From the NCBI RefSeq assembly GCF_008124605.1, contig NZ_VRYN01000002.1, positions 310,001 to 374,000 on the forward strand: a stretch of 64,000 nucleotides of DNA, given 5' to 3'. The notes beneath the pieces were generated by a model that was not told where the DNA came from, did not search any database, and saw only the letters and a program-made list of their open reading frames with translations. This DNA comes from Halobacterium salinarum DSM 3754. Lineage in GTDB: Archaea; Halobacteriota; Halobacteria; Halobacteriales; Halobacteriaceae. Of the stretch, positions 1 through 64,000 are shown one piece after another (positions within the stretch are counted from its first letter, which is position 1; each line of letters opens with the position of its first letter). The translations under genes and the position numbers were made by a program.

Positions 1-1
1 G

Positions 2-562
2 CTGTCGGTGGACACCCGGAAAGCCGAGGTCGCGCGGCAGGCCCTGGAGGCGGGGGCGGACATCCTCAACGACGTGACCGGGTTGGACGACCCCGAGATG
101 CGGTTCGTGGCCGCCGAGTACGACGCCCCGATCGTCGTGATGCATTCGATCGACGCGCCGGTCGACCCCGACAGCGATCCCGACTACGACGACGTGGTCG
201 ACGACGTCATCGCGGAGCTCACCGAGCGCGTGCTGCTCGCCGAGAAGGCCGGCGTCCCCCGCGAGCGGATCATCGTCGACCCCGGGCTCGGGTTCGGCAA
301 AAGCGCCGCCGAGGGCTTCGAGTTGCTGGACCGCGCCGACGAGTTCCACGCGCTCGGCGGCCCCGTGCTGGTCGGGCACAGCCACAAGTCGATGTTCGGC
401 GCGGTCGACCGCTACCCGGACGAAGGCGGGTACGCGACCGCGGCCGCGTCGGCGCTGGCGGCCGACCGCGGCGCGGACATCGTGCGCGTCCACGACGTGC
501 CCGAGAACGTCGCCGCCGTCCGGGTCGCCGAGGCAACCCGGACCGGTGCGGACGCGGAGTGA
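2..562 (+). CDS. folP: Dihydropteroate synthase, C-terminal part (5' end outside window)
   Basis: The reading frame is open to the left edge, so the true start lies upstream; 186 residues are visible. DHPS joins p-aminobenzoate to the pterin pyrophosphate in folate synthesis. Visible family motifs are SVDTRK near the edge, then AGADILNDVTG, a PIVVMH segment, IIVDPGLGFGKS (pterin/phosphate-binding strand) and a GHSHKSMFG segment, with a terminal ADIVRVHDV strand, as expected for the C-terminal half of the TIM barrel. In haloarchaea this domain is often fused behind a folylpolyglutamate synthase (FolC) domain, but that part cannot be seen here. The pabBAC genes at 19-22 kb would supply its p-aminobenzoate. 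Confidence 0.93.
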   Translation: MSVDTRKAEVARQALEAGADILNDVTGLDDPEMRFVAAEYDAPIVVMHSIDAPVDPDSDPDYDDVVDDVIAELTERVLLAEKAGVPRERIIVDPGLGFGKSAAEGFELLDRADEFHALGGPVLVGHSHKSMFGAVDRYPDEGGYATAAASALAADRGADIVRVHDVPENVAAVRVAEATRTGADAE

Positions 563-583
563 CGCGGCGGGCAGCGCCCGCCC

Positions 584-1651
584 TCAGAACAGTCCGGTCG
601 CGGCCTGTGCGTCCGCGTACGCCGTGAGGTAGGTGTCGAGGAACTGCTCGTGGTCGTGCTCGGCGAACGACTCGTCAACGGCCTTGCGTTCGAGGTCGCC
701 CGCCTGCACCAGGCATTCGGTGATCTCCTCGTCGCTGGTCGCGCGGAACCCACGCGGGTACGTCTCGATGAGCTCGTGGGCCGACGACTCGGCATGGTAC
801 TCGACGATCCCGACGCAGCCACACGCCAGCGCCCGCAGCAGGTCGTGCGCGAACGGCGTTTTCTCGGCGGTGTGAACGTAGACGTGAGCGTTTTTGAATA
901 TCTCGACGCGCTCGTCGACCGTGCAGTCCCCGACGAAATCAACGCGGTCGGCGATCCGGAGGTCGCGGGCCTGGCGCTCGTAGTCGGCGCGAGCCGGGCC
1001 GTCGCCGACGATGGTGCAGTTCCAGTCGTACTCGCGGAACTCCGCGAGCGCGAGGAACAGGGATTCGACGTTGGCGTCGCCGTCGAGACGGCGGCTGCAG
1101 ACGATGTCGCCGCCGCCACCGGGGACGGCGTGCCGGATGCGGTCCATGTCGATCCCCGTGGGGAGGACGCGGATCGCGTCGGTGCGCCCGCCGTGCTCGC
1201 GAACCGCCGTTTTGACCGTTCGGGACGGCGTCACGACGACCGCGGGCTTGCGGGCGGCGTAGCCGTACGCGCGCCCCGTCAGGCCGCCGTGCGCCTCGGG
1301 GGTGTCGTACCAGTCGACGACGAGGGGCGCGCCGGCCAGCAACGCCCCCCAGCGCGCGCCGTAGACGTGGCCGGGCGTTCGGCTGGTCGCGTGCACCACG
1401 TCGGGGCCGAGCGTGCGCACCATGCCGGCGGCTTTGGGCGCGAACCACCGCTGGCCGCGGTCGGGCGTCACCGCGTGGTACGTCACCCCGTCGTAGTCGA
1501 AGACGTCGGGCTGGCCGTCCCACCACTGCGCACAGCAGACGTGGACGTCGTGGCCGCGGTCGAGCAGGCAGTCCGCGAGCAACGCGAGCCGGTCGAGGTC
1601 GTCGCCGTGCTCGTGGTGGGTGGTTGTCTCCGAGACGAACGCCACGCGCAT
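584..1651 (-). CDS. Glycosyltransferase, GT4-like (GT-B fold)
   Basis: A 355-residue protein starting MRVAFVSETTTHH. The N-terminal half has the Rossmann-like pattern of GT-B enzymes (DDLDRLALLADCLLDRGHDV, GPDVVHATSRTPGHV). The C-terminal half carries the family 4 donor-binding signature, with IVGDGPARADY, RVDFVGDCTVDERVEIFKNAHVYVHTAEKTPF and a LLRALACGCVGIVEY segment near residue 275. It probably transfers a nucleotide-activated sugar to a lipid or glycan at the cytoplasmic membrane face; donor and acceptor are not predictable. It is divergent from the S9 peptidase. A TATA-like ggtttttat stretch on the minus strand about 24 nt upstream suggests a leaderless mRNA. Confidence 0.85.
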   Translation of the reverse strand: MRVAFVSETTTHHEHGDDLDRLALLADCLLDRGHDVHVCCAQWWDGQPDVFDYDGVTYHAVTPDRGQRWFAPKAAGMVRTLGPDVVHATSRTPGHVYGARWGALLAGAPLVVDWYDTPEAHGGLTGRAYGYAARKPAVVVTPSRTVKTAVREHGGRTDAIRVLPTGIDMDRIRHAVPGGGGDIVCSRRLDGDANVESLFLALAEFREYDWNCTIVGDGPARADYERQARDLRIADRVDFVGDCTVDERVEIFKNAHVYVHTAEKTPFAHDLLRALACGCVGIVEYHAESSAHELIETYPRGFRATSDEEITECLVQAGDLERKAVDESFAEHDHEQFLDTYLTAYADAQAATGLF

Positions 1652-1753
1652 ACTCTCGGGGACGAAACACGGCGATAAAAACCGTTCCGTTCGGGGCCGT
1701 CAGCGGGCTGCCGGAACCCGAACGGATAACGCGTGGCCCCGAGACGCGTGCGT

Positions 1754-3550
1754 ATGGCATACGACATCGAGCGGTATCTCGATATTCGGGGGGCCGGCGA
1801 CCCGACGTACGGGCCGACGGGCGAGTTGGCGTTCACACTGGGCACGACCGGGACCGCACAAGTGTGGGCTCTCGGTGCCCCCGGGGCGTGGCCGACACAG
1901 CTGACGTTTCACGACGAGCGCGTGCAGTGGGCGTCGTTCTCACCGACCCGCGAGGAACTCGCCTACGGGATGGACACGGGCGGCGACGAGTTCACGCAAC
2001 TGCATCGGGTGTCCGGCGACGGCAGCGAGGACGTGCAGTTGACCGCGTTCCCGGACGCGAAACACGACTGGGGTGGCTGGAGCCACGACGGCGACCGGAT
2101 CGCGTACACCGCCAACCGCCGTGACGCCAGTCGATTCGACGTGTACGTCCAGGGGCGCGACGAGGCGGGTGCCAACGCCGACTGCGTGCGCGTGGGGGAC
2201 ACGTTCGACCTGCCGTCGGTCGTGGGGTGGAGCCCCAGCGACGACCGCCTGCTGGTCGTCGACACGCACTCGAATTTCGACCAGGACGTTGCCGTGCTGG
2301 ACGTGGACACGGGCGAGATCACGCGCGCAACCGCAGGGCTCGACGCCGACACGCGGTTCTCATGGGTAGCGTGGGCACCCGACGGCGGCGGCGTCTACGT
2401 CACCACCGACCACGACGCCGACACCCGGTATCTGGGGCTGCTCGACCCCGAGACGGGGGCCATCTCGCGGGTGGCTGACGGCGGCGATTGGCCGATCGAG
2501 GCGGTCGTCACGGCCCACGACGCCGGCCGGCTGGCGTACGTTCGGAACCGTGACGGGTACAGCGAACTCACCATCGCCGACGCCGCCGGCACCACCCTCA
2601 CCGAGCAGCCCACCCCGGAACTCCCCGACGGCGTGATCAGGGGGCTTTCCTGGGGGCCGGACGGTGACACGCTCGCCGTCGTGGTTTCGGCCGCCACCGA
2701 GAACCCGAACGTCTTCGTGGTCGATGTCGCCACCGGCGCCGCCACACAGTGGACGAACGCGGCCACGGCCGGCATCCCGAAGTCGACGTTCCGCGAGCCG
2801 GAGTTGGTCCGCTACGAGACGTTCGACGGCCGCGAGATCCCGGCGCTGTTCACGCGCCCCGACGGCGACGGCCCGCACCCGGTCATCGTGGACTTCCACG
2901 GCGGCCCCGAGGGCCAGCGCCGCCCCTCGTTCCTGTCGCTGCGCCAGTACTTCGTGGACAACGGCTACGCCGTCTTCGAGCCGAACGTGCGCGGGTCGTC
3001 GGGCTACGGGGCGACGTACATGAACCTCGACAACGTCCGCAACCGGATGGACGCCGTCGCCGACGGGAAGGCGGGCGTCGAGTGGCTCACCGCCCGCACC
3101 GACATCGACGCGGACCGCGTGGTCGCGTACGGCGGCTCCTACGGCGGGTTCATGGTGTTGGCGTCGCTGACCGAATACCCCGAGCTGTGGGCGGCCGGCG
3201 TCGACATCGTGGGGATCGCCAACTTCGTGACGTTCCTGGAGAACACCGGCGACTGGCGGCGCGAACACCGCGAGTCGGAGTACGGCAGCCTCGACGCGGA
3301 CCGCGAGTTCCTCGAATCCATCAGCCCGACGAACAACGCCGACCGGATCCGCGCCCCGTTGCTCGTGTTACACGGCGCCAACGACCCCCGGGTGCCGGTG
3401 GGGGAGGCCGAACGCATCGTCGAGCAGGCCAGCGCCCACGTCCCCGTCGAGAAGCACGTCTTCGACGACGAGGGCCACGGGTTCAGCAAGCGTGCGAACA
3501 AGCAGGCGGCCTACCGGGCGGTCGTGGACTTCCTCGACGACCACGCATAG
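1754..3550 (+). CDS. S9 family serine peptidase (acylaminoacyl-peptidase-like)
   Basis: A 598-residue cytosolic protein with a beta-propeller N-terminal half (repeated SPTREELAYG, WSHDGDRIAYTANR, WSPSDDRLLVV, WAPDGGGVYVTTD blades) and a C-terminal alpha/beta hydrolase domain. The catalytic triad is visible: Ser462 in GGSYGGF, Asp544 in HGANDPRVP and His575 in DEGHGFSK. Family members cleave short peptides or acyl-amino acids, and the propeller limits substrate size. I take the ATG at 1754 (MAYDIERYL) rather than the in-frame start seven codons earlier, because the family begins there and a ggataac TATA-like box lies about 27 nt before it. Confidence 0.92.
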   Translation: MAYDIERYLDIRGAGDPTYGPTGELAFTLGTTGTAQVWALGAPGAWPTQLTFHDERVQWASFSPTREELAYGMDTGGDEFTQLHRVSGDGSEDVQLTAFPDAKHDWGGWSHDGDRIAYTANRRDASRFDVYVQGRDEAGANADCVRVGDTFDLPSVVGWSPSDDRLLVVDTHSNFDQDVAVLDVDTGEITRATAGLDADTRFSWVAWAPDGGGVYVTTDHDADTRYLGLLDPETGAISRVADGGDWPIEAVVTAHDAGRLAYVRNRDGYSELTIADAAGTTLTEQPTPELPDGVIRGLSWGPDGDTLAVVVSAATENPNVFVVDVATGAATQWTNAATAGIPKSTFREPELVRYETFDGREIPALFTRPDGDGPHPVIVDFHGGPEGQRRPSFLSLRQYFVDNGYAVFEPNVRGSSGYGATYMNLDNVRNRMDAVADGKAGVEWLTARTDIDADRVVAYGGSYGGFMVLASLTEYPELWAAGVDIVGIANFVTFLENTGDWRREHRESEYGSLDADREFLESISPTNNADRIRAPLLVLHGANDPRVPVGEAERIVEQASAHVPVEKHVFDDEGHGFSKRANKQAAYRAVVDFLDDHA

Positions 3551-3582
3551 CTTTAGTGGTCCGGGAGCGACACACCGACGTG

Positions 3583-4653
3583 ATGCATGCGGTCGTGCTC
3601 GGCGTGCTGCCCGGCCTCTCGTACGCCGTTGCCCGCCTGGCGGCGCGCGCCGCCATCCGCCGGCCCGGCCGAGCGGCCGCCACGGCGCGGCTGCGGCGCG
3701 CGAACCGCGCCCTCCAGGCGGTCGCTGCGCTGACCGGGCTGGCCGTCGCCATGGAGTCGCTGCTCGCGGACGCCGTCCCCGCAGCCGTCCCCGGTCCCCC
3801 GGGGGGTGGCGTGCTCGTCGGCCTCGCGAGCATGGTGGCTGTCGGGGGTGTGGGGCCTGCGCTGGCGGTTCACCTGGGCACCCGGCCGGCGTGGGCGGCA
3901 GTCACACGGACGGCCGTGGACTACCGCCGCACCGTCCGCCGGTATCTCCTCGTCGTGTGCGCGGTGGCGCTGCCGGCGTTCGCGGTGGTTGCCGCGTGGG
4001 TCGCAGCCCCAGCGGGCCTCCCGAGGCTCGCCGCGATCCTGGCGGCGGCGGTCGGGATCGCGGCCGTCGGCCCCGTACTCGCCGGGGGGCATCCCGCCGT
4101 TGGCACCCCGACCGAGCGCGAGCGAGCGTGCGTGCCGGCATGCGCGCGAGACCTCCGCCTCCGCGTCGTGGATGCGTCGGGCGGCCTCGGCCCGAACGCG
4201 GTCGCGACCGGTGTGGTGCCCGGTTTCCGGTGTGTGTTCGTCACGGCGGCGGTGTTCGAGCGCCTCGACGACGGCGCGGCGGCGGCGGTGATCGCCCACG
4301 AGGCCGGCCACCACCATCGCGGCCACCTCGGGCTGCGGCTGCTCGCCGTTGTGACGGCGCTGGCACCGCTGCTGTGCGTCGCCAGCAGCGCCGTCGCCGT
4401 GGGCGCGGGTGGCGCAGCGGTGGCGTCGGCCGTGCTCCTGGTTGCGGTCGGCCCCGTCATCCGGTGGACGGAGTTCGACGCGGACGCGTACGCTGCCCGG
4501 CACGTCACGGCGGTGGCGATGGCGCGCGCGCTGGCGGCGGTCGCACCACGGGACGCCGCGGCGGCGGAGCGCGGGCGGGTGGCCGGCGCGCTCGCGCTTC
4601 ACCCGTCGGTCAGCGCCCGGCGGCGCCGCCTCAGCGACCACAACGCTCATTGA
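3583..4653 (+). CDS. M48 family membrane metalloprotease
   Basis: A 356-residue integral membrane protein. Several hydrophobic segments cover the N-terminal half (AVVLGVLPGLSYAVARLAA, YLLVVCAVALPAFAVVAAWVA, LAAILAAAVGIAAVGPVLAGG). A zinc-protease domain follows, with HEAGHHHRGH: His239 and His243 are the zinc ligands and Glu240 the base. A later WTEFDADAYAARH segment supplies the third-ligand Glu region. The family (HtpX/Ste24-like) cleaves membrane proteins for quality control. The ATG at 3583 is chosen because upstream sequence in this frame is a shadow of the S9 gene; a GTG one codon earlier is possible. A second M48 gene lies at 58195. Confidence 0.85.
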   Translation: MHAVVLGVLPGLSYAVARLAARAAIRRPGRAAATARLRRANRALQAVAALTGLAVAMESLLADAVPAAVPGPPGGGVLVGLASMVAVGGVGPALAVHLGTRPAWAAVTRTAVDYRRTVRRYLLVVCAVALPAFAVVAAWVAAPAGLPRLAAILAAAVGIAAVGPVLAGGHPAVGTPTERERACVPACARDLRLRVVDASGGLGPNAVATGVVPGFRCVFVTAAVFERLDDGAAAAVIAHEAGHHHRGHLGLRLLAVVTALAPLLCVASSAVAVGAGGAAVASAVLLVAVGPVIRWTEFDADAYAARHVTAVAMARALAAVAPRDAAAAERGRVAGALALHPSVSARRRRLSDHNAH

Positions 4654-4674
4654 CCGACGGCGTGACCCACGCGT

Positions 4675-5703
4675 GTGGCTGGTTTCCGTCGCCGCACAGC
4701 GTCCCGTTGGCGCCGCGCAGTCGCCAGGTTCGTGGTGGCTGGCAGTGCAGTCGCCGGGCTGCTGTACGCCGTCGGCTGGCGGCAGGTGGCCGCGGGCCTG
4801 GCGAGCGCCGAGCCGGCGGTCGTCGCGCTCGCCGTGCTGGCGTCGCTTGCGGGAACGGCCGTCAGCGCTGACGGGGTCCGGGTTGCGATGGGCGTGTCCC
4901 GGGTTGCTCCCGATCGGCGGCTGGCGTGCCGGGCCGCGGTCGGCGGCATGTTCGTGGGCGCTGTGCTGCCCGCCGGCGGCCTCGGGAAGGCTGCGTTCAC
5001 TGCGTACGTGGTGGGGCGAAGCGACGCCGCCACCACGGCGCAGGCTGTCGGCGGCGTCACCGGCTGGGAGGTGGCGAAGATGGCTGCGTCGGCGACGGTG
5101 GCGGTGGCTGGGGTGGCCGGCGTGCTCGCGGCCGGCGGGGCCGTCGAAACCGCGGGACTGGTGGCCGCCGCGTTCGGCGGCGTGTGTGTGACTGGCGTGG
5201 CTGCGGGGGCGCTCGTGGTTCGGCGGCGACGCCTCGTGGTCGGCCTCGCGGTGTGGCTGCTGGCGGGCGTCGCGCGCGTGCTCCCTGGGCGCTGGGAGCC
5301 GCCCACGCGGGAGCGCGTCCGCGCCGGGCTGGACGCCGCCCTCGAAAGCGTCGGCGTGCTCGCGCGAACCCCACAGCGGCTCGCCGCCGTGACCGGGGCG
5401 GCGCACGCGGCGTGGCTGTGCAGCGCGCTGGCGCTGGTGTTGTGCCTCCACGCGGTGGGGTTGTGGGTGTCGCCGGCGGTGGCGCTGGTGGCGCTCCCGG
5501 TTGCGGGGTTCGCGCACGTCGTCCCCGTGCCGGGCGGTCTGGGTCCGGTTGACGCCGCGCTGGGCGGCGTCATCGCGGCACTCACCGGGCACGCGCTGGC
5601 GACGTTGGCGTCGGCGCTCGTGTTGTTCCGGGTGGCGACGTACGGCACGCGCGTGGTCGTCGGCGGGGTGGCACTGTGGCGGCTGCGCGCCGCGCTCAGA
5701 TGA
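4675..5703 (+). CDS. Lysylphosphatidylglycerol synthase TM-region / UPF0104 membrane protein (flippase-like)
   Basis: A 342-residue polytopic protein with about seven or eight hydrophobic stretches. Family hallmarks are the GGMFVGAVLPAGGLGKAAFTAYVVGR segment near residue 85 and the C-terminal PVAGFAHVVPVPGGLGPVDAALGG segment near residue 275. The family covers AglD-like and MprF-N-like proteins thought to flip lipids or lipid-linked sugars; the substrate here is unknown. It starts at GTG 22 nt after the M48 gene, so the two may be co-transcribed. Its stop overlaps the stop of convergent egsA by 8 nt. Alternative GTG starts lie close by. Confidence 0.8.
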   Translation: MAGFRRRTASRWRRAVARFVVAGSAVAGLLYAVGWRQVAAGLASAEPAVVALAVLASLAGTAVSADGVRVAMGVSRVAPDRRLACRAAVGGMFVGAVLPAGGLGKAAFTAYVVGRSDAATTAQAVGGVTGWEVAKMAASATVAVAGVAGVLAAGGAVETAGLVAAAFGGVCVTGVAAGALVVRRRRLVVGLAVWLLAGVARVLPGRWEPPTRERVRAGLDAALESVGVLARTPQRLAAVTGAAHAAWLCSALALVLCLHAVGLWVSPAVALVALPVAGFAHVVPVPGGLGPVDAALGGVIAALTGHALATLASALVLFRVATYGTRVVVGGVALWRLRAALR

Positions 5704-6754
5704 CGCCCGTGCGGCTGGCGGCCTCGCGGGCGGCCACCTCGCTGATGCCGCCCCCGAGGATCGTGTATCGGTCCCGGATCTCGTGGGCGGAGGTGAGTGC
5801 CGCCAGTACCTCGTCGTCGGCGACGCCGAGCTCGTCGGCGGTCGTCGGCGCGTCCAGGCTCGCCAGCGCGTCCCGGACCGCCATCCACTGCCCCTCCTGG
5901 CCGGAGTGGAGGTACTCCGCGAGGATGGAGCCGACGCCCACCTGGTGGCCGTGGAGGGCTTTCCCGGGCGCGATGCGGTCGAGTTGGTGGCTGAACAGGT
6001 GCTCGCTGCCCGAGGCGGGCCGCGAGGAGTCCGCGATCGACATCGCAACGCCCGAGGACACCAGTGCCTTCACCACGACCCACGCCGACTCCTCGAGTTC
6101 GGGCTTGATGTTGGCGGCGTTGTCCACGAGCATCTCGGCGGTCATCTGGGAGAGCGCGCCGGCGTACTCGCTGTACGGGACGTGCTGGAGGCGGTTGGCC
6201 AGCCGCCAGTCTTTGACCGCGGTGTAGTTCGAAATGATGTCCGCACAGCCGGCCGTCGTCAACTCCCAGGGCGCGTCGGCGATGACGCCGGTGTCAGCGA
6301 TGACCGCCAGCGGCGGGGCGGCCGACACCGAGTGGCGGGTGTCGCCCTCGGGGACCGACCCCCGACCGGAGACGATGCCGTCGTGGCTCGCCGCCGTCGG
6401 CACGCTCACGAACCCGACGTTCAGGTGGTCGCTGGCCAGCTTCGCGATGTCGATCGCTTTCCCACCGCCGACCCCCACGAGGTAGCCGGGGTCGACGGCC
6501 TCGGCCTCACCGAGCACCCGCTCGACGGAGTTAAACGTCGCCTCCTCGACGACCACGACGGCCGGGTCGTCGCCGACGGCTTCGAACTGCGCGACGACGT
6601 TCTCCGCGGCCACCGTCTTCGGCGTCGGACTCGTCACCACGAGTGGCCGCCCCGTCAGGTGGGTGTCGCGGACGACCTCCACCGCGTCGTCGAGCACGCC
6701 GTGCCCGACGACAACGTTCCGCGGGAGCCGGATCCACGTCGACTTCTCGAACAT
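5696..6754 (-). CDS. egsA: sn-glycerol-1-phosphate dehydrogenase [NAD(P)+]
   Basis: A 352-residue enzyme that reduces dihydroxyacetone phosphate to sn-glycerol-1-phosphate, the stereochemically archaeal glycerol backbone of membrane lipids. The N-terminus (FEKSTWIRLPRNVVVGHGVL) and the YLVGVGGGKAIDIAKLA nucleotide-binding motif near residue 95 are diagnostic. The metal/substrate region includes SVPTAASHDGIVSGRGSV near residue 120, the TAGCADIISNYTAVKDW segment and a later GHQVGVGSILAEYLH segment with a metal-ligand His. Full family length. The start codon is preceded by a core promoter enclosed in a perfect inverted repeat, listed separately, which suggests direct regulation of this essential lipid gene. 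Confidence 0.97.
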   Translation of the reverse strand: MFEKSTWIRLPRNVVVGHGVLDDAVEVVRDTHLTGRPLVVTSPTPKTVAAENVVAQFEAVGDDPAVVVVEEATFNSVERVLGEAEAVDPGYLVGVGGGKAIDIAKLASDHLNVGFVSVPTAASHDGIVSGRGSVPEGDTRHSVSAAPPLAVIADTGVIADAPWELTTAGCADIISNYTAVKDWRLANRLQHVPYSEYAGALSQMTAEMLVDNAANIKPELEESAWVVVKALVSSGVAMSIADSSRPASGSEHLFSHQLDRIAPGKALHGHQVGVGSILAEYLHSGQEGQWMAVRDALASLDAPTTADELGVADDEVLAALTSAHEIRDRYTILGGGISEVAAREAASRTGVI

Positions 6755-6766
6755 ACCGGGACTCCC

Positions 6767-6798
6767 TCGGGGACGAGTAAAAACCTACTCGTCGGCGA
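6767..6798 (-). promoter_or_regulatory. egsA core promoter inside a perfect 8-6-8 inverted repeat
   Basis: GACGAGTA (6772-6779), a 6-nt AT-rich spacer (6780-6785) and TACTCGTC (6786-6793) form a perfect inverted repeat. Read on the minus strand, the spacer and flanks give a tttttac TATA-like element centred about 28 nt before the egsA ATG, where TATA sits in leaderless haloarchaeal promoters. A dimeric repressor bound here would block TFB/TBP. The repeat is seen directly; the operator role is inference. Confidence 0.55.
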
Positions 6799-6912
6799 GC
6801 CGGTCGCTCCCCGCGGCGGTCGTCGGGTTTCACGCAGAGGCCAGCGAGGTCGCCGTCGACGGGCGGCAAAAGCGCTCCGGCAGGTTCGTGACTGCGGCTC
6901 GTGTATCGGCCC

Positions 6913-7902
6913 TCAGACCGTGTCCAGCACGTCCAGCAGCCGGTCTTCCGTTTCGCGGTCGGGGCCGTTGTCGTCACCGGTGCGGCCGTGCTCGCGGTGG
7001 GCATCGACCGTGCGCTGCATCGCCTCGGCCGGCGGCGTCGACTCGTAGCCCAGCTCGGCGATCTTGGTGGTGTCGAGCACGTGGGGGGCGTCGCGGTACA
7101 GCGGGAACTCACCGGGGCCGAGGTCGACGATGGAGAGTTCGCGGGGACTCGTATACGAGCGCTCGACGCTCGTGTCGAGGGCGTCCGCGATCAGATCGAG
7201 CATGCCGTCGAGGGTGACGGCGTTGCGGTCGCCGACGTTGTACGCCTCGCCCGGCTCGCCGTCCTCGGCGACCAGCCGAAGGCCGCGAGCCACGTCCTCG
7301 ACGTAGACGCGCTGCCAGAGGTTCGTGCCATCCCCGGGCACGACGATCTCGTCGCGTTCGGCGACCCGCTCAACCCAGTACGCGAGCCGTTCGGTGTAGT
7401 CGTGGGGGCCGTAGACGACCGGCGGGCGCACCGCCATCGCCGGCACCCCGCGGGCGGCGGCCTCGAAGACGATGCGGTCGCCGGCGGCCTTCCGCGCGCC
7501 GTAGGTCGCCGACGAGTCGTCGGTGGCTTCCTCGGCAGAACAGGACTCCAATCGGGTTTCGCCCTCGCGTTTGGGCACCTCTTCGGCGGCGTACGCCGCG
7601 CCGCTGGAGACGTAGACGTAGGCGTCGACGTCGCCGAAGATGTCGGTCGCGGACTCCACGTCACGGGGCTTGTACGCCACGCAGTCGAAGACGGCATCCG
7701 GATCGACCGTCCGCTTGGCGTCGAGGAGGGCGCGGCGCTCGGTGCGGTCGCCCTCGACGCGGGCGACGCGGTCGTCGTCGGCGAACGGGTTGTCGTGGGT
7801 CCCCCGGTTGAACGTCGTCACGTCGTAGTCGTGGGCCAGCAGCTCCGCGACGAGGTGGCGGCCGATGAACCGCGTGCCGCCGATCACAAGTGCCGTGTCC
7901 AT
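6913..7902 (-). CDS. NAD-dependent epimerase/dehydratase (extended SDR)
   Basis: A 329-residue extended short-chain dehydrogenase. It opens with the Rossmann glycine motif GGTRFIGRHLV, has DVDAYVYVSSGAAY with the catalytic Ser, and YGARKAAGD (the YxxxK pair) near residue 140. A VYGPHDYTERLAYWVERV substrate-binding region follows. Family members epimerise or dehydrate nucleotide sugars or act as atypical reductases; the substrate is not predictable. A 158-nt gap separates it from egsA, on the same strand. No sugar-pathway cluster surrounds it. Confidence 0.85.
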   Translation of the reverse strand: MDTALVIGGTRFIGRHLVAELLAHDYDVTTFNRGTHDNPFADDDRVARVEGDRTERRALLDAKRTVDPDAVFDCVAYKPRDVESATDIFGDVDAYVYVSSGAAYAAEEVPKREGETRLESCSAEEATDDSSATYGARKAAGDRIVFEAAARGVPAMAVRPPVVYGPHDYTERLAYWVERVAERDEIVVPGDGTNLWQRVYVEDVARGLRLVAEDGEPGEAYNVGDRNAVTLDGMLDLIADALDTSVERSYTSPRELSIVDLGPGEFPLYRDAPHVLDTTKIAELGYESTPPAEAMQRTVDAHREHGRTGDDNGPDRETEDRLLDVLDTV

Positions 7903-7937
7903 ACGCCGGGGGACGGCGCGGAACGCAAAAGTGGTGG

Positions 7938-8468
7938 CTATTCGACGGTGAACGGCGCGACCAGGGCGGTCTGCTCGTCGTCGACGTCGACGATGGTCGA
8001 GAACGCGTACCGCGACCCCGACGCCAGATCCAGCACGTCGCCGTAGACGGTGTCATCGCTGGTATCGGGGTCCGCGTCACCGACCCCGACCCGCCAGTGG
8101 ATGCGGTCGCCCGCGGAGAGCGTCGTCCACGGCTGGATGACGGGGTCCTCTCTGACCGTCTTCCAGCCGCTGTCGGTCTCCCGGTAGACCGTCCAGTCGT
8201 GGGGGTTCAGTCCGATCTCGTCGGCGTCGTCGTTGCCCAGCGTGACGGGGACGACGCCGCCCCTGGAGACGGTGGTCTGGTCCTGGGTGAACGTGATCGG
8301 GTGGCCGTCGGACGCGCCGGCACACACCACGGTGTCGACGGCGTCGTTGTCGCTGTGCATGGTCGGACAGTCGTCGGTGTCGTCGGAGTCACTCACGCTG
8401 TCGGTTCGACCGAGACAGCCCGTTGTTGTAAGCACTGCGGCAGTCGCGAGGAATGCACGTCGCTTCAT
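7938..8468 (-). CDS. Tat-exported lipoprotein of unknown function
   Basis: A 176-residue exported protein. The start at 8468 (MKRRAFLAT) is chosen over the in-frame codon seven residues earlier because it yields a clean Tat-like signal: KRRAFL, a short hydrophobic stretch, then a lipobox ending TTGC with Cys18 as the lipidation site. After a Ser/Asp-rich linker comes a beta-rich domain with SRGGVVPVTLGNDDADEIGLN and HDWTVYRETDSGW. The mature protein is very acidic. It is likely anchored outside the membrane. I recognise no enzymatic motif; similar short haloarchaeal lipoproteins are uncharacterised. Confidence 0.8.
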   Translation of the reverse strand: MKRRAFLATAAVLTTTGCLGRTDSVSDSDDTDDCPTMHSDNDAVDTVVCAGASDGHPITFTQDQTTVSRGGVVPVTLGNDDADEIGLNPHDWTVYRETDSGWKTVREDPVIQPWTTLSAGDRIHWRVGVGDADPDTSDDTVYGDVLDLASGSRYAFSTIVDVDDEQTALVAPFTVE

Positions 8469-8546
8469 ACATCGACCATCGTCCCACACGCAAGAAACGG
8501 TTACGAGGACTAAAACACCGATTGAACATACGGCGGCCTGGGGGAG

Positions 8547-10052
8547 TCAGTAGGACTTCGCGAAGTACGCCGTCCGCGTGGCCTCGTCGCCGCAGATCGC
8601 ACAGTCTTCGCCGTCGTGGTCGGGCTCGGGCACGCGCTCACCCTCTAACTCGGAGGCCGCGCGCGCCGCGGAGTCCTCGCCCAGGGGCACCATCACGATC
8701 TCGGCGGCGATCTGGTCTTTGATCTCGGCCTCACAGTCCTGGTCGCCACACCACGGTGCCTTCACGTAGCCGCCGTGCTGGCCGATGGTGCCCAGGATGT
8801 CGGCGCGGTTGTCCGCCTCCCGGACGTTCTCCGCAAGGCGGTCGGCGGCCGCGTCGTAGAGCTTGTCGTAGACCTCGTCGAGGTGGTCGTGGACGCGGTC
8901 GGCGATGGCCGCCCGGTCCTCGACGGTGCTTTCCCCGTCGGGCCGGTGGACCACGGTGACCTCGTCGTCCTCGACCTCGTTCGGCCCGATCTCGAAGCGC
9001 ACGGGCACGCCGTTGAGCTCCCACTCGTTGAACTTGAAGCCGGGGTTGCGGCCGTCGCGGTCGTCGAAGTGCACGCGCACGCCCTGTGCTTCGAGCTCCG
9101 CGGCGATCTCGGCGCCGTACTGTTCGACATCGTCTTTGGTGTCTTCCTGCCAGATGGGGACGATGACGACCTGCTTGGGCGCGACCGTCGGCGGCAACAC
9201 CAGTCCCTGGTCGTCGCTGTGGCTCATGACGAGCGCGCCGATGGCGCGCCAGGACAACCCCCAGGAGGTGGTGTACGCGGTGCGTTCGGCCTCGTCCTCG
9301 TCGGCGAACGTGATGTCGAAGGCGTCGGCGAACGACTGCCCGAGGTGGTGGCTGGTGCCGCCCTGCACGGATTTCCCGTCGGGCATCAGCGCCTCGACGG
9401 ACATGGTGGTGTCCGCGCCGGGGAACTTGTCGTGGTCGGGCTTGCGCCCGCGCAACACCGGGATGCCCAACACGTCCTCGTAGAGGCGGTGGTACTGGTC
9501 GAGGCGCAGCGTCGTCTCCGCCCACGCGGCTTCGTCGGTGGCGTGGGCGGTGTGGCCCTCCTGCCAGAGGAACTCCTTGGTGCGGAAGAACGGCTTGGTC
9601 TCCGTGGCCTCCCAGCGCACCACGGAGTTCCACTGGTTCACGCGCAGCGGGAGGTCGCGGTGCGAGCGCACCCACTGGGAGAGATACGGCGCGATGATCG
9701 ATTCCGAGGTGGGACGGACCGCGAGGCGCTGGTCGAGGTCATCGTGGCCGCCCTGTGTCACCCACGCGACCTCGGGGTCGAATCCCTCCACGATGTCCTT
9801 CTCGCGTTCGAGGTAGTCCTTGGGGATGAACATCGGGAAGTAGGCGTTCTCGACGCCGGTGTCCTTGAACCAGCCGTCGAGGTTGTCCTGGATCGCTTCC
9901 CAGAGGGCGTAGCCGCGGGGCCGGGTAACGATGAACCCGCCCATCGGCGCGTAGTCCGCCAGCCCCGCCTTCTGGACGACCTCGGCGTACCAGTCGCCGG
10001 GGCTGTGTTCCTTGGACTCGGTGATGCCGAGTTCCTGATCGTCGTCGCTCAT
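8547..10052 (-). CDS. proS: Prolyl-tRNA synthetase (archaeal/eukaryotic type)
   Basis: A 501-residue class II aminoacyl-tRNA synthetase charging tRNA-Pro. The start is MSDDDQELGITESKEHSPGDWY at 10052; the in-frame extension upstream reads as non-coding. Class II motifs are visible: motif 2 around VRWEATETKPFFRTKEFLWQEGHTAH near residue 150, the proline-specific GGTSHHLGQSFADAFDI segment near residue 235, and motif 3 around TSWGLSWRAIGALVMSHSDDQG. The anticodon-binding domain follows. The C-terminal domain includes a metal-binding pattern (APWCGDQDCE, then CAICG) and ends in aromatic FAKSY, typical of this type. A cttaaat TATA-like element about 30 nt upstream fits a leaderless transcript. Confidence 0.97.
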   Translation of the reverse strand: MSDDDQELGITESKEHSPGDWYAEVVQKAGLADYAPMGGFIVTRPRGYALWEAIQDNLDGWFKDTGVENAYFPMFIPKDYLEREKDIVEGFDPEVAWVTQGGHDDLDQRLAVRPTSESIIAPYLSQWVRSHRDLPLRVNQWNSVVRWEATETKPFFRTKEFLWQEGHTAHATDEAAWAETTLRLDQYHRLYEDVLGIPVLRGRKPDHDKFPGADTTMSVEALMPDGKSVQGGTSHHLGQSFADAFDITFADEDEAERTAYTTSWGLSWRAIGALVMSHSDDQGLVLPPTVAPKQVVIVPIWQEDTKDDVEQYGAEIAAELEAQGVRVHFDDRDGRNPGFKFNEWELNGVPVRFEIGPNEVEDDEVTVVHRPDGESTVEDRAAIADRVHDHLDEVYDKLYDAAADRLAENVREADNRADILGTIGQHGGYVKAPWCGDQDCEAEIKDQIAAEIVMVPLGEDSAARAASELEGERVPEPDHDGEDCAICGDEATRTAYFAKSY

Positions 10053-10173
10053 TGCTGGAACACTCGCCTGACGCGCTCTTAAATCCCGTGAAGCGTCTCC
10101 CGCCCGCCAACGTCCATGTGAACAATGCACATCCACCACGAAGACTAAGTAGTATGGTTACGTGCCACACAGT

Positions 10174-10326
10174 ATGGGCGACACGAAACGTGGTCGCGAA
10201 CGCACTGGCAAAAAGAAGCGCGAACAACTCCGCAAGCGCGACGTAGAGCGCTCCCTCCAGGCCACGAACGAGCCCACGGACCCGCCGGAGTTCCCGGACG
10301 GCGAACTCAGCCTCGGCGACCGCTGA
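10174..10326 (+). CDS. Small basic protein, 50 aa, unknown function
   Basis: An ATG-to-TGA frame of 51 codons encoding MGDTKRGRERTGKKKREQLR followed by an acidic, proline-containing tail (EPTDPPEFPDGEL). The N-terminal 26 residues are dominated by Lys/Arg, unlike the acidic proteome around it, which suggests contact with nucleic acid or ribosome; that is inference. A gactaagta TATA-like box centred about 24 nt upstream of the ATG supports a leaderless transcript. It lies between divergent proS and aCPSF1. Clear haloarchaeal codon use supports real coding. I do not recognise a named family. Confidence 0.65.
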   Translation: MGDTKRGRERTGKKKREQLRKRDVERSLQATNEPTDPPEFPDGELSLGDR

Positions 10327-10386
10327 CCGTCCCCGAAACGGTCGACGGCGCTCCGCGAACGGTCACTTCATCCCACGCTGAGCGGC

Positions 10387-10410
10387 TGCGATCCGCCATG
10401 TCGGATCGCA
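10387..10410. repeat. Perfect 9-6-9 inverted repeat upstream of aCPSF1 promoter
   Basis: TGCGATCCG (10387-10395), spacer CCATGT, then CGGATCGCA (10402-10410). It ends about 18 nt before the aCPSF1 TATA box, a position compatible with an activator or repressor site next to the BRE. It could instead act as the 3' hairpin of the small basic gene, which ends 61 nt upstream. No T-tract follows. Confidence 0.5.
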
Positions 10411-10421
10411 CACATAGTTTG

Positions 10422-10440
10422 CCAAGACTTTTATAACCTG
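10422..10440 (+). promoter_or_regulatory. aCPSF1 promoter (TATA element)
   Basis: The sequence gccaagacttttataacc contains a near-consensus haloarchaeal TATA box (ttttataa, 10429-10436) with a purine-rich BRE-like flank. The expected transcription start about 25 nt downstream is near 10458-10462, giving an unusually long leader of about 185 nt before the ATG at 10644. The next AT-rich stretch before the ATG (gttaacc, near 10633) is too close to serve as a leaderless TATA box. Confidence 0.6.
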
Positions 10441-10643
10441 ACTGTCTACCAGGTTGCAAGCGGGTTCTTCCACATCGTTCCCGCGGCCCGGCCGACGGCC
10501 GGCCGGGAACAGCATCTCACTACTGCCAATGATACCGCTGTGGTTGCCACCGTGCCCCCTGGGCCCCGCGCACACCGGCCCACATCGTCGCAGGTCCGTT
10601 ACGGACGGTGTCGCCACACTCGGGAACCCCGTGTTAACCGATT

Positions 10644-12569
10644 ATGAGTACTGTAGACCGTCAACTTGAGGAGTTACAGGACGAAATCGTCAGCGAAATT
10701 CCGGCGGACATCTCGGTCACCGATGTCAAATACGAAGGCCCCGAGCTCGTCGTCTACACCCGGGACCCCAAACAGTTCGCACAGGACGGCGACCTCGTTC
10801 GCCGGCTGGCGTCCAAGCTCCGGAAGCGCATCACCGTGCGGCCGGACCCGGCGGTACTCTCCAGCCCGAAGCGCGCCCGCGACCGCGTCCTCGACGTGAT
10901 CCCCGAGGAGGCCGGCGTCACGAACCTGGATTTCCACGAGGACACCGGCGAGGTGGTCATCGAAGCCGAGAAGCCCGGCATGGTGATCGGCCGCCACGGC
11001 TCCACGTTGCGGGAGATCACACAGGAAGCCGGGTGGACTCCGGAGGTCGTGCGCACGCCCCCGATCGAGTCCTCGACGGTCTCGAACGTCCGGAACTTCC
11101 TCAAACAGGAGCGCGACGAGCGCCGCGACATCCTCGAAACGGTCGGACGCCAGATCCACCGTGAGGAGATGCAGGACGACGAGTACGTGCGCGTGACGAC
11201 CCTGGGGTGCTGTCGCGAGGTCGGGCGCGCCAGCTTCGTGCTTTCGACGCCGGAAACGCGGATTCTCGTCGACTGCGGGGACAAACCCGGCAGCGAGGAC
11301 GAAGTCCCGTATCTGCAGGTCCAGGAGGCGCTGGCGGGCGGCGCGAACACGATCGACGCCGTGATTTTGACCCACGCCCACCTCGACCACTCGGCGTTCA
11401 TTCCGCTGCTGTTCAAGTACGGCTACGACGGCCCGATCTACTGCACGGAGCCGACCCGGGACCTCATGGGTCTGTTGACCCTGGACTACTTGGACGTGGC
11501 CGCGAAGGAGGGGCGGGCACCGCCGTACGACTCCGAGATGGTGCGGGAAGCGATCAAGCACTGCATCCCCCTGGAGTACGGCGATGTCACTGACATCGCG
11601 CCGGACGTGAAACTCACGTTCCACAACGCCGGTCACATCCTCGGGTCGGCCGTCTCCCATTTCCACATCGGGGACGGCCTCTACAACGTCGCGTTCTCCG
11701 GGGACATTCACTACGACGACACCCGACTGTTCAACGGCGCTGTCAACGACTTCCCGCGCGTGGAGACGCTCGTGATGGAGTCCACGTACGGCGGCCGCAA
11801 CGACTACCAGACCGACCAGGAGGACTCCGAGCGCAAACTCAAACGCGTCATCAACGAGACCTACGAGGACGGCGGCAAGGTCCTCATTCCGGCGTTCGCC
11901 GTCGGCCGGTCCCAGGAGATGATGCTCGTGCTCGAAGAGGCGATGCGGGAGGGCGAGATCCCCGAGATGCCCATCCACCTCGACGGCATGATCTGGGAGG
12001 CCACTGCCATCCACACCACCTACCCCGAGTACCTCCGGGACGACCTCCGGGATCGCATCTTCCACAGCGACTCCAATCCGTTCCTCGCGCCCCAGTTCAA
12101 CCACATCGACGGCGGCGAGGAGGAACGGCAAGCGGTCGCCGACGACGACCAGTGTATCATCCTCTCGACGTCGGGGATGGTCTCCGGCGGCCCCATCATG
12201 TCGTGGCTCGAACACATCGCGCCGGACCCCGATTCGACGCTGACGTTCGTCGGCTACCAGGCCCAGGGCACGCTTGGCCGCCGCATTCAGTCCGGGCGGG
12301 ACAAGATCCCGATGCCCGACTCTCGGAGCGGCGGCCGCACCGAGCACCTCCAACTCAACATGGGCGTCGAAACCGTCGACGGCTTCTCCGGACACGCCGA
12401 CCGCCAGGGCCTCGAAGACTTCGTGCGCACGATGAACCCCCGGCCGGAGAAAGTGCTGTGCGTCCACGGCGACGAGTCCTCCACACAGGACCTCTCGTCG
12501 GCGCTGTACCACGAGTTCAACATGCGGACGTTCGCGCCGAAGAACCTCGAAACGTTCCGGTTCGTGTAG
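10644..12569 (+). CDS. KH-domain/beta-CASP metallo-ribonuclease (aCPSF1, archaeal CPSF homologue)
   Basis: A 641-residue archaeal homologue of cleavage and polyadenylation factor CPSF73. KH-like domains fill roughly residues 1-150 (the GMVIGRHGSTLREITQ loop near residue 112 is a canonical KH signature). The metallo-beta-lactamase domain has HAHLDH at residues 244-249. The beta-CASP domain includes the VLIPAFAVGRSQEMML helix and STSGMVSGGP, and the C-terminus carries GFSGHADRQ and VHGD zinc/catalytic motifs. Archaeal aCPSF1 is known as a dimeric endo-/exoribonuclease required for 3'-end formation at U-rich terminators. Length and motifs are complete. It stands alone behind its own promoter and long leader. 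Confidence 0.95.
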   Translation: MSTVDRQLEELQDEIVSEIPADISVTDVKYEGPELVVYTRDPKQFAQDGDLVRRLASKLRKRITVRPDPAVLSSPKRARDRVLDVIPEEAGVTNLDFHEDTGEVVIEAEKPGMVIGRHGSTLREITQEAGWTPEVVRTPPIESSTVSNVRNFLKQERDERRDILETVGRQIHREEMQDDEYVRVTTLGCCREVGRASFVLSTPETRILVDCGDKPGSEDEVPYLQVQEALAGGANTIDAVILTHAHLDHSAFIPLLFKYGYDGPIYCTEPTRDLMGLLTLDYLDVAAKEGRAPPYDSEMVREAIKHCIPLEYGDVTDIAPDVKLTFHNAGHILGSAVSHFHIGDGLYNVAFSGDIHYDDTRLFNGAVNDFPRVETLVMESTYGGRNDYQTDQEDSERKLKRVINETYEDGGKVLIPAFAVGRSQEMMLVLEEAMREGEIPEMPIHLDGMIWEATAIHTTYPEYLRDDLRDRIFHSDSNPFLAPQFNHIDGGEEERQAVADDDQCIILSTSGMVSGGPIMSWLEHIAPDPDSTLTFVGYQAQGTLGRRIQSGRDKIPMPDSRSGGRTEHLQLNMGVETVDGFSGHADRQGLEDFVRTMNPRPEKVLCVHGDESSTQDLSSALYHEFNMRTFAPKNLETFRFV

Positions 12570-12660
12570 CCGGCCACAGCCGTGGCGGTGGTCGCGGTGA
12601 CCTATCAACTGTGATCGGTGTTCCGACAGGTCTATTATCATACCACCGGTACGTGTTGGC

Positions 12661-13158
12661 GTGAATCGCCCGCCGCTTCGCGCGATCGGAATGGCCATCG
12701 TCGTGCTCGTCGCGTTCACCGGCGGTGGTGCCGCCCAGCAGGCGGGCAGCGGCCCGAAAGTCGACGGTGACGGCGGGTACCGGTTCGACGTCGGGGGTGA
12801 CAGCCCCCACATCACGTTCTGGCTCCACCTCGATCTGTTGACGAACCTCGGTGGTGCCGGTGATCTCGGGTTCAGCGCGGTCGGAACCGCGCTCGACACC
12901 CGGGTCATCGTCATCGACCTCCAGTTGCAGTTCGACGGGATCGGGCCCCTGGAGGAGTTCCTCTCTGATCCGTTCTCGCGGTTCTCCGTGAGCGCGGAGT
13001 GGGAGCTCAACCTGCCGTTCCTCAGTGCCGGCCCGGCGTCGGACACGGAGTTCAGTTACGAGGGCAACGAAACGATCGCCAACAACACGTCCCTGGAGAA
13101 CGCGACCATCGGCACCGACACGCTGGGGAACGTCACCCGCAACGCCACCCAGTCCTGA
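12661..13158 (+). CDS. Secreted protein of unknown function
   Basis: A 165-residue protein with a GTG start. Residues 1-25 form a Sec-type signal peptide (basic NRPPLR, hydrophobic AIGMAIVVLVAF, then GGGAAQQA as a likely cleavage region). The mature part is acidic, with a beta-rich core (HITFWLHLDLLTNLGG, RVIVIDLQLQFDGIGPLEEFL) and an Asn/Thr-rich tail with several NxT/S sequons (NNTS, NATQS), so it may be N-glycosylated outside the cell. No C-terminal anchor is evident. A ctattatcata TATA-like box about 27 nt upstream supports the start. It converges on nth, 1 nt apart. No known family recognised. Confidence 0.75.
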   Translation: MNRPPLRAIGMAIVVLVAFTGGGAAQQAGSGPKVDGDGGYRFDVGGDSPHITFWLHLDLLTNLGGAGDLGFSAVGTALDTRVIVIDLQLQFDGIGPLEEFLSDPFSRFSVSAEWELNLPFLSAGPASDTEFSYEGNETIANNTSLENATIGTDTLGNVTRNATQS

Positions 13159-13159
13159 G

Positions 13160-13957
13160 TTAGTCGGCGTCGGCGGGGTCGACAACCGCGCCGGTGGCGG
13201 CGTCGACGCCGACGCGATCGCAGTGTTCGGCCAGCGGGCACGCCGCAGGATCGTCGAGGCAGGCGGGGTCGCGTGCCGTGCAGTACTCCCGGCCGAACTG
13301 GATCATTGCGGTGTGTCCGAACCCGCAGGCGGCGTCGGGAACCGCGGCTTCGAGCGCGGCGCGGACGGCCTCGTGGTCGGCGGCCGCGGGCGCGATCCCC
13401 ATGCGCCGGGCGATCCGGTGGACGTGTGTGTCGACGGGGAACACGCCGGGAGCGCCGCCGGCGAACAGCAACACGCAGTCGGCGGTCTTCGGCCCCACGC
13501 CGGTCATGTCCAGGAGCGCCGCCCGGACGGCGTCGGGGTCGCCCTCGCGCACGAACGCGTCGAAGCCGTCCGCGCCGCCGTACTCCTCGCAGACGCGGTC
13601 GGCGATCCGGATGATCGTGGCCGACTTCTGGTTGTAGAGGCCCGCCATCGAGATCGTGTCCGCGAGCACGTCTTGGTCGGCATCGGCGAGCGCCGCCGCG
13701 AGGTCGTCGGCGGCCGCGCCGTAGCGCTGCATGAGCGCGTCGTGGGCGGGTTGGCTGGCTTTGTCGCTGGTGTTCTGGCTGAGAACCGTGCGCACCAGAC
13801 ACTCGAAGGCGGCCCGGCCGCCGTAGGTTTTCTGCCAGTACAGCTCCCCCAGGCGGTCGACCACGAGCGCTGCCTGCGTCGGGTCCGCGCCGGACGCGAA
13901 CGTGGTCGGGCGGCTGTCGTCTCCACCGGCGATGTTCTCGGCTGGCTCATCAGCCAT
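13160..13957 (-). CDS. nth: Endonuclease III (DNA glycosylase/AP lyase)
   Basis: A 265-residue base-excision repair enzyme removing oxidised pyrimidines and nicking AP sites. Visible features are the helix-hairpin-helix LLDMTGVGPKTADCVLL near residue 150, the downstream catalytic Asp in GVFPVDTHVHR, and a four-cysteine iron-sulfur loop near the C-terminus spaced Cys-x6-Cys-x6-Cys-x5-Cys in the CTARDPAC to EHC segment. The SQNTSDKAS segment near residue 60 matches the family LSxQTxD motif with Asn for Thr/Gln. The first 25 residues are an acidic haloarchaeal extension. Full length. Confidence 0.95.
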   Translation of the reverse strand: MADEPAENIAGGDDSRPTTFASGADPTQAALVVDRLGELYWQKTYGGRAAFECLVRTVLSQNTSDKASQPAHDALMQRYGAAADDLAAALADADQDVLADTISMAGLYNQKSATIIRIADRVCEEYGGADGFDAFVREGDPDAVRAALLDMTGVGPKTADCVLLFAGGAPGVFPVDTHVHRIARRMGIAPAAADHEAVRAALEAAVPDAACGFGHTAMIQFGREYCTARDPACLDDPAACPLAEHCDRVGVDAATGAVVDPADAD

Positions 13958-14014
13958 ACCGAACGGTCGGGGCGAGCCACCCCTAAATCCCGGGTGTTCG
14001 GGGCGGCTGTCCCG

Positions 14015-14428
14015 TCAGTCGACGCGCAGCGTGGCGGTGAGCGGCGCGCCGTCGGCGAGCGCAGCGACCAGCTCGCGGTCGACGTCCGCGGCGGCCTTGT
14101 CGGCGTCCACGAAGACCGTGCGGTCGTCGACGTACGTGCTGGTGCGGCCGACCATGCTGCGGTCGTTGGTGAAGGTGAGGTCGGGGTGGCCCGAGCCCGT
14201 GATTTCGTCGCGGTGCTGGGGCGTATCGAGGACGAGCGTGATGGTGGCGGCGGCGTCCTGGCAGGCGGCGACGAACGCGTCGCTGAACGCCGCGGGCGAG
14301 CAGTCAGCGTCGATGCCGAGGATGCAGTCGCCGGCCGGCGTGAGGAAGTCGTCGGTGGTGAGTTCGAGCGTGCTGTCGTGGCGTGCGGTGACGTTGTCGT
14401 GGCCGGTGGCACTCACGGAGACATCCAT
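14015..14428 (-). CDS. DUF371 family protein
   Basis: A 137-residue archaeal protein. The start at 14428 (MDVSVSATGHDNVTARH) is chosen because the DUF371 family begins with this beta strand and a GHxNVTAxH motif; the in-frame upstream extension looks non-coding. Other family features are LTPAGDCILGIDADCSP near residue 35 and SGHPDLTFTNDRSMVGRTSTYVDDRT in the middle. The family is nearly restricted to archaea, single-domain, and has no known biochemical role. It ends 57 nt from the nth start on the same strand, so the two could be transcribed together. Confidence 0.85.
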   Translation of the reverse strand: MDVSVSATGHDNVTARHDSTLELTTDDFLTPAGDCILGIDADCSPAAFSDAFVAACQDAAATITLVLDTPQHRDEITGSGHPDLTFTNDRSMVGRTSTYVDDRTVFVDADKAAADVDRELVAALADGAPLTATLRVD

Positions 14429-14521
14429 ACACCCGGGCAGCAGCCGAACGCACTTGTGGACGGCGTTCGGGGGCGGGGTCACGGACAGCAGGGGGGTGGC
14501 AGGCACGGGGGGCGGACACAC

Positions 14522-14688
14522 GCAAACGTTAAGTGGTATCCCGGAGTACTACTTGTCACCTGAACGCTGCGAGCGTTCGTGTACAGCCCGAGAGAATGAC
14601 AGGACGTTCTCCTTCCGACCGGAACGGACGACCTCTCGAGCGACTGCTATCGCGAGCGCGCCAGCGGAATGGCATCGAGGTTTGAACA
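14522..14688 (+). promoter_or_regulatory. Promoter and probable leader of the coiled-coil protein gene
   Basis: The 260-nt gap between the DUF371 start and the coiled-coil gene contains an acgttaagt TATA-like element at about 14526-14534, which predicts a start near 14555 and a leader of about 130 nt. Within that leader GAACGC (14562-14567) and GCGTTC (14573-14578) form a 6-bp hairpin with a 5-nt loop. No TATA box is evident closer to the ATG. Confidence 0.4.
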
Positions 14689-15591
14689 ATGGCTGAGGAA
14701 GAAACAACCATCGAGGTATCGACCGCCGACGAACTCATTACTGACGACGAACTCCAGAACAAATCCAAGGGCCAGCTCATCAAGAACGCCGGCCAGTTCC
14801 GCGACCGGCGCAACGAGCTGAATCAGCTCGCGAGCTCCCGGGCGTCGGAGCGCGACGACCTGAACGCCAAGACCCGAGAGAAGGTCGACGAAGCCCAAGA
14901 GCACCGCGAGAAGCGCGACGAGCTCAACGAGCGCGTCCAGGAGCACAAGGAGATCCGCAACGATCTGAACGCGGACGCCAACGAGCTGTTCGACGAGGTC
15001 GAGCAGCGCAAAGAGGACCTCGAGCTCGACGAGGGCAAGGACCTCGAACAGCTCAAAGAGGAGATCGAGGAGCTGGAGTTCAAGCAGCAGACCGAAGTCC
15101 TGTCCACCGAGGACGAGCGCGAACTCATCGAGAAGATCGAGGGGAAGCGCGAGGAGTACCAGGACCGCGAGGAGAAACTCGACCAGTCCGGCGACCTGGA
15201 AGGGCTCGTCGAGGAAGCCGAGTCGGTGCGAGCGGAAGCCTCCAAGCACCACGAGAAGGTGACGGAGCTCGCGGACAAGGCCCAAGAGCACCACAACCAG
15301 ATGATCGAGGCCTATCGGGAGGCCGACGACATCCGGGACGAGGCCGACGAGATGCACGAGGACTTCGTCGAAGCCCAGGAAGCGGCCGACGCCCACCACG
15401 AGGCGTTCGTCGAGGTCCAGAAGCGACTGCGTGAACTCGACAAGCAGGAAGAAGAAGAGGAGAAGGACAAGCGCGCCCAAGAACAGGAGGAAGCCCGCGA
15501 GGAAGCCGAGGAGATCTACGAGCGGTTCAAGGAGGGCGAGACCCTCGACACCGAGGACCTCCGCAAGCTCCAGAAGTCCGGCCACCTGTAA
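14689..15591 (+). CDS. Archaeal coiled-coil protein (COG1340-like)
   Basis: A 300-residue, extremely charged protein predicted to be almost wholly alpha-helical coiled coil. Heptad-rich stretches run from about residue 25 to 275, broken near residue 145 (LSTEDERELIEKIEG), consistent with an antiparallel hairpin. The sequence resembles the archaeal coiled-coil family sometimes mis-annotated as phosphoserine phosphatase; no phosphatase motif is present. Glu, Lys, Arg and Asp dominate and there is no membrane segment. The role is unknown; similarity to SMC/Rad50 arms is structural only. Confidence 0.8.
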   Translation: MAEEETTIEVSTADELITDDELQNKSKGQLIKNAGQFRDRRNELNQLASSRASERDDLNAKTREKVDEAQEHREKRDELNERVQEHKEIRNDLNADANELFDEVEQRKEDLELDEGKDLEQLKEEIEELEFKQQTEVLSTEDERELIEKIEGKREEYQDREEKLDQSGDLEGLVEEAESVRAEASKHHEKVTELADKAQEHHNQMIEAYREADDIRDEADEMHEDFVEAQEAADAHHEAFVEVQKRLRELDKQEEEEEKDKRAQEQEEAREEAEEIYERFKEGETLDTEDLRKLQKSGHL

Positions 15592-15664
15592 CGGGTTCGC
15601 GTGCCGTCGGCCGTGGCAGCCCCGCGAAGTTTTTGTGATGGGGACGTAACCGTCGAACCGAGAG

Positions 15665-16813
15665 ATGCGTACGCTGGTGGTGTGCGTCGACCGGGCCGGT
15701 GATATTTCCCGACAGACCGGACTGCGGACGCCGATCGCCGGCTGGGAGGCCGTACAGTCGTTGGTCACGGATATGGGCGTTGCCGATCCGGAGGACGCGA
15801 GTGTCAACTGCCTCCTGGAGGCGTTGCGCGTGACGCGGGACTTGCGGGACGGCGCGGACGACGCCGTGGTGGCGGCGGTGTCGGCGACCGGGGACGGGGT
15901 GACCGCGGATCGGTCGGTCGCCCAACAGTTCGACAGCCTCGTGGACCGCCACGACCCGGACTCCTGTGTGGTCGTGGTCGACAGCGCGGCCGACGAGCGC
16001 GTCGTGCCGATCGTCGAAAGCCGCATTCAGGTCGACGCGGTCGATCGCGTGGTCGTGCGCCAGGCCCGGGACTTGGAGTCGACGTACTACCTCCTGAAGC
16101 AGTTCCTCGCCGACGAGGAACTGCGCCAGACCGTGCTGGTTCCGGTCGGGATCGTGTTGCTCGTGTTCCCCGGGTTGATGATGGTGACGGGCAGCCTCGC
16201 GGTTGCAGCGGCCAGCATCACCACCGTGATCGGGTTGTTCTTACTGTACAAGGGCCTGGGGGTCGACGAGTACGTGGCCGCGCTCCCCGGGCAGGCGCGG
16301 GACGCGTTGTACTCCGGGCGCGTGTCGATTGTGACGTACGTCGTCGCGGGCGGCCTCGGACTCGTGGGTGTGTTTGCGGGTGCGCTCGGGCTCACGAACC
16401 AGGCCGCAGGGCTGTCCCGGCTTGTGGCCGCGATGACGTTCACCTACTACAGCATTCCCTGGGTCACGTTGGGCGCGCTCACCGCCAGCGGCGGCCGGCT
16501 GTTCGACGAGTACATCCGCAACGACGACGTGCGCACGTCGTTCGTGAACCTGCCGTTCGGCGTGCTTGCGGTTGGTCTCGTGGTTCGCGGGTTCGCGGTG
16601 TACTTCATGGAGCGCGCCGGCATCGTGGCCCCGTTGACTGCCCCGAGCGCCGCGCTGGGCGCGCTCTCCGTGCGGGGGTTCCAGGTTTCCCCCGAGCAAC
16701 GGCTCGCGGTGTTCGTCGTGTTGGGGGTGTTGGTGAGCGTTGCGGGGATTCGCGTTGCGACGTACGTCTCGGGCGTGACGATCCGCGACGTGGAGCGCTC
16801 CGCCGAGCAGTGA
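15665..16813 (+). CDS. DUF373 family membrane protein
   Basis: A 382-residue archaeal protein. Residues 1-140 are a soluble domain with a Rossmann-like pattern (MRTLVVCVDRAGDI, CVVVVDSAADERVVPIVESRI). The rest has about six hydrophobic segments beginning at VLVPVGIVLLVFPGLMMVTG near residue 160, with a conserved FLLYKGLGVDEY turn after the second. The family is archaeal and uncharacterised; the fold suggests nucleotide or ligand sensing coupled to a membrane domain, which is inference. A gtttttgtg AT-rich box about 30 nt upstream of the ATG is a likely promoter. Confidence 0.88.
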   Translation: MRTLVVCVDRAGDISRQTGLRTPIAGWEAVQSLVTDMGVADPEDASVNCLLEALRVTRDLRDGADDAVVAAVSATGDGVTADRSVAQQFDSLVDRHDPDSCVVVVDSAADERVVPIVESRIQVDAVDRVVVRQARDLESTYYLLKQFLADEELRQTVLVPVGIVLLVFPGLMMVTGSLAVAAASITTVIGLFLLYKGLGVDEYVAALPGQARDALYSGRVSIVTYVVAGGLGLVGVFAGALGLTNQAAGLSRLVAAMTFTYYSIPWVTLGALTASGGRLFDEYIRNDDVRTSFVNLPFGVLAVGLVVRGFAVYFMERAGIVAPLTAPSAALGALSVRGFQVSPEQRLAVFVVLGVLVSVAGIRVATYVSGVTIRDVERSAEQ

Positions 16814-16859
16814 CGCCGCGAAGAGCAAGTATATCGGGCTGGTGGGACAACGCGTCGGC

Positions 16860-17582
16860 ATGACTGACGGACAATGGGTGGGCCTGTTCTCCGGGGGCAA
16901 AGACTCCTCGTGGGCGCTCTACCGGGCGCTTGAAGCCGGCTTGGACGTCGGCCGGCTGGTGACGGTGCATCCGGAGAGCGACTCGTACATGTACCACGTC
17001 CCGGCGACGCGGCTCGCGGAGCTCGCCGCCGAGAGCATCGGCATCCCAGTGGTGAACGTGACGCCGGACGCCTTCGAGACGGCGGACGTAGCCGACGCGG
17101 GCGCGCAGGGCGACACCGAGCTCGAACCGCTGGAGGACGCCGTGACCGACGTAGCCGATACCCTGGACGACGGGCTCGCGGGCGTGATCGCGGGGGCCGT
17201 CGAGAGTGACTTCCAGACCAGCCGCATGGAGGGAATGTGCGACCGGCTTGGGTGTGAGTTGTACGCACCCCTCTGGCAGCAGCCGCCCCGCGAGCTGGCC
17301 GATGCGATGCTCACAGCGGGGTTCGAGATCCGCATCATTCAGGTGGCGGCCTACGGGCTCGACAAATCGTGGCTGGGGCGACGCCTCGACCGTGACGCGC
17401 TGGCGGCGCTCGCCGCGCTCAACGACGAGTACGGCGTGCACATGCTCGGCGAGGGCGGCGAGTTCGAAACGCTGGTGACCGACGCCCCGCATATGGACCG
17501 CCCGATCAGACTCGATTACGAGACCGTGTGGGCGGGCGACCGCGGGCACATCGAGATCACCGAGGCGTGCCTCGGGCCGTAG
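16860..17582 (+). CDS. dph6: Diphthine--ammonia ligase (ATP-binding)
   Basis: A 240-residue PP-loop ATP pyrophosphatase-family enzyme for the last step of diphthamide synthesis on elongation factor aEF2. The SGGKDSSWAL loop at residues 10-19 binds ATP. The VIAGAVESDFQTSRMEGMCDRLGCELYAPLW stretch near residue 110 and the GEGGEFETLVTDAP motif near residue 200 are diagnostic for the Dph6 family. The ATG at 16860 (MTDGQWVGLFSGG) is preferred over an in-frame codon six residues earlier. It ends next to the convergent nucleotidyltransferase gene with no gap. Confidence 0.93.
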   Translation: MTDGQWVGLFSGGKDSSWALYRALEAGLDVGRLVTVHPESDSYMYHVPATRLAELAAESIGIPVVNVTPDAFETADVADAGAQGDTELEPLEDAVTDVADTLDDGLAGVIAGAVESDFQTSRMEGMCDRLGCELYAPLWQQPPRELADAMLTAGFEIRIIQVAAYGLDKSWLGRRLDRDALAALAALNDEYGVHMLGEGGEFETLVTDAPHMDRPIRLDYETVWAGDRGHIEITEACLGP

Positions 17583-18572
17583 CTAGCGGCCGTCCGCGTC
17601 GTGGCCGTTCTCGATGGTGGTGTGGGCGCCGATGAGCGCGCCCGAGAAGTCGATGGAGTCCAGGACGGTGTCCTCGTCGATGATGGAGTTACGGACGTCG
17701 CAGTCCCGGAGCGTGGCGTCGGGGAAGATGACGCTGTTGGAAACCGTGGAGTTGGTCAGCTCGGCGCCGGGCAACACGTGGACGTTCTCGCCGATGGTGG
17801 TGTTGGAGACGGTGGCGTCGTCGGCGACGATGCTGTCGCCGTCGAGTGTCCACGCGACGGCGTCGAGGTACGACTCCGGAGTGCCGATGTCGAACCAGGC
17901 GCCTTCGAACGTGAACGCGCGGACGGACTGGCGGTCCTGCAGCCACTCCACGAACCACCCGGGTTCGTCGGGGTTGCCGTCGGCGGCGAGGTACGTGTCG
18001 ATGTCCTCGACGACCGATTCGGGGTAGGCGTAACACGCGATGGAGACCAGCGTGCTGTTGGGGTCGTCGGGCTTCTCCTGGAAGTTGATGACCTCGTCAC
18101 CGTGCAGCTCGACCAACCCGTAGGACTGCGCGCGCTCGTAGCTGCCCACGTCGTAGGCGGCGATCGCGGGGTTGTCGGCGTCGTCCGCGGCGAAGAAGTC
18201 CACGAACGCGGAAACGTCGAAGGAGATGAGGTTGTCGCCGGCGATCACCACCAGGTCGTCGGTGATGGATTCGCGGTCGACGAGCTGTGCGAGCGCGCCC
18301 ATCACGCCGAACTTCTCGTTCTCGTCGGTGGTGTCTTCGACGGACAGCTGCGGCTTCTCGAAGGAGCGCTCCGCGAGGTGGCTGCGGAACTCGTCGGCGA
18401 ACCGCTCGTTGGTGGAGACGTAGACGGTGTCGATGCGGTCGTCGGATTCGAGATCCGCGAAGATGCGATCGATGACGGTGGAGTCGCCGACCGGCAGGAA
18501 CATCTTCGGCCGGTCTTTCGTGATCGGCCAAAGCCGGGTCGCGTATCCGCCGGCGAGCACGACGGCTTTCAT
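17583..18572 (-). CDS. Sugar-phosphate nucleotidyltransferase (glucose-1-phosphate thymidylyltransferase-like)
   Basis: A 329-residue enzyme with an N-terminal nucleotidyltransferase domain (MKAVVLAGGYATRLWPITKDRPKMFLPV, then DDLVVIAGDN metal-binding) and a C-terminal left-handed beta-helix of hexapeptide repeats (DDATVSNTTIGENVHVLPGAELTNSTVSNSVI). It would activate a sugar-1-phosphate with an NTP to make a nucleotide sugar for glycan or surface-layer glycosylation. Exact sugar and nucleotide are not predictable. The start at 18572 (MKAVVLAGG) is chosen since the catalytic loop must sit at the extreme N-terminus; the long upstream extension antisense to the next gene is spurious. Confidence 0.92.
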   Translation of the reverse strand: MKAVVLAGGYATRLWPITKDRPKMFLPVGDSTVIDRIFADLESDDRIDTVYVSTNERFADEFRSHLAERSFEKPQLSVEDTTDENEKFGVMGALAQLVDRESITDDLVVIAGDNLISFDVSAFVDFFAADDADNPAIAAYDVGSYERAQSYGLVELHGDEVINFQEKPDDPNSTLVSIACYAYPESVVEDIDTYLAADGNPDEPGWFVEWLQDRQSVRAFTFEGAWFDIGTPESYLDAVAWTLDGDSIVADDATVSNTTIGENVHVLPGAELTNSTVSNSVIFPDATLRDCDVRNSIIDEDTVLDSIDFSGALIGAHTTIENGHDADGR

Positions 18573-18630
18573 ACCAACCAGGTCCACACGGTCCGGTAAG
18601 TCCTTTTTCATCCGGCGACACTGGCTACGT

Positions 18631-18921
18631 ATGGACGACCGAACGACCCGAGAGCGCGTCCGGGCGGCGCTCCGCGAGCAGCCGGCAACGCCGAGCGAGG
18701 TCGCGGCGGCGTTCGAGGTGGCGCGCGGAACAGCCCTGACCCACGTGAGGCATATCGCCGAGAGCCTGGACAGCGCCGACGAGGAGTTGCTGGTGCGACC
18801 GCCGGCGTGCCGGGACTGTGGCTTCGAGGACTTCGACGACCCCGTGAACGTGCCGTCGCGGTGTCCGGAGTGCAAAAGCGAGTCGATCGCGGAGCCCGCG
18901 TTCGTCGTGGAGTCGGCTTAG
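18631..18921 (+). CDS. HTH domain fused to a Zn-ribbon, predicted transcriptional regulator
   Basis: A 96-residue protein. Residues 5-45 form a winged-helix-like HTH (RVRAALREQPATPSEVAAAF, then the recognition-helix region RGTALTHVRHIA). The C-terminal half holds a zinc ribbon with Cys60-x2-Cys63 and Cys78-x2-Cys81. This architecture matches a small archaeal family of predicted regulators; the target is unknown. It starts 58 nt from the divergent nucleotidyltransferase start, so it could control that gene. Its stop overlaps the convergent Rieske gene stop by 4 nt. Confidence 0.85.
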   Translation: MDDRTTRERVRAALREQPATPSEVAAAFEVARGTALTHVRHIAESLDSADEELLVRPPACRDCGFEDFDDPVNVPSRCPECKSESIAEPAFVVESA

Positions 18922-19388
18922 AACCCGATGCGGGAGCCCGGGGACGTGGACAGGTCCGCGGGGTCGCCGGGGTCGACGCCCTGCATGACAAACTCGTAGT
19001 CCGGATCGGTCAACGAGACGGTGCCGTCCTGGACGGTCACGTCGACGGCGGTGAGTGTCGCCCCCTCACACGGGCCGTGTGTGCAGACGCCGGAAGTGGG
19101 GTCGAAGGTGGCTGCGTGTTTCCGGCAGACCAGCTCGCCGTCGCGGACCGCGCCCGACCCGGAGTCGAGTGTGACGTCCGTCCAGTGCATGCAGTAGTTC
19201 AGCCAGCCCGTGATCGAGCCGTCGGACAGCGCCACGAGGATCGCCTCCTGTTCGTCGCCGCTGTCGCGGTCCCGGACGGTGAACCGGAAGCTGTCGCCGG
19301 CCTGGAGGTCCGTCACGGACGCGATCTGTGCGCCGTCGCCGGGGGCCGGCTCAGCGGCGTCCCCACCGTCGGTGTCGCCGTCAACCAT
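18918..19388 (-). CDS. Rieske [2Fe-2S] domain protein
   Basis: A 156-residue soluble protein with a complete Rieske cluster: Cys66-x-His68 (YCMHW) and Cys88-x2-His91 (VCRKHAATFDPTSGVCTHGPC), with the loop cysteine pair typical of Rieske ferredoxins. There is no signal peptide or membrane helix, so it is a cytosolic ferredoxin-like carrier, not a bc1 subunit. The N-terminus is an acidic linker. The start at 19388 is chosen because upstream codons overlap an inverted repeat and look non-coding. It lies 45 nt after pabC on the same strand and may be the last gene of the pab run; a functional link is not established. Confidence 0.85.
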   Translation of the reverse strand: MVDGDTDGGDAAEPAPGDGAQIASVTDLQAGDSFRFTVRDRDSGDEQEAILVALSDGSITGWLNYCMHWTDVTLDSGSGAVRDGELVCRKHAATFDPTSGVCTHGPCEGATLTAVDVTVQDGTVSLTDPDYEFVMQGVDPGDPADLSTSPGSRIGF

Positions 19389-19389
19389 T

Positions 19390-19428
19390 ACCAGTGCGTA
19401 TTGGCGCGGGCTGCTTGAACGCACTGGT
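19390..19428. repeat. Perfect 9-bp inverted repeat filling the pabC-Rieske gap
   Basis: ACCAGTGCG (19390-19398) and CGCACTGGT (19420-19428) are exact complements with a 21-nt spacer. The left arm ends 1 nt before the Rieske ATG (minus strand) and the right arm lies 5 nt after the pabC stop. In RNA it would form a stem between the two cistrons, able to act as an attenuator, processing site or start-site occluder. No T-tract follows. Confidence 0.5.
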
Positions 19429-19433
19429 GGCCC

Positions 19434-20291
19434 CTAGTAGTGGCGGCGTTCGATCTCGGCGTTGTACGCGCTGGCGAGGGCGGCCCCGATCCGGCACGTG
19501 TCGTACGTGGCGTCGTCGACACGCGCGATGGGGCGCACCTCCCAGGTGGTGTTCGTGAGGAACGCCTCGTCGGCGTCGTAGAGCCGAGACGGCGTGTACG
19601 CGCCCGTGTGCACCGTGAGCCCGTGCTCGGCGGCGAGTTCGGCGACCGCCCACCGCGTGATCCCGGGCAACACGTCGAGATCGCCGCTGGGCGTGTAGAG
19701 GGTGCCGTCGGCGACGAAAAAGAGGTTGCTCGCAGCGCCCTCCGTGAGGTGGCCGTCGGGCGTGACGAACAGCGCTTCGTCGGCGTCGGCGGCGATGTCG
19801 CGGCGGGCGAGCACGCCGGGCAGGTAGTTGTGGGTTTTCGCGGTGCTGGGGATGGTGGTGTCGCGGTGTTGGGTGACCGTCGTGGTTTCGACGGTGGCGG
19901 GCATCGACCAGACCGGGTCGCCGTCGACGCCGCCGCGGGGGAGCGCGTCGACCACCACGACGACGGTCGGATCGGTCGTGTCCCGCGGGGTGAGCCGGCC
20001 GTCCTGGACGCCCCGGGTGATCGACAGCCGGACGTAGGCGTCCGCGAGGTCGTTGGCGGCGAGCGTCTCGTGGACGCGCCCCCGCAGCGCCGCCTCCGAG
20101 AGGCCGTGGTCGATGCCCAGCGAGTCACAGGTGGCCTGCAGGCGGCGGTAGTGGGCGGTCCAGGCGAACGTCTGGCCGCCGTACGCGCGCATGGTTTCGA
20201 ACGCTGCGTCGCCGTACTGGAAGCCGCGGTCGCGGACGCTGACGGTTGCGTCGGCGGCGTCCACGAGCGCGCCGTTTACGTGGTATCGCAT
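19434..20291 (-). CDS. pabC: Aminodeoxychorismate lyase (class IV PLP enzyme)
   Basis: A 285-residue fold-type IV PLP enzyme related to branched-chain aminotransferase. Features are VSVRDRGFQYGDAAFETMRAYGG near residue 20, the catalytic Lys in TAKTHNYLPGVLARRD near residue 145, EALFVTPDGHLTEGAASNLFFV near residue 175, and AFLTNTTWEVRPIARVD near the C-terminus. Context decides the function: it follows pabB and pabA, overlapping pabA by 16 nt, so it most likely eliminates pyruvate from aminodeoxychorismate to give p-aminobenzoate. A branched-chain or D-amino-acid aminotransferase cannot be excluded from sequence alone. The start at 20291 (MRYHVNGAL) fits the family. Confidence 0.85.
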   Translation of the reverse strand: MRYHVNGALVDAADATVSVRDRGFQYGDAAFETMRAYGGQTFAWTAHYRRLQATCDSLGIDHGLSEAALRGRVHETLAANDLADAYVRLSITRGVQDGRLTPRDTTDPTVVVVVDALPRGGVDGDPVWSMPATVETTTVTQHRDTTIPSTAKTHNYLPGVLARRDIAADADEALFVTPDGHLTEGAASNLFFVADGTLYTPSGDLDVLPGITRWAVAELAAEHGLTVHTGAYTPSRLYDADEAFLTNTTWEVRPIARVDDATYDTCRIGAALASAYNAEIERRHY

Positions 20292-20851
20292 AGGGAGAGG
20301 AAGTTGGTGATGAGTTCGGAGCCGACCGGTGTGAGGATGCTTTCGGGGTGGAACTGTACGCCGACGTGTGGCGCGTCCCGGTGTCGGACCCCCATGAGGA
20401 CGCCGTCGGTCGTGCGGGCAGTCGGCACCACCGCATCGGGCAGCCCCGATTCCGGGACGGACAGCGAGTGGTACCGGCCGGTGTCGAACGTGTCCGGGAG
20501 CCCGGCGAAGACGCCCGTTCCGTCGTGGCGGACCGTCGAGGGTTTGCCGTGGACGACCCGTGGGGCGGCCGTGACCGTGGCACCCGCGGCGGCACACAGC
20601 GCCTGGTGGCCCAGGCACACGCCGAGCGTCGGGTACGACAACTCACGGAACACGGGGACGGTGACGCCCGCGTCGGCGGGCGTGCCGGGGCCGGGGGAGA
20701 CGACGATCCCGTCCGGGTCGAGGTCGCGGACGGCGGCGGTGTCGATGGCGTCGTTCCGCCGAACGACCACGTCGTCGGCGGCCGCGCCGACGTACTGCAC
20801 GAGGTTGTACACGAACGAGTCGTAGTTGTCGACGACGAGGATGCGGGTCAC
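20276..20851 (-). CDS. pabA: Aminodeoxychorismate/anthranilate synthase glutamine amidotransferase subunit
   Basis: A 191-residue class I amidotransferase, GTG start, beginning [20 protein letters not shown]. It supplies ammonia from glutamine to the PabB/TrpE subunit. The catalytic triad is present: Cys in [11 protein letters not shown] near residue 80, and His and Glu in [11 protein letters not shown] near residue 170. [11 protein letters not shown] is the oxyanion-side loop. Its start overlaps the pabB stop by 4 nt and its end overlaps pabC by 16 nt, indicating a translationally coupled operon. Assignment as PabA rather than TrpG rests on pabC downstream and absence of other trp genes nearby. 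Confidence 0.92.
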
Positions 20852-22314
20852 GAGTTGTCGGGCGTCGTGTCGGCGACGCGCCCGATGCCGCCGGCGTCCC
20901 CCAGCGCGGTGACGAGCGCGCGGGCTTTCGCGAGGGTTTCGTCGTATTCGGCTGCGGGCGTGGAGTCGTGGACGATGCCGGCGCCGACGCGCAGGTGGTA
21001 GGTGGCGGCGCGTCTGACGAGCGTTCGGATGGTGATGCTGAGCGTGGCGTCACCGTCGAACCCGATGGCGGCGAGGCTGCCCGTGTAGGGACCGCGGCGG
21101 GTGGCTTCGACGGTGTCGATGAGCGCCATTGTACGGGGCTTGGGCGCGCCGGTAATAGTTCCGCCGGGAAAGACCGCGGCGATCGCGTCACGGAGCGAAC
21201 ACGAGTCGCGGAGCCGGCCCGTGACTTCGCTGACGAGGTGCAACACCTCGCTGTACGCGTCCACGCGCCGGTAGTCGGGGACCGCCACGGAGCCGTACTC
21301 GCTGACCTTCCCGAGGTCGTTGCGCTCCAGATCGACCAGCATCGCGTGCTCGGCGCGCTCCTTGTCGTCGGCGCGGAGCGCCGCCCGGGCGGCGTCGTCC
21401 TCGGCGGGGGTGGCCCCGCGGGGGCGTGTGCCCGCAATCGGCTCGGTGGTGAGCTCGCGGCCGCGCCGCGCGAGCAGCAGCTCCGGGCTGGCCGACACCA
21501 GATCGACGCCCGGGAACTCGACGATCCCCGAGTAGGGCGCGGGGTTGGTGTCCCGGAGCGCCTCGAACACCGCCACCGGGTGGACGGCCGCCGGGGCGTC
21601 GAGGCGGTGGCTGACGTTCGCCTGGAAGGTGTCGCCGTCCCGGATGGCGTCCTGGATGCGACGGACCCGCGACTCGAACGCCGCGCGGCCGGCGACGCTC
21701 TCGAACGGCGCGGGGGAGTCGGCGGGTGGCGGGCCGACCGCGGGGTCGCCGTCCCGGATGGCTGCCGCAAGCGACTGCACGCGGTCGCGGCCGGCCTCGA
21801 ACGCGCCGTCGGGGGTGTACTCGTCGACCGGGACGGCGGCGATCAGGCGGAGGTCGTCCCCAGGCGTGAACGGCTCGCGCCACGCCGCGATCGTGGGGTA
21901 GACGCCGAGTTGGAGGCGGGGCAGCCCGCGCGCGTCGGTGGTGGTGTCAGGGATCGCTTCGAGTTCGCGGGCGATGTCGTAGCTGAGCCAGCCGAACAGG
22001 CCGCCGGGGTGTGGGACGTCGCAGCCGACCCGAGCGAGGCGCGCGCCGACGGCGGCCTGGACGGTGTCGAGCGCGCCCGCGCCGTCGGCCCGCAGCATCG
22101 ACGCCGGATCGACGCCGAAGTAGCCCCAGCCGTCGCTGCCGCCGGTGGTCTCGTAGTGGAACGACGGGGCGTCGCCGCGGGCGCGCCGGTACGCCGCGAA
22201 CGGGTCGGTGACCGGCAGGCGCGCCTCGACTACGGCACGCGTCGGTGCTGTGGCGTCGCCGGCGGCGTCGCGGAACGCCGCGGGGTCGGTCGCAAGCGCC
22301 GCCGAGTCAGGCAT
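20848..22314 (-). CDS. pabB: Aminodeoxychorismate synthase component I (chorismate-binding enzyme)
   Basis: A 488-residue member of the chorismate-utilising TrpE/PabB family. The C-terminal chorismate-binding domain shows [13 protein letters not shown] near residue 235, [25 protein letters not shown] near residue 275, [18 protein letters not shown] near residue 330 and [15 protein letters not shown] near residue 385. The GTITGAPK type is common to both subfamilies, so the assignment to p-aminobenzoate rather than tryptophan synthesis comes from the pabA-pabC context. The N-terminal 200 residues match the regulatory domain. It follows the HhH gene by 14 nt. Confidence 0.88.
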
Positions 22315-22328
22315 GCGGTGTCGCCACG

Positions 22329-22688
22329 TTACTGGTCGCCGACGCGGTCGCGCCAGCGCCGGATGCGTTTCGGGGAGAGATCCGTCGCCGCCGCGATGTC
22401 GTCGGTGTCGGCGGCGGCCAGCTCCTGTGGTGTCGTGACGCCGGCGTCCGCGAGGCGGCTGGCGTACGCCGGCCCGATGCCCGTGATGTCGGTGAGATCG
22501 CCGGCGGCCGGCTCGGCGTCCGCGGGCTGGCTGTCGTCGGTGGCCTGGGGCGTCGACTCCGCACCTTTGACGGCGCGCTCGGTGGTGGCGTCGGGCTCGT
22601 GCTCGACAGTGATGTCGACGCCACTGCCTGGCGGATGGTCGTTGTCAGCAGCCCCGAACAACGACTTGAGTTTCGAGAGCAGACCCAT
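22329..22688 (-). CDS. Small helix-hairpin-helix protein
   Basis: A 119-residue protein. Residues 1-15 are a short basic amphipathic segment ([12 protein letters not shown]), then a disordered acidic linker (residues 15-60), then a helix-hairpin-helix domain ([30 protein letters not shown], followed by [13 protein letters not shown]). The C-terminal domain resembles the HhH that ends the topoisomerase at 41.9 kb. It probably binds DNA or RNA non-specifically. A ctttaagtc box about 24 nt upstream, inside the end of aroE, could give it its own promoter. It lies between aroE and pabB. Confidence 0.78.
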
Positions 22689-22714
22689 TGGTCGCATATA
22701 TACCCCCGGCGGAC

Positions 22715-23515
22715 TTAAAGCCGTGCACGGAGGGCGGCGCGCATCGCCGCCACGGGGGCGTCCAGGCCGGTCCAGCGCTCGAACGCCTCGGCACCCTGAT
22801 AGAGCAGCATCCACGCGCCGTCGATCGTGGTTGCGCCGGCGGCCGCGGCGTCCCGCAGCAGCCGCGTCTCAACCGGCGAGTACACGGCGTCCAGGACGGC
22901 GAGATCGTCGTGGAGGGCGTCGGCGGACACCGGCGACGTGTCCGGGTCGTCCATCCCCACCGTGGTGGCGTGGACCAGGACCGTCGCGTCGGCGAGGCTC
23001 CGCGGCAGGTCACCGAGGCCGACGGCCGTGCCACCCACGTCGGCGGCGAGTTCGTCGGCGGCCGCCCGTGTTCGGTTGGCGATCCGAACGGTCGCCCCGG
23101 CGTCGGCGAGCGCGAACGCGGCGGCGCGGCCGGCACCACCCGCGCCGACGACCACAGCCTGCGCGCCCGACAGCGACACGTCGTGGTGGGCGAACGCGCG
23201 CTTCACGCCCGCAACGTCGGTGTTGTATCCACGGGGCGCGGCCCCGGAGAAGTCGATGGTGTTGACGGCGCCCACCCGGGCGGCCATCGAGTCGGTCGCC
23301 ACCGCCGACGCGGCCGACTGCTTGAACGGCGCGGTGACGTTCAACCCCGCCACGCCGAGCGCGCCAGCCCCTCGGATGGCGGCCGCGGCGTCGTCCGGTG
23401 CCGGCTCGAAGGTCACGTACCGGGCGTCGAGCCCGCACTCGTCGTAGGCGGCCGCGTGCAGCGGCGGCGACAGCGAATGCCCGACCGGGTTCCCGATCAG
23501 TCCGTAGACGTCCAT
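22715..23515 (-). CDS. aroE: Shikimate 5-dehydrogenase
   Basis: A 266-residue NADP-dependent enzyme reducing 3-dehydroshikimate in the shikimate pathway. Family motifs are [20 protein letters not shown] at the N-terminus (shikimate binding), [10 protein letters not shown] with the catalytic Lys near residue 65, GYNTDVAGV near residue 100, and the [13 protein letters not shown] nucleotide loop near residue 125, followed by [14 protein letters not shown]. It is the first gene of the minus-strand run leading to pabBAC, all drawing on the chorismate route. A ccagttatgc TATA-like element lies about 25 nt before the ATG. Confidence 0.96.
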
Positions 23516-23592
23516 GCGCCGGCTCGTCGCGCCAGCAGCATAACTGGTCGCACACCGAACCGTTTTTTACTCGCTGCCTGGTTTCGATCCGT

Positions 23593-24549
23593 ATGGCCGA
23601 CTCGCTGCTCGTCAACGGGGGCATCCTCGTTGCCGGCATCCTCCTGTTGTACGTGGGGGCGGAGTTGCTGGTGTCCGCCGCCTCCGCGCTCGCGCTCTCC
23701 CACGGCATCAAGGCCGCAACCGTCGGCGTCACCGTCGTGGCGTTCGCGACGACCGCGCCGGAGCTGTTCGTCAGCACGGTCGGCGGCATCACCGCCGGCG
23801 ACAGCATCGCGCTGGGCAACATCGTGGGGTCGAACATCGCGAACATCGGGCTCGTGTTGGGAACGGCGGCGCTGCTCCGGCCCATGGACGTCGACAAGAC
23901 GCTGCTGTACCACCACGGGCCGTTCATGCTTGCGGCCGCGCTGGCGCTCGTCGGGCTGTCCCTAGACGGGACGCTTGGCGCCCTCGACGGCGTCGCGTTG
24001 CTCGCGCTGTTGGCGGTGTTCACGGCGTACATATACCGCCACGCCCAGCAGGACGACGACGACGTGTCGCTGCCCGACGACGTGGACATGGACGACGACG
24101 CGACCGCCACCGCCCGCGACTACGTGGTGCTCGTGGGTGCGATCCTGCTGTTGCTCGGTGGCTCCCGCGCGCTCATCACCGGCGGGCGGGGCGTCCTCAT
24201 GGAGTTCGGGTTCAGCGACCTGTTCATCGGGCTGACGGTCATCGCGTTCGGCACGTCGGTCCCGGAGCTCGCCACGTCGGTCGTGAGCGCGCTGCGCGAC
24301 GAGGCGGATTTCTCCATCGGGAACGTGGTCGGGTCGAACATCTACAACGTGCTCGCGGTGATCGGGATCGTTGCGATCCTGGTGCCGATCACCGTCACGA
24401 AGGGCACGCTGGCCTTCGAGTTGCCGGTGATGCTCGGGTTCACCGTGTTGGCGCTGGGGATGATGGCGGTCGGCGACCGCATCACTCGCGTCGAGGGTGC
24501 GGTGTTGATCGGGTCCTACGGCGGGTTCGTCTACTTCCTGGTGCCGTAA
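23593..24549 (+). CDS. Sodium/calcium exchanger family membrane protein (CaCA, YrbG-like)
   Basis: A 318-residue protein with two homologous halves of about five membrane segments each. Both carry the alpha-repeat: GVTVVAFATTAPELFVST with ALGNIVGSNIANIGLVLG near residue 45-95, and GLTVIAFGTSVPELATS with SIGNVVGSNIYNVLAVIG near residue 215-260. The acidic GxSxPE and GN-GSN residues that bind Na+ and Ca2+ are present. A very acidic cytoplasmic loop (residues 153-172) separates the halves. It likely extrudes Ca2+ or another cation using sodium influx. A cgttttttactc box about 28 nt upstream is a good leaderless promoter. Confidence 0.92.
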   Translation: MADSLLVNGGILVAGILLLYVGAELLVSAASALALSHGIKAATVGVTVVAFATTAPELFVSTVGGITAGDSIALGNIVGSNIANIGLVLGTAALLRPMDVDKTLLYHHGPFMLAAALALVGLSLDGTLGALDGVALLALLAVFTAYIYRHAQQDDDDVSLPDDVDMDDDATATARDYVVLVGAILLLLGGSRALITGGRGVLMEFGFSDLFIGLTVIAFGTSVPELATSVVSALRDEADFSIGNVVGSNIYNVLAVIGIVAILVPITVTKGTLAFELPVMLGFTVLALGMMAVGDRITRVEGAVLIGSYGGFVYFLVP

Positions 24550-24603
24550 GTGCCGGCGGCATGAGCGGCAACCGGGAGGCGTTTTACCGGGGCTGTCGAA
24601 GGC

Positions 24604-25971
24604 GTGTGCGTGATCGGAATCGTTGTGAGTCGCGCCGACGGGGCGTCCACACACATCTGGGCGCAGCTGCGTGAGATCGAGGACTTCGAGCGCATCGGCC
24701 CGGACGCGTACCGCGCCGACGGGATCGAAGTTCGGGTGTTCGAGGAGCTCCACACCACCATCGACGACGCCGCCGACGCCTTCGAGGCGGCGGTCGACAT
24801 GGTCGTGGTGGTGTCCCGGCACAGCGGCGACACCGGCCCGCTGTTGTCCGCACACTACACGGGGAACTTCGGAGCGGCGGAGTACGGCGGCGCGGACCGG
24901 TCGGTCGCCCCGGCGTGCCCGAACGCCCACCACGCCGTCGTTGACTCGCTGCGGTCGTACGCACCCCCGGAGTACGACGTGGCCATGGAATGCACCCACC
25001 ACGGCCCGACGAGCGTCGGCGCACCGTCGATGTTCGTGGAGCTGGGGAGTTCGCCCGCCGAGTGGCAGGACGACGCGGGGGCGCGTGCGGTCGCACGCGC
25101 GGTGCGTGACCTGCGGGGCGTCCCCCCGCATGGCGACCGCGCGGTGGTGGTGTTCGGCGGCGGCCATTACACCCCGCGGGCGACACGGATCCTGGCGGAC
25201 ACCGACTGGCCGGTGGGCCACGTGGCCGCCGATTGGAGCCTCACCGAGCTCGGGCGTCCGAACGCCCACCGCGGGGTCGTCGACGCGATGTTCACTGCCA
25301 GCGGTGCGGCGCACGCGCTGGTGGAGGGGGACCGCCCGGAGCTCACGGAGACGATCAGGGACCTCGGGTATACGGTCGTCTCGGAGACGTGGGTGCGGGA
25401 GACCGACGGCGTCCCGCTGTCGCGTGTGGCTGCCCTGGAAGAGTCGCTGACGACCGTCGACGACGGGCTGCGCTTCGGCGAGCCGGCGGCCACGCACACC
25501 GGCGGCTATCTCGTCGTGGAGCTGCCGGACGCCGTGCTCGACGCCGCCCACGCCGTCGACACCGCGGCGACGGTTGCGGCCGGCCGCAGTCACGCACTCG
25601 CCGTCACAACGGTGAACGCAGGGCGCCGCCTGGCCGGATCAGCGGCGTTCCCCGATGCAGACGCCTACGAGGCGTTTGTCGACGACGTGGCGGCGGTGCT
25701 CAACGCCGAGTACGCGTCGGTGTCGCGGGCGGACGGCGAGCTGACCGCCACCCGGGAGGTGTTCGATCCGGAGGCCGCGGCGGCCCTCGGTGTGCCCGAA
25801 GGCCCGGCGTTCGGGCGGCTCGCAGGCGGGGAGGCGATCGAGCACGACGGGCGGACCATCGCGCCGGCAGCGGTCACCAGCACCGAAACCGTGCGCGCCG
25901 ACGTTGCCCTCCACGAGCGGCCGCGAGAGCGCGTGCGACGCCCGTCCGACGATGAGGGGAAAGGTAATTAA
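24604..25971 (+). CDS. dtdA: D-aminoacyl-tRNA deacylase (archaeal DtdA/GEK1 type)
   Basis: A 455-residue metal-dependent proofreading enzyme hydrolysing D-aminoacyl-tRNAs. The GTG start gives MCVIGIVVSRADGASTHIW. Family signatures are VVVVSRHSGDTGPLLSAHYTGNFG near residue 65, MECTHHGPTSVGAPSMFVELGSSP near residue 130, FGGGHYTPRATRI near residue 182 and VGHVAADWSLTELG near residue 205. The family averages about 270 residues; here a long C-terminal extension (about residues 270-455) is present, as in other haloarchaeal homologues. The extension has no motif I recognise. A GTG two codons later is an alternative start. Confidence 0.93.
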   Translation: MCVIGIVVSRADGASTHIWAQLREIEDFERIGPDAYRADGIEVRVFEELHTTIDDAADAFEAAVDMVVVVSRHSGDTGPLLSAHYTGNFGAAEYGGADRSVAPACPNAHHAVVDSLRSYAPPEYDVAMECTHHGPTSVGAPSMFVELGSSPAEWQDDAGARAVARAVRDLRGVPPHGDRAVVVFGGGHYTPRATRILADTDWPVGHVAADWSLTELGRPNAHRGVVDAMFTASGAAHALVEGDRPELTETIRDLGYTVVSETWVRETDGVPLSRVAALEESLTTVDDGLRFGEPAATHTGGYLVVELPDAVLDAAHAVDTAATVAAGRSHALAVTTVNAGRRLAGSAAFPDADAYEAFVDDVAAVLNAEYASVSRADGELTATREVFDPEAAAALGVPEGPAFGRLAGGEAIEHDGRTIAPAAVTSTETVRADVALHERPRERVRRPSDDEGKGN

Positions 25972-25998
25972 GCCTCACACGCTACCCGTTAGCCAACA

Positions 25999-27189
25999 AT
26001 GGACTCGATTGTACAGGACGCCATCGACGAGGCCGAGGAGTCCGAGGACTCGGCTTCGGAGCCGGCCGACGTCGCTGGCGGTGGGGGCGATACGGTCCCG
26101 ACCGGCACGATGACTGACAACGAACTGGAGGACGTCCTCCAGGAACTGCAGACGAATATTACCGTGGTTGGGTGTGGCGGTGCCGGGTCGAACACGGTCG
26201 ACCGGATGGCTACGGAGGGGATCCATGGCGCGGACTTGGTTGCGGCGAACACGGACGTCCAGCATCTCGTCGACATCGAGGCCGACACCAAGATCCTGAT
26301 GGGGCAACAGAAGACCAAAGGCCGGGGTGCCGGGTCGCTGCCACAGGTCGGTGAGGAGGCCGCAATCGAGTCCCAAGGCGAGATCCGCGATTCGATCGCG
26401 GGGTCGGATATGGTGTTCGTGACCGCCGGCCTCGGCGGCGGTACGGGAACCGGGTCGGCGCCGGTCGTGGCGAAGGCCGCCCGCGAGCAGGGTGCACTCA
26501 CGATCGCGATCGTCACCACCCCGTTCACCGCGGAGGGCGAGGTGCGGCGGACGAACGCGGAGGCCGGCTTGGAGCGGCTCCGCGACGTCGCGGACACCGT
26601 GATCGTGGTGCCCAACGACCGGCTGCTCGACTCGGTCGGGAAGCTGCCGGTGCGCGAGGCGTTCAAGGTGTCCGACGAGGTGCTGATGCGGTCGGTGAAA
26701 GGCATCACGGAGCTCATCACGAAGCCGGGGCTGGTGAACCTGGACTTCGCGGACGTGCGCACCGTCATGGAGAAAGGCGGGGTGGCGATGATCGGGCTTG
26801 GAGAGGCCGATTCGGACGCGAAGGCCGCTGATTCGGTGCAGTCGGCGCTGCGGTCGCCGTTGCTCGACGTGGACATCTCCTCGGCGAACTCCGCGCTGGT
26901 GAACGTCACGGGCGGCCCGGGCATGAGCATCGAGGAGGCTGAGGGGGTCGTCGAGCAGCTCTACGACCGGATCGACCCGGACGCCCGCATCATCTGGGGA
27001 ACGAGCATCGACGAGCAGATCCAGGAGGAGATGCGGACGATGGTGGTCGTGACCGGCGTCGATTCACCCCAGATTTACGGCCGAAACGAGGCCGCCGAAG
27101 GCGACGGCCCGGCACAGGAGTCGACGCCCGAACCGGAGCCGGAACCCCAAGCGGGCTCGGAGATCGAGGACATCGATTACGTGGAGTGA
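25999..27189 (+). CDS. ftsZ1: Cell-division GTPase FtsZ1
   Basis: A 396-residue tubulin-family GTPase. An acidic N-terminal tail (residues 1-50) precedes the nucleotide-binding domain with [14 protein letters not shown], the [10 protein letters not shown] signature near residue 148, and TTPFTAEG. The T7 synergy-loop region [11 protein letters not shown] falls near residue 250. The C-terminal tail after residue 355 is disordered and ends in an acidic DIDYVE. FtsZ1 in haloarchaea assembles the midcell ring that organises division. The secE-spt5 pair lies directly downstream, an arrangement conserved in haloarchaea. An aaggtaattaag TATA-like element overlaps the end of dtdA. Confidence 0.95.
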
Positions 27190-27216
27190 CGCGGGGTCTG
27201 TGCCGGCCGCAGCATC

Positions 27217-27235
27217 AATAGATAAAAAAGTTAGC
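27217..27235 (+). promoter_or_regulatory. secE-spt5 promoter
   Basis: An AT-rich block (atagataaaaaagttag) in the 63-nt gap after ftsZ1 places a TATA-like element about 26 nt before the secE ATG, matching a leaderless promoter. It lets secE and spt5 be transcribed independently of ftsZ1. Confidence 0.6.
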
Positions 27236-27252
27236 GTCGTCTGACCCCCTGT

Positions 27253-27426
27253 ATGGACGTTCCCCTAGAGCTTTCGGCATACACCCGGGTGCTCCGGCTG
27301 GCGAGCACGCCGTCCTGGGAGGAGTTCTCCCAGATCGCGAAGATCGCCGGCGCGGGCATCCTGCTGATCGGCGCCATCGGGTTCCTTGTGTTCCTCATCA
27401 TGGGCGGGATCGTATCGGTGATCTGA
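27253..27426 (+). CDS. secE: Preprotein translocase subunit SecE
   Basis: A 57-residue protein of the expected archaeal SecE/Sec61-gamma type. An N-terminal amphipathic helix (LSAYTRVLRLASTPSWEEF, with conserved P-x-x-E-E-F) lies on the cytoplasmic membrane face, followed by one transmembrane helix (AGILLIGAIGFLVFLIMGGIV). It clamps SecY in the translocon. It starts 63 nt after ftsZ1 and ends 1 nt before the spt5 start, so secE-spt5 is an operon, as in most archaea. Confidence 0.95.
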   Translation: MDVPLELSAYTRVLRLASTPSWEEFSQIAKIAGAGILLIGAIGFLVFLIMGGIVSVI

Positions 27427-27427
27427 G

Positions 27428-27865
27428 ATGAGCGTGTTCGCAGTGAAAACCACCGCCAGCCAGGAGCAGACCGTCGCGAGCATGATCGCGAACCGCGAGG
27501 AGGACACGATCCACGCCGTGCTCGCGCCCGACGCGCTGACGAGCTACGTGATGGTGGAGGCCGAGGACACGGCCGCCATCGAGCGCACGATGGACGAGAT
27601 CCCACACGCCCGGAGTCTCGTCCCGGGTGAGTCGGGGATCTCGGAGGTCGAGCATTTCCTCTCGCCGAAACCGGACGTCGAGGGCATCGCCGAGAACGAC
27701 ATCGTCGAGCTCATCGCCGGCCCGTTCAAAGGCGAGAAGGCCCAGGTGCAGCGCATCGACGAGGGCAAAGACCAGGTGACCGTGGAGTTGTACGAGGCGA
27801 CGGTGCCGATCCCCGTGACCGTCCGGGGCGACCAGATCCGCGTCTTGGACAGCGAAGAGCGGTAG
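27428..27865 (+). CDS. spt5: Transcription elongation factor Spt5 (NusG family)
   Basis: A 145-residue archaeal Spt5. The NGN domain (residues 1-83) begins MSVFAVKTTASQEQTVASMI and contacts the RNA polymerase clamp; the KOW domain (residues 86-145) has the DIVELIAGPFKGEKAQVQRID hallmark and couples to ribosomes or RNA. It forms a heterodimer with Spt4, whose gene is not in this window. The start is 2 nt after the secE stop. Length and domain layout are standard for archaea. Confidence 0.96.
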   Translation: MSVFAVKTTASQEQTVASMIANREEDTIHAVLAPDALTSYVMVEAEDTAAIERTMDEIPHARSLVPGESGISEVEHFLSPKPDVEGIAENDIVELIAGPFKGEKAQVQRIDEGKDQVTVELYEATVPIPVTVRGDQIRVLDSEER

Positions 27866-27874
27866 GCCCGGCGG

Positions 27875-28216
27875 TCACTTCGTGGTCACCGGGTCCGGCT
27901 CGGTGGTGTCCAATGCGTTCGCGCGCTCGTCGCTGAGCAGGTCTTTGAGCACCGCCGGATCGAGCGCGTCGTTGACGGCGTCGAGTACCTCCTCGCGTTC
28001 GCGCACGGCGGCGGCGTCGCCGTCGTAGTAGCGCACGTACTCGGCGCGCGTGTGTTCTTCGAGCCCGTGCTTGATCGCGAAATACCCCTCCGGGATGGTT
28101 TCGTCGCAGACCTCACACGTGTGGGCGTCGTGGTCGGTGACCTGGTGGGCGAGCAGTCCCTCGACGGTCCCGAACGTCGACCCGCAGCCAGCGATCGCGC
28201 ACTTCCACCCAGACAT
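27875..28216 (-). CDS. Protein with two C2H2-like zinc fingers
   Basis: A 113-residue protein. The first finger has Cys6, Cys11, His24 and His29 (C-x4-C-x12-H-x4-H), and the second Cys34, Cys37, His50 and His55 (C-x2-C-x12-H-x4-H). An acidic helical C-terminus follows (YYDGDAAAVREREEVLDAV). The fingers are followed by no basic region, so a protein-binding role is as likely as DNA binding. The start at 28216 (MSGWKCAIAGCG) is set by the first finger; the upstream in-frame extension overlaps intergenic repeats. A tttatg TATA-like box is centred 28 nt upstream. Confidence 0.82.
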   Translation of the reverse strand: MSGWKCAIAGCGSTFGTVEGLLAHQVTDHDAHTCEVCDETIPEGYFAIKHGLEEHTRAEYVRYYDGDAAAVREREEVLDAVNDALDPAVLKDLLSDERANALDTTEPDPVTTK

Positions 28217-28240
28217 GCACGATACTAGCCTGAGTGCTCG

Positions 28241-28259
28241 CATAAACGTTGTGACAACG
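28241..28259. promoter_or_regulatory. Promoter of the zinc-finger gene with adjacent CGTTGT-N-ACAACG repeat
   Basis: The minus-strand TATA-like element (acgtttatg, about 28241-28248) lies 28 nt before the start codon. Directly upstream, CGTTGT (28247-28252) and ACAACG (28254-28259) form a 6-1-6 inverted repeat touching the BRE position, a possible operator. Confidence 0.4.
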
Positions 28260-28272
28260 GGCTGAAAACGAG

Positions 28273-28311
28273 CACGCAACGCCACCACGTGGTGGATGCC
28301 GGCGTTGTGTG
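28273..28311 (-). terminator. Terminator-like hairpin after the acyl-CoA dehydrogenase gene
   Basis: CACGCAACGCC (28273-28283) pairs with GGCGTTGTGTG (28301-28311), ten Watson-Crick pairs plus one G-U, with a 17-nt loop that itself includes most of a perfect CCACCAC-GTGGTGG palindrome (28282-28295). It begins 8 nt after the acyl-CoA dehydrogenase stop and, in the direction of that gene, is followed by ctcgtttt. The hairpin is seen; termination is inferred. Confidence 0.5.
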
Positions 28312-28319
28312 GGTGTTCG

Positions 28320-29480
28320 TTACTGGTCGCCGGACTGCCGGTAGACGAGGTTGCGCTGGATCTCGTTTGCGCCCTCGTAAATGACAGGAATGCGAACGTC
28401 ACGGTAGACGCGGGCGATGCGGCGGTCGGTGAAATTCGACCGGCCGCCGTGGAACTGCATCCCCTGTTCGGCGTTGGCGGTTGCGACCTCGGTGGCTTTG
28501 GTTTTCGCCATCGCCGCCCACAGCCCCGGTTCGTCGTGGGCGGCCACCTTCTCGGCGGCCCGGTAGGCGAGCGCGCGCGCCGACTCGAACTCGATGCGCA
28601 TGTCCGCGAGGCTGTGCTGGACGGACTGGAAATCCGAGACGGTGCGCCCGAAGCCCGCGCGGTCGTGAACGAAGTCCCAGGCCTCCTCGAAGGCGGCGGC
28701 CGCAAGTCCCAGCCCGTGGCCGGCGACGACAACCCGACCGTGGTTGAAGAAGTCGGTCAACATCATGAACCCGCCGCCCTCGGTGCCGATGAGGTTGGCC
28801 TCCGGAACGCGGCAGTCGTCAAGCACGATGTGCGCCTGCTTGGAGGCGCGCATGCCCATCTTCTCGGGGATGTGTTCGGCCTCGTAACCGTCGGTGTCGG
28901 TCGGCACGGCGAACAGCGAGTAGTTCATGTACCGGTCGTCGGTGTCGCCGGTTTTGGCGTACACCGTCACCCAGTCGGCCTCGACGCCGTTGCCGATCCA
29001 GTACTTCTCGCCGTTGAGCACGTACTCGTCGCCGTCCCGCTCGGCGGTCGTCTGCATGCCGGCGAGGTTCGAGCCGACCTCCGGCTCGGAGACCGCCAGC
29101 CCGGTGAGCTGGTCGTTGTTCGCGACGGGCGTGAGCAGCCGGTCTTTCTGCGCGGGGGTGCCGTACTCCTCGACGAGCTCCGCCCCGAAGCTCGCGAGCT
29201 GGAGGGTCAACGCGATGCCGGCGTCCGCGCGGAAGAACTCCTCGGCGATGGCCAGCATCTGCGTGAGATCCAACCCCCGGCCGCCGTAGTCCTCGCCGAT
29301 GTCTTGGGCGACCAGCCCGGCGTCCATGGCGGCCTCCAGGACCTCCCAGGGGTACTCGCCGGACGCGTAGTACTCCTCGGCGTGGGGCGCGATGTGCTCG
29401 GCGGCGAACGCACGCGCGTCCTGTTTCACGGCACGGGCGTGCTCCGGGACGACATCATCGGACAGCAACTCGACGTCCAT
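28320..29480 (-). CDS. acd: Acyl-CoA dehydrogenase
   Basis: A 386-residue FAD enzyme oxidising acyl-CoA to enoyl-CoA. Motifs include GLAVSEPEVGSNLAGMQTTA (FAD/substrate loop) near residue 125, YVLNGEKYWIGNG near residue 150, GRVVVAGHGLGLAAAAFEEAWDF near residue 245 with FGRTVSDFQSVQHSLADM, and the C-terminal VIYEGANEIQRNLVYRQ, where the Glu of YEGANEIQ is at the family catalytic-base position. It may act in fatty or branched-chain amino-acid degradation; the chain specificity is unknown. The start at 29480 (MDVELLSDDVV) fits the family. It is divergent from the PHP-like gene. Confidence 0.95.
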   Translation of the reverse strand: MDVELLSDDVVPEHARAVKQDARAFAAEHIAPHAEEYYASGEYPWEVLEAAMDAGLVAQDIGEDYGGRGLDLTQMLAIAEEFFRADAGIALTLQLASFGAELVEEYGTPAQKDRLLTPVANNDQLTGLAVSEPEVGSNLAGMQTTAERDGDEYVLNGEKYWIGNGVEADWVTVYAKTGDTDDRYMNYSLFAVPTDTDGYEAEHIPEKMGMRASKQAHIVLDDCRVPEANLIGTEGGGFMMLTDFFNHGRVVVAGHGLGLAAAAFEEAWDFVHDRAGFGRTVSDFQSVQHSLADMRIEFESARALAYRAAEKVAAHDEPGLWAAMAKTKATEVATANAEQGMQFHGGRSNFTDRRIARVYRDVRIPVIYEGANEIQRNLVYRQSGDQ

Positions 29481-29582
29481 ACGCCGCGGTTGGACTGCAG
29501 CCGGATAAGTTCGATAAAACCCCTGACATCGGGCAACGCGTTCACCGCGACCGAAAGCGGCTAACACCGCGCACGCAAACGG

Positions 29583-30344
29583 GTGTGCGTGCCGACGACT
29601 CGGGTTGACTTGCACGTGAAAGTGCTGAACGACACGGTGATTCGGCGCGCGAAAGCCGCGGACATCGACGTGCTCGTGTACGCACCGCATTTCACCCGCC
29701 TGCCAACCATTCGTGAGCGCGCGGCCGCGTACAGCGACGACGACATCCTGGTGGTGCCCGCCCGCGAGGTGTTCACCGGGTCGTACCGGGACCGCAAACA
29801 CGTGCTCGCGATCGGCCTCGAAGAGTGCGTGCCGGATTACATCACACTCGATGGGGCGTTGACCGAGCTGGCGCGCCAGGACGCGGCGGTGCTCGCGCCA
29901 CACCCCGGGTTTCTGACCGTGAGTCTGACGCCGGCGGACATCGAAGCCTACCGCGACCGGATCGACGCCGTGGAGACGTACAACCCGAAACACGCCCCGC
30001 ACAACAACCGCCGTGCGCGCCGGCTGGCCGACACACACGGGATGCCGGCGTTCGGGTCGTCGTACGCCCACCTGGCGGGCACCGTCGGGGAAGTGTGGAC
30101 GACCATCGACACGACGATCACGTCCGGCTCGGAGCTGACGGCTGCGCTCCGTGATGGGGTGTCGCGCACCGTCGACCACGACACGGGACTGAGTCATTAC
30201 CGCCAGCGGATCGCGGAGAAGCTCCACCTCGGGTACGAGAACACCTGGGAGAAACTCGACCGAGTGGTGCTGTCGGGCATGGAGCGAACCCACCCCCGGC
30301 AGGTGGCCTACGACGGCCGCTTCGACGACATCGCGGTGTACTGA
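29583..30344 (+). CDS. PHP-domain-like protein with altered metal motifs
   Basis: A 253-residue protein, start GTG (MCVPTTRVDLHVKVL). It has the order of PHP motifs: DLHVK (His11), YAPHF (His36), REVFTG (Glu62), KHVLAIG (His73), APHPGF (His107), and GSSYAH (His163). Classical PHP phosphoesterases have HxH in motif 1, DH in motif 2 and GSDAH in the last; here the second His of motif 1, the Asp of DH and the last Asp are replaced. Enough ligands remain that reduced metal binding is possible. The C-terminal part (residues 180-253) ends with GMERTHPRQVAYDGRFDD. Function unknown. Confidence 0.75.
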   Translation: MCVPTTRVDLHVKVLNDTVIRRAKAADIDVLVYAPHFTRLPTIRERAAAYSDDDILVVPAREVFTGSYRDRKHVLAIGLEECVPDYITLDGALTELARQDAAVLAPHPGFLTVSLTPADIEAYRDRIDAVETYNPKHAPHNNRRARRLADTHGMPAFGSSYAHLAGTVGEVWTTIDTTITSGSELTAALRDGVSRTVDHDTGLSHYRQRIAEKLHLGYENTWEKLDRVVLSGMERTHPRQVAYDGRFDDIAVY

Positions 30345-30348
30345 ACGG

Positions 30349-30831
30349 CTAGTAGGGCGCGGGAAGCGCGTTCAGCGGCACCGTCGCGGGGACCACGCGA
30401 ACCAGGACCGCGATCACGCCGACTTCCAGGACCGTGATGAGGACGGTGGCCGTGCTCGCCCACTTCGAGGACGTGGTGACGCCGACCGGAAGTCCGTACT
30501 CCGCGCTCGACAGCGGGTAGAACAGCGCGATGCCGCGCTTGCTCCCGACGACGTCCAGGACGTAGTGGCTGGCGACCCCGACCCAAACCCACGTGAGGTT
30601 CCCGGTAAAGAACGGGAACGCGTACAGCACGGCAAGCACGGGCAGGTTGTGGAGCGTTTTGCGGTGTTTCCCGAAGTCGGTGTCGACGTCCGGGAACAGC
30701 GTCCCGAGCACGACCGGAATGAGCGTCGCGGCGATCGTTTCGAGCGTGCGAACGCTGCCGTCCGGGTGGATTGCGAACCCGAGGCCGACGGCGAGCAGGA
30801 TCCCGTTCAGCACGTGGTCGCCCTTGTTCAC
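30349..30831 (-). CDS. Membrane-bound metal-dependent hydrolase-like protein (YdjM/DUF457 type)
   Basis: A 160-residue protein with four or five hydrophobic segments. Family motifs are MNKGDHVLNG at the start, LGTLFPDVDTDFGKHRKTLHN near residue 45 with the metal-ligand Asp and His residues, and GVASHYVLDVVGS near residue 85. Family members are predicted inner-membrane metal-dependent hydrolases; none of the archaeal ones has a proven substrate. It ends near the convergent PHP-like gene and starts 21 nt after the CinA-like gene, so the last two may be co-transcribed. Confidence 0.8.
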   Translation of the reverse strand: MNKGDHVLNGILLAVGLGFAIHPDGSVRTLETIAATLIPVVLGTLFPDVDTDFGKHRKTLHNLPVLAVLYAFPFFTGNLTWVWVGVASHYVLDVVGSKRGIALFYPLSSAEYGLPVGVTTSSKWASTATVLITVLEVGVIAVLVRVVPATVPLNALPAPY

Positions 30832-30852
30832 ACCGCGGCCGACGCACGGGGG

Positions 30853-31368
30853 TCACGTCACCTTTTCGAGTTCCGCTGCGAGCACGGTCAGTGCGGCGCG
30901 CGCGATCTGTGCTTTGACGGCCTGGCGGTCGCCGTCGAACTCGCGGCGCACGACCGTCGTCGCCGAGGTCGCGGTCCCCCAGTCACCGGCGTACGCGACC
31001 CCGATGTAGGCGGTGCCGACGGGCTTCTCGGGGGTGCCGCCGTCGGGGCCCGCGATCCCGGTCGTGGCGATCCCCCAGGTCGTGCCGGCTTGGTCGCGGA
31101 CGCCGCGGGCCATCTGGCGGGCGACCGGTTCGCTGACGGCCCCGTGTTCGTCGAGGTGCTCGCGGGACACGCCGTGGTCGAGTTTCGCGTCGTAGGAGTA
31201 CGTGACGTAGCTGCGGTCGAAGTACGCGCTGGCCCCGGGTACGTCCGTCAACAGCGACCCGATGAGGCCGCCCGTACACGACTCCGCGGTCGCGACAGTG
31301 TGGCCGGCGTCCCGGAGTGCGTCGCCGAGTGATTGCTCGATCGGCGGATCGGGGTCGGAGTCGTCCAT
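30853..31368 (-). CDS. CinA C-terminal domain protein (nicotinamide-nucleotide amidohydrolase-like)
   Basis: A 171-residue stand-alone CinA-C (PncC) domain, which in bacteria deamidates nicotinamide mononucleotide. Motifs are TVATAESCTGGLIGSLLTDVPGAS near residue 25, then ATTGIAGPDGGTPEKPVGTAYIGV near residue 110. The start at 31368 (MDDSDPDPPIEQSLGDAL) is preferred over an in-frame ATG nine codons upstream. There is no molybdopterin-binding N-terminal domain, as in PncC proteins. Full length. Confidence 0.9.
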   Translation of the reverse strand: MDDSDPDPPIEQSLGDALRDAGHTVATAESCTGGLIGSLLTDVPGASAYFDRSYVTYSYDAKLDHGVSREHLDEHGAVSEPVARQMARGVRDQAGTTWGIATTGIAGPDGGTPEKPVGTAYIGVAYAGDWGTATSATTVVRREFDGDRQAVKAQIARAALTVLAAELEKVT

Positions 31369-31413
31369 GACAGCCCGTTCCCAGGGTACGAGCAAGAAGC
31401 TACCGCTGCCGGC

Positions 31414-31758
31414 CTACACGGTGTCACGGTCGGTGTACGTGTGGCGCTCCGTGATCGCGCCGTCCCGGATGACGTGGAAGTCGGCAAACCCGAACTCGAC
31501 GGGGTCGCCGGCCTGCTCGCCGGTGAACGTGCCACGAACGGCCACGGTATCGCCGTCGACGGTGAGCGTGTGGACGGTGTGCGTGCCGGTGAGCGCGCGC
31601 TCGGTCCGGTAGAACTGCCCCAGGTCGTCGGTACCGACGATGGTGGGGGTGCCGGGGCGCTCGTAGACGATGTCGTCGCTGAACAGCGCCAGGACAGCGC
31701 TGATGTCGCCTTCGTCGACGGCGTCGTAGTACGCGGTCACGAGGTCGGAGCGGTCCAT
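31414..31758 (-). CDS. SnoaL-like / NTF2-fold protein
   Basis: A 114-residue single-domain protein with the cone-shaped NTF2 fold pattern: N-terminal helix MDRSDLVTAYYDAVDEGDISAVLALF, then VYERPGTPTIVGTDDLGQFY, and beta strands HTVHTLTVDGDTVAVRGTFTG and FGFADFHVIRDGAITERHTY. Members include ketosteroid isomerase-like enzymes and many uncharacterised proteins. The substrate is unknown. The start at 31758 is chosen over an in-frame GTG eight codons upstream. Divergent from the ArsA/Get3 gene with 89 nt between. Confidence 0.78.
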   Translation of the reverse strand: MDRSDLVTAYYDAVDEGDISAVLALFSDDIVYERPGTPTIVGTDDLGQFYRTERALTGTHTVHTLTVDGDTVAVRGTFTGEQAGDPVEFGFADFHVIRDGAITERHTYTDRDTV

Positions 31759-31847
31759 GCGCCACCAATGCACAGGGACCACTGTAACAGTACGTGTCGG
31801 GCGGCCGCGACCAATGGATTGACCCCCGTGGGGCGTCGACTACCGGC

Positions 31848-32891
31848 ATGGACGAAATCGAGGTCGAGGCGGTGGACTCGCTCGACCCGGGTATCACGGT
31901 CGACACCGCCGAATACGTGCTGTACGGTGGGAAAGGTGGCGTCGGGAAGACGACCATGGCGGCGGCGACGGCGGTGGCGTCGGCCAGCGACGGCACGAAC
32001 ACGCTCGTGGTCTCGACGGACCCCGCACACTCGCTGTCGGACACCTTGGAGGCCGAGATCCCGAGCCGGCCACACCGCATCCGCGAGAACGTGCCGCTGT
32101 GGGCGGTGGAGATCGACCCGGACGACGCCCTCGACCGGACCGGCATGTTCGGCCAGGACGGCGCGCTCTCGGGGACCCTGGAGACGATGCTCGGCGGTGA
32201 CGCCGGCGCGCCGGGCGGGGGTGACGGGAGCGCGGCGATGATGCCCGGTGCCGACGAAGCCGCGGCGATGCAGTTGCTGCTGGAGTACCTCGACGACGAC
32301 CGCTTCGATCGGGTGGTTGTCGACACCGCGCCGACCGGGCACACGCTCCGGCTGCTCGAGCTGCCGGAGGTGATGGACTCGATGGTCGGCCAACTGATGC
32401 AAGTCCGCGAGCGACTGGGCGGCATGATGGACGGGCTCACGGGCATGTTCGGCGGTGACGACGACGCGTCCGCCGAGCAGACGATGGGCGACCTCGACGC
32501 GGTCAAGGAGCGCGTCGAACAGCTGCGGGCAGTGTTGACGGACCCACAACGCACCGACTTCCGGGTGGTGCTCGTGCCCGAGGAGCTCTCGGTGGCGGAG
32601 TCGAACCGCCTCATCACGCGCCTCGACGAGTACGGCGTGCCCGTGAACACGGTGGTTGTGAACCGCGTGATGGAGCCGCTTGCCGACGTCGCCGACGTGC
32701 CCGCGGACGCGTTCGTCGCCCCGAACCACGAGGACTGTGCGTTCTGCGCGCGCCGCTGGGACGTCCAACAACAGGCGCTGGCCGACGCTCAGGACATCTT
32801 CCGGGGGCACACGGTGAAACGCGTGCCGCTGCTCGCGGAGGAGGTGCGCGGAGAGCGTCCGCTGCGCGTCGTCGCTGCCTGTCTGGCGTGA
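31848..32891 (+). CDS. arsA: Get3/ArsA family ATPase
   Basis: A 347-residue P-loop ATPase. The deviant Walker A GGKGGVGKTT lies at residues 28-37, followed by switch I VVSTDPAHSLSD, then VVVDTAPTGHTLRLLELP. A Met/Gly-rich segment (residues 95-145 and 185-210; GGMMDGLTGMFGG) corresponds to the region that forms the hydrophobic groove for tail-anchored proteins in Get3. A CAFC pair near residue 300 matches the dimer zinc site. It is a single-domain protein, unlike bacterial tandem ArsA. Since no arsenic genes surround it, a tail-anchored protein targeting role is more likely than arsenite export. Confidence 0.88.
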   Translation: MDEIEVEAVDSLDPGITVDTAEYVLYGGKGGVGKTTMAAATAVASASDGTNTLVVSTDPAHSLSDTLEAEIPSRPHRIRENVPLWAVEIDPDDALDRTGMFGQDGALSGTLETMLGGDAGAPGGGDGSAAMMPGADEAAAMQLLLEYLDDDRFDRVVVDTAPTGHTLRLLELPEVMDSMVGQLMQVRERLGGMMDGLTGMFGGDDDASAEQTMGDLDAVKERVEQLRAVLTDPQRTDFRVVLVPEELSVAESNRLITRLDEYGVPVNTVVVNRVMEPLADVADVPADAFVAPNHEDCAFCARRWDVQQQALADAQDIFRGHTVKRVPLLAEEVRGERPLRVVAACLA

Positions 32892-32906
32892 TCGGACGAC
32901 GACGGG

Positions 32907-33728
32907 CTACGTGAGAACGCGCAACAGAACCCGGTAGCCGGCGTCGAGCAGGCGGTCCGGGAGGAACCGCGCCAGCACGCCGACGCGACCGGCCTGCGCG
33001 ACCGGATACCGGGCCGCCGGGTTCGGGCTGACGGCCGCCGTGGCGATCACGTCGGCGACGCGCTCGGGAGACACGGCCCCGACGCCGTTGACCGCGCTGG
33101 CGTCCTCGAACCACGAGTAGATGCGCTCGTAGCCACCGCTGCGGTCGAGGGCGTCGAGTTCGGCGTCGGCGCGGTCCTGAAACCCGGTGTCGACCGGGCC
33201 GGGCTCGACCACGGCGACGTCGATGCCGTGCTCGGCGACCTCGCCCCGGAGCGCGTCGCTCAGCCCCTCCAAGGCGAACTTCGAGCCGTTGTACGCGCCC
33301 ATGCCCGGCGTGGCCACGCGCCCGGAGACGCTGGAGACGTTCACGATGGTGCCCTCCCCGCGCTCCCGCATGTGGGGGAGCGCGGCCCGAATCAGCCGGT
33401 GGGGCCCGTAGACGTTCACGTCGAACTGGCGGTGGAGCTTCCGCGGTGGAACGTCCTCCAGCGGGCCGAGCTGTGCGAACCCGGCGTTGTTCACCAGGCA
33501 GTCCAGCCGGCCGTGGTCGTCGACGGCGTCGTCGACGACGGCGCGGCACTGCGCGGGCTTGGTCACGTCCAGTTCGGCGGTCTCACAGCCGGTCTCTTCG
33601 GCGAGCGCCACGAGGTCGGCCGTGTCTCGCGCCGTCGCGACGACCCTCCACTCCTCGTCGGTCAGCGACCGTACCGTCGCCGCGCCGACGCCCGACGAAC
33701 ACCCGGTCACGAGTGCGACCTTCTCCAT
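32907..33728 (-). CDS. Short-chain dehydrogenase/reductase
   Basis: A 273-residue classical SDR. The cofactor motif VTGCSSGVGAATVRSL is at residues 7-22 and VNNAGFAQLGPLED near residue 85. The catalytic Ser in IVNVSSVSGR and YxxxK in YNGSKFALEGLSDALRGE are intact. The C-terminus has several nonpolar stretches. The substrate is not predictable; the sequence most resembles broad SDRs acting on lipids or retinoid-like alcohols. It converges on arsA with a 15-nt gap. Confidence 0.9.
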   Translation of the reverse strand: MEKVALVTGCSSGVGAATVRSLTDEEWRVVATARDTADLVALAEETGCETAELDVTKPAQCRAVVDDAVDDHGRLDCLVNNAGFAQLGPLEDVPPRKLHRQFDVNVYGPHRLIRAALPHMRERGEGTIVNVSSVSGRVATPGMGAYNGSKFALEGLSDALRGEVAEHGIDVAVVEPGPVDTGFQDRADAELDALDRSGGYERIYSWFEDASAVNGVGAVSPERVADVIATAAVSPNPAARYPVAQAGRVGVLARFLPDRLLDAGYRVLLRVLT

Positions 33729-33786
33729 GCGGTGACCCTCGGGGGCCGGGTAATTAACGCTTGAGTAGTCGGCCGGCCACCCGCAG

Positions 33787-34581
33787 TCACGTCAGGTCGG
33801 CAGCGTACTGATCTGCCAGTCGAGTCGGGGCGGGGAGCTTGTATTGGGTGCAGGTAGCTTCGACGAGGTCGGCCGCAGTCCCGGCGCTCACACGGTGGCC
33901 GGGGCTAACGTAGAGCGGGTTGATGTGGCGCGTCTCCGGGGTCGGGTACTGGCGGGACTGGAGCGCGTAGCCGACCACGGCGCCGTCCGGGGCGTCCATC
34001 GAATCGTCAGCCTCGATCGCTACCCGGGTGCCCGCCGGCAGCGGGTCGGCGAGCGCCGCCGCAGGCGTCCCGCAGAGGAGGCTCTTCGCCACGCCGACCG
34101 CCGGCACGTCGAAGAGCACGCCGACGTGCGTGGCGAGACCCGCCTGTCGGTAGTGGATGCGCCCGCTGCCGTCGACCACGAGCAGGTCCGGCTCGACCGA
34201 CAACGACGACAGCGCGTCGATGACGGCGCTGCCCTCGCGGAACGCCAGCAACCCCGGCACGTAGGGAACGTCCAGCGGCGCGTTGCCCGCAGCGCGCTCG
34301 ATGACGGCGCCGTCCCGGATCGCGACGGCGGCGCTCACCGAGACCTCGTCGTCGCGGAACGCTTGGTCGACGCCAACCACCACGGGGGCCGCTTCGCCGC
34401 TGGTGGTGGCTCCGCCGAGCGCCGCCTGCTCGCCCGGCGGTTCGTCGAGACCGATGCGCTCGGGGGTCAGGCCGTGGTCGTCGGCGAAGTCGGCCACGGC
34501 CGCGATGTCGCGCTGGCGGGACGCCATGGCGTCGGTGTCCAACCCGGGGGCCGGGCGGAACTCAGGACGAACGACGCGCAT
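33787..34581 (-). CDS. nfi: Endonuclease V
   Basis: A 264-residue deoxyinosine-specific endonuclease that cleaves near deaminated adenine. Motifs are VVGVDQAF near residue 70 (first metal Asp), VPGLLAFREGSAVIDAL with the catalytic Glu, DLLVVDGSGRIHYRQAGLATHVGVLFDVP with the second Asp near residue 135, and VGVAKSLLCG. The C-terminal VGYALQSRQYPTPETRHINPLYVSPGH matches the family. The start at 34581 (MRVVRPEF) is 4 nt after the rhomboid stop, so it is likely co-transcribed with that gene. Confidence 0.93.
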   Translation of the reverse strand: MRVVRPEFRPAPGLDTDAMASRQRDIAAVADFADDHGLTPERIGLDEPPGEQAALGGATTSGEAAPVVVGVDQAFRDDEVSVSAAVAIRDGAVIERAAGNAPLDVPYVPGLLAFREGSAVIDALSSLSVEPDLLVVDGSGRIHYRQAGLATHVGVLFDVPAVGVAKSLLCGTPAAALADPLPAGTRVAIEADDSMDAPDGAVVGYALQSRQYPTPETRHINPLYVSPGHRVSAGTAADLVEATCTQYKLPAPTRLADQYAADLT

Positions 34582-34585
34582 GCGG

Positions 34586-35587
34586 TCAGCGCCGCCGCCC
34601 AGGGCCGCCGGGGCCACCCGGGCCGCCCATTCCGCCGCCGGGACCGCCCCCGAACTGCAGTTCGTTGGGGGCGCGTGCGCCCTCACGTTTGAGCTTCGCG
34701 CCGTACAGCAGGCCGATGCCGAGTCCGGCCAGGTGCGCGAGCTGCGCCACACCGCCCGCGCCGATGCCACCGGTGCCCGAGACGAAAATGGAGTACGCCG
34801 CGAACAGGCCGGTGGCGAGCCACAGCGGCATCGGGATCACGAAGTAGAGGTAGATGCGAAGCCCCGGGTTCAACAGGGTGAGCACGCCCATCAGCGCCGC
34901 GATCGCCCCGCTCGCGCCGAGCGTCGCGGAGAACGCGTCGCTGATCAGGAGCCGGCCGTTCTGGGAGGCGATGACTGCCGGCCCCGGGTTCGCCAGGAGG
35001 CTCGCGCCGACTTGCGCCAGTCCGGCCAGGATGCCGGCACCGAGGAACAACGCGACGAACTTCTTCGACCCGATGCGGTCCTCGACGATGGGGCCGAAGA
35101 AGTACAACACGATGCTGTTCAACACGATGTGGGAGAACCCACCGTGGGCGAACACGGACGTCACCCACGTCCAGACGTACTCCGGGTGGGCGGTGTTCAG
35201 CGTGAAGAGGTTGTACCATGTCGGGGAACGGTCGGTGATCCCGGCCAGGGGCGCGATGCCGTACTGGATGACGAACGTCACCCACATCACCCCGAGGAAC
35301 AGGAACGCGGCGTTCCCCCGGAAGTACGCCACCAGCCCGCCGGGCCCGGTGTTGATCGGAATCGCGTCGGCGATACCCCCGCCGCCACCACGGGACTGCT
35401 GGGTGGCCTGCCCGTCGACGGTGTCGTCGAAGCCGCTGTCGAAGACGCCGTTGGGGTCGCCCCAGTTCTCGAGGCCGGGGCAGTCGTGGTTCTCCGGCAG
35501 GCGGTGGTCAGAACAGTAAGTGCCGCCACAGAGCCGACACTGGTATGGCATCGGTTCCTGTGTGCCACACCGATCACACGTCGCCAT
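34586..35587 (-). CDS. Rhomboid family intramembrane serine protease with AN1-type zinc finger
   Basis: A 333-residue protein. Residues 4-35 form an AN1-like zinc finger (Cys4, Cys7, Cys17, Cys20, Cys25, His28, His33, Cys35). After a Gln/Gly linker comes a rhomboid core of six or more membrane segments with the nucleophile Ser226 in LGASGAIAAL and the catalytic His285 in LAHLAGLGIG, plus HIVLNSIVLYFFGPIVE upstream. The C-terminal tail is Gly/Pro-rich. Rhomboids cleave membrane proteins within the bilayer. The start at 35587 (MATCDRCGTQ) is fixed by the zinc finger. It precedes the endonuclease V gene by 4 nt. Confidence 0.93.
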   Translation of the reverse strand: MATCDRCGTQEPMPYQCRLCGGTYCSDHRLPENHDCPGLENWGDPNGVFDSGFDDTVDGQATQQSRGGGGGIADAIPINTGPGGLVAYFRGNAAFLFLGVMWVTFVIQYGIAPLAGITDRSPTWYNLFTLNTAHPEYVWTWVTSVFAHGGFSHIVLNSIVLYFFGPIVEDRIGSKKFVALFLGAGILAGLAQVGASLLANPGPAVIASQNGRLLISDAFSATLGASGAIAALMGVLTLLNPGLRIYLYFVIPMPLWLATGLFAAYSIFVSGTGGIGAGGVAQLAHLAGLGIGLLYGAKLKREGARAPNELQFGGGPGGGMGGPGGPGGPGRRR

Positions 35588-35681
35588 CGACACACCGTAG
35601 GCGTGGGCTGTGGTTATGGCTTTGGGTCGGCGCGTTGATAGGAGCCGCGTTGCTTTTGCGGGTCGCAGGGCAACCCACCGT

Positions 35682-36095
35682 ATGCGCGAATCAGAGCGGA
35701 AACAACTGCTGGCGCGGATCGACAAGGAGACAGCGACGGTGGGCACCTCGATCCCCGACGAGGTCGAGGTACAGGGAGAGACGATCGAGTTGGCGTCGTT
35801 CGTTTTCGACGTGAAACGCCACGACACCATCCCCGACGACCTGGAGACGGAGGTCGAGCACGCGAAACAGTCGCTGCGCCGCGAGCGCAAGCAGCGCCGC
35901 GAGCGGATCGAAGACGGCGACATCAGCTACGAGACCGGCGACCGGGAGGCCGACGTGATCATCGGGATCGACAGGGCGTTGCACGCCCTGGAGTCACTGG
36001 GGGAGACGAACATCGAGGCCGAGGAGCGCGCCCGGGAGACCGCCGACAAGAAGCGCTGGGTGTCGTTCGTTCAGTCAGCGCTCGGCAACTCCTGA
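35682..36095 (+). CDS. DUF5788-like haloarchaeal protein
   Basis: A 137-residue soluble, highly charged, mainly helical protein (RESERKQLLARIDKETATVG at the start). A beta stretch (VEVQGETIELASFVFDVKRHDT) is followed by a long Arg/Glu helix (EHAKQSLRRERKQRRERIE). The C-terminus has VSFVQSALGN. It resembles the small haloarchaeal DUF5788 family, of unknown function. The start at 35682 is chosen because the upstream frame overlaps the rhomboid start. It converges on the next gene with 38 nt between, which include a 5-bp CCCCC/GGGGG hairpin. Confidence 0.7.
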   Translation: MRESERKQLLARIDKETATVGTSIPDEVEVQGETIELASFVFDVKRHDTIPDDLETEVEHAKQSLRRERKQRRERIEDGDISYETGDREADVIIGIDRALHALESLGETNIEAEERARETADKKRWVSFVQSALGNS

Positions 36096-36133
36096 ACGGT
36101 GTGGCGTTCTCGGACCACCCCCACGGGGGGCTG

Positions 36134-37036
36134 TCAGTCGCTGTTTTGCTCCCACCACTCGCAGGCCTCCATGTCGTCCATGCGCTCGTCGTAGAGGCCA
36201 CAGTACGGCTGCATGCCGTCCTCCGTGTCGACGTAGTCGAAGTGCGTGCAGTTACCACAGTATTCGTCCGGCCCCGGGCCGTCACGGGAGTCCGAGCCGT
36301 CGAGCGGCGAGGAGATGTCGGTCTCGGTCGCGCCGCCGTCAGAGACCGACGCTCCCCCGGGCGGGGAGGGTTGCGAGCGCGGGGTCGACTGCGCGCTGGG
36401 TTTCGGCTCGGAGGCGTTGGCGCGGGTCTCCTGGGCGGGGTCTTCGACGCCGCCGAACACGCCGACCCCGCCGAACCCCTCGGCGTCGAGGGCTTCCCGG
36501 GCGGTTTCGACGTCCGTCGTTGGCACCTCGACGGTGCGCGTTTCGCCGTTCTGTTCGACGGTCATGGTCACGGTGCCGCCCGGATCGTTGCGGGTTTTGA
36601 ACGTCGCGACCGCGGTGAACAGACACCAGAAGGTGGTGATGATGCCGGCCGCGTAGACGACGATGAACGCCAGCGTCTCGGTGCTGGCGGCCCCGGCGTC
36701 GTACCACTTGTAGGGGTAGGCGATGCGGAACAGCATCACGCCGAGAACGGTCAGCCCGGAGCCGAGAGCGGCGGCCGCGCGCTGGAGGCGGTTGGCGGGC
36801 AACACCGTGAAGATCCCCACGAAGACGGCGGGGATGCCGAGCCCGCCGAGCACGCCCGCGATCTCACGGCTCTCATAGGTTCCGAACCCCCGCGATAACA
36901 GGAGTTCGGTCGCGCCCGCGAGGATTCCTCCGGCCACGAGCAGCGCGCCCGCAGCGAACAGTCCCATGCCGAGATACACCCGGCGGGTGCTCGCTTCGCC
37001 GCCACGGCTGTCGTACGCTTCCCCGAGGCTCGTCAT
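36134..37036 (-). CDS. Four-helix membrane protein with C-terminal cysteine cluster
   Basis: A 300-residue haloarchaeal protein resembling the DUF7139 group. Four membrane segments lie at about residues 20-45, 60-85, 88-110 and 122-150. The cytoplasmic half includes VTMTVEQNGETRTVEVPTTD and an acidic Pro/Ser linker, and the extreme C-terminus has four cysteines (CGNC, then a single Cys in PYCGLY and another in EACEWW) that could bind a metal or iron-sulfur cluster. Function unknown. The start at 37036 (MTSLGEAYDS) is chosen over an in-frame codon seven residues upstream. Confidence 0.75.
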   Translation of the reverse strand: MTSLGEAYDSRGGEASTRRVYLGMGLFAAGALLVAGGILAGATELLLSRGFGTYESREIAGVLGGLGIPAVFVGIFTVLPANRLQRAAAALGSGLTVLGVMLFRIAYPYKWYDAGAASTETLAFIVVYAAGIITTFWCLFTAVATFKTRNDPGGTVTMTVEQNGETRTVEVPTTDVETAREALDAEGFGGVGVFGGVEDPAQETRANASEPKPSAQSTPRSQPSPPGGASVSDGGATETDISSPLDGSDSRDGPGPDEYCGNCTHFDYVDTEDGMQPYCGLYDERMDDMEACEWWEQNSD

Positions 37037-37126
37037 GCATTCGCCTTGTCGTCGCAAGGTAAAAACACTACGTCAGACGCGGCCCGCTTCGAAAGCTTGA
37101 ATCCGAGGCCTCCCGAAGCCGCGGAC

Positions 37127-37408
37127 ATGAGCGATGACAACGACGAGGACGCACCCGCCGTCGAACTCGGGGAGGGGGCGCGCGTCGCTGGGGCACCGAT
37201 CGCGCGCGTGGCGTCCCGGCTGACGTGGGCGCTCCAGAAAAGCGAGGTCGTCCGTAAGGAGGGAGACACGGTGGTTCGGACGCCCGACGGTCCCCGGGAT
37301 CTGGACGCCGTGCTCGAAGACGTATCGACGCCGTATTTCGAGACGCGCCGCGAGTTCGAGCGCGACGTGCGTGCCGCGATGGGTGCCGGCCCGGTGCCGA
37401 CTGAATAA
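37127..37408 (+). CDS. DUF5789-like small haloarchaeal protein
   Basis: A 93-residue acidic protein ([20 protein letters not shown]). The middle part ([35 protein letters not shown]) is the conserved core of a small haloarchaeal family with helices flanking a beta hairpin, recalling a winged-helix-like fold. The C-terminal helix has [17 protein letters not shown]. No known function. The start at 37127 is set by the family start; the 27 codons upstream are non-coding. Confidence 0.7.
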
Positions 37409-37426
37409 CGGCACGAGACGGGACGC

Positions 37427-37460
37427 TGGTTCCCACCCCACGGGAACCACAGGATAACCA
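37427..37460 (+). promoter_or_regulatory. mpcT promoter region with perfect 8-7-8 inverted repeat
   Basis: TGGTTCCC (37427-37434), a 7-nt spacer, and GGGAACCA (37442-37449) form a perfect inverted repeat. It ends 1 nt before a TATA-like aggataacca element (37451-37460), about 33 nt before the mpcT ATG. The repeat therefore covers the BRE position. It could instead be the 3' hairpin of the DUF5789 gene, which ends 18 nt upstream. Confidence 0.5.
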
Positions 37461-37488
37461 TTTTGTTGGGGGACATAGACGATTAGGC

Positions 37489-39372
37489 ATGAACATAACA
37501 CAGGCATACAAGCGCTCGCTGTGGTGGTCGATGGACATGGTGGGGGCGACCGGCAGCGTCGAGCGGAAGATGCTGACCGCCGTTGGGCTGCAGTTCCTCG
37601 CAGCCGGCGGGATGGCGTTCCTGACCGTGTTCACCGCCGGCACCGTGCAACTGATCGGTGTCGGTGGGATGCTCGCGTTGTCCGTCGTGGCGTTCTACAA
37701 CACCTACCTCATCGCCGAGGCGGACTTCGTGGAGCCCCTGGTTGCCCTGGAGGACGCCGCCGACGACATCGCGGCCGGGGAGTTCGAGCGCGCGGACATC
37801 CCGTCCTCGAAGCGCGACGACGAGATCGCGAGTCTGGTCGCGTCCTTCGATGGGATGCAGTCGAACCTCGAAGTGGCCTCCCGGCAGGCCGACGCACTGG
37901 CGCGCCAGGCGTTCGACGACCCCGCACTCGACGAGTCGGTGCCGGGGGCGTTCGGGGAGAGCATCACGGAGATGGCCGACAGCCTCGAAGCGTACACCGC
38001 AGAACTGGAGGACAAAACCGCCGAGTTGGAACACCAGCAGGCGGAACTAGAGCGCCAGTCCGAGCAACTGCGGGCGCTGGTGGATGCGCTGTCGGAGGCG
38101 ACCGACGCCGCGCGCGCCGGGGACTTGACCGCGACCGTGGACGCGGCCGCGCTGGACGTCACCGACGACCATCGGGCGGCGGTTGAGGATTTCAACCAGT
38201 TGCTGGAAACGCTTGCGGACACCATCAGTGACATCCAGTCGTTCTCGGACGCGGTGCTTGCGGTGTCACGGACGACCGACGAGCGCGTCGACGCGGTGGC
38301 GGACAGGAGCGCGGCCGTGAGCGAGAGCGTCACCGAGATCGCGGACGGCGCAAACCAGCAGACCAACCAGTTGAACAACATCGCCGCCGAGATGGACACC
38401 GTCTCCGCGACCGTCGAGGAGATCGCGGCCAGCGCCAACGACGTGGCGAAGACCGCGCAGGCGGCGGCGGACCGCGGCGAGGACGGCCGCGGCGAGGTCG
38501 AGGAGACCATCGAGGCGTTGCGCGCGCTGCGCGAGCAGAGCCAGGCCGTCGCGGAGACCGTCGAGTCACTGGCTGCGGAGGTCGAACGCATCGACGGTAT
38601 CACGGCGCTCATCGAGGACATCGCCGAGGAGACGAACATGCTGGCGTTGAACGCCTCCATCGAGGCCGCCCGCACTGGCTCCGACGGCGACGGCTTCGCG
38701 GTCGTCGCCGACGAGGTCAAGGACCTCGCCGAGGAGACCCGCGAGCAGGCGGCCGACATCTCCGAGATCGTCGATGCCGTGACCGAGAAGGCCGAAGACG
38801 CCTCGATCGCCATCGGGGAGGTCGACGCCGAGGTCGAGCGCAAGATCACGAAAGCGGAGGGCGTGTTGCGGGATTTCGAGGCGATCGTCGACGAGGTGGC
38901 GAACGTCAACCACGCAGTCCAGGAGATTTCGGACGCCACCGACCAGGGCGCGCAGTCGGTCACTGATGTCGTGGGGATGGTCGAGGAGGTCGCGTCGGTC
39001 AGCGAGGAGACGGCCGCCGAGTCGGATACGGTGGCGGACAACGCCGCCGAGCAGACGGACGCCACCGACGAGGTCGCCGACCAGATGGACGAACTGGCCG
39101 AGCAGACCGCGGCGCTGGCGGGGATGCTGGATGACTTCACGGTGCCTGCGGACGCGGGCACGGCCGACCAGTCGGTGGCTGATGACAGCCCGACTGCACA
39201 GCCTCCGGCGGCGGACGACGAGCCGGCTGCCGCCGTTGTTGACCAGCCACAGCCGGCGAGCGACGCCGAGGACGAAGAGGGGGTTCCGGATTCGGGTGGC
39301 GAGTCGGTCGCCGTCAGCGACGGTGGCTGGGCGGACGACAGGTCGTCGTTCACGTGGGCGGACAGCCAGTAG
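37489..39372 (+). CDS. mpcT: Methyl-accepting taxis transducer, matching MpcT (Htr14)
   Basis: A 627-residue transducer. Two membrane helices lie back-to-back near residues 27-48 and 52-72 with almost no extracellular loop, so it has no periplasmic-type sensor domain. A HAMP region follows (about 73-125), then a coil and a long methyl-accepting signalling hairpin with the conserved tip [17 protein letters not shown] near residue 380. Glu/Gln-rich methylation heptads flank it. The acidic C-terminal tail ends FTWADSQ. Length and missing sensor domain match Halobacterium MpcT, known to signal changes of membrane potential to the flagellar motor through CheA/CheY. Confidence 0.85.
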
Positions 39373-39384
39373 CGGCCCCGCCAG

Positions 39385-40155
39385 TCAGAAGAGGTGGATG
39401 AGTTCGGGTGCGTCGACAGTGGTCGAGAGGTAGGTCAGCCCGAACAGAGTGCCGTTGTAGAGGCCGTGTGTGAGTGCGGGGACAGCGAGGTTGCCGGTTT
39501 TCTCGTAGAGCACGCCGAAGACGATGCTCGGCACGAACAGGATGGCGATCGTGGCGGCCGCCGCCGGGAGGCCACCGGAGAGCGCAAGGATGTGTATCGG
39601 TGCGAACATCATCGACGCCAGCAGGATCGCCGGCCCGGCGCTGAACCGCTCGCGCAGCGAGCCCTGAATGATGCCGCGGAACAGCAGCTCCTCGCCGGGG
39701 CCGACGAGCAGGAACTGGCAGACCACGAGGAGGGGGATGATGCCGGGGTTTTGGGCTGCCGTTTCGCCGACGGAGTTCGGCGCCGTCTCGACGGAGAGCG
39801 CGGTGAGCACGATGCTGATGATGAACAGACCCGTGAACGACGCGAAGAACCCGCCGAGGACGTAGCCGATGTCGCGCAGTGACGGCACCGAGACGTTCAG
39901 CAGCGACCAGCCGTCACCCCGCCACCGGAGGTACGCCCACGCGACCAGCGGGAACGACAGCCCTTGGAGTGCGATCAGGGAGACGCCGATCTCGACGATC
40001 GGGCCGACGTTCCCCGTGGCCGCCGGGGTGAGCCGCATGTATCCGATCAAGAGTGAGACCGCTAGGATCGATCCGAAGGCGATGGCGACGATAGTGAGGA
40101 GGACCGCAATCCCGACCGCCCGAAGCTGTGGACGATACGAAGTGGCCGAGGTCAT
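39385..40155 (-). CDS. CPBP family intramembrane metalloprotease (CAAX protease-like)
   Basis: A 256-residue integral membrane protein with about eight hydrophobic segments. The ABI/CPBP motifs are present: EELLFRGIIQGSL (the EExxxR motif) near residue 152 and a later ASMMFAPIHILALS with a metal-ligand His near residue 185, then a VFGVLYEKTGNLAVPALTHGLYN segment with a further His. Family members process prenylated or other membrane proteins, or act in immunity functions. It ends 12 nt from the convergent mpcT stop. A minus-strand T-rich stretch (about 40178-40186), 27 nt before the start, is a likely promoter. Confidence 0.88.
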   Translation of the reverse strand: MTSATSYRPQLRAVGIAVLLTIVAIAFGSILAVSLLIGYMRLTPAATGNVGPIVEIGVSLIALQGLSFPLVAWAYLRWRGDGWSLLNVSVPSLRDIGYVLGGFFASFTGLFIISIVLTALSVETAPNSVGETAAQNPGIIPLLVVCQFLLVGPGEELLFRGIIQGSLRERFSAGPAILLASMMFAPIHILALSGGLPAAAATIAILFVPSIVFGVLYEKTGNLAVPALTHGLYNGTLFGLTYLSTTVDAPELIHLF

Positions 40156-40194
40156 GCACCAGCGTTGGCGGCGGTGCTCAAAAAAACCCCAGTG

Positions 40195-40413
40195 CTACGG
40201 CTCCTCGCGATTGCGGCGGTCCTCGCGCAGCGCCGCGACCTCTCCTTCGAGGTGCTCGACGCGGGCTTCGAGGTCGCTGCCCCCACGATCCGAAACGGCG
40301 CGGACGACCCAAACGGTGCCGTAGGCGACTGCTGCGATCAGAATCAGGAGGAAGGCCATGACTGCGAGCTCCATGCCACTCGGGACACCACCGATGAACA
40401 CTGGGGGGACCAT
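40195..40413 (-). CDS. Small single-pass membrane protein
   Basis: A 72-residue protein: short N-terminus (MVPPVFIGGVPSG), one transmembrane helix (MELAVMAFLLILIAAVAYGTVWVV), then a charged helix with heptads (LEARVEHLEGEVAALRED). The layout suggests a membrane-anchored coiled coil that could oligomerise. An internal ATG (MELAV) is an alternative start. A cctttatctag TATA-like box about 24 nt before the first ATG favours the longer form. Function unknown. It lies 33 nt after nreA. Confidence 0.65.
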   Translation of the reverse strand: MVPPVFIGGVPSGMELAVMAFLLILIAAVAYGTVWVVRAVSDRGGSDLEARVEHLEGEVAALREDRRNREEP

Positions 40414-40446
40414 GTGGTCAGCGATAGACAGGGAACTAGATAAAGG

Positions 40447-41736
40447 TTAGGCGAACTCCGAGAGCGCGCTTTGGACGCCGGCAACCATGTCGGACTTGCG
40501 GCGGAGGGCGGCCAGCGAGACCGGGAGGTGGTCGCTGATCTCCGCGACCGCGCCGTGGAAGGTCTCGGCCTCGCCCGGCTGGCCGTCGAAGGCGTTGCGG
40601 ACGCTCTCCCGGACCTGCCAGACGCCGACGGGTGCCCAGTAGTCGTCGCTGACCTCCCGGAGCACCAGCGCCTTCGCCTGCCGGCCGATGTCCGAGAGGT
40701 GCTCAAGGACGCCGAGGCGGGCGGCGTAGTACGCGCCCGCCGTCTCGTCGACGTAGCCGGTCCGGCCCTCGTAGCCCTCGCTGGCGGCCGCCATCCAGAG
40801 GTCACCACCCGGATCCGGGTTCCAGATGCTGCCCGGGGCTTTCATCTCCACGAGTTCGTGCTCCCAGCGGCCGGGCGCCAGCACCACCCAGTAGCGGTTC
40901 CCCATGTACTCGTTGACGTGGACGGTGACCTCATCGACGCTGGGTGCGTCCCGGATCGTTCCGCGGAGGTACTGGCCGACCGTGTCGTCGACGGCCGTGA
41001 TCGACCACCGCGTGGGGACGAGGCGGCGGTGGTGGCCCTGCCCGAGCGCGCCCACCGAGAGCACGCGGTTGATCTGGTAGACGTCTAACCCCCGCCGGTA
41101 GAGGTACGTCATCGCGCCCTCGGCCGCCCAGTCGTCGTCGGCGAGGGTTTTCTCCACGTACCGCGGCACGTGAGGGTTCTCCCCGAGGGCGGCGGATTCG
41201 GCGCTTGCGTTCGGCCCCGACGGCGCGTTCGCCGCCGGGCTCGTGTACTCCTCGCGGTCGAACGTCGGGGCGTCCGACAGCCCGATTTCGACGTCCACCG
41301 GCCGGTCGGCCATCGCGACTTCGCGCTGCGTGCCGACGAAGCCGTCCCAAACGTCGTGGACGTTCACGTTCGCCGCCCGACGGGAGTTCAGCAGGCCGGT
41401 CCGGTACTGGAGGACGTTGTCGATGCCGAGGCCCTGCTGGTACCACTCGCCGCTCGTCGCGAACTCCGCGGGGTCGGCGTCCCCGGCGACCGGCGAGAGG
41501 ATGCCCGCCGAGACGTCCGGGTACGCCGACCGCCCGACGAACACCGACGGCGCGGTCGCCCCAACGAGGGTGTCGCCCTGCAGCGCCTCGGTGACGCCCT
41601 GTTCGACGTCCGCGACGAAGTCCAGGATCTCGTAGGATTTCTCGGCAGCGAGTTGCTGGCGGCGCTGGTGCTCGCTGTCCGGCTGGAGGTCGTCGATGTA
41701 CTCGTCGAGGTGCACGCCCGACCGTAGTGTGGCCAT
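40447..41736 (-). CDS. nreA: DNA repair protein NreA
   Basis: A 429-residue archaeal protein of the Nre family. The core APSVFVGRSAYPDVSAGILSPV near residue 65, the NSRRAANVNV segment, and the later GHHRRLVPTRWSITAVDDTVG near residue 245 are characteristic. The extreme C-terminus QSALSEFA fits a PCNA-interacting box (Q-x-x-L-x-x-F), a known feature of Nre proteins. Haloarchaeal NreA is implicated in tolerance to mitomycin-type DNA damage. There is no recognised nuclease motif and no N-terminal zinc cluster here. The gene follows topA on the same strand with 139 nt between, containing a perfect inverted repeat. Confidence 0.82.
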   Translation of the reverse strand: MATLRSGVHLDEYIDDLQPDSEHQRRQQLAAEKSYEILDFVADVEQGVTEALQGDTLVGATAPSVFVGRSAYPDVSAGILSPVAGDADPAEFATSGEWYQQGLGIDNVLQYRTGLLNSRRAANVNVHDVWDGFVGTQREVAMADRPVDVEIGLSDAPTFDREEYTSPAANAPSGPNASAESAALGENPHVPRYVEKTLADDDWAAEGAMTYLYRRGLDVYQINRVLSVGALGQGHHRRLVPTRWSITAVDDTVGQYLRGTIRDAPSVDEVTVHVNEYMGNRYWVVLAPGRWEHELVEMKAPGSIWNPDPGGDLWMAAASEGYEGRTGYVDETAGAYYAARLGVLEHLSDIGRQAKALVLREVSDDYWAPVGVWQVRESVRNAFDGQPGEAETFHGAVAEISDHLPVSLAALRRKSDMVAGVQSALSEFA

Positions 41737-41813
41737 TCACTTGACCGCGGCGCTACTGGCGGCCCGTTCCGCCGCAACCAGAACACACCCATCACGGGGG
41801 CACGTAGGCGGCG

Positions 41814-41838
41814 ATACGACACGCAATCCGTGTCGTAT
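41814..41838. repeat. Perfect 10-5-10 inverted repeat between topA and nreA
   Basis: ATACGACACG (41814-41823), spacer CAATC, then CGTGTCGTAT (41829-41838). It lies 78-102 nt upstream of nreA and 38 nt after the topA stop. The sequence downstream in the topA direction has no T-tract, so an operator for nreA or an RNA stem is favoured over a terminator. Confidence 0.6.
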
Positions 41839-41875
41839 GTCACACGCTTGGCGGCCCGGATCGAGCGGGCGGCTG

Positions 41876-44365
41876 TCAGTCCGCCTGCGCTTGCCACTCT
41901 CGGATCGTGTCGGCACTGACGCCCGAGACCGCGTCGGCGATCCCCTCTGGGTCGGCGTCGGCGAGCGCGCCGACGTCCTCGACCCCGGCCGATTCGAGTT
42001 TTGCAGCGGTTTTCGGACCGACGCCGTCCAGTGCTTCGAGTCCCTGCTGGCGCTGGCGGGCCTGGTACTCTTCGTAGTTGCAGATGGGGCAGCCGAGCTC
42101 CCAGGGGTCGTCGTCCTCGCCGTCGTGGACGACGAGTTCGGGGAGGGCGTGCTCGTCGCAGTACGTCTCCGTGACCTCGATGTCGCCGCGTCGGGGCAGC
42201 GGCAGCGAGTACTCGCAGTCCGGATAGCGGTCGCAGCCGACGAGCCGGCTGCCCGACTGGAGCTGCTTGATGGCGAGTTCGCCGCCGTGGGGTTCGCCGC
42301 AGTCCGGACACGGCCCGATGAGTCGGTCCTCGGACTCGTCGGCCGCCTCGGCCGCGCACAGCGGGCAGCCGTGGACGAACGTGTTCCGGCCGGCGAGCAT
42401 CTTCACGTCGTGGAGGTCGTGGTCCTCACAGACGGCGTCCATGACGAGTGGGTCGCCGGTCGACGGCAGCGGGAGTGTGAACTGGCACTCCGGGTAGCCA
42501 TCGCAGCCCACGAAATGCGATCCGGTGCGGGACTGCCGGAGCAACAGCGTGTCGCCACACTCCGGACAGGGGCCGAGTGATTTGTCGGCTTTCAGTGACG
42601 TGCGGAGGTGGTCGCCGATCTCAGCCCGGGAAGCGGTGAGTTCGTCGAACACCCGGTCGAGCATCTCCCGGGACTCCGTGGTCACGTCGTCGAGTGTCGT
42701 TTCGCCGTCGGCGATGGCGGTCATGTCCGCCTCCAGTTGGCTGGTCATCTCCTCGCTGACCACGACATCGGCGTAGTCCTCGGCGGCCTCCACGACCGCC
42801 TCCGCGAGCGTCGTCGGCCGCGGGGGGTCGTTCTCGATGTAGCCGCGGTCGTAAAGCTTCTCGATGGTGTTGTGCCGCGTCGACTTCGTCCCGATGTCCA
42901 TCGACTCCATCGTCTCGATGAGCCGGCTCTGCCCGTACCGGCGCGGTGGCTGGGTCTGTTTGGCGTCCAGTCGGGCGTCGGTGATGGCGAGCGTGTCGCC
43001 CTCCTCGACGGGCGGCACGTGGTTCTCGGAGCTGTCGTAGTACGGGTAGACCGCGTGGTAGCCCGCCTCGACGAGGCGTTTCCCGTTGGCCTTCAGGGAC
43101 TCGCCGTCGGCGTCCGCGGTGACGCGGAGATGCGCCCACTCGGCGGGCGCGGCGACCGTCGCGAAGAACCGCCGCACGACGAGTTCGTAGACCGCCCATT
43201 CGTCCTCGGAGAGCTGATTGCGGTCGGGGAAGTCCGTCGTCGGATGGATCGGCGGGTGGTCGGTGGTCTCCTCGTCGCCGCTGGTCGGCGAGAGGCGGTC
43301 CTGGTCGAGCAGCGAATCGGCGTCGTCCCCGAACACCGTCTGCTGGAAGGCTTCCAGCAGGTCGCGCTCGTCGAGGTCGTCGGGGTAGACGGTGTTGTCG
43401 GTGCGGGGGTACGTGATGTAGCCCGCGGTGTAGAGGTCCTCGGCGATGCTCATCGCGCGGCCCGCCGAGTAGCCAAGCGAGCCCGCGGCGCGGATGAACT
43501 GCGTGGTATTGAACGGCGCGGGCGGATCGTCGGTGCGAGTCCGGCGGGACACGGAGTCGACGACCGCCTCGCCGGCCTGCCGGAGGGCGTCGAACGCGGC
43601 GTCGGCGTCGCCCTCGTTCCAGACGCGCTCGGCCTCGGTGCCGTCCGCGGGGTCCTCGTAGAAGTACTGCGCCTCGAAGGTGGTCTGGTCTTTCCGGAGG
43701 TCCGCGAACAGCTCCCAGTAGTCGTCGGGATCGAACGCCTCGATCTCGCGTTCCTTGTCCACGATGAGCTTCAGCGTGGGCGACTGCACCCGGCCCACGG
43801 AGATGAAGTCCTCGCCCATCTGGCCCGCCGACAGCGACAGGAACCGGGTCAGCGACGCCCCCCACATCAGGTCGACGATCTGGCGGGCTTCGCCGGCGGC
43901 CGCGAGGTCGAAGTCGATGTCATCGGGGTCTGCGAACGCCGACCGCACCTCGGTGTCCGTGATCGAGGAGAACCGCACGCGGTTGACCGGTGCCTGCTCG
44001 TTCACCTCGCGGACGAGCTCGTAGGCCTCCTTCCCGATGAGCTCGCCCTCGCGGTCGTAGTCGGTCGCGATGACCACGTCGTCGGCCTCCCGAGCGAGCC
44101 GCTGGAGCGCGTTCACGATGTCCTCCTGGGTCGGGTCTTTCACCACGTCGGCGTGGATCAGTTCCGCGGGCTCGACGTCCCGCCAGTCGTTGTACTCCGG
44201 CGGGAAATCAACCCCGACGACGTGGCCGGACAGCCCGATGCAGCGCCGGCCACCCCACTCGTAGACGTTCACGCCCGCGGTCTGTGTCGTCGACGCCCCT
44301 CCCTCGGAGAGGATGTCGGCGATGCGCCGCGCGGCGTTGTTCTTCTCTGTGACGATGAGTTCCAC
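41876..44365 (-). CDS. topA: DNA topoisomerase I (type IA) with zinc modules and C-terminal HhH
   Basis: An 829-residue enzyme relaxing negative supercoils. The Toprim domain starts at once (MELIVTEKNNAARRIADILS) with the acidic DxD region in VIATDYDREGELIG. The catalytic tyrosine is Tyr319 in GYITYPRTDN. The C-terminal part holds four Cys4-type zinc modules between about residues 595 and 770 (CPEC, CEDH, CPDC, CDEH motif starts), then a helix-hairpin-helix (LEALDGVGPKTAAKLESAG). The length is large for archaeal TopA due to the added zinc modules. The start is consistent with the family. Confidence 0.96.
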   Translation of the reverse strand: MELIVTEKNNAARRIADILSEGGASTTQTAGVNVYEWGGRRCIGLSGHVVGVDFPPEYNDWRDVEPAELIHADVVKDPTQEDIVNALQRLAREADDVVIATDYDREGELIGKEAYELVREVNEQAPVNRVRFSSITDTEVRSAFADPDDIDFDLAAAGEARQIVDLMWGASLTRFLSLSAGQMGEDFISVGRVQSPTLKLIVDKEREIEAFDPDDYWELFADLRKDQTTFEAQYFYEDPADGTEAERVWNEGDADAAFDALRQAGEAVVDSVSRRTRTDDPPAPFNTTQFIRAAGSLGYSAGRAMSIAEDLYTAGYITYPRTDNTVYPDDLDERDLLEAFQQTVFGDDADSLLDQDRLSPTSGDEETTDHPPIHPTTDFPDRNQLSEDEWAVYELVVRRFFATVAAPAEWAHLRVTADADGESLKANGKRLVEAGYHAVYPYYDSSENHVPPVEEGDTLAITDARLDAKQTQPPRRYGQSRLIETMESMDIGTKSTRHNTIEKLYDRGYIENDPPRPTTLAEAVVEAAEDYADVVVSEEMTSQLEADMTAIADGETTLDDVTTESREMLDRVFDELTASRAEIGDHLRTSLKADKSLGPCPECGDTLLLRQSRTGSHFVGCDGYPECQFTLPLPSTGDPLVMDAVCEDHDLHDVKMLAGRNTFVHGCPLCAAEAADESEDRLIGPCPDCGEPHGGELAIKQLQSGSRLVGCDRYPDCEYSLPLPRRGDIEVTETYCDEHALPELVVHDGEDDDPWELGCPICNYEEYQARQRQQGLEALDGVGPKTAAKLESAGVEDVGALADADPEGIADAVSGVSADTIREWQAQAD

Positions 44366-44587
44366 GGTGTGCTACCTCCACCCCTGCGGGTGTCGTTGGG
44401 GACTGTACGCTGGGACTCCGGGTAAAGATTTCGTACGCGAGAACCGCAGGCAAGCGTCGGGACAAGGCGCGCTCGGGCGTTCGCGATGCCGGGTGGCCGT
44501 GGGTGCGCAGGCGAGTGCTCGCGCGGCCGCTCGCAGCGCCTGCGAGCGCACGAAAGAACTACCCCCGTGGGTTGTCTCACCACGCCT

Positions 44588-44968
44588 ATGAACCGCTACC
44601 AGTGCTCTCGCGTTCTCGGGCTCGTACTCGCCGTGCTCGGGGCGTGTGTCGTCGCCCTCTCGTACCCGCCGCCGAGCTGGCTCGCCGCAGAAGCCGTGCT
44701 TCTCATCGCCGCCGGTGTGCTCATGATACTCTCCGGGACGCCGAGCGCGCTCCGTGACCGCGTCGGTCCCCACCGACTGCTCGGCGCGGGGAACGCCGTA
44801 CTCGGCGCGTGGCTGGTCGTCTTAAAGCTGGGTGACACCGGAACCGACGCCGAGCTCGCGTACGCCATCGCCGTCGGGCTGGGCGGCGCAAGCCTTGCGT
44901 TCGTCGGGCTGGCGTACGTCTTCCGGCCGGGCGACTTCGGCCTCGGGTCGGACGGCTTCCCCGAGTGA
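44588..44968 (+). CDS. Small membrane protein, paralogue of the next gene
   Basis: A 126-residue protein with four hydrophobic segments at about residues 7-25, 30-48, 63-80 and 88-112. It has an internal IAAGVLMILSGTPSALRDRV motif between the second and third segments, and HRLLGAGNAVLGAWL following. The next gene, 58 nt downstream, has the same layout and a closely matching motif. No family recognised; a membrane homodimer or heterodimer of the pair is possible. The start at 44588 (MNRYQCSRVLG) is chosen because the upstream frame is low-complexity GC. Confidence 0.7.
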   Translation: MNRYQCSRVLGLVLAVLGACVVALSYPPPSWLAAEAVLLIAAGVLMILSGTPSALRDRVGPHRLLGAGNAVLGAWLVVLKLGDTGTDAELAYAIAVGLGGASLAFVGLAYVFRPGDFGLGSDGFPE

Positions 44969-45026
44969 TGTCGGTCGGGTCCAGAGGCACAGCAGACTTA
45001 TCCCGACGCCGGCTGTCGTCGCCACC

Positions 45027-45419
45027 GTGACGTGGAGCGAAGCGACACCGGTGTTCGGGGCGTTCCTGGTGTGTCTCGGGAGCGGGCTGCTCGCGGTGTC
45101 GGCCGTCTCGGGCCACCCAGCCGGACTCACCGAACAGTCGGGGCTGCTCGTCGCGGCCGGCGTCGCGTTCGTCCTCGCTGGCACCCCGGAGAGACGCCCC
45201 GAGTTCGTCGACGAACACTGGCTCGCGGGCGCGGGGTACACCACACTCGGCGTGGTCATGCTCATCTCCGGATACACCAAAACCGGGTTTGGAGCCACGC
45301 TGGCGGCGGGGACCGGCACCGGCTGGCTGCTCGCTGGCTGCCTCAGTGTCGCTCTCGGTGTCGGCACTGGTGTGCGGCCAGCAGTCGTCGGGTCCGACCG
45401 GACGGACGCAGAATCGTAG
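45027..45419 (+). CDS. Small membrane protein, paralogue of the preceding gene
   Basis: A 130-residue protein with a GTG start (translated MTWSEATPVFGAF) and four hydrophobic segments. It shares with its upstream neighbour the LLVAAGVAFVLAGTPERRPEFVDEHWLAGAGYTTLGVVML stretch, aligning to LLIAAGVLMILSGTP and LLGAGNAVLGAWLV there, separated by a similar polar loop. The two genes probably arose by tandem duplication. The C-terminus is polar and acidic. Function unknown. Confidence 0.65.
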   Translation: MTWSEATPVFGAFLVCLGSGLLAVSAVSGHPAGLTEQSGLLVAAGVAFVLAGTPERRPEFVDEHWLAGAGYTTLGVVMLISGYTKTGFGATLAAGTGTGWLLAGCLSVALGVGTGVRPAVVGSDRTDAES

Positions 45420-45464
45420 CCGCCAGCGGCGGCGAAGGCGAGCGATGAGGGGCCGCGGCGAGGG

Positions 45465-46952
45465 TTACGCCTGCGCCAGTTCGTCGCGCAGCAGTTCGTT
45501 GACCTGGCCGGGGTCGGCGCTGCCGCCGGTCTTCGCCATCACCTGTCCGACGAGGAAGTTCAGGGCGTCGCCCTCGCCGTCGTGGTAGTCCGCGACGGCG
45601 TCGGGGTTCTCCGCGATGGCCTCGGCGACGGCGTCCGCGACCGCGTCCCCCGAGGTCTTCCCGAGTCCCTCGGCATCGACGATCTCGTCCGGGGCTCGGT
45701 CCTCGTCGAGCATCGTGCGCAGCACGACTTCCTCGGCGTTCTTCGCCGTGATCTCGTCCTCGGCGACGAGTTCGACGAGGCGTTCGAACTCGTCGTCGCG
45801 GTCGGCCACGTCGTCCAGCGAGAGGTCGCGGTAGTTGAGCTCGCCCAGAACGTTGTCCGCGACCCACGTCGCCGCGAGGGCGGCGTCGTACTCGTCGGCG
45901 AGTTCCTCGAAGAGGTCCGCGACGGCTTTCCGGGAGGTGAGCTTCGACGCCGTCTCGTCGCCGACCCCGTACTCGGTCCGGAAGCGCTCGCGGCGCGCGT
46001 CCGGCAGTTCCGGGATCGGGATCTCGTCTTTCCAGTCAGAGACCTCCAGGGGCGGGATGTCGGCCTCCCGGAAGTACCGGTAATCTTTCTCCTCCTCCTT
46101 GGAGCGCATCGAGACGGTGACGCCGCGGGCCTCGTCCCAGTGGCGGGTCTCCTGGGCGACCGCCATCCCGCGTTCGAGCTGGTTGCGCTGGCGCGTGGTC
46201 TCGTAGGCAAGCGCCTTCTGGGCGGCGCGGTGACTGGAGATGTTTTTCACTTCGGTCCGGTTCGCGGCTTCGAGCACGTCGTCGCTGGGACCGCCCTCGC
46301 CGGCGAGTTCCGCGCTGTCCACCATCGAGATGTTGGCGTCGACGCGCAGGCTGCCGTCGCGTTCGGCGTCGAAGACACCGAGATACTCCAGGACCGACGT
46401 GAGCTTCGCGAGGAACGACCGGACTTCCTCGGCGGCCCGGAAGTCCGGCCGGGTGACGATCTCCATCAGGGGCGTGCCGGCGCGGTTGTAGTCCACGAGC
46501 GTGTAGTCGGCGTCCTCGATGCTGCCGCCGACGTGCTGGAGGCTGCCGGGGTCCTCTTCGAGGTGCGCGCGCTCGATGCCGATGGCGCGCCGGTCGTCGG
46601 CGGTGCCGACCTCGAGTTCGCCGTCCTGGCAGATCGGGGCGTCGTACTGCGTGATCTGGAACCCCTTGGGGAGGTCGGGGTAGAAGTAGTTCTTCCGGTG
46701 GAAGCGCGTTCGCTCGGGGATGTCGGCGTCGATCGCTTTCCCGAGTTTCACGGCGGCTTCGACGGCCCCCTCGTTCAGTGTCGGGAGCGCCCCCGGAAGT
46801 CCGAGGCAGACCGGACAGGTGTGCGTGTTCGGGTCTGCGTCGTCGGTGTCCGTCGAACACCCACAGAAGATCTTGGTGTCCGTCTCCAGTTGCACGTGGA
46901 CCTCCAGCCCGATGATGGCCGTGAGATCCCGTTCGGCTGCCTGCGCACTCAT
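45465..46952 (-). CDS. gatB: Aspartyl/glutamyl-tRNA amidotransferase subunit B
   Basis: A 495-residue subunit of the GatCAB amidotransferase, which converts misacylated Asp-tRNA-Asn and/or Glu-tRNA-Gln to the amide. Features are AIIGLEVHVQLETDTKIFCGC at residues 12-32, HTCPVCLGLPGALPTLN, FHRKNYFYPDLPKGFQITQYDAPIC near residue 90, DYNRAGTPLMEIVTRPD near residue 155, and the C-terminal YqeY-like tRNA-binding domain ending FLVGQVMAKTGGSADPG. The start at 46952 (MSAQAAERDL) is favoured over in-frame upstream codons, with a ctaagc TATA-like box about 28 nt before it. The gatA and gatC genes are elsewhere. Confidence 0.95.
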   Translation of the reverse strand: MSAQAAERDLTAIIGLEVHVQLETDTKIFCGCSTDTDDADPNTHTCPVCLGLPGALPTLNEGAVEAAVKLGKAIDADIPERTRFHRKNYFYPDLPKGFQITQYDAPICQDGELEVGTADDRRAIGIERAHLEEDPGSLQHVGGSIEDADYTLVDYNRAGTPLMEIVTRPDFRAAEEVRSFLAKLTSVLEYLGVFDAERDGSLRVDANISMVDSAELAGEGGPSDDVLEAANRTEVKNISSHRAAQKALAYETTRQRNQLERGMAVAQETRHWDEARGVTVSMRSKEEEKDYRYFREADIPPLEVSDWKDEIPIPELPDARRERFRTEYGVGDETASKLTSRKAVADLFEELADEYDAALAATWVADNVLGELNYRDLSLDDVADRDDEFERLVELVAEDEITAKNAEEVVLRTMLDEDRAPDEIVDAEGLGKTSGDAVADAVAEAIAENPDAVADYHDGEGDALNFLVGQVMAKTGGSADPGQVNELLRDELAQA

Positions 46953-47042
46953 TACCAACGGATTCTCGGTGCGTCCGCTTAGGAGTAACGAAGCCCCGAA
47001 CCCACAACCAGTAGGACGACTAATAGGTGTCTGACGCACGTC

Positions 47043-47064
47043 CGATACATCCTTTTATGTATCG
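47043..47064 (+). promoter_or_regulatory. Core promoter of the smc operon inside a perfect 8-6-8 inverted repeat
   Basis: CGATACAT (47043-47050), spacer CCTTTT, and ATGTATCG (47057-47064) form a perfect inverted repeat around a ttttatg TATA-like element, centred about 28 nt before the ATG at 47082. This fits a leaderless transcript. The same 8-6-8 geometry and position are found at egsA. An operator role is inferred. Confidence 0.55.
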
Positions 47065-47081
47065 AGGCCGGTTCCCAGGAT

Positions 47082-47366
47082 ATGAGCGACGACGCCACCG
47101 ACCTCGAAGACCGAGTCGCTGAACTGGAAGCGACCGTGCGCGGCCTCACCGAGGAGCTGGTCGATGCGGGCGAACGCATCCGGGCGCTCGAAGCCGAACT
47201 CGACCAGCCACCGTCAACCGACGCGCTCAGGCAGGCTCGCGACCAGTCCGCCATCGAGCCCGCCGACGACCAGCCAGCTGACGGGACGGACGCCGACGAC
47301 ACCGAGGACGACGCCACGACCGATGACACCGACGACTCCGGGCTCGACGACATCATCGTCGCTTGA
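47082..47366 (+). CDS. Short acidic coiled-coil protein preceding smc (DUF7518-like)
   Basis: A 94-residue protein. The N-terminal half is a coiled coil (DLEDRVAELEATVRGLTEELVDAGERIRALEAEL), the middle a spacer, and the C-terminus a run of Asp/Thr/Glu (ADDTEDDATTDDTDD) ending GLDDIIVA. It is the first gene of an apparent operon with smc and scpA, 21 nt before smc. Genes like it sit before smc in many haloarchaea. A role as accessory to the SMC complex is inference from position. The gene is divergent from gatB, 129 nt away. Confidence 0.75.
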   Translation: MSDDATDLEDRVAELEATVRGLTEELVDAGERIRALEAELDQPPSTDALRQARDQSAIEPADDQPADGTDADDTEDDATTDDTDDSGLDDIIVA

Positions 47367-47387
47367 GGCTGGCCGCCCCCTTTGCAC

Positions 47388-50300
47388 ATGTACATAGAGG
47401 AACTCGTCGTTGAGAACTTCAAGAGCTTCGCAGGGACCACCCGAATCCCGTTCTACGAGGACTTCACGACGATCAGTGGTCCCAACGGCTCCGGGAAGTC
47501 GAACATCATCGACGCCATACTGTTCGCGCTTGGGTTGGCCCGCACCACCGGGATGCGCGCCGAAACGCTCACTGATCTCATCTACAACCCCGCTCACGAG
47601 GGCGCTGATGGAGCCGCGGGGCCGACGGAGGCCAGCGTCGAAGTCGTGTTGAACAACGACGCGGGCGTGGTCTCCCGGTCGCAGGTGACCACCGCCGCCG
47701 GCTCCGAGAACGTCGGCAGCGTGGACACCATCACGATCAAGCGCCGCGTCAAGCGCACCGACGACAGCCACTACTCGTACTACTACCTGAACGACCGGTC
47801 GGTGAACCTCGCGGACATCCAAGAGCTGCTCGCGCAGGCCGGGATCGCCCCGGAGGGATACAACGTGGTGATGCAGGGTGACGTCACTGGCATCATCAAC
47901 ATGACCGCCGGCGAGCGCCGCGAGATCATCGACGAGATCGCGGGTGTCGCGGAGTTCGACGCGAAGAAGCGCGACGCGTTCGAGGAGTTGGACGTCGTCG
48001 AGGAGCGCATCGGGGAGGCGGAGCTGAAGATCGACGAGAAGCGCGACCGCCTCGACCGCCTCGCCGACGAGCGCGAGACCGCCCTCGAATACCAGGACCT
48101 GCAGGAGGAAAAACAGGAGTACGAGGGGTACGCCAAGGCCGCCGAGTTGGAGGAGACGCGCGCCGACCTGTCGGCAACGCGGGCGGACATCGACGAACAG
48201 GAACGCGAGTTGGAGGGGCTCACCGCCGAGTTGGACGAGCGCCGCGACACCGTGGGCCGCATCGAAGCGGATTTGGCGGCGTTGAACGCCGAGATCGAGC
48301 GCAAGGGTGAGGACGAACAGCTCGCGATCAAGCGCGAGATCGAGGAGATCAAAGGCGAGGTGTCGCGGCTCGAAGACACGGTCGCGGCCTGCGAGGATCG
48401 CGTCCAGGACGCGGACGCCGAGCGCCGAGAGGCGGTCGTCGAGATCGACCGCAAACGCGAGCGGATCGACGCCCTTGAGACCGACATCAGGGAAGTGAAA
48501 GTCCAGAAGGCGTCGGTGACCGCGGAGATCCAGGAGCGCCGCGACGAGCTCGCCGACATCGAAGCCGAGATCGAGTCCGTGGACACCGAGTTCGACGAGC
48601 TGAAAGCCGCGCTCGCGGACGAGAAGACCGCCCTGGAGGACGCCAAACGCGAGCGCAACGACCACCAGCGGGAGCAAGACCGACTGCTGGACGAGGCCAA
48701 ACGCCGCAGCGAGGAGCTGGCCGACGCCGAGGCCGACTTGGAGGATGCCCGGGCCGAGCTCCCCGAGGTGGACGCCACGCTGGACGAGCTCGCGGACGAA
48801 CTGGAGAAGGCAACGCGGAACCGCGAGCAGATCGTCGACGTGGTCGAGGACCTCAAACAGGAGAAGCGCCAGCGCCAAGAGGACCTCGCGGCGGTCGAGG
48901 ACGAGCTGTCGGCGGCCCAAGAGGAGTACGCGCGCCTGGAGGCGCAGGCCGACCAGTCGGGAGACTCCTCGTACGGGAAGGCGGTGACGACGGTGCTGAA
49001 CGACGACCGGGACGGCGTGCACGGCACTGTCGGCCAGTTGGGTGGCGTGCGCGAGCAGTACGCGACCGCCTGCGAGACGGCTGCGGGCGGGCGGCTGGCG
49101 AACGTGGTGGTGGACGACGACGGCGTCGGGCAGCGCTGCATCGAGTACCTCAAGCAGCGCAACGCCGGCCGCGCGACGTTCCTCCCGATCACCGAGATGC
49201 AGCAGCGGTCGCTGCCGAGCGCGCCGGCGATGCCCGGCGTGGTGGACTTCGCGTACGACCTCGTGGACTTCGACGAGCGGTACGCGCCGGTGTTCTCGTA
49301 CGTGTTGGGGAGTACGCTGGTCGTGGAGAACATGGAGACCGCACGCGACCTGATGGGCGAGTTCCGGCTCGTGACGCTGGCGGGCGATCTCGTCGAGAAA
49401 TCCGGTGCGATGACCGGGGGGAGTCGGTCGGGGTCGCGGTATTCGTTTTCGAAATCCGGGAAGGGGCAACTCGAACGGGTCGCCGAGCGCATCCAGGGTC
49501 TCGAAGACGACCGCGAGGACTGCCGCCAGGAGGTCCGCGAGATCGACCAGCGCCTGGATTCGGCGCGGGACCGCCGCCAGGACGCCACCGAGCAGGTGCG
49601 GACGATCCAGGCCGACATCGAGGCCGCCGAGGCCGACCGGGAGGCCGCCGTGGAGCGCATCGCGGATCTCGAAACGCGCATCGAGGAGCTGCAGGACGAG
49701 CGCGAGGCCGTCGACGCGGAGATGCAGACCGTCGACGCGGAGATCGACGCACAGCAGGAGACGATCGCAGCCATCGAGGCCGAGATCGAGTCGTTGGAGG
49801 CGGAGTTGGCGGAGTCGAGGATCCCCGAACTCACCGCCGAAAAGGAAGACATCGAGGCGACCGTCGTGGACCTAGAGGGTCGTGTCGACGAGCTCGATGG
49901 CGAGCTGAACAGCCTCACGCTCGAAAAAGAGTACGCCGAGGACGCCGTCGAGGACCTCCAGGCTGACGTGGCCGACGCCGAGAGCCGGAAAGCCGACGAG
50001 CAGGCGCGAATCGAGGCGTTGAACGGCGACATCGAGGCCAAGCAGGCGGAGCTCGCTGAGAAGGAGGCGGCGGTTGAGGACCTCGAAGCCGAGCTGGCGG
50101 ACCTGAAACGCGACCGCGAGGAGCGCAAGGCCGACCTCAGTGAGGCCGAAGACGCCCGCGACGAGCAGGCGGCCGCGGTCGAGGACGCACGACACCGCCT
50201 GGAGCGCCTGCAGGCGGCAGCGCAGACGCTCAGCGAGGAGGTCGCGGAGCTGGACGACGCCGTCGGGGAGTACGATCCGGCGGAGATTCCGGACGCCGAC

Positions 50301-50960
50301 GTGGTCGCGGAGAACGTCGAACGCCTCGGCGCGCGCATGGAGGCGTTGGAGCCGGTGAACATGCTCGCGATCGACGAGTACGAGTCGGTCGCCGACACCC
50401 TCGATAGCCTGGAGGCGCAGCGAGCGACGCTCACCGAGGAGGCCGACGGGATTCGGGAGCGCATCGCGCGCTACGACGAGCAGAAGAAGTCGACGTTCAT
50501 GGCGGCGTTCGAGGCGATCAACGACCACTTCCACCGCATCTTCTCGCGGTTGTCAGCCGGCACCGGCGGGCTCGAACTCGAAACCCCCGACGACCCCTTC
50601 GACGGGGGGTTGACGATGAAGGCACAGCCCGGGGACAAACCCGTCCAGCGGTTGGACGCGATGAGCGGCGGCGAGAAGTCGCTGACCGCGCTGGCGTTCA
50701 TTTTCGCCATCCAGCGCCACACCCCCGCGCCGTTCTACGCGCTGGATGAGGTGGACGCGTTCCTCGACGCGGTGAACGCGGATCGCGTCGGCGAGCTCGT
50801 GGACGAGCTTGCGGGCGACGCGCAGTTCGTCGTGGTCAGCCATCGGTCGGCGATGCTCGACCGCTCCGAGCGCGCCATCGGGGTGACGATGCAGGCTGAC
50901 AACCGCAGCATCGTCACCGGCATCGACCTCTCGGCGCAGGGGGCGGTCACGGATGACTGA
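47388..50960 (+). CDS. smc: Chromosome segregation protein SMC
   Basis: A 1190-residue condensin-type ATPase. Walker A GPNGSGKSN is at residues 31-39; a coiled coil follows to about residue 520; the hinge is about residues 525-680 with GGRLANVVVDDD; a second coil runs to about residue 1045; then the signature MSGGEKSLTALAF begins at residue 1092 and Walker B FYALDEVDAFLD at 1116. The head is rejoined by the antiparallel coil. ATG at 47388 (MYIEELVVENFKSF) is chosen over a TTG two codons earlier. Its end overlaps the scpA start by 8 nt. Confidence 0.97.
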   Translation: MYIEELVVENFKSFAGTTRIPFYEDFTTISGPNGSGKSNIIDAILFALGLARTTGMRAETLTDLIYNPAHEGADGAAGPTEASVEVVLNNDAGVVSRSQVTTAAGSENVGSVDTITIKRRVKRTDDSHYSYYYLNDRSVNLADIQELLAQAGIAPEGYNVVMQGDVTGIINMTAGERREIIDEIAGVAEFDAKKRDAFEELDVVEERIGEAELKIDEKRDRLDRLADERETALEYQDLQEEKQEYEGYAKAAELEETRADLSATRADIDEQERELEGLTAELDERRDTVGRIEADLAALNAEIERKGEDEQLAIKREIEEIKGEVSRLEDTVAACEDRVQDADAERREAVVEIDRKRERIDALETDIREVKVQKASVTAEIQERRDELADIEAEIESVDTEFDELKAALADEKTALEDAKRERNDHQREQDRLLDEAKRRSEELADAEADLEDARAELPEVDATLDELADELEKATRNREQIVDVVEDLKQEKRQRQEDLAAVEDELSAAQEEYARLEAQADQSGDSSYGKAVTTVLNDDRDGVHGTVGQLGGVREQYATACETAAGGRLANVVVDDDGVGQRCIEYLKQRNAGRATFLPITEMQQRSLPSAPAMPGVVDFAYDLVDFDERYAPVFSYVLGSTLVVENMETARDLMGEFRLVTLAGDLVEKSGAMTGGSRSGSRYSFSKSGKGQLERVAERIQGLEDDREDCRQEVREIDQRLDSARDRRQDATEQVRTIQADIEAAEADREAAVERIADLETRIEELQDEREAVDAEMQTVDAEIDAQQETIAAIEAEIESLEAELAESRIPELTAEKEDIEATVVDLEGRVDELDGELNSLTLEKEYAEDAVEDLQADVADAESRKADEQARIEALNGDIEAKQAELAEKEAAVEDLEAELADLKRDREERKADLSEAEDARDEQAAAVEDARHRLERLQAAAQTLSEEVAELDDAVGEYDPAEIPDADVVAENVERLGARMEALEPVNMLAIDEYESVADTLDSLEAQRATLTEEADGIRERIARYDEQKKSTFMAAFEAINDHFHRIFSRLSAGTGGLELETPDDPFDGGLTMKAQPGDKPVQRLDAMSGGEKSLTALAFIFAIQRHTPAPFYALDEVDAFLDAVNADRVGELVDELAGDAQFVVVSHRSAMLDRSERAIGVTMQADNRSIVTGIDLSAQGAVTDD

Positions 50961-51813
50961 TCGGGACGCGGTGCCGGTGGCCAGTCCCGGCCACGAGGGG
51001 CGGAGTGACGCCGACGGCGATGCGGTCGAGCCGGTGGCGGTGCTGGTGCGGTTGGCCGAGCGCGGCGAGATCGAGCCCTGGGACATCGACATCGTCGCGG
51101 TGACCGACAAGTTCCTGGCGGCGCTCGACGAGGCCGATCTGCGGACGTCGGGGCGGGCGCTGTTCTACGCCAGCGTGCTGTTGCGGATGAAAAGCGAGGC
51201 GATGCTGGACGACGACGACGACGAGGACGCCGACGACGGTGACGACGAGCGCGCGCCCTGGGAGCCGCCGGGCGGGGACGACGCACAGCCGGCGTCGGAT
51301 CCGGTGGCGTCCCTGGAGGCCGAAATGGAGCGGCGCCTGGACCGCAAGCAGGCGCGGGGCAGCCCACAGACGCTAGACGAGCTCGTGCGCGAGCTCCGGG
51401 AGGCCGAGCGGGGGTCGTGGTGGAAGGAGTCCAGGGAGTACGACACCAGCGACAGCCCACAGGGGTTCCGGCGGGGCGTCAATGAGATGGAGTACCGCAG
51501 CGGTGACGCGGGCCGGATGGCTGACGAGCCAACCACCGCGGAGACGCTCGGGAACGCCCACGGGGAGGACATCGAGGCCACGATCACCGACGTCCGGGGG
51601 GCGCTCGCCGCGCAGTACGAGGCCGGCCGGGACGAGGTGTTGTACGCCGAGATCGCGGCTGCCGGGCCGTCCCGAGTGGAGACGTTTCTGGCGGTGCTGT
51701 TTCTCGCACACCGGGGCGCGGTCACGCTCGCCCAAGACGAGTTGTTCGGCGACCTCTGGGTGCAGGCGACCGAGGAGTTCCCCGCACAGGCGGCGACAGT
51801 GCCGCCGGCGTGA
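50953..51813 (+). CDS. scpA: Segregation and condensation protein ScpA (kleisin)
   Basis: A 286-residue kleisin that bridges SMC heads. The N-terminal domain begins VAVLVRLAERGEIEPWDIDIVAVTDKFLAALDE near residue 28 and continues ALFYASVLLRMKSEAML. A run of Asp/Glu (residues 86-99) and a Pro/Gly linker extend the middle region. The C-terminal winged-helix domain (residues 220-286; EVLYAEIAAAGPSRVETFLAVLFLAHRGAVTLAQDELFGDLWV) ends with the conserved FGDLWV-like segment. It overlaps smc by 8 nt, so translational coupling is likely. No scpB homologue is adjacent. Confidence 0.93.
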   Translation: MTDRDAVPVASPGHEGRSDADGDAVEPVAVLVRLAERGEIEPWDIDIVAVTDKFLAALDEADLRTSGRALFYASVLLRMKSEAMLDDDDDEDADDGDDERAPWEPPGGDDAQPASDPVASLEAEMERRLDRKQARGSPQTLDELVRELREAERGSWWKESREYDTSDSPQGFRRGVNEMEYRSGDAGRMADEPTTAETLGNAHGEDIEATITDVRGALAAQYEAGRDEVLYAEIAAAGPSRVETFLAVLFLAHRGAVTLAQDELFGDLWVQATEEFPAQAATVPPA

Positions 51814-51817
51814 GAGG

Positions 51818-52525
51818 CTACAGCTGGAACCAGCCGGTCTCCCGGCCGGAGCTGTGGAGGTGCCAGCGCTGGCGGGCGTGTTGGCCGGCCGTCGTTTCGA
51901 TCTCGACGGTCGCGTCGAACAGCGGCTCGATGGTTCCGAGCACGTCGTCGTCGGCCGACGCCGAGACGTGGACGTGGCCCATGCCGTCGACGCGCCGGAT
52001 CGCGCCACAGAGCAAGTGTAGGAACCGGAACAGCTCGGTTTCCGCGATGGTGCCGGCGGTGGTGGCGTCGATGTAGGTGTCGAGGCGGTCGAGGCAGACG
52101 CGGAGCTCACCCGGGCCGTCGGCGTCCGCAGCCACCCGGTCGATGGCGGCCTTGGTTGTGGTGTAGACGGCCTCCAGATCCAGGTGATCGGGGGCGCGCT
52201 CGTACCACTCCGTGGTGGCAGTCGGGCCGGTGGGGGCGGCGCTGGTCGTCGTGGTTGTGCTTCGCGTGTCGGAAGTGGCGTCGACGACGGCGAACGATCC
52301 GGGATCCGTGCGTCGTGGGCGGTGGCGCGTGAGGATCGTCGGAACGTCGACTGCTGTCGAGAGGAAGACGTGGCTGCGGTCGAGCTCGGGAGCGCCGAGC
52401 AGGCGCTCGCAGGCGGTGCCGTGGCCGGGCGCGTCACTGGCGACAAGCAGTGTACAGCCGCCGCGTTTCAACTCGGCGAGCTCCGCCGAGAACGCCTGTG
52501 CATCCACGTCACCCTGCATATACAC
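51818..52525 (-). CDS. RecA-fold-like protein with degenerate P-loop (DUF7504/DUF835-like)
   Basis: A 235-residue protein; the reading begins GTG-Tyr-ATG, and the ATG at 52519 is an alternative start. The N-terminal strand and loop CTLLVASDAPGHGTACERLLG resembles a Walker A region but lacks GK[ST]. Further strands follow (HVFLSTAVDV, RVCLDRLDTYI, HVHVSASADDDVL). A Thr/Ser-rich insert lies near residue 95. Such proteins occur in haloarchaeal signalling contexts; no function is proven. Its end converges on scpA with a 4-nt gap. A minus-strand cataaaatgtaaatac AT-rich block about 25-35 nt upstream is the likely promoter. Confidence 0.65.
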   Translation of the reverse strand: MYMQGDVDAQAFSAELAELKRGGCTLLVASDAPGHGTACERLLGAPELDRSHVFLSTAVDVPTILTRHRPRRTDPGSFAVVDATSDTRSTTTTTSAAPTGPTATTEWYERAPDHLDLEAVYTTTKAAIDRVAADADGPGELRVCLDRLDTYIDATTAGTIAETELFRFLHLLCGAIRRVDGMGHVHVSASADDDVLGTIEPLFDATVEIETTAGQHARQRWHLHSSGRETGWFQL

Positions 52526-52591
52526 TAACGAAGTCGGCTCACGTATTTACATTTTATGTCTACGGATTCGAATCTTAGTGTATTGTGACCG

Positions 52592-53446
52592 CTATATGTG
52601 GTCGCCGAGCAGCGGCGCGACGCGGTCGCGGGTCTCCTCGGGGATGGCCTCCGGGGGCGTGTTGACCGTGCCGTCGAGGCTGTGGCCGCAGTCGCAGTCG
52701 CGCTCGTCGGGCAGCGTCTCGATGGCGCGCTCGACGGTCGCCTTGATCGCGTCCTCGTTGGCGGCGGCGTTGGCGAGCACTTCGTCGAGCGTGACTTCGC
52801 TGTCCGCTTTCCAGACGTCGTAGTCGGTGACGCCGGCGACCGTCGCGTAACACATCTCCGCCTCCCGCGCGAGCTTCGCCTCGGGGATGGCGGTCATGCC
52901 GACGAGGTCCCAGCCCTGGGCCTTGTAGAACTCCGACTCGGCGCGCGTCGAGTACTGGGGGCCTTCGATGCAGACGTACGTGCCGCCCTGCTGGGTGTCG
53001 GCGTCGGTGGCGTCGGTGGCGGCGTCGTGGAGGTGCTCGACCATGTGCGGACAGTAGGGGTCCGCGAACGGCTGGTGGACGACGACGCCGTCACCGAAGA
53101 ACGTCGCGTCGCGGTGGTTCGTCCGGTCGAAGATCTGGTCCGGGATGACCAGCGTCTGGGGGGACAGCTCGTCTCTGAGGCTGCCGACGGCGTTGGACGC
53201 GAGGATGCGCTCGACGCCGAGCTGCTTGAACGCGTAGATGTTGGCGCGGTACGGGAGGTTCGTCGGCGACCGCTGGTGGTCGGAGCCGTGGCGCGGCAGG
53301 AACGCCACCTCGGTGCCGGTGTCGCCGAACTCGCCGATGGTCACCGGCGCGCTCGGGTCGCCGTACGGCGTCGAAACGGCTGTTTCCCGGACGTCGTTCA
53401 GTGGCAGTGCGTCGTAGATGCCGGAACCGCCGATGAAGCCGATCAC
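52592..53446 (-). CDS. mtnP: S-methyl-5'-thioadenosine phosphorylase
   Basis: A 284-residue purine nucleoside phosphorylase family enzyme cleaving methylthioadenosine, starting GTG (MIGFIGGSGIYDAL). Family motifs are FLPRHGSDHQRSPTNLPYRANIYAFKQLGVERILASNAVGSL near residue 50-95, VIPDQIFDRTNHRDATFFGDG, and TYVCIEGPQYSTRAESEFY near residue 160 followed by LVGMTAIPEAKLAREAEMCYATVAGVTDYDVW. The binding site is complete. A cgtttaggtg TATA-like box about 27 nt upstream supports a leaderless GTG start. Some archaeal members also act on adenosine or guanosine. Confidence 0.93.
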   Translation of the reverse strand: MIGFIGGSGIYDALPLNDVRETAVSTPYGDPSAPVTIGEFGDTGTEVAFLPRHGSDHQRSPTNLPYRANIYAFKQLGVERILASNAVGSLRDELSPQTLVIPDQIFDRTNHRDATFFGDGVVVHQPFADPYCPHMVEHLHDAATDATDADTQQGGTYVCIEGPQYSTRAESEFYKAQGWDLVGMTAIPEAKLAREAEMCYATVAGVTDYDVWKADSEVTLDEVLANAAANEDAIKATVERAIETLPDERDCDCGHSLDGTVNTPPEAIPEETRDRVAPLLGDHI

Positions 53447-53500
53447 ACCAGGATGTGAGCGGGCCCCACACCTAAACGATGCGGTGGCGGCCGGCGGGCG

Positions 53501-54193
53501 TCACACGAGCGCCCAGCGGTCGGCGTCGGTGGCGGCGAGCACGTCCCGGCGCACCATCTCGGAGCGGACTTCAGTGAGGCGGTCAGGCTGTGCGATCTCC
53601 ATCTGGATGCGGTCGACGTCGTGGTAGTCCGCGAGCAGGTCGCGGATGCCGGCCGTGGTGTAGGGGCCGTCGTCGTCGGTGGCCATCACGCCGGCGATGA
53701 TGTCGATCATGTCCTCGATGAAGTTCCAGGGGTAGACGATCCACGCCCACTCGTCGAGGCGTTCGCCCACGTAGTCGGGCTCGAAGGCGCTGGTCTGCAG
53801 CAACTGGAGGGTTGCCGTTCGGACCGCGTTGGCGTCCCGGTCTTGGACGTACTCGTGGGCGTGTTCGATGGAGCCGCCGGTGTCGGCGATGTCGTCGATG
53901 ATGAGCACGTCCTTGTCCTCAACGGAGCCCTCCGGCATCGGGTACCGGACTTCGGGCTCGGCGGATTTCTCCGCGGTGCCGACGTAGTGCTCCATTTTCA
54001 GGCTCGTGAGGTCGTTCAGGCCGAGGAAGTCACAGAGACACCGGCCCGCGAACCAGCCGCCGCGGGCGAGCGCGACGACCACGTCGGGCTCGAAGTCGGC
54101 GGCTTTGACCTGGTCGCTGACGTCCCGGCAGAGTCCGTAAATATACTCCCAGTTGGTGATCGTGCAGTTGAAATCGTCCGGGAGGTCACTCAT
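53501..54193 (-). CDS. Phosphoribosyltransferase family protein (xanthine/guanine-type)
   Basis: A 230-residue type I PRTase. The PRPP-binding motif is VLIIDDIADTGGSIEHA near residue 95, preceded by PDVVVALARGGWFAGRCLCDFLGL near residue 37 and LKMEHY (the flexible loop region). The C-terminal extension includes WIVYPWNFIEDMIDIIAG, matching archaeal members annotated as xanthine/guanine or hypoxanthine PRTase. Base specificity cannot be read from sequence. The start at 54193 (MSDLPDDFNCTITNW) has a gttaagtagc TATA-like box about 27 nt upstream. It shares a 274-nt divergent region with phzF. Confidence 0.85.
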   Translation of the reverse strand: MSDLPDDFNCTITNWEYIYGLCRDVSDQVKAADFEPDVVVALARGGWFAGRCLCDFLGLNDLTSLKMEHYVGTAEKSAEPEVRYPMPEGSVEDKDVLIIDDIADTGGSIEHAHEYVQDRDANAVRTATLQLLQTSAFEPDYVGERLDEWAWIVYPWNFIEDMIDIIAGVMATDDDGPYTTAGIRDLLADYHDVDRIQMEIAQPDRLTEVRSEMVRRDVLAATDADRWALV

Positions 54194-54251
54194 TGCGTGT
54201 CAGCACTCGCTCGCGTCGCTACTTAACGGTTTACAGGCCGGCCGAGCGGAC

Positions 54252-54284
54252 CCTGGGCCCGAACCGAGCGCGCTCGGGCCCAGG
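54252..54284. repeat. Perfect 11-bp inverted repeat in the divergent region upstream of phzF
   Basis: CCTGGGCCCGA (54252-54262) and TCGGGCCCAGG (54274-54284) are exact complements with an 11-nt spacer that contains a second short palindrome (gagcgcgctc). It lies 59-91 nt from the PRTase start. The role is unknown; in DNA it could be an operator for either gene. Confidence 0.5.
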
Positions 54285-54318
54285 AACGCAGAAGTGGCCT
54301 CCACCCGGGAGCGGGCGT

Positions 54319-54471
54319 ATGACGGCACCGCGACGGACCGCCTGCGGAGATCAGTCGGCGGCGGTCGTCGCGGCACTCGCAGGCTGGCTGGATCGGAGTG
54401 ACGCCGCGGCGAGCTGGGGCGACGCGAGGAGGAAAACAGGCAAGCCCGAGGGCCCCGAATCGGGGCCATGA
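54319..54471 (+). CDS. Possible small ORF upstream of phzF, doubtful
   Basis: A 50-codon ATG frame (MTAPRRTACGDQSAAVVAALAG) whose TGA overlaps the phzF ATG by 4 nt (ATGA). That arrangement is typical of translational coupling. However, third-position GC is lower than in the neighbouring genes and the composition is basic, so it may be chance. Listed because the overlap with phzF is suggestive. Confidence 0.2.
   Translation: MTAPRRTACGDQSAAVVAALAGWLDRSDAAASWGDARRKTGKPEGPESGP
54451..54467 (+). repeat. Perfect 8-1-8 hairpin directly before the phzF start codon
   Basis: GGCCCCGA (54451-54458), A, TCGGGGCC (54460-54467). The stem ends at the nucleotide before the ATG at 54468. If present in the mRNA it would place the start codon at the base of a very stable stem. 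It is also the last part of the doubtful small ORF. Confidence 0.5.
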
Positions 54472-55373
54472 CCGAGACGCGAGCGCTGCTCGTGGACGCG
54501 TTCACCGACGACTCGTGTGCGGGCAACGCCGCGGGTGTGGTGCCGGACGCCGGGGGACTGACCGACGACCAGATGCAGGCGATCGCGGCCGAGCTCGGCG
54601 CCAGCGAGACGGCGTTTCTGCGGCCGAGCGACGCGGCCGACCGCCGACTCCGGTATTTCACACCGACCACTGAGGTCGACCTCTGTGGGCACGCGACCAT
54701 CGCGAGTCACGCGCACCTGTACGACGACGGCGCGCTCGCCGCCGGCGAGCACACCCTGGAGACGAACGTCGGGGTGCTCGACATCGAGGTGGCCGAGGAC
54801 GGGACCGTGTGGATGGCCCAGAATCCACCGACGGTCCGCGAGGTGGAGCTGTCCTACGAGCGGGTCGCGGAGGCGACCGGGACCGAGGCGGCCGCGCTGC
54901 GGGGTGCCAGCGACGACATCCCGCTTGCGGTCGCCGACACCGGGCTGCCGTTCCTGATCGTGCCCATCACGTACCTCTCGGATCTCGGCGACGCCGACCC
55001 CGATTTCGATGCCGTCGAGGCGCTCGCCGACGACGTGGGCGCGGCGGGCGTCTACATGTTCTCGTTCGACGCGCTCGACCGGGCGTCGACGGCGCATGGG
55101 CGGGCGTGGGTGCCTGGTGTGGGCGTCGATGAGGACCCCGTGACGGGCACCGCGAGCGGGGCGGCGGGCGCGTATCTGGCGCGGTTCGGGGCGTTCGACG
55201 GGGACGCACCGGATGAGATGGTGTTCGAGCAGGGGCATTTCGTGGATCGGCCGGGGCGGGTTCGGGTGCGGGTCGCTGGCGATGCGCCGATGGTCGGCGG
55301 GCGTGGCGTGTCGACGCTCGACGGGACGCTGGCGGTGCCGGCCGAGACCGAGGAGGAGATCCTGGAGGCGTAG
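54468..55373 (+). CDS. PhzF family isomerase/epimerase-like protein
   Basis: A 301-residue protein of the phenazine-biosynthesis PhzF fold (two diaminopimelate epimerase-like lobes). Family features are LLVDAFTDDSCAGNAAGVVPDA near residue 8, GASETAFLRPSD near residue 44 (catalytic Glu), LRYFTPTTEVDLCGHATIASHAHL near residue 62, and GVGVDEDPVTGTASGAAGAYLARFG near residue 218 (DPVTGSA-type motif). Most members are isomerases of unknown substrate; no phenazine genes are near. The start codon is abutted by a perfect hairpin. Confidence 0.9.
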   Translation: MTETRALLVDAFTDDSCAGNAAGVVPDAGGLTDDQMQAIAAELGASETAFLRPSDAADRRLRYFTPTTEVDLCGHATIASHAHLYDDGALAAGEHTLETNVGVLDIEVAEDGTVWMAQNPPTVREVELSYERVAEATGTEAAALRGASDDIPLAVADTGLPFLIVPITYLSDLGDADPDFDAVEALADDVGAAGVYMFSFDALDRASTAHGRAWVPGVGVDEDPVTGTASGAAGAYLARFGAFDGDAPDEMVFEQGHFVDRPGRVRVRVAGDAPMVGGRGVSTLDGTLAVPAETEEEILEA

Positions 55374-55763
55374 TCAGTCGTCGTCGCGCTTGAGCTCGCG
55401 GAGTTCGCGGTTGGCCGACTGGAGGTCGGTCTGCATGTCCGAGAGGCGGTCGTCGAGCACGCTGACGATGTCGGATTTCACGCGTGCGGTGTCGAGGGTG
55501 TCGTCGAGTGCGTCCTCGTGGGCGGCAGTGAGCGTCGTGTACAGCGCCCAGGATGCGCCGAACCGGTAGATGACGACGCCGGCGGCGGCGAGCGCGAGCC
55601 CGGGAACGGCGTCAGCGAGGTGGGGGCCGGATGGGAGACCGTGTTCGAACGCGGGCTGTGCGAGGACCCCGCCGTAGCCGATGAGCGCGAGCGCGACGAT
55701 GCCGAGGATCGTCGTGGCGAGGAAGTATTTGCTTGAGTGTGTGGCGGCGCGTTTCGCGTCCAT
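55374..55763 (-). CDS. Small membrane protein with C-terminal coiled coil
   Basis: A 129-residue protein. Two hydrophobic segments (YFLATTILGIVALALIGYGGVLA at about 13-36 and LADAVPGLALAAAGVVIYRFGASWALY at about 48-75) are followed by a charged helix with heptad repeats (ARVKSDIVSVLDDRLSDMQTDLQSANRELRELK). The start at 55763 (MDAKRAATHS) is set by a promoter-like gggttttaccc element 26 nt upstream; the in-frame upstream extension covers that element. The function is unknown. It ends against the phzF stop. Confidence 0.65.
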   Translation of the reverse strand: MDAKRAATHSSKYFLATTILGIVALALIGYGGVLAQPAFEHGLPSGPHLADAVPGLALAAAGVVIYRFGASWALYTTLTAAHEDALDDTLDTARVKSDIVSVLDDRLSDMQTDLQSANRELRELKRDDD

Positions 55764-55852
55764 GCGCGGTCTCACGGAGTGCGCCGGGTAAAACCCATCG
55801 AGTAGAAACGACAACTCGGTTCCGAGTACCATATGTCAGTTCTCCAGAGGGG

Positions 55853-55870
55853 TTCGGAATATTCATAGGG
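55853..55870 (+). promoter_or_regulatory. ppsA promoter
   Basis: A ttcggaatattcatagg stretch contains a TATA-like aatattcat with a GAATATTC palindrome (55857-55864), 33-40 nt before the ATG at 55897. This predicts a start a few nt before the ATG. About 30 nt further upstream, ACTCGG-TT-CCGAGT (55814-55827) is a second inverted repeat in the divergent gap and a possible regulator site. Confidence 0.5.
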
Positions 55871-55896
55871 GCATTGCGTGACTGTACAGACGCCAC

Positions 55897-58155
55897 ATGG
55901 CTGTACGCTGGCTGGAAGACGTACGCGCCGACGACATCGACAGTGTCGGCGGCAAAGGGGCATCACTCGGCGAACTCACGGATGCCGGGCTCCCAGTCCC
56001 ACCGGGCTTCGTCGTGACCGCCGGCACCTACCGGACGTTCATCGAGGAGGCAGGGATCGACCAGGAGCTGTTCGACGCGGTGGGCGTCGACGCCGAGGAC
56101 TCCGACGCGCTCGCCGACGCCGCGGCGCGCGCGAGCGACCTCATCCTGAACACCGACTTCCCGGCGAGTCTCCGCGAGGACATCCTCTCGTCGTACGACG
56201 CCCTCGACGACGGGGCGGCGTTCGTCGCGGTCCGGTCCTCGGCGACCGCCGAAGACCTCCCGGACGCGAGCTTCGCCGGCCAACAGGAGACGTTTCTCAA
56301 CATCACGCGTGAGGCGCTGCTCGACCACGTGAAACGCTGCTGGGCGAGCCTGTTCACGGAGCGCGCGATCTACTACCGACAGGAACAGGGCTTCGATCAC
56401 GACCGCGTGAACATCGCCGTCGTCGTCCAGCGCATGGTCGACGCGGAGAAATCCGGGGTGTTGTTCACCAGCCACCCCTCGACCGGCGCACACGAGGCCA
56501 TCGTCGAGGCCGCCTGGGGGCTCGGCGAAGCGGTCGTCTCCGGGGCGGTGTCGCCGGACAACTACGTCGTCGACCGTGACACGGACACCGTCGAGGAGGC
56601 GACGGTCGCCGACAAGAAGGTGATGCACGTCAAGGACGACGACACCGGCGAGACCGTGTCCCGCGACGTGCCCGACCGGAAGCGCACCCAGCGCGTCCTC
56701 GACGACGGCGAGATCAGCGACCTGGTCACCATCGGGGAGCGCGTCGAAGCCCACTACGACGCCCCACAGGACGTGGAGTGGGCGATCGTCGACGGCGACG
56801 TGTACATGCTGCAGTCCCGGCCGATCACGACCATCGAGGACGACACCGACGGGGCGGTAGCGAACACCGACGGTGGTGGCGGCGACGCCGTCGTCACCGG
56901 ACTGGGCGCGAGCCCGGGTGTCGCGTCGGGGCCGGCACGCGTCGTCACGAGCCTCGACGAGCTCGACAAGATCGGCGAGGGCGACATCATCGCCACCGAG
57001 ATGACGACCCCCGACATGGTGCCGGCGATGAAGCGGGCGGCGGGCATCGTCACCGACGAGGGCGGGATGACCAGTCACGCCGCCATCGTCTCCCGCGAAC
57101 TCGGCTGTCCGGCGGTCGTCGGCGCGACGGACGCCACGACCACGCTGTGCGACGATCAGGCGGTCACGCTCGACGGTGACCGTGGCGTCGTCCGCGACGG
57201 CCGCGAGGAGACCACCACCGAGCACGACCCCATCGAGGACGCGCGACCGACGACGCCGGTGAAGCCGATGACCGCCACCGAGGTCAAGGTCAACGTCTCC
57301 ATCCCGGAGGCCGCCGAGCGCGCCGCCGCGACCGGTGCCGACGGGGTCGGGCTGCTCCGCATGGAGCACATGATCCTGTCCACGAACAAGACGCCCAAGC
57401 GGTATATCGACGACCACGGCGAGGACGCCTACGTCCAGGAGCTCGTCGACGGCATCCGGGGCGTCGCCGAGGAGTTCTACCCGCGGCCGGTGCGGGTTCG
57501 CACGCTCGACGCACCGACCGACGAGTTCCGGCAACTCGAAGGCGGCAACGACGAGCCCCACGAGCACAACCCGATGCTCGGCTACCGCGGGGTTCGGCGC
57601 AGCCTCGACCGCCCGGACGTGTTCAAACACGAGCTGTCGGCGTTCCGGCGGCTCTACGAGATGGGGTACGACAACGTGGAAGTGATGTTCCCCCTGGTCA
57701 ACGACGCCCAGGACGTTGCGCGGGCACGAGACCTGATGGCGGACGCCGGCATCGACGTCGAGAAGCGATCGTGGGGCGTCATGATCGAGACGCCGGCGGC
57801 CGCGCTCGCCATCGAGGAGATCGCACAGGAGGGCGTGGACTTCGCGAGCTTCGGTACGAACGACTTGACCCAGTACACGCTGGCCGTCGACCGCAACAAC
57901 GGCAGCGTCGCCGACCGGTTCGACGAACTCCACCCGTCGGTGTTGACGCTCATCGAACGCACCATCGACGCCTGCCGCGAGCACGACGTCGCCACCAGCA
58001 TCTGCGGGCAGGCCGGCTCGAAACCCGAGATGGTGGATTTCCTGGTGGAGACCGGCGTGTCCTCGATCTCCGCGAACATCGACGCCGTTCGCGACGTCCA
58101 ACACGAGGTCAAGCGCGTCGAGCAGCGACTCCTGCTCGAGTCGGCCCGTGAGTGA
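55897..58155 (+). CDS. ppsA: Phosphoenolpyruvate synthase
   Basis: A 752-residue pyruvate, water dikinase making PEP from pyruvate and ATP for gluconeogenesis. The N-terminal ATP-binding domain begins VRWLEDVRADDIDSVGGKGASLGEL and contains AVRSSATAEDLPDASFAGQQETFLN near residue 110. The central phosphohistidine domain carries His394 in GGMTSHAAIVSRELG. The C-terminal PEP/pyruvate domain includes FGTNDLTQYTLAVDRNNG near residue 660 and Cys703 in ICGQAGS. Pyruvate kinase (62793), the opposing step, is only 4.6 kb downstream. Confidence 0.96.
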   Translation: MAVRWLEDVRADDIDSVGGKGASLGELTDAGLPVPPGFVVTAGTYRTFIEEAGIDQELFDAVGVDAEDSDALADAAARASDLILNTDFPASLREDILSSYDALDDGAAFVAVRSSATAEDLPDASFAGQQETFLNITREALLDHVKRCWASLFTERAIYYRQEQGFDHDRVNIAVVVQRMVDAEKSGVLFTSHPSTGAHEAIVEAAWGLGEAVVSGAVSPDNYVVDRDTDTVEEATVADKKVMHVKDDDTGETVSRDVPDRKRTQRVLDDGEISDLVTIGERVEAHYDAPQDVEWAIVDGDVYMLQSRPITTIEDDTDGAVANTDGGGGDAVVTGLGASPGVASGPARVVTSLDELDKIGEGDIIATEMTTPDMVPAMKRAAGIVTDEGGMTSHAAIVSRELGCPAVVGATDATTTLCDDQAVTLDGDRGVVRDGREETTTEHDPIEDARPTTPVKPMTATEVKVNVSIPEAAERAAATGADGVGLLRMEHMILSTNKTPKRYIDDHGEDAYVQELVDGIRGVAEEFYPRPVRVRTLDAPTDEFRQLEGGNDEPHEHNPMLGYRGVRRSLDRPDVFKHELSAFRRLYEMGYDNVEVMFPLVNDAQDVARARDLMADAGIDVEKRSWGVMIETPAAALAIEEIAQEGVDFASFGTNDLTQYTLAVDRNNGSVADRFDELHPSVLTLIERTIDACREHDVATSICGQAGSKPEMVDFLVETGVSSISANIDAVRDVQHEVKRVEQRLLLESARE

Positions 58156-58194
58156 CCGCCGGGATTAGGGAGGCGCGGAACCGACACTGAGGGG

Positions 58195-59481
58195 ATGCTC
58201 GTCCACCACGTCGTCTTCCTCGCGCTCGTCGCCGGGACGACGCTGTTGTTCGCGTCGCTGGCGGCACTGAACGTCCGGTACGCGGAGCGCACAGTCCGCG
58301 AGCGCAGCGCCTGGCTGGCCACGCATATCGGCGTCGACGACCCCGGGGAGCTGCTGGCGTACCACCGACTCGGGACGGCGGTGAGCCAACTCCGGTCGGT
58401 CGTGCTGGCCGGCGCTGTGTTGGGCGTCCTATACACCGGCGCGTTCGGGGCCGCCGTGGCGTTCGTCTACGACACCGTCGGCAGCGACGTGCTGGCCGGC
58501 GTCGCGCTGCTCGTGGGGGCGACGGTCGCCATGCAGGTGGCGCGCGTGCCGTTCGACGCCGTCGAGACGTTCGGCGTCGAGTCGGCGTTCGGGTTCAACG
58601 AGCAGTCGCCGGCGCTGTTCGCCCGGGACGCGCTGTTGAGCGCCGGGCTGGCGGGCGTGTTCGTCGCAGTGCTTGGCGGGGCCGTCCTGGTGGCTGTGGC
58701 GGCGCTCCCCGAGTGGTGGTTCGTCGCCGCGACCGGGATCGTGGGGGTGTTCCTGCTGGCCACGCAAGTGCTGGTGCCCCGGGTGGTGATGCCGTTGTTC
58801 TACGACTTCGACCCCGTCGACGAGGGCGGACTGCGGGACGCCATCGAGGACGTCTTCGACCGCGCGGGGTTCGCCTGCGAGCAGGTGTACGTCATGAACG
58901 CCTCGTCGCGGTCGGGGCACTCGAACGCGTTTTTCACGGGGTTCGGCGCGACCAAGCGGGTGGTGTTGTTCGACACGCTCATCGACCAGATGGGCGAAAC
59001 GGAGCTTCAAGCCGTGCTTGCCCACGAGCTCGCCCACTGGAAGAACGGCCACATCTGGCAGACCATCGGGGCGGCCACGCTGCAGGCTGGGGTGGTGTTG
59101 TTCGTGGCGTCCCGGCTGCTCGATGCCGGCTGGCTGTACGGCATGTTCGGGGTGCCCGAACAGCCCGCGGCCGGGCTGTTGCTTGCGGGGGTGTGGTTGC
59201 AGCCGCTGAGCCGGCTCACCGCGCCGCTACAGAACAGACTCTGGCTGGCAAACGAGCGGGAGGCGGACGCGTTCGCCGTGGACGTGATGGGGGGCGGTGA
59301 ACCGCTCGCGGACGCCCTGGGGGCGCTCACGAGCCAGAACCTCGGCAACCCGTTCCCGCATCCCTACTACGAGGCGTTCCACTACCAGCATCCGCCGGTG
59401 CCCGAGCGCATCCGGTATCTGACCGCGGCCGACAGCGGGGCCGCCGCGGAGCGGTCGGCGTGCCGAGAGCGGAACCGCTAA
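58195..59481 (+). CDS. M48 family protease (CAAX prenyl protease 1/Ste24-like)
   Basis: A 428-residue membrane zinc protease. It has around seven hydrophobic segments and a cytosolic catalytic domain. The zinc motif HELAHW gives His277, Glu278 and His281. [30 protein letters not shown] segment precedes it and [14 protein letters not shown] near residue 355 supplies the third ligand Glu. This layout matches Ste24 rather than HtpX. The physiological substrate in archaea is unknown; the gene starts 39 nt after ppsA. It is longer than and not a duplicate of the M48 gene at 3583. Confidence 0.88.
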
Positions 59482-59506
59482 ACGGCTGCTGTCGTTGCAT
59501 GCGGGT

Positions 59507-60574
59507 ATGACGCGTGGGGAAGCGCGGCGGCCGCCACAGGAGTTCGACCGGGTGCTGTCCTCGATGTGCACGACGCCGCATCCCGCGGCCCGCGAGGCTG
59601 CACAGGCGTTTCTGGCGACCAACCCGGGCGACCCGGAGACGTATCCGGCGGTGGCCGAACGCGAGCGCGACGCCGTTGCACTGCTCGGTGAGATCGTGGG
59701 GTTGTCGTCGCCACACGGCTACATCGCTGCCGGCGGCACGGAGGCGAACCTCCAGGCGGTCCGGGCCGCGCGCAACCGCGCCGACGCCGACGCCGTGAAC
59801 GTGGTTGCGCCGGCGAGCGCGCATTTCAGCTTCCAGAAGGCCGCTGACGTGCTCGGCGTGGAGTTGCGGCTCGCGCCCACTGACGGGGATCACCGGGCGG
59901 ACGTGGCTGCAGTGGCGGACCTCGTGGACGGCGACACCGCCGTGGTGGTCGGGGTGGCCGGAACGACCGAGTACGGGCGGGTGGACCCGATCCCGGCGCT
60001 GGCGGACATCGCAGCCGGGGTGGACGCGAACCTCCACGTCGACGCGGCCTGGGGTGGGTTCGTGTTGCCGTTCACCGACCACGACTGGAGCTTCGCCGAC
60101 GCGCCGGTGAACACGATGGCCATCGACCCACACAAGATGGGGCAGGCACCGGTTCCCGCAGGGGGGTTTCTGGCGCGGGATCCCGAGACGCTGGACGCGC
60201 TCGCCATCGAGACGCCGTATTTGGAGTCCGACACCCAGCCGACGCTGGGCGGGACGCGGTCGGGGGCCGGCGTCGCGGGCGCGCTCGCCAGCCTGCGGGC
60301 GCTGTGGCCGGACGGCTACCGCGAGCAGTACGAGCGCACGCAGGGCAACGCTGAGTACCTCGCCGCGGAGCTCGCCGCCCGCGGATACGACGTCGTTGAC
60401 CCCGAGTTGCCGCTGGTCGCTGCCGACATGCCCGACGCCGAGTTCCAGGCGCTGCGCGAAGAGGGGTGGCGGATCTCCCGGACGGCGTCGGACGCGCTGC
60501 GCGTGGTCTGTATGCCCCACGTCACGCGGGAGATGCTGGCGGCGTTCCTGGACGACGTCGACGCGCTGGCGTGA
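59507..60574 (+). CDS. mfnA: PLP-dependent L-aspartate/L-tyrosine decarboxylase (MfnA family)
   Basis: A 355-residue fold-type I group II decarboxylase. Signatures are [28 protein letters not shown] near residue 42, [20 protein letters not shown] near residue 71, [13 protein letters not shown] near residue 180 and the PLP lysine at Lys210 in [16 protein letters not shown]. In archaea this family makes tyramine for methanofuran or beta-alanine from aspartate for coenzyme A. Haloarchaea have no methanofuran, so aspartate decarboxylation (panD-like) is the more likely role; that is inference. Start at 59507 ([10 protein letters not shown]) is preferred over an ATG four codons upstream. Confidence 0.88.
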
Positions 60575-60634
60575 CCCTGGTGGGTGGTAACGCAATCAGC
60601 GGGCTTTAGGCCCGCGGCACGGCAACAGGGACAC

Positions 60635-62704
60635 ATGACAGACGAGGACTACCCCACGGACGATCCGGCGGTGGTGACCTGTGGGCTCCCCTATCCGACC
60701 GGGGACTTGCACATCGGCCACCTGCGGACGTACGTGAGCGGCGACGCGTTCAGTCGCGCGCTCCGAAAGCTCGGCCAGGAGACGGTGTTCGTCTCGGGGA
60801 CGGACATGCACGGGACGCCGATCGCCGTCCAGGCCATCGAGGCCGGGGTTGGGCCGCTCGACCTCGGGCTGGAGCGCCACGAGCAGTACGCCGACACGTT
60901 CGAGGAGTTCAGCGTCGCGTTCGACACCTACGGCCACACCGACGAGGAGACCAACGTCGAGCTCACCAGGGAGTTCGTGGGGGCGTGGGAGGACAACGAC
61001 CACGTCTACGAGACGGAGATCCAGGTGGCGTACGACCCCGACGCCGACCAGTGGCTGCCCGACCGGTACGTCGAGGGGACGTGTCCGTACTGCGGGGAGC
61101 ACGCGCGCGGCGACGAGTGCGACGAGGGCTGCCAGCGCCACCTCGAACCGGGGGAGATCGAGGCGCCGGTGAGCACCATCACGGGCAACAGCGCGGAGTA
61201 CCACGAGCGCGCGCACAAGTTCCTCCGGCTGTCGGACTTCCAGGAGTATCTGGAGGGGTTCATCAACCGGATGGAGGGGACGAACAACGCGAAAAACCAG
61301 CCCCGCGAGTGGATCGAGGGCGGGCTGGAGGATTTCTGCATCACGCGGGACCTCGACTGGGGGATCGACTACCCCGGGGAGGGTGGCGACGACCTCGTGT
61401 TGTACGTCTGGGTCGACGCCCCCATCGAGTACGTCGCCGCCACGAAGCAGTACTCCGAGCGCGTGGGCACCGAGGAGTTCGACTGGGCGTCCGTCTGGAA
61501 GGACGGCGACGGCGAGATCATCCACGTCATCGGCCGCGACATCATCCAGCACCACACCGTGTTCTGGCCGTCGATGCTGGCGGGCGCGGACTACGCCGAG
61601 CCGCGGGCGGTGTGTGCGACCGGGTTCGTGAACATCGACGGGCGGGGGTTGTCGACGTCGAAGAACCGCGCCATCTGGGCGGCGGAGTACCTCGATGCGG
61701 GGTTCCATCCGGACCTGCTGCGGTATTACCTGGCGACCGCGAGCGGCTTCGAGCGCGACGTGAACTTCTCCTGGGCGGAGTTCGCGCAGCGCGTGAACAC
61801 GGAGCTTGCGGACGCCGTGGGGAACTTCGCGTACCGGGCGCTGTTGTTCGCGAACCGGAACTTCGACGGCACCCCCCAGGAGGTCAGCCTCACGGACGAC
61901 GTCGAGACGGAGATCGCGCAGGCGATGGACGACTACGAGGACGCGCTGAACGAGTACGATCTGCGGACCGCCGGCGAGCGCGCGGTGGCGCTGGCGCGGT
62001 TCGGCAACGAGTACATCCAGCACAACGAGCCGTGGAACCTCGACAGCGAGGCGGCCGCGCCGGTGATGCGGGACTGCGTGCAGCTCGTGAAGGCGGTTGC
62101 AGTGCTCCTGCAGCCGTTCCTGCCGGAGAAGACCGAGACCCTCTGGGCGCAGCTCGGTGAGGACGGGCGTGTGAGTGACGCGACGATCGCGGACTGCCTG
62201 CAGGCGCCGCCCGCGGAGTTCGGGGAGCCCGCGGAGCTGTTCGAGAAGATCGAGGACGACCGGGTCACCGAGCTCGACGAGGCGCTGGCCGCGAAGATCG
62301 AAGCTGCTAGTAGCGAGGACGCCGATGGGGAGGGTATGGCCGACGAGACAGCCGACGACGGGATCGAGCTCGAACCGCTTGCCGAGGACGATATCAGCTT
62401 CGAGGAGTTCCAGGCGCTGGATCTGCGGGTGGGGGAGGTCGTCGAGGCCGAGGGCATCGAGGGCGCTGACGATCTGGCGCGCCTCGAAGTCGACATCGGC
62501 CACGAGGTGCGCCAGATCGTCGCCGGCATCAAGCAGCTCCACGACCTCGACGCGCTGCCGGGGACGCGGGTGGTGGTGGTGGCGAACATGGAGCCGTCGG
62601 AGCTGTTCGGCGTGGAGTCCAACGGGATGGTGTTGGCGGCCGGGGAGGACGCCGACCTGCTGACGACCCACGAGGACAGCGAGCCCGGCACGAAGGTGAT
62701 GTAG
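60635..62704 (+). CDS. metG: Methionyl-tRNA synthetase with C-terminal tRNA-binding domain
   Basis: A 689-residue class I synthetase. The HIGH motif is in GDLHIGHLRTYVSGD near residue 28, and a Cys-rich zinc region begins CPYCGEHARGDECDEGC near residue 151. The KMSKS loop position reads LSTSKN at residues 339-344, with only S-K retained, as often in haloarchaeal MetRS. An alpha-helical anticodon domain follows. From about residue 585 an EMAP/Trbp111-like OB domain is fused (DISFEEFQALDLRVGEVVEAEGI), giving extra tRNA affinity. The start at 60635 (MTDEDYPTDD) is preferred over an in-frame codon 17 residues earlier. Confidence 0.96.
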   Translation: MTDEDYPTDDPAVVTCGLPYPTGDLHIGHLRTYVSGDAFSRALRKLGQETVFVSGTDMHGTPIAVQAIEAGVGPLDLGLERHEQYADTFEEFSVAFDTYGHTDEETNVELTREFVGAWEDNDHVYETEIQVAYDPDADQWLPDRYVEGTCPYCGEHARGDECDEGCQRHLEPGEIEAPVSTITGNSAEYHERAHKFLRLSDFQEYLEGFINRMEGTNNAKNQPREWIEGGLEDFCITRDLDWGIDYPGEGGDDLVLYVWVDAPIEYVAATKQYSERVGTEEFDWASVWKDGDGEIIHVIGRDIIQHHTVFWPSMLAGADYAEPRAVCATGFVNIDGRGLSTSKNRAIWAAEYLDAGFHPDLLRYYLATASGFERDVNFSWAEFAQRVNTELADAVGNFAYRALLFANRNFDGTPQEVSLTDDVETEIAQAMDDYEDALNEYDLRTAGERAVALARFGNEYIQHNEPWNLDSEAAAPVMRDCVQLVKAVAVLLQPFLPEKTETLWAQLGEDGRVSDATIADCLQAPPAEFGEPAELFEKIEDDRVTELDEALAAKIEAASSEDADGEGMADETADDGIELEPLAEDDISFEEFQALDLRVGEVVEAEGIEGADDLARLEVDIGHEVRQIVAGIKQLHDLDALPGTRVVVVANMEPSELFGVESNGMVLAAGEDADLLTTHEDSEPGTKVM

Positions 62705-62792
62705 GGCGGGCGGCCACCGCCCCGCACGCGAATGGAACTCAGTATCGAGTAAAGAGCGTGGGTTTTTGCCGGGCGGCGGTGTACCGTCGCGT

Positions 62793-64000
62793 ATGAGAAA
62801 CGCGAAGATCGTCTGTACGCTCGGCCCCGCGACCAACGACGACGCGTCGGTGCGGGCGCTCGCGGACGCCGGCATGACGGTAGCACGGATCAACGCCAGC
62901 CACGGCGACGCGGCCGCGCGCCGGGAGCTCATCGAGACCACGCGGGCCGTCGACGCCCAGACCGACAAGCCGCTTGCGGTGATGCTCGACACCCAAGGCC
63001 CGGAGGTCAGGACCGCACCGATCGACGACGACGGCACCATCCACATCGAAACCGGCAGCGACGTGGCGTTCGTCGAGGGCGACACCGCGACCCCCGATCG
63101 GATCGGGATCTCCACCAGCATCGCGGCCGCCGAACCCGGTGACACGGTGTTGCTCGACGACGGCCGCATCGAGGCCGACGTCGACCGCGTCGCCGGCGAC
63201 ACGGTGCACGCCACCGTGGTGTCCGGCGGGAGCCTCGGCAGCCGGAAGGGCGTCAACGTGCCGGGCGTCGAGCTGGACGTGGACGTCGTCACCGAGAAGG
63301 ACCGCCGCGATCTGGCGTTGGCCGCCGAGCTGGACGTCGATTACGTGGCGGCGAGCTTCGTCCGGGACGCCGACGACGTGTTGGCCGTCAACCGCGTCCT
63401 GGAGTCCCACGGTGCCGACATCCCCATCGTGGCGAAGATCGAGCGGGCGGGTGCCGTGGAGAACCTGGACGGCATCATCGACGCCGCCCAGGGCGTGATG
63501 GTGGCGCGCGGCGATCTCGGCGTGGAGTGTCCGATGGAGGACGTGCCGATGATCCAAAAGCGCATCATCGCGCAGTGCCGGGACGCGGGGGTGCCGGTGA
63601 TCACCGCGACCGAGATGCTGGACTCGATGGTGCACGCCCGGCGTCCGACGCGCGCGGAGGCCAGCGACGTGGCCAACGCGGTCCTGGACGGCACCGACGG
63701 CGTGATGTTGTCCGCGGAGACCGCGGTGGGGGACAACCCCACGCGGGTTGTCGAGACGATGGACCGCATCGTGCGGGAGGTCGAAGGCAGCGCGGAGTAC
63801 AGCGAGCGCCAGGAGCAGGCGGTGCCGACGGCCGACGGGACGGCGAAGACGGACGCGCTGGCGCGGTCGGCGCGGTATCTGGCCCGCGACATCGACGCCA
63901 GCGCGGTGGTGGTGGCCTCCGAGTCGGGGTACACCGCCCGGAAGGCCGCGAAGTTCCGGCCCAGCGTCCCGGTGGTCTGTGCGACGCCGTCCCACGACGT
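62793..64000 (+). CDS. pyk: Pyruvate kinase (3' end outside window)
   Basis: 402 residues are visible and the frame runs off the right edge. The enzyme converts PEP and ADP to pyruvate and ATP, opposing PpsA. The N-terminus is MRNAKIVCTLGPATND with the usual IVCTLGPA start. Family motifs are RINASHGD near residue 30 (N-S-H in place of the frequent N-F-S-H), AVMLDTQGPEVRT near residue 60, the catalytic/metal stretch IPIVAKIERAGAVENLDGII near residue 210, and GVMVARGDLGVECPMEDVPMIQK near residue 232, with TRAEASDVANAVLDGTDGVMLS near residue 288 and a beginning C-terminal domain. The upstream gap is 88 nt. Confidence 0.96.
   Translation, partial: MRNAKIVCTLGPATNDDASVRALADAGMTVARINASHGDAAARRELIETTRAVDAQTDKPLAVMLDTQGPEVRTAPIDDDGTIHIETGSDVAFVEGDTATPDRIGISTSIAAAEPGDTVLLDDGRIEADVDRVAGDTVHATVVSGGSLGSRKGVNVPGVELDVDVVTEKDRRDLALAAELDVDYVAASFVRDADDVLAVNRVLESHGADIPIVAKIERAGAVENLDGIIDAAQGVMVARGDLGVECPMEDVPMIQKRIIAQCRDAGVPVITATEMLDSMVHARRPTRAEASDVANAVLDGTDGVMLSAETAVGDNPTRVVETMDRIVREVEGSAEYSERQEQAVPTADGTAKTDALARSARYLARDIDASAVVVASESGYTARKAAKFRPSVPVVCATPSHD

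Follow-up and report, generated by a model that had tools for sequence, protein, structure and literature searches.

The gene for the ribonuclease and transcription termination factor aCPSF1 (also called FttA) in the 64,000-nt stretch of Halobacterium salinarum DNA analyzed here (the window) is preceded by a long predicted leader, and comparison across the class Halobacteria strongly supports a cis-regulatory leader of this gene that is class-wide and single-copy. We consider it probable that this is a conserved two-part regulatory leader, in which translation of aCPSF1 is coupled to an upstream open reading frame (uORF) and gated by a hairpin at the RNA 5′ end. The hairpin (P1, followed in Halobacterium by P2) would present a U-rich motif, GGUUUUC or GGUUCUC, and would set the amount of RNA that reaches or serves the uORF and the reinitiation step; ribosomes would start on the uORF and proceed to aCPSF1 through termination-reinitiation, and aCPSF1 synthesis would depend on leader translation. 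Of the factors that might act in trans on the U-rich hairpin, aCPSF1 itself would be the likeliest, giving negative feedback. Translation of the uORF is very likely, coupling of aCPSF1 translation to it is rather likely, and feedback by aCPSF1 is a tentative suggestion. The leader looks like a built-in control over the amount of an essential enzyme. In window coordinates, its features and those of the gene are:

10418–10436, + strand: promoter, with BRE region TTTGCCAAGAC and TATA box TTTTATAA (TATA 10429–10436), identified by conservation.
10458–10459, + strand: predicted transcription start AA, from the 25-nt distance to the TATA centre, the invariance of AAGCGGGTT and the spacing of GCGGGTT.
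10460–10464, + strand: P1 5′ arm, GCGGG, from the test for a CCCGC partner.
10465–10469, + strand: U-rich motif after the P1 5′ arm, UUCUU in the window, from motif counts in 142 leaders.
10477–10510, + strand: hairpin of an earlier note on this DNA, an alternative fold with an unconserved outer stem, from folding and a 13-sequence alignment.
10480–10484, + strand: P1 3′ arm, CCCGC, with UU directly before it (10478–10479), from a survey of loops.
10487–10507, + strand: P2 hairpin CCCGGCCG/CGGCCGGG (10487–10494/10500–10507), the core of hairpin 10477–10510.
10529–10669, + strand: uORF of 46 codons, starting at the single AUG in the leader, from the ORF listing (same frame from TTG 10454) and class statistics.
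10594–10606, + strand: small hairpin inside the uORF, unconserved in relatives.
10644–12569, + strand: aCPSF1/FttA, beta-CASP ribonuclease and transcription termination factor, from TIGR03675.

The gene starting at 10644 matches TIGR03675 with 967.9 bits (cut-off 580.2), and this assignment, together with the role described for FttA (PMC11616081, PMC8716108), makes it the gene of a termination factor, as in leaders of the rho type. Its promoter TTTGCNAAGRCTTTTATAA is unchanged in 13 of 13 Halobacterium sequences (the window aligned with 12 genomes), and across the class TTG[CAG]GAA[GA] occurs in 133/142 leaders and TTTTAT in 134/142. The 5′ end AAGCGGGTT, which begins at 10458, 25 nt 3′ of the TATA centre, is likewise identical in all 13 sequences, and GCGGGTT lies 31–33 nt downstream of the TATA start throughout the class. 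A10458 is hence a well-predicted start, giving a leader of 186 nt, in line with the strong TATA box and leader of about 185 nt that the earlier note had described. For comparison, 72% of the coding transcripts of Haloferax volcanii have no leader, and only 97 carry one longer than 150 nt (PMC4983044). An inverted repeat, TGCGATCCGCCA/TGTCGGATCGCA at 10387–10410, stands immediately 5′ of the promoter in the window and is absent from the 12 aligned relatives.

The strict pattern of TATA plus AGCGGGUUYUC was found in 266 of 391 class genomes, once in each except for two copies in G274, and its reversed control in 2/391. The genome of the window falls outside the strict matches because of GCGGGTTCTTC; a looser pattern matches its leader and one other genomic place. 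A variant, BCGGUUUUCCGG (BCGGTTTTCCGG in DNA), occurs once each in a further pattern search in 28/391 genomes (controls, 0). The element was confirmed 5′ of aCPSF1 in the 12 genus genomes and at 6/6 pattern loci, and the variant precedes aCPSF1 in all nine matches with coordinates comparable to aCPSF1 loci. A first set of 93 loci (80 from the class, 12 genus genomes and the window) came to 91 without L002 and L003, which duplicate L120 and L122, and a script found the element in 89 of these. In a second set of 59 loci (30 + 29) from genomes lacking the strict first motif, some of which carry the variant, 53 have a leader with a TATA-anchored core of the GGUUYUC type. Element and leader were thus found by script at 142 of 150 class loci, showing that a long leader is conserved at this gene. 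The loci dropped as having no element by script were L014 and L075, and L136, L145, L159 and L192–L194; L136 and L145 nevertheless have a uORF ending at +4. The 142 still include a few species in duplicate (the leaders of L018/L166 and of L031/L133, for example, appear identical), and a count over 43 groups, given below, removes these duplicates.

The element at the 5′ end reads AAGCGGGUUYUC...UCCCGC, with P1 formed by 10460–10464/10480–10484. Promoter, 5′ end, CCCGCGG and a GC-rich hairpin are preserved in the genus alignment, in which P1 and the P2 core (CCGGCC 10488–10493/GGCCGG 10501–10506) are paired in 100% of cells in 13/13 sequences; the arms hardly vary, so the genus offers no covariation signal for them. 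Folded from the window sequence alone, the first 60 nt of the leader form P1 and a P2 extended to 10487–10494/10500–10507. Across the class, 68 of 82 GCGGGTT loci have a CCCGC partner no more than 30 nt away (mean 10.3, maximum 19 in 500 shuffles); these loci were selected by that very motif, so only the partner arm counts as a test. The Halorussus/Haladaptatus group retains the CCCGC partner 44–90 nt away. Among 25 distinct sequences of the variant family, 21 contain a perfect 6-bp complement to the hexamer that follows UUUU (expected 1.75, maximum 7 in 500 shuffles), with the double changes GGAC/GUCC, GAAC/GUUC, GGGU/ACCC, GCGU/AUGC and GGGC/GCCC. The excess of partner arms and the two-sided changes in the variant point to an element that acts by RNA pairing. 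The P1 loop might form a pseudoknot with sequence 3′ of P1, candidates being CCUGG/CCAGG in Natrialbaceae and CGUCU/AGACG in L071 and L081; in a scan of 78 loci, which include many close relatives, the mean longest match was 3.86 against 3.15 when shuffled.

The long leader proposed in the earlier note is real, with a length that is well predicted, but the stems it named differ from the conserved ones. Hairpin 10477–10510 is locally stable on paper (−22.5 kcal/mol, z −2.22, with 3/200 shuffles as good; z −3.01 with flanks) and its inner part is kept, with 75.7% of cells paired over the 13 sequences. Its outer pairs are broken in 10/13 (alignment columns 22–53 and 23–52) and 7/13 (24–51), and as a conserved structure it was rejected with regard to this outer stem. 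The smaller hairpin at 10594–10606 folds locally (z −2.90), but its sequence is not maintained in relatives. Overall stability was rejected as a sign of structure: the whole leader folds at −70.7 against −70.4 ± 5.0 for dinucleotide shuffles (z −0.06), 87 of 200 of which are at least as stable. No Rfam family resembles the leader at its gathering score in 10050–10800 (E-value mode; best 13.3 bits against 42), and with an E-value limit of 5 the sole match was GNAS-AS1_3 (E 2.7), on the opposite strand.

What the leaders have in common is a U-rich stretch in the loop of the hairpin or beside it, roughly 8 nt into the predicted RNA. It is UUUU in 86/142 leaders and UUCU in 56/142, and the window and most of its genus carry UUCU(U), not U4. 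The KH domains of aCPSF1 bind U4 tracts (PMC8716108), and FttA reportedly favours cutting where a U stands at −1 and a U-rich stretch lies at −9 to −14 relative to the 3′ end thus made (PMC11616081); given this published preference, the U-rich motif makes autoregulation by aCPSF1 plausible. The same preference bears on the rival that survives best, namely promoter-proximal attenuation, which would make this leader the archaeal equivalent of the autoregulated rho leader. Here, abundant aCPSF1 would cut its own nascent RNA at the 5′ element and stop transcription early unless ribosomes on the uORF kept up close behind. Among 39 distinct P1 loops, 37 have a U directly before the C-run, 12–17 nt (mode 14) after the first U, a spacing that matches the FttA preference and fits an FttA-type site at about +8 to +22, although the fit was noticed only after the sequence had been seen and the cleavage consensus derives from a hyperthermophile. 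FttA has also been called a Rho analogue that may police the coupling of transcription and translation (PMC11616081), and rho expression is autoregulated through attenuation within the rho leader (PMC6582626); a stable hairpin, however, may impede a nuclease that prefers single strands. On balance we regard attenuation as unlikely, albeit worth keeping in mind, and a specific form of it as doubtful, in which FttA would control itself through an FttA-dependent terminator near the promoter, at +8 to +22 of its own mRNA in the loop of the 5′ hairpin, and ribosomes on an obligatory uORF would override termination irrespective of the peptide made.

It is improbable that the element is instead a DNA site for a transcription factor just 3′ of the start. 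Its fixed position relative to TATA and the strongly conserved promoter would agree with such a site, but the partner arm is conserved at distances of about 13 to 90 nt and the hairpins of the variant family covary, both of which argue for an RNA structure.

The second part of the leader, the uORF at 10529–10669, had not been mentioned in the earlier note. In the window it stops 26 nt inside aCPSF1, and its frame differs from that of relatives, in which the overlap is 4 nt. In 114 of the 142 leaders, an ORF of at least 20 codons begins at the first AUG and ends between −15 and +26 of the aCPSF1 start; counting any AUG, this holds for 128, with stops close to the start codon as in coupled ORF pairs. 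Full shuffles of the leaders gave 17.7 (maximum 28) for the first AUG and 27.6 (maximum 43) for any AUG; shuffles that kept the first AUG and randomized the sequence after it gave 60.6 (maximum 80) and 68.8 (maximum 87); and native DNA upstream of the promoter gave 25/142 and 26/142. When leaders were grouped by blastn linkage (clustering at 62% global identity had merged everything), 37 of the 43 groups without shared detectable leader similarity had a first-AUG uORF, against 5.1 (maximum 12) in full shuffles and 22.1 (maximum 31) when the first AUG was kept. With end limits of −10 to +26, a fitting uORF was present in 83 of the 89 leaders of the first set, stopping at +4 in 56, −2 in 8, −3 in 5, +8 in 5, +17 in 3, +26 in 3, −9 in 2 and +14 in 1. 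The conserved ATGAG at the aCPSF1 start gives the +4 stop for free, so only the choice of frame and its openness carry weight, and the shuffle that keeps the first AUG allows for this. In general, the first AUG, in most leaders the sole one, lies about 40–110 nt from the RNA start, the uORF mostly has 20–70 codons, and its stop overlaps or abuts the aCPSF1 start. Exceptions are leaders with no AUG (L023, L143), with a short AUG ORF (2 codons in L180, L182 and L184; 14 codons in L150), with a stop elsewhere (+149 in L133/L031, +65 in L022/L024, −158 in L033) or otherwise lacking a fitting uORF (L176, L185).

The frame is kept and the peptide is not, a pattern that suggests selection for the passage of ribosomes to the aCPSF1 start. 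Changed uORF codons have a mean BLOSUM score of −0.69 in Halobacterium (shuffled columns −0.10, s.d. 0.24) and −0.075 in Natrialbaceae (null −0.137, s.d. 0.126), whereas the first codons of aCPSF1, used as a control, score 3.83 against a null of 0.84. These codon tests in Halobacterium and Natrialbaceae gave no sign of purifying selection on the peptide; the groups were drawn from loci with a fitting uORF, so their zero in-frame stops reflect selection of the loci and are not evidence. A conserved small protein was accordingly rejected as a candidate, the codon changes being no more conservative than shuffled columns. A simple two-gene operon with a functional small protein in the leader is thus very unlikely: an AUG and frame are maintained in most leaders and N-termini resemble each other within families, but no likeness is evident between families. 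Least likely of all is the separate small RNA that the earlier note had offered as an option, for although the 5′ part is the best conserved and has its own promoter, the element lies directly 5′ of aCPSF1 in every checked case, the downstream half of the leader carries a uORF tied to the aCPSF1 start, and no conserved terminator was seen in the genus alignment over the stretch from the element to the gene.

The leader appears to be a derived trait. In other classes of the phylum (L200–L224), the C-terminus of a proteasome subunit beta precedes aCPSF1 at 24 of 25 loci, the sequence at L206 being too short to tell the upstream gene, and the same holds for 4/4 loci in two families of the same order (L159, L192–L194). 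The distance from psmB to aCPSF1 is 3–140 nt, and the four upstream proteins tested were all proteasome beta. With psmB upstream both in early-branching families and in other classes, we infer that the leader was acquired when aCPSF1 left the psmB neighbourhood. Were the terminator at +8 to +22 true, it would represent an independent archaeal invention of rho-leader logic, gained on that departure. Some genomes (G026, G058, G062, G107, G120, G142, G165, G173, G179, G257 and G259) encode a second full-length aCPSF1 that is 66–72% identical. A leader with TATA and GCGGGTT was absent upstream of the paralogues in 7/7 cases (L160–L165, L195); those of L160, L161 and L195 have GGTTCTT at about −90.

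A close parallel is the rhoL–rho leader of Escherichia coli and other bacteria, in which the gene of a termination factor likewise has an upstream leader and Rho feeds back on its own level (PMC6582626, PMC12121999), whereas for aCPSF1 feedback is hypothetical. FttA is not homologous to Rho (PMC11616081), and the aCPSF1 leader differs in having a uORF that overlaps the gene and a 5′ hairpin. Overlapping or abutting stop-start pairs have been reported as coupled by termination-reinitiation in H. volcanii (PMC12548453), where both partners are genes; ahead of aCPSF1, a short, unconserved ORF takes the upstream place. Leaders of 150–250 nt with short ORFs are likewise known from H. volcanii, but Table 2 of PMC4983044, which gives 16 uORFs of 15–31 aa, does not contain HVO_0874, the gene named aCPSF1 in that species (PMC10470531). 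The Haloferax relatives in our set (L056, L063) have a uORF of 45 codons that overlaps aCPSF1, unlike the 15–31 aa of that table. In the literature searched on aCPSF1/FttA autoregulation, UTRs and haloarchaeal uORFs, we found no description of this aCPSF1 leader or of the control of termination factor levels in archaea. A gene-specific, class-wide leader with its frame kept and its peptide unkept offers a concrete handle on this control. It is testable in H. volcanii, in which the HVO_0874 promoter has already been repressed by CRISPRi, with TATA, +1 and ATG marked in a figure of that paper (PMC4946936).

In relatives from several families (L118, L047, L056) a divergently oriented gene for a protein of about 160 aa (MELTPA...) begins about 70 nt before the leader, and none was seen at the corresponding place in the window. 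A 50-aa ORF at 10174–10326 on the + strand (MGDTKRGRERTGKKKREQ...) matched no Pfam or NCBIfam family; its DNA has matches in 12/12 other genus genomes, and it probably encodes a conserved small basic protein. On the 3′ side, aCPSF1 is followed by a DUF7332 protein (Pfam PF24019) of unknown function at 12661–13158 on the + strand.
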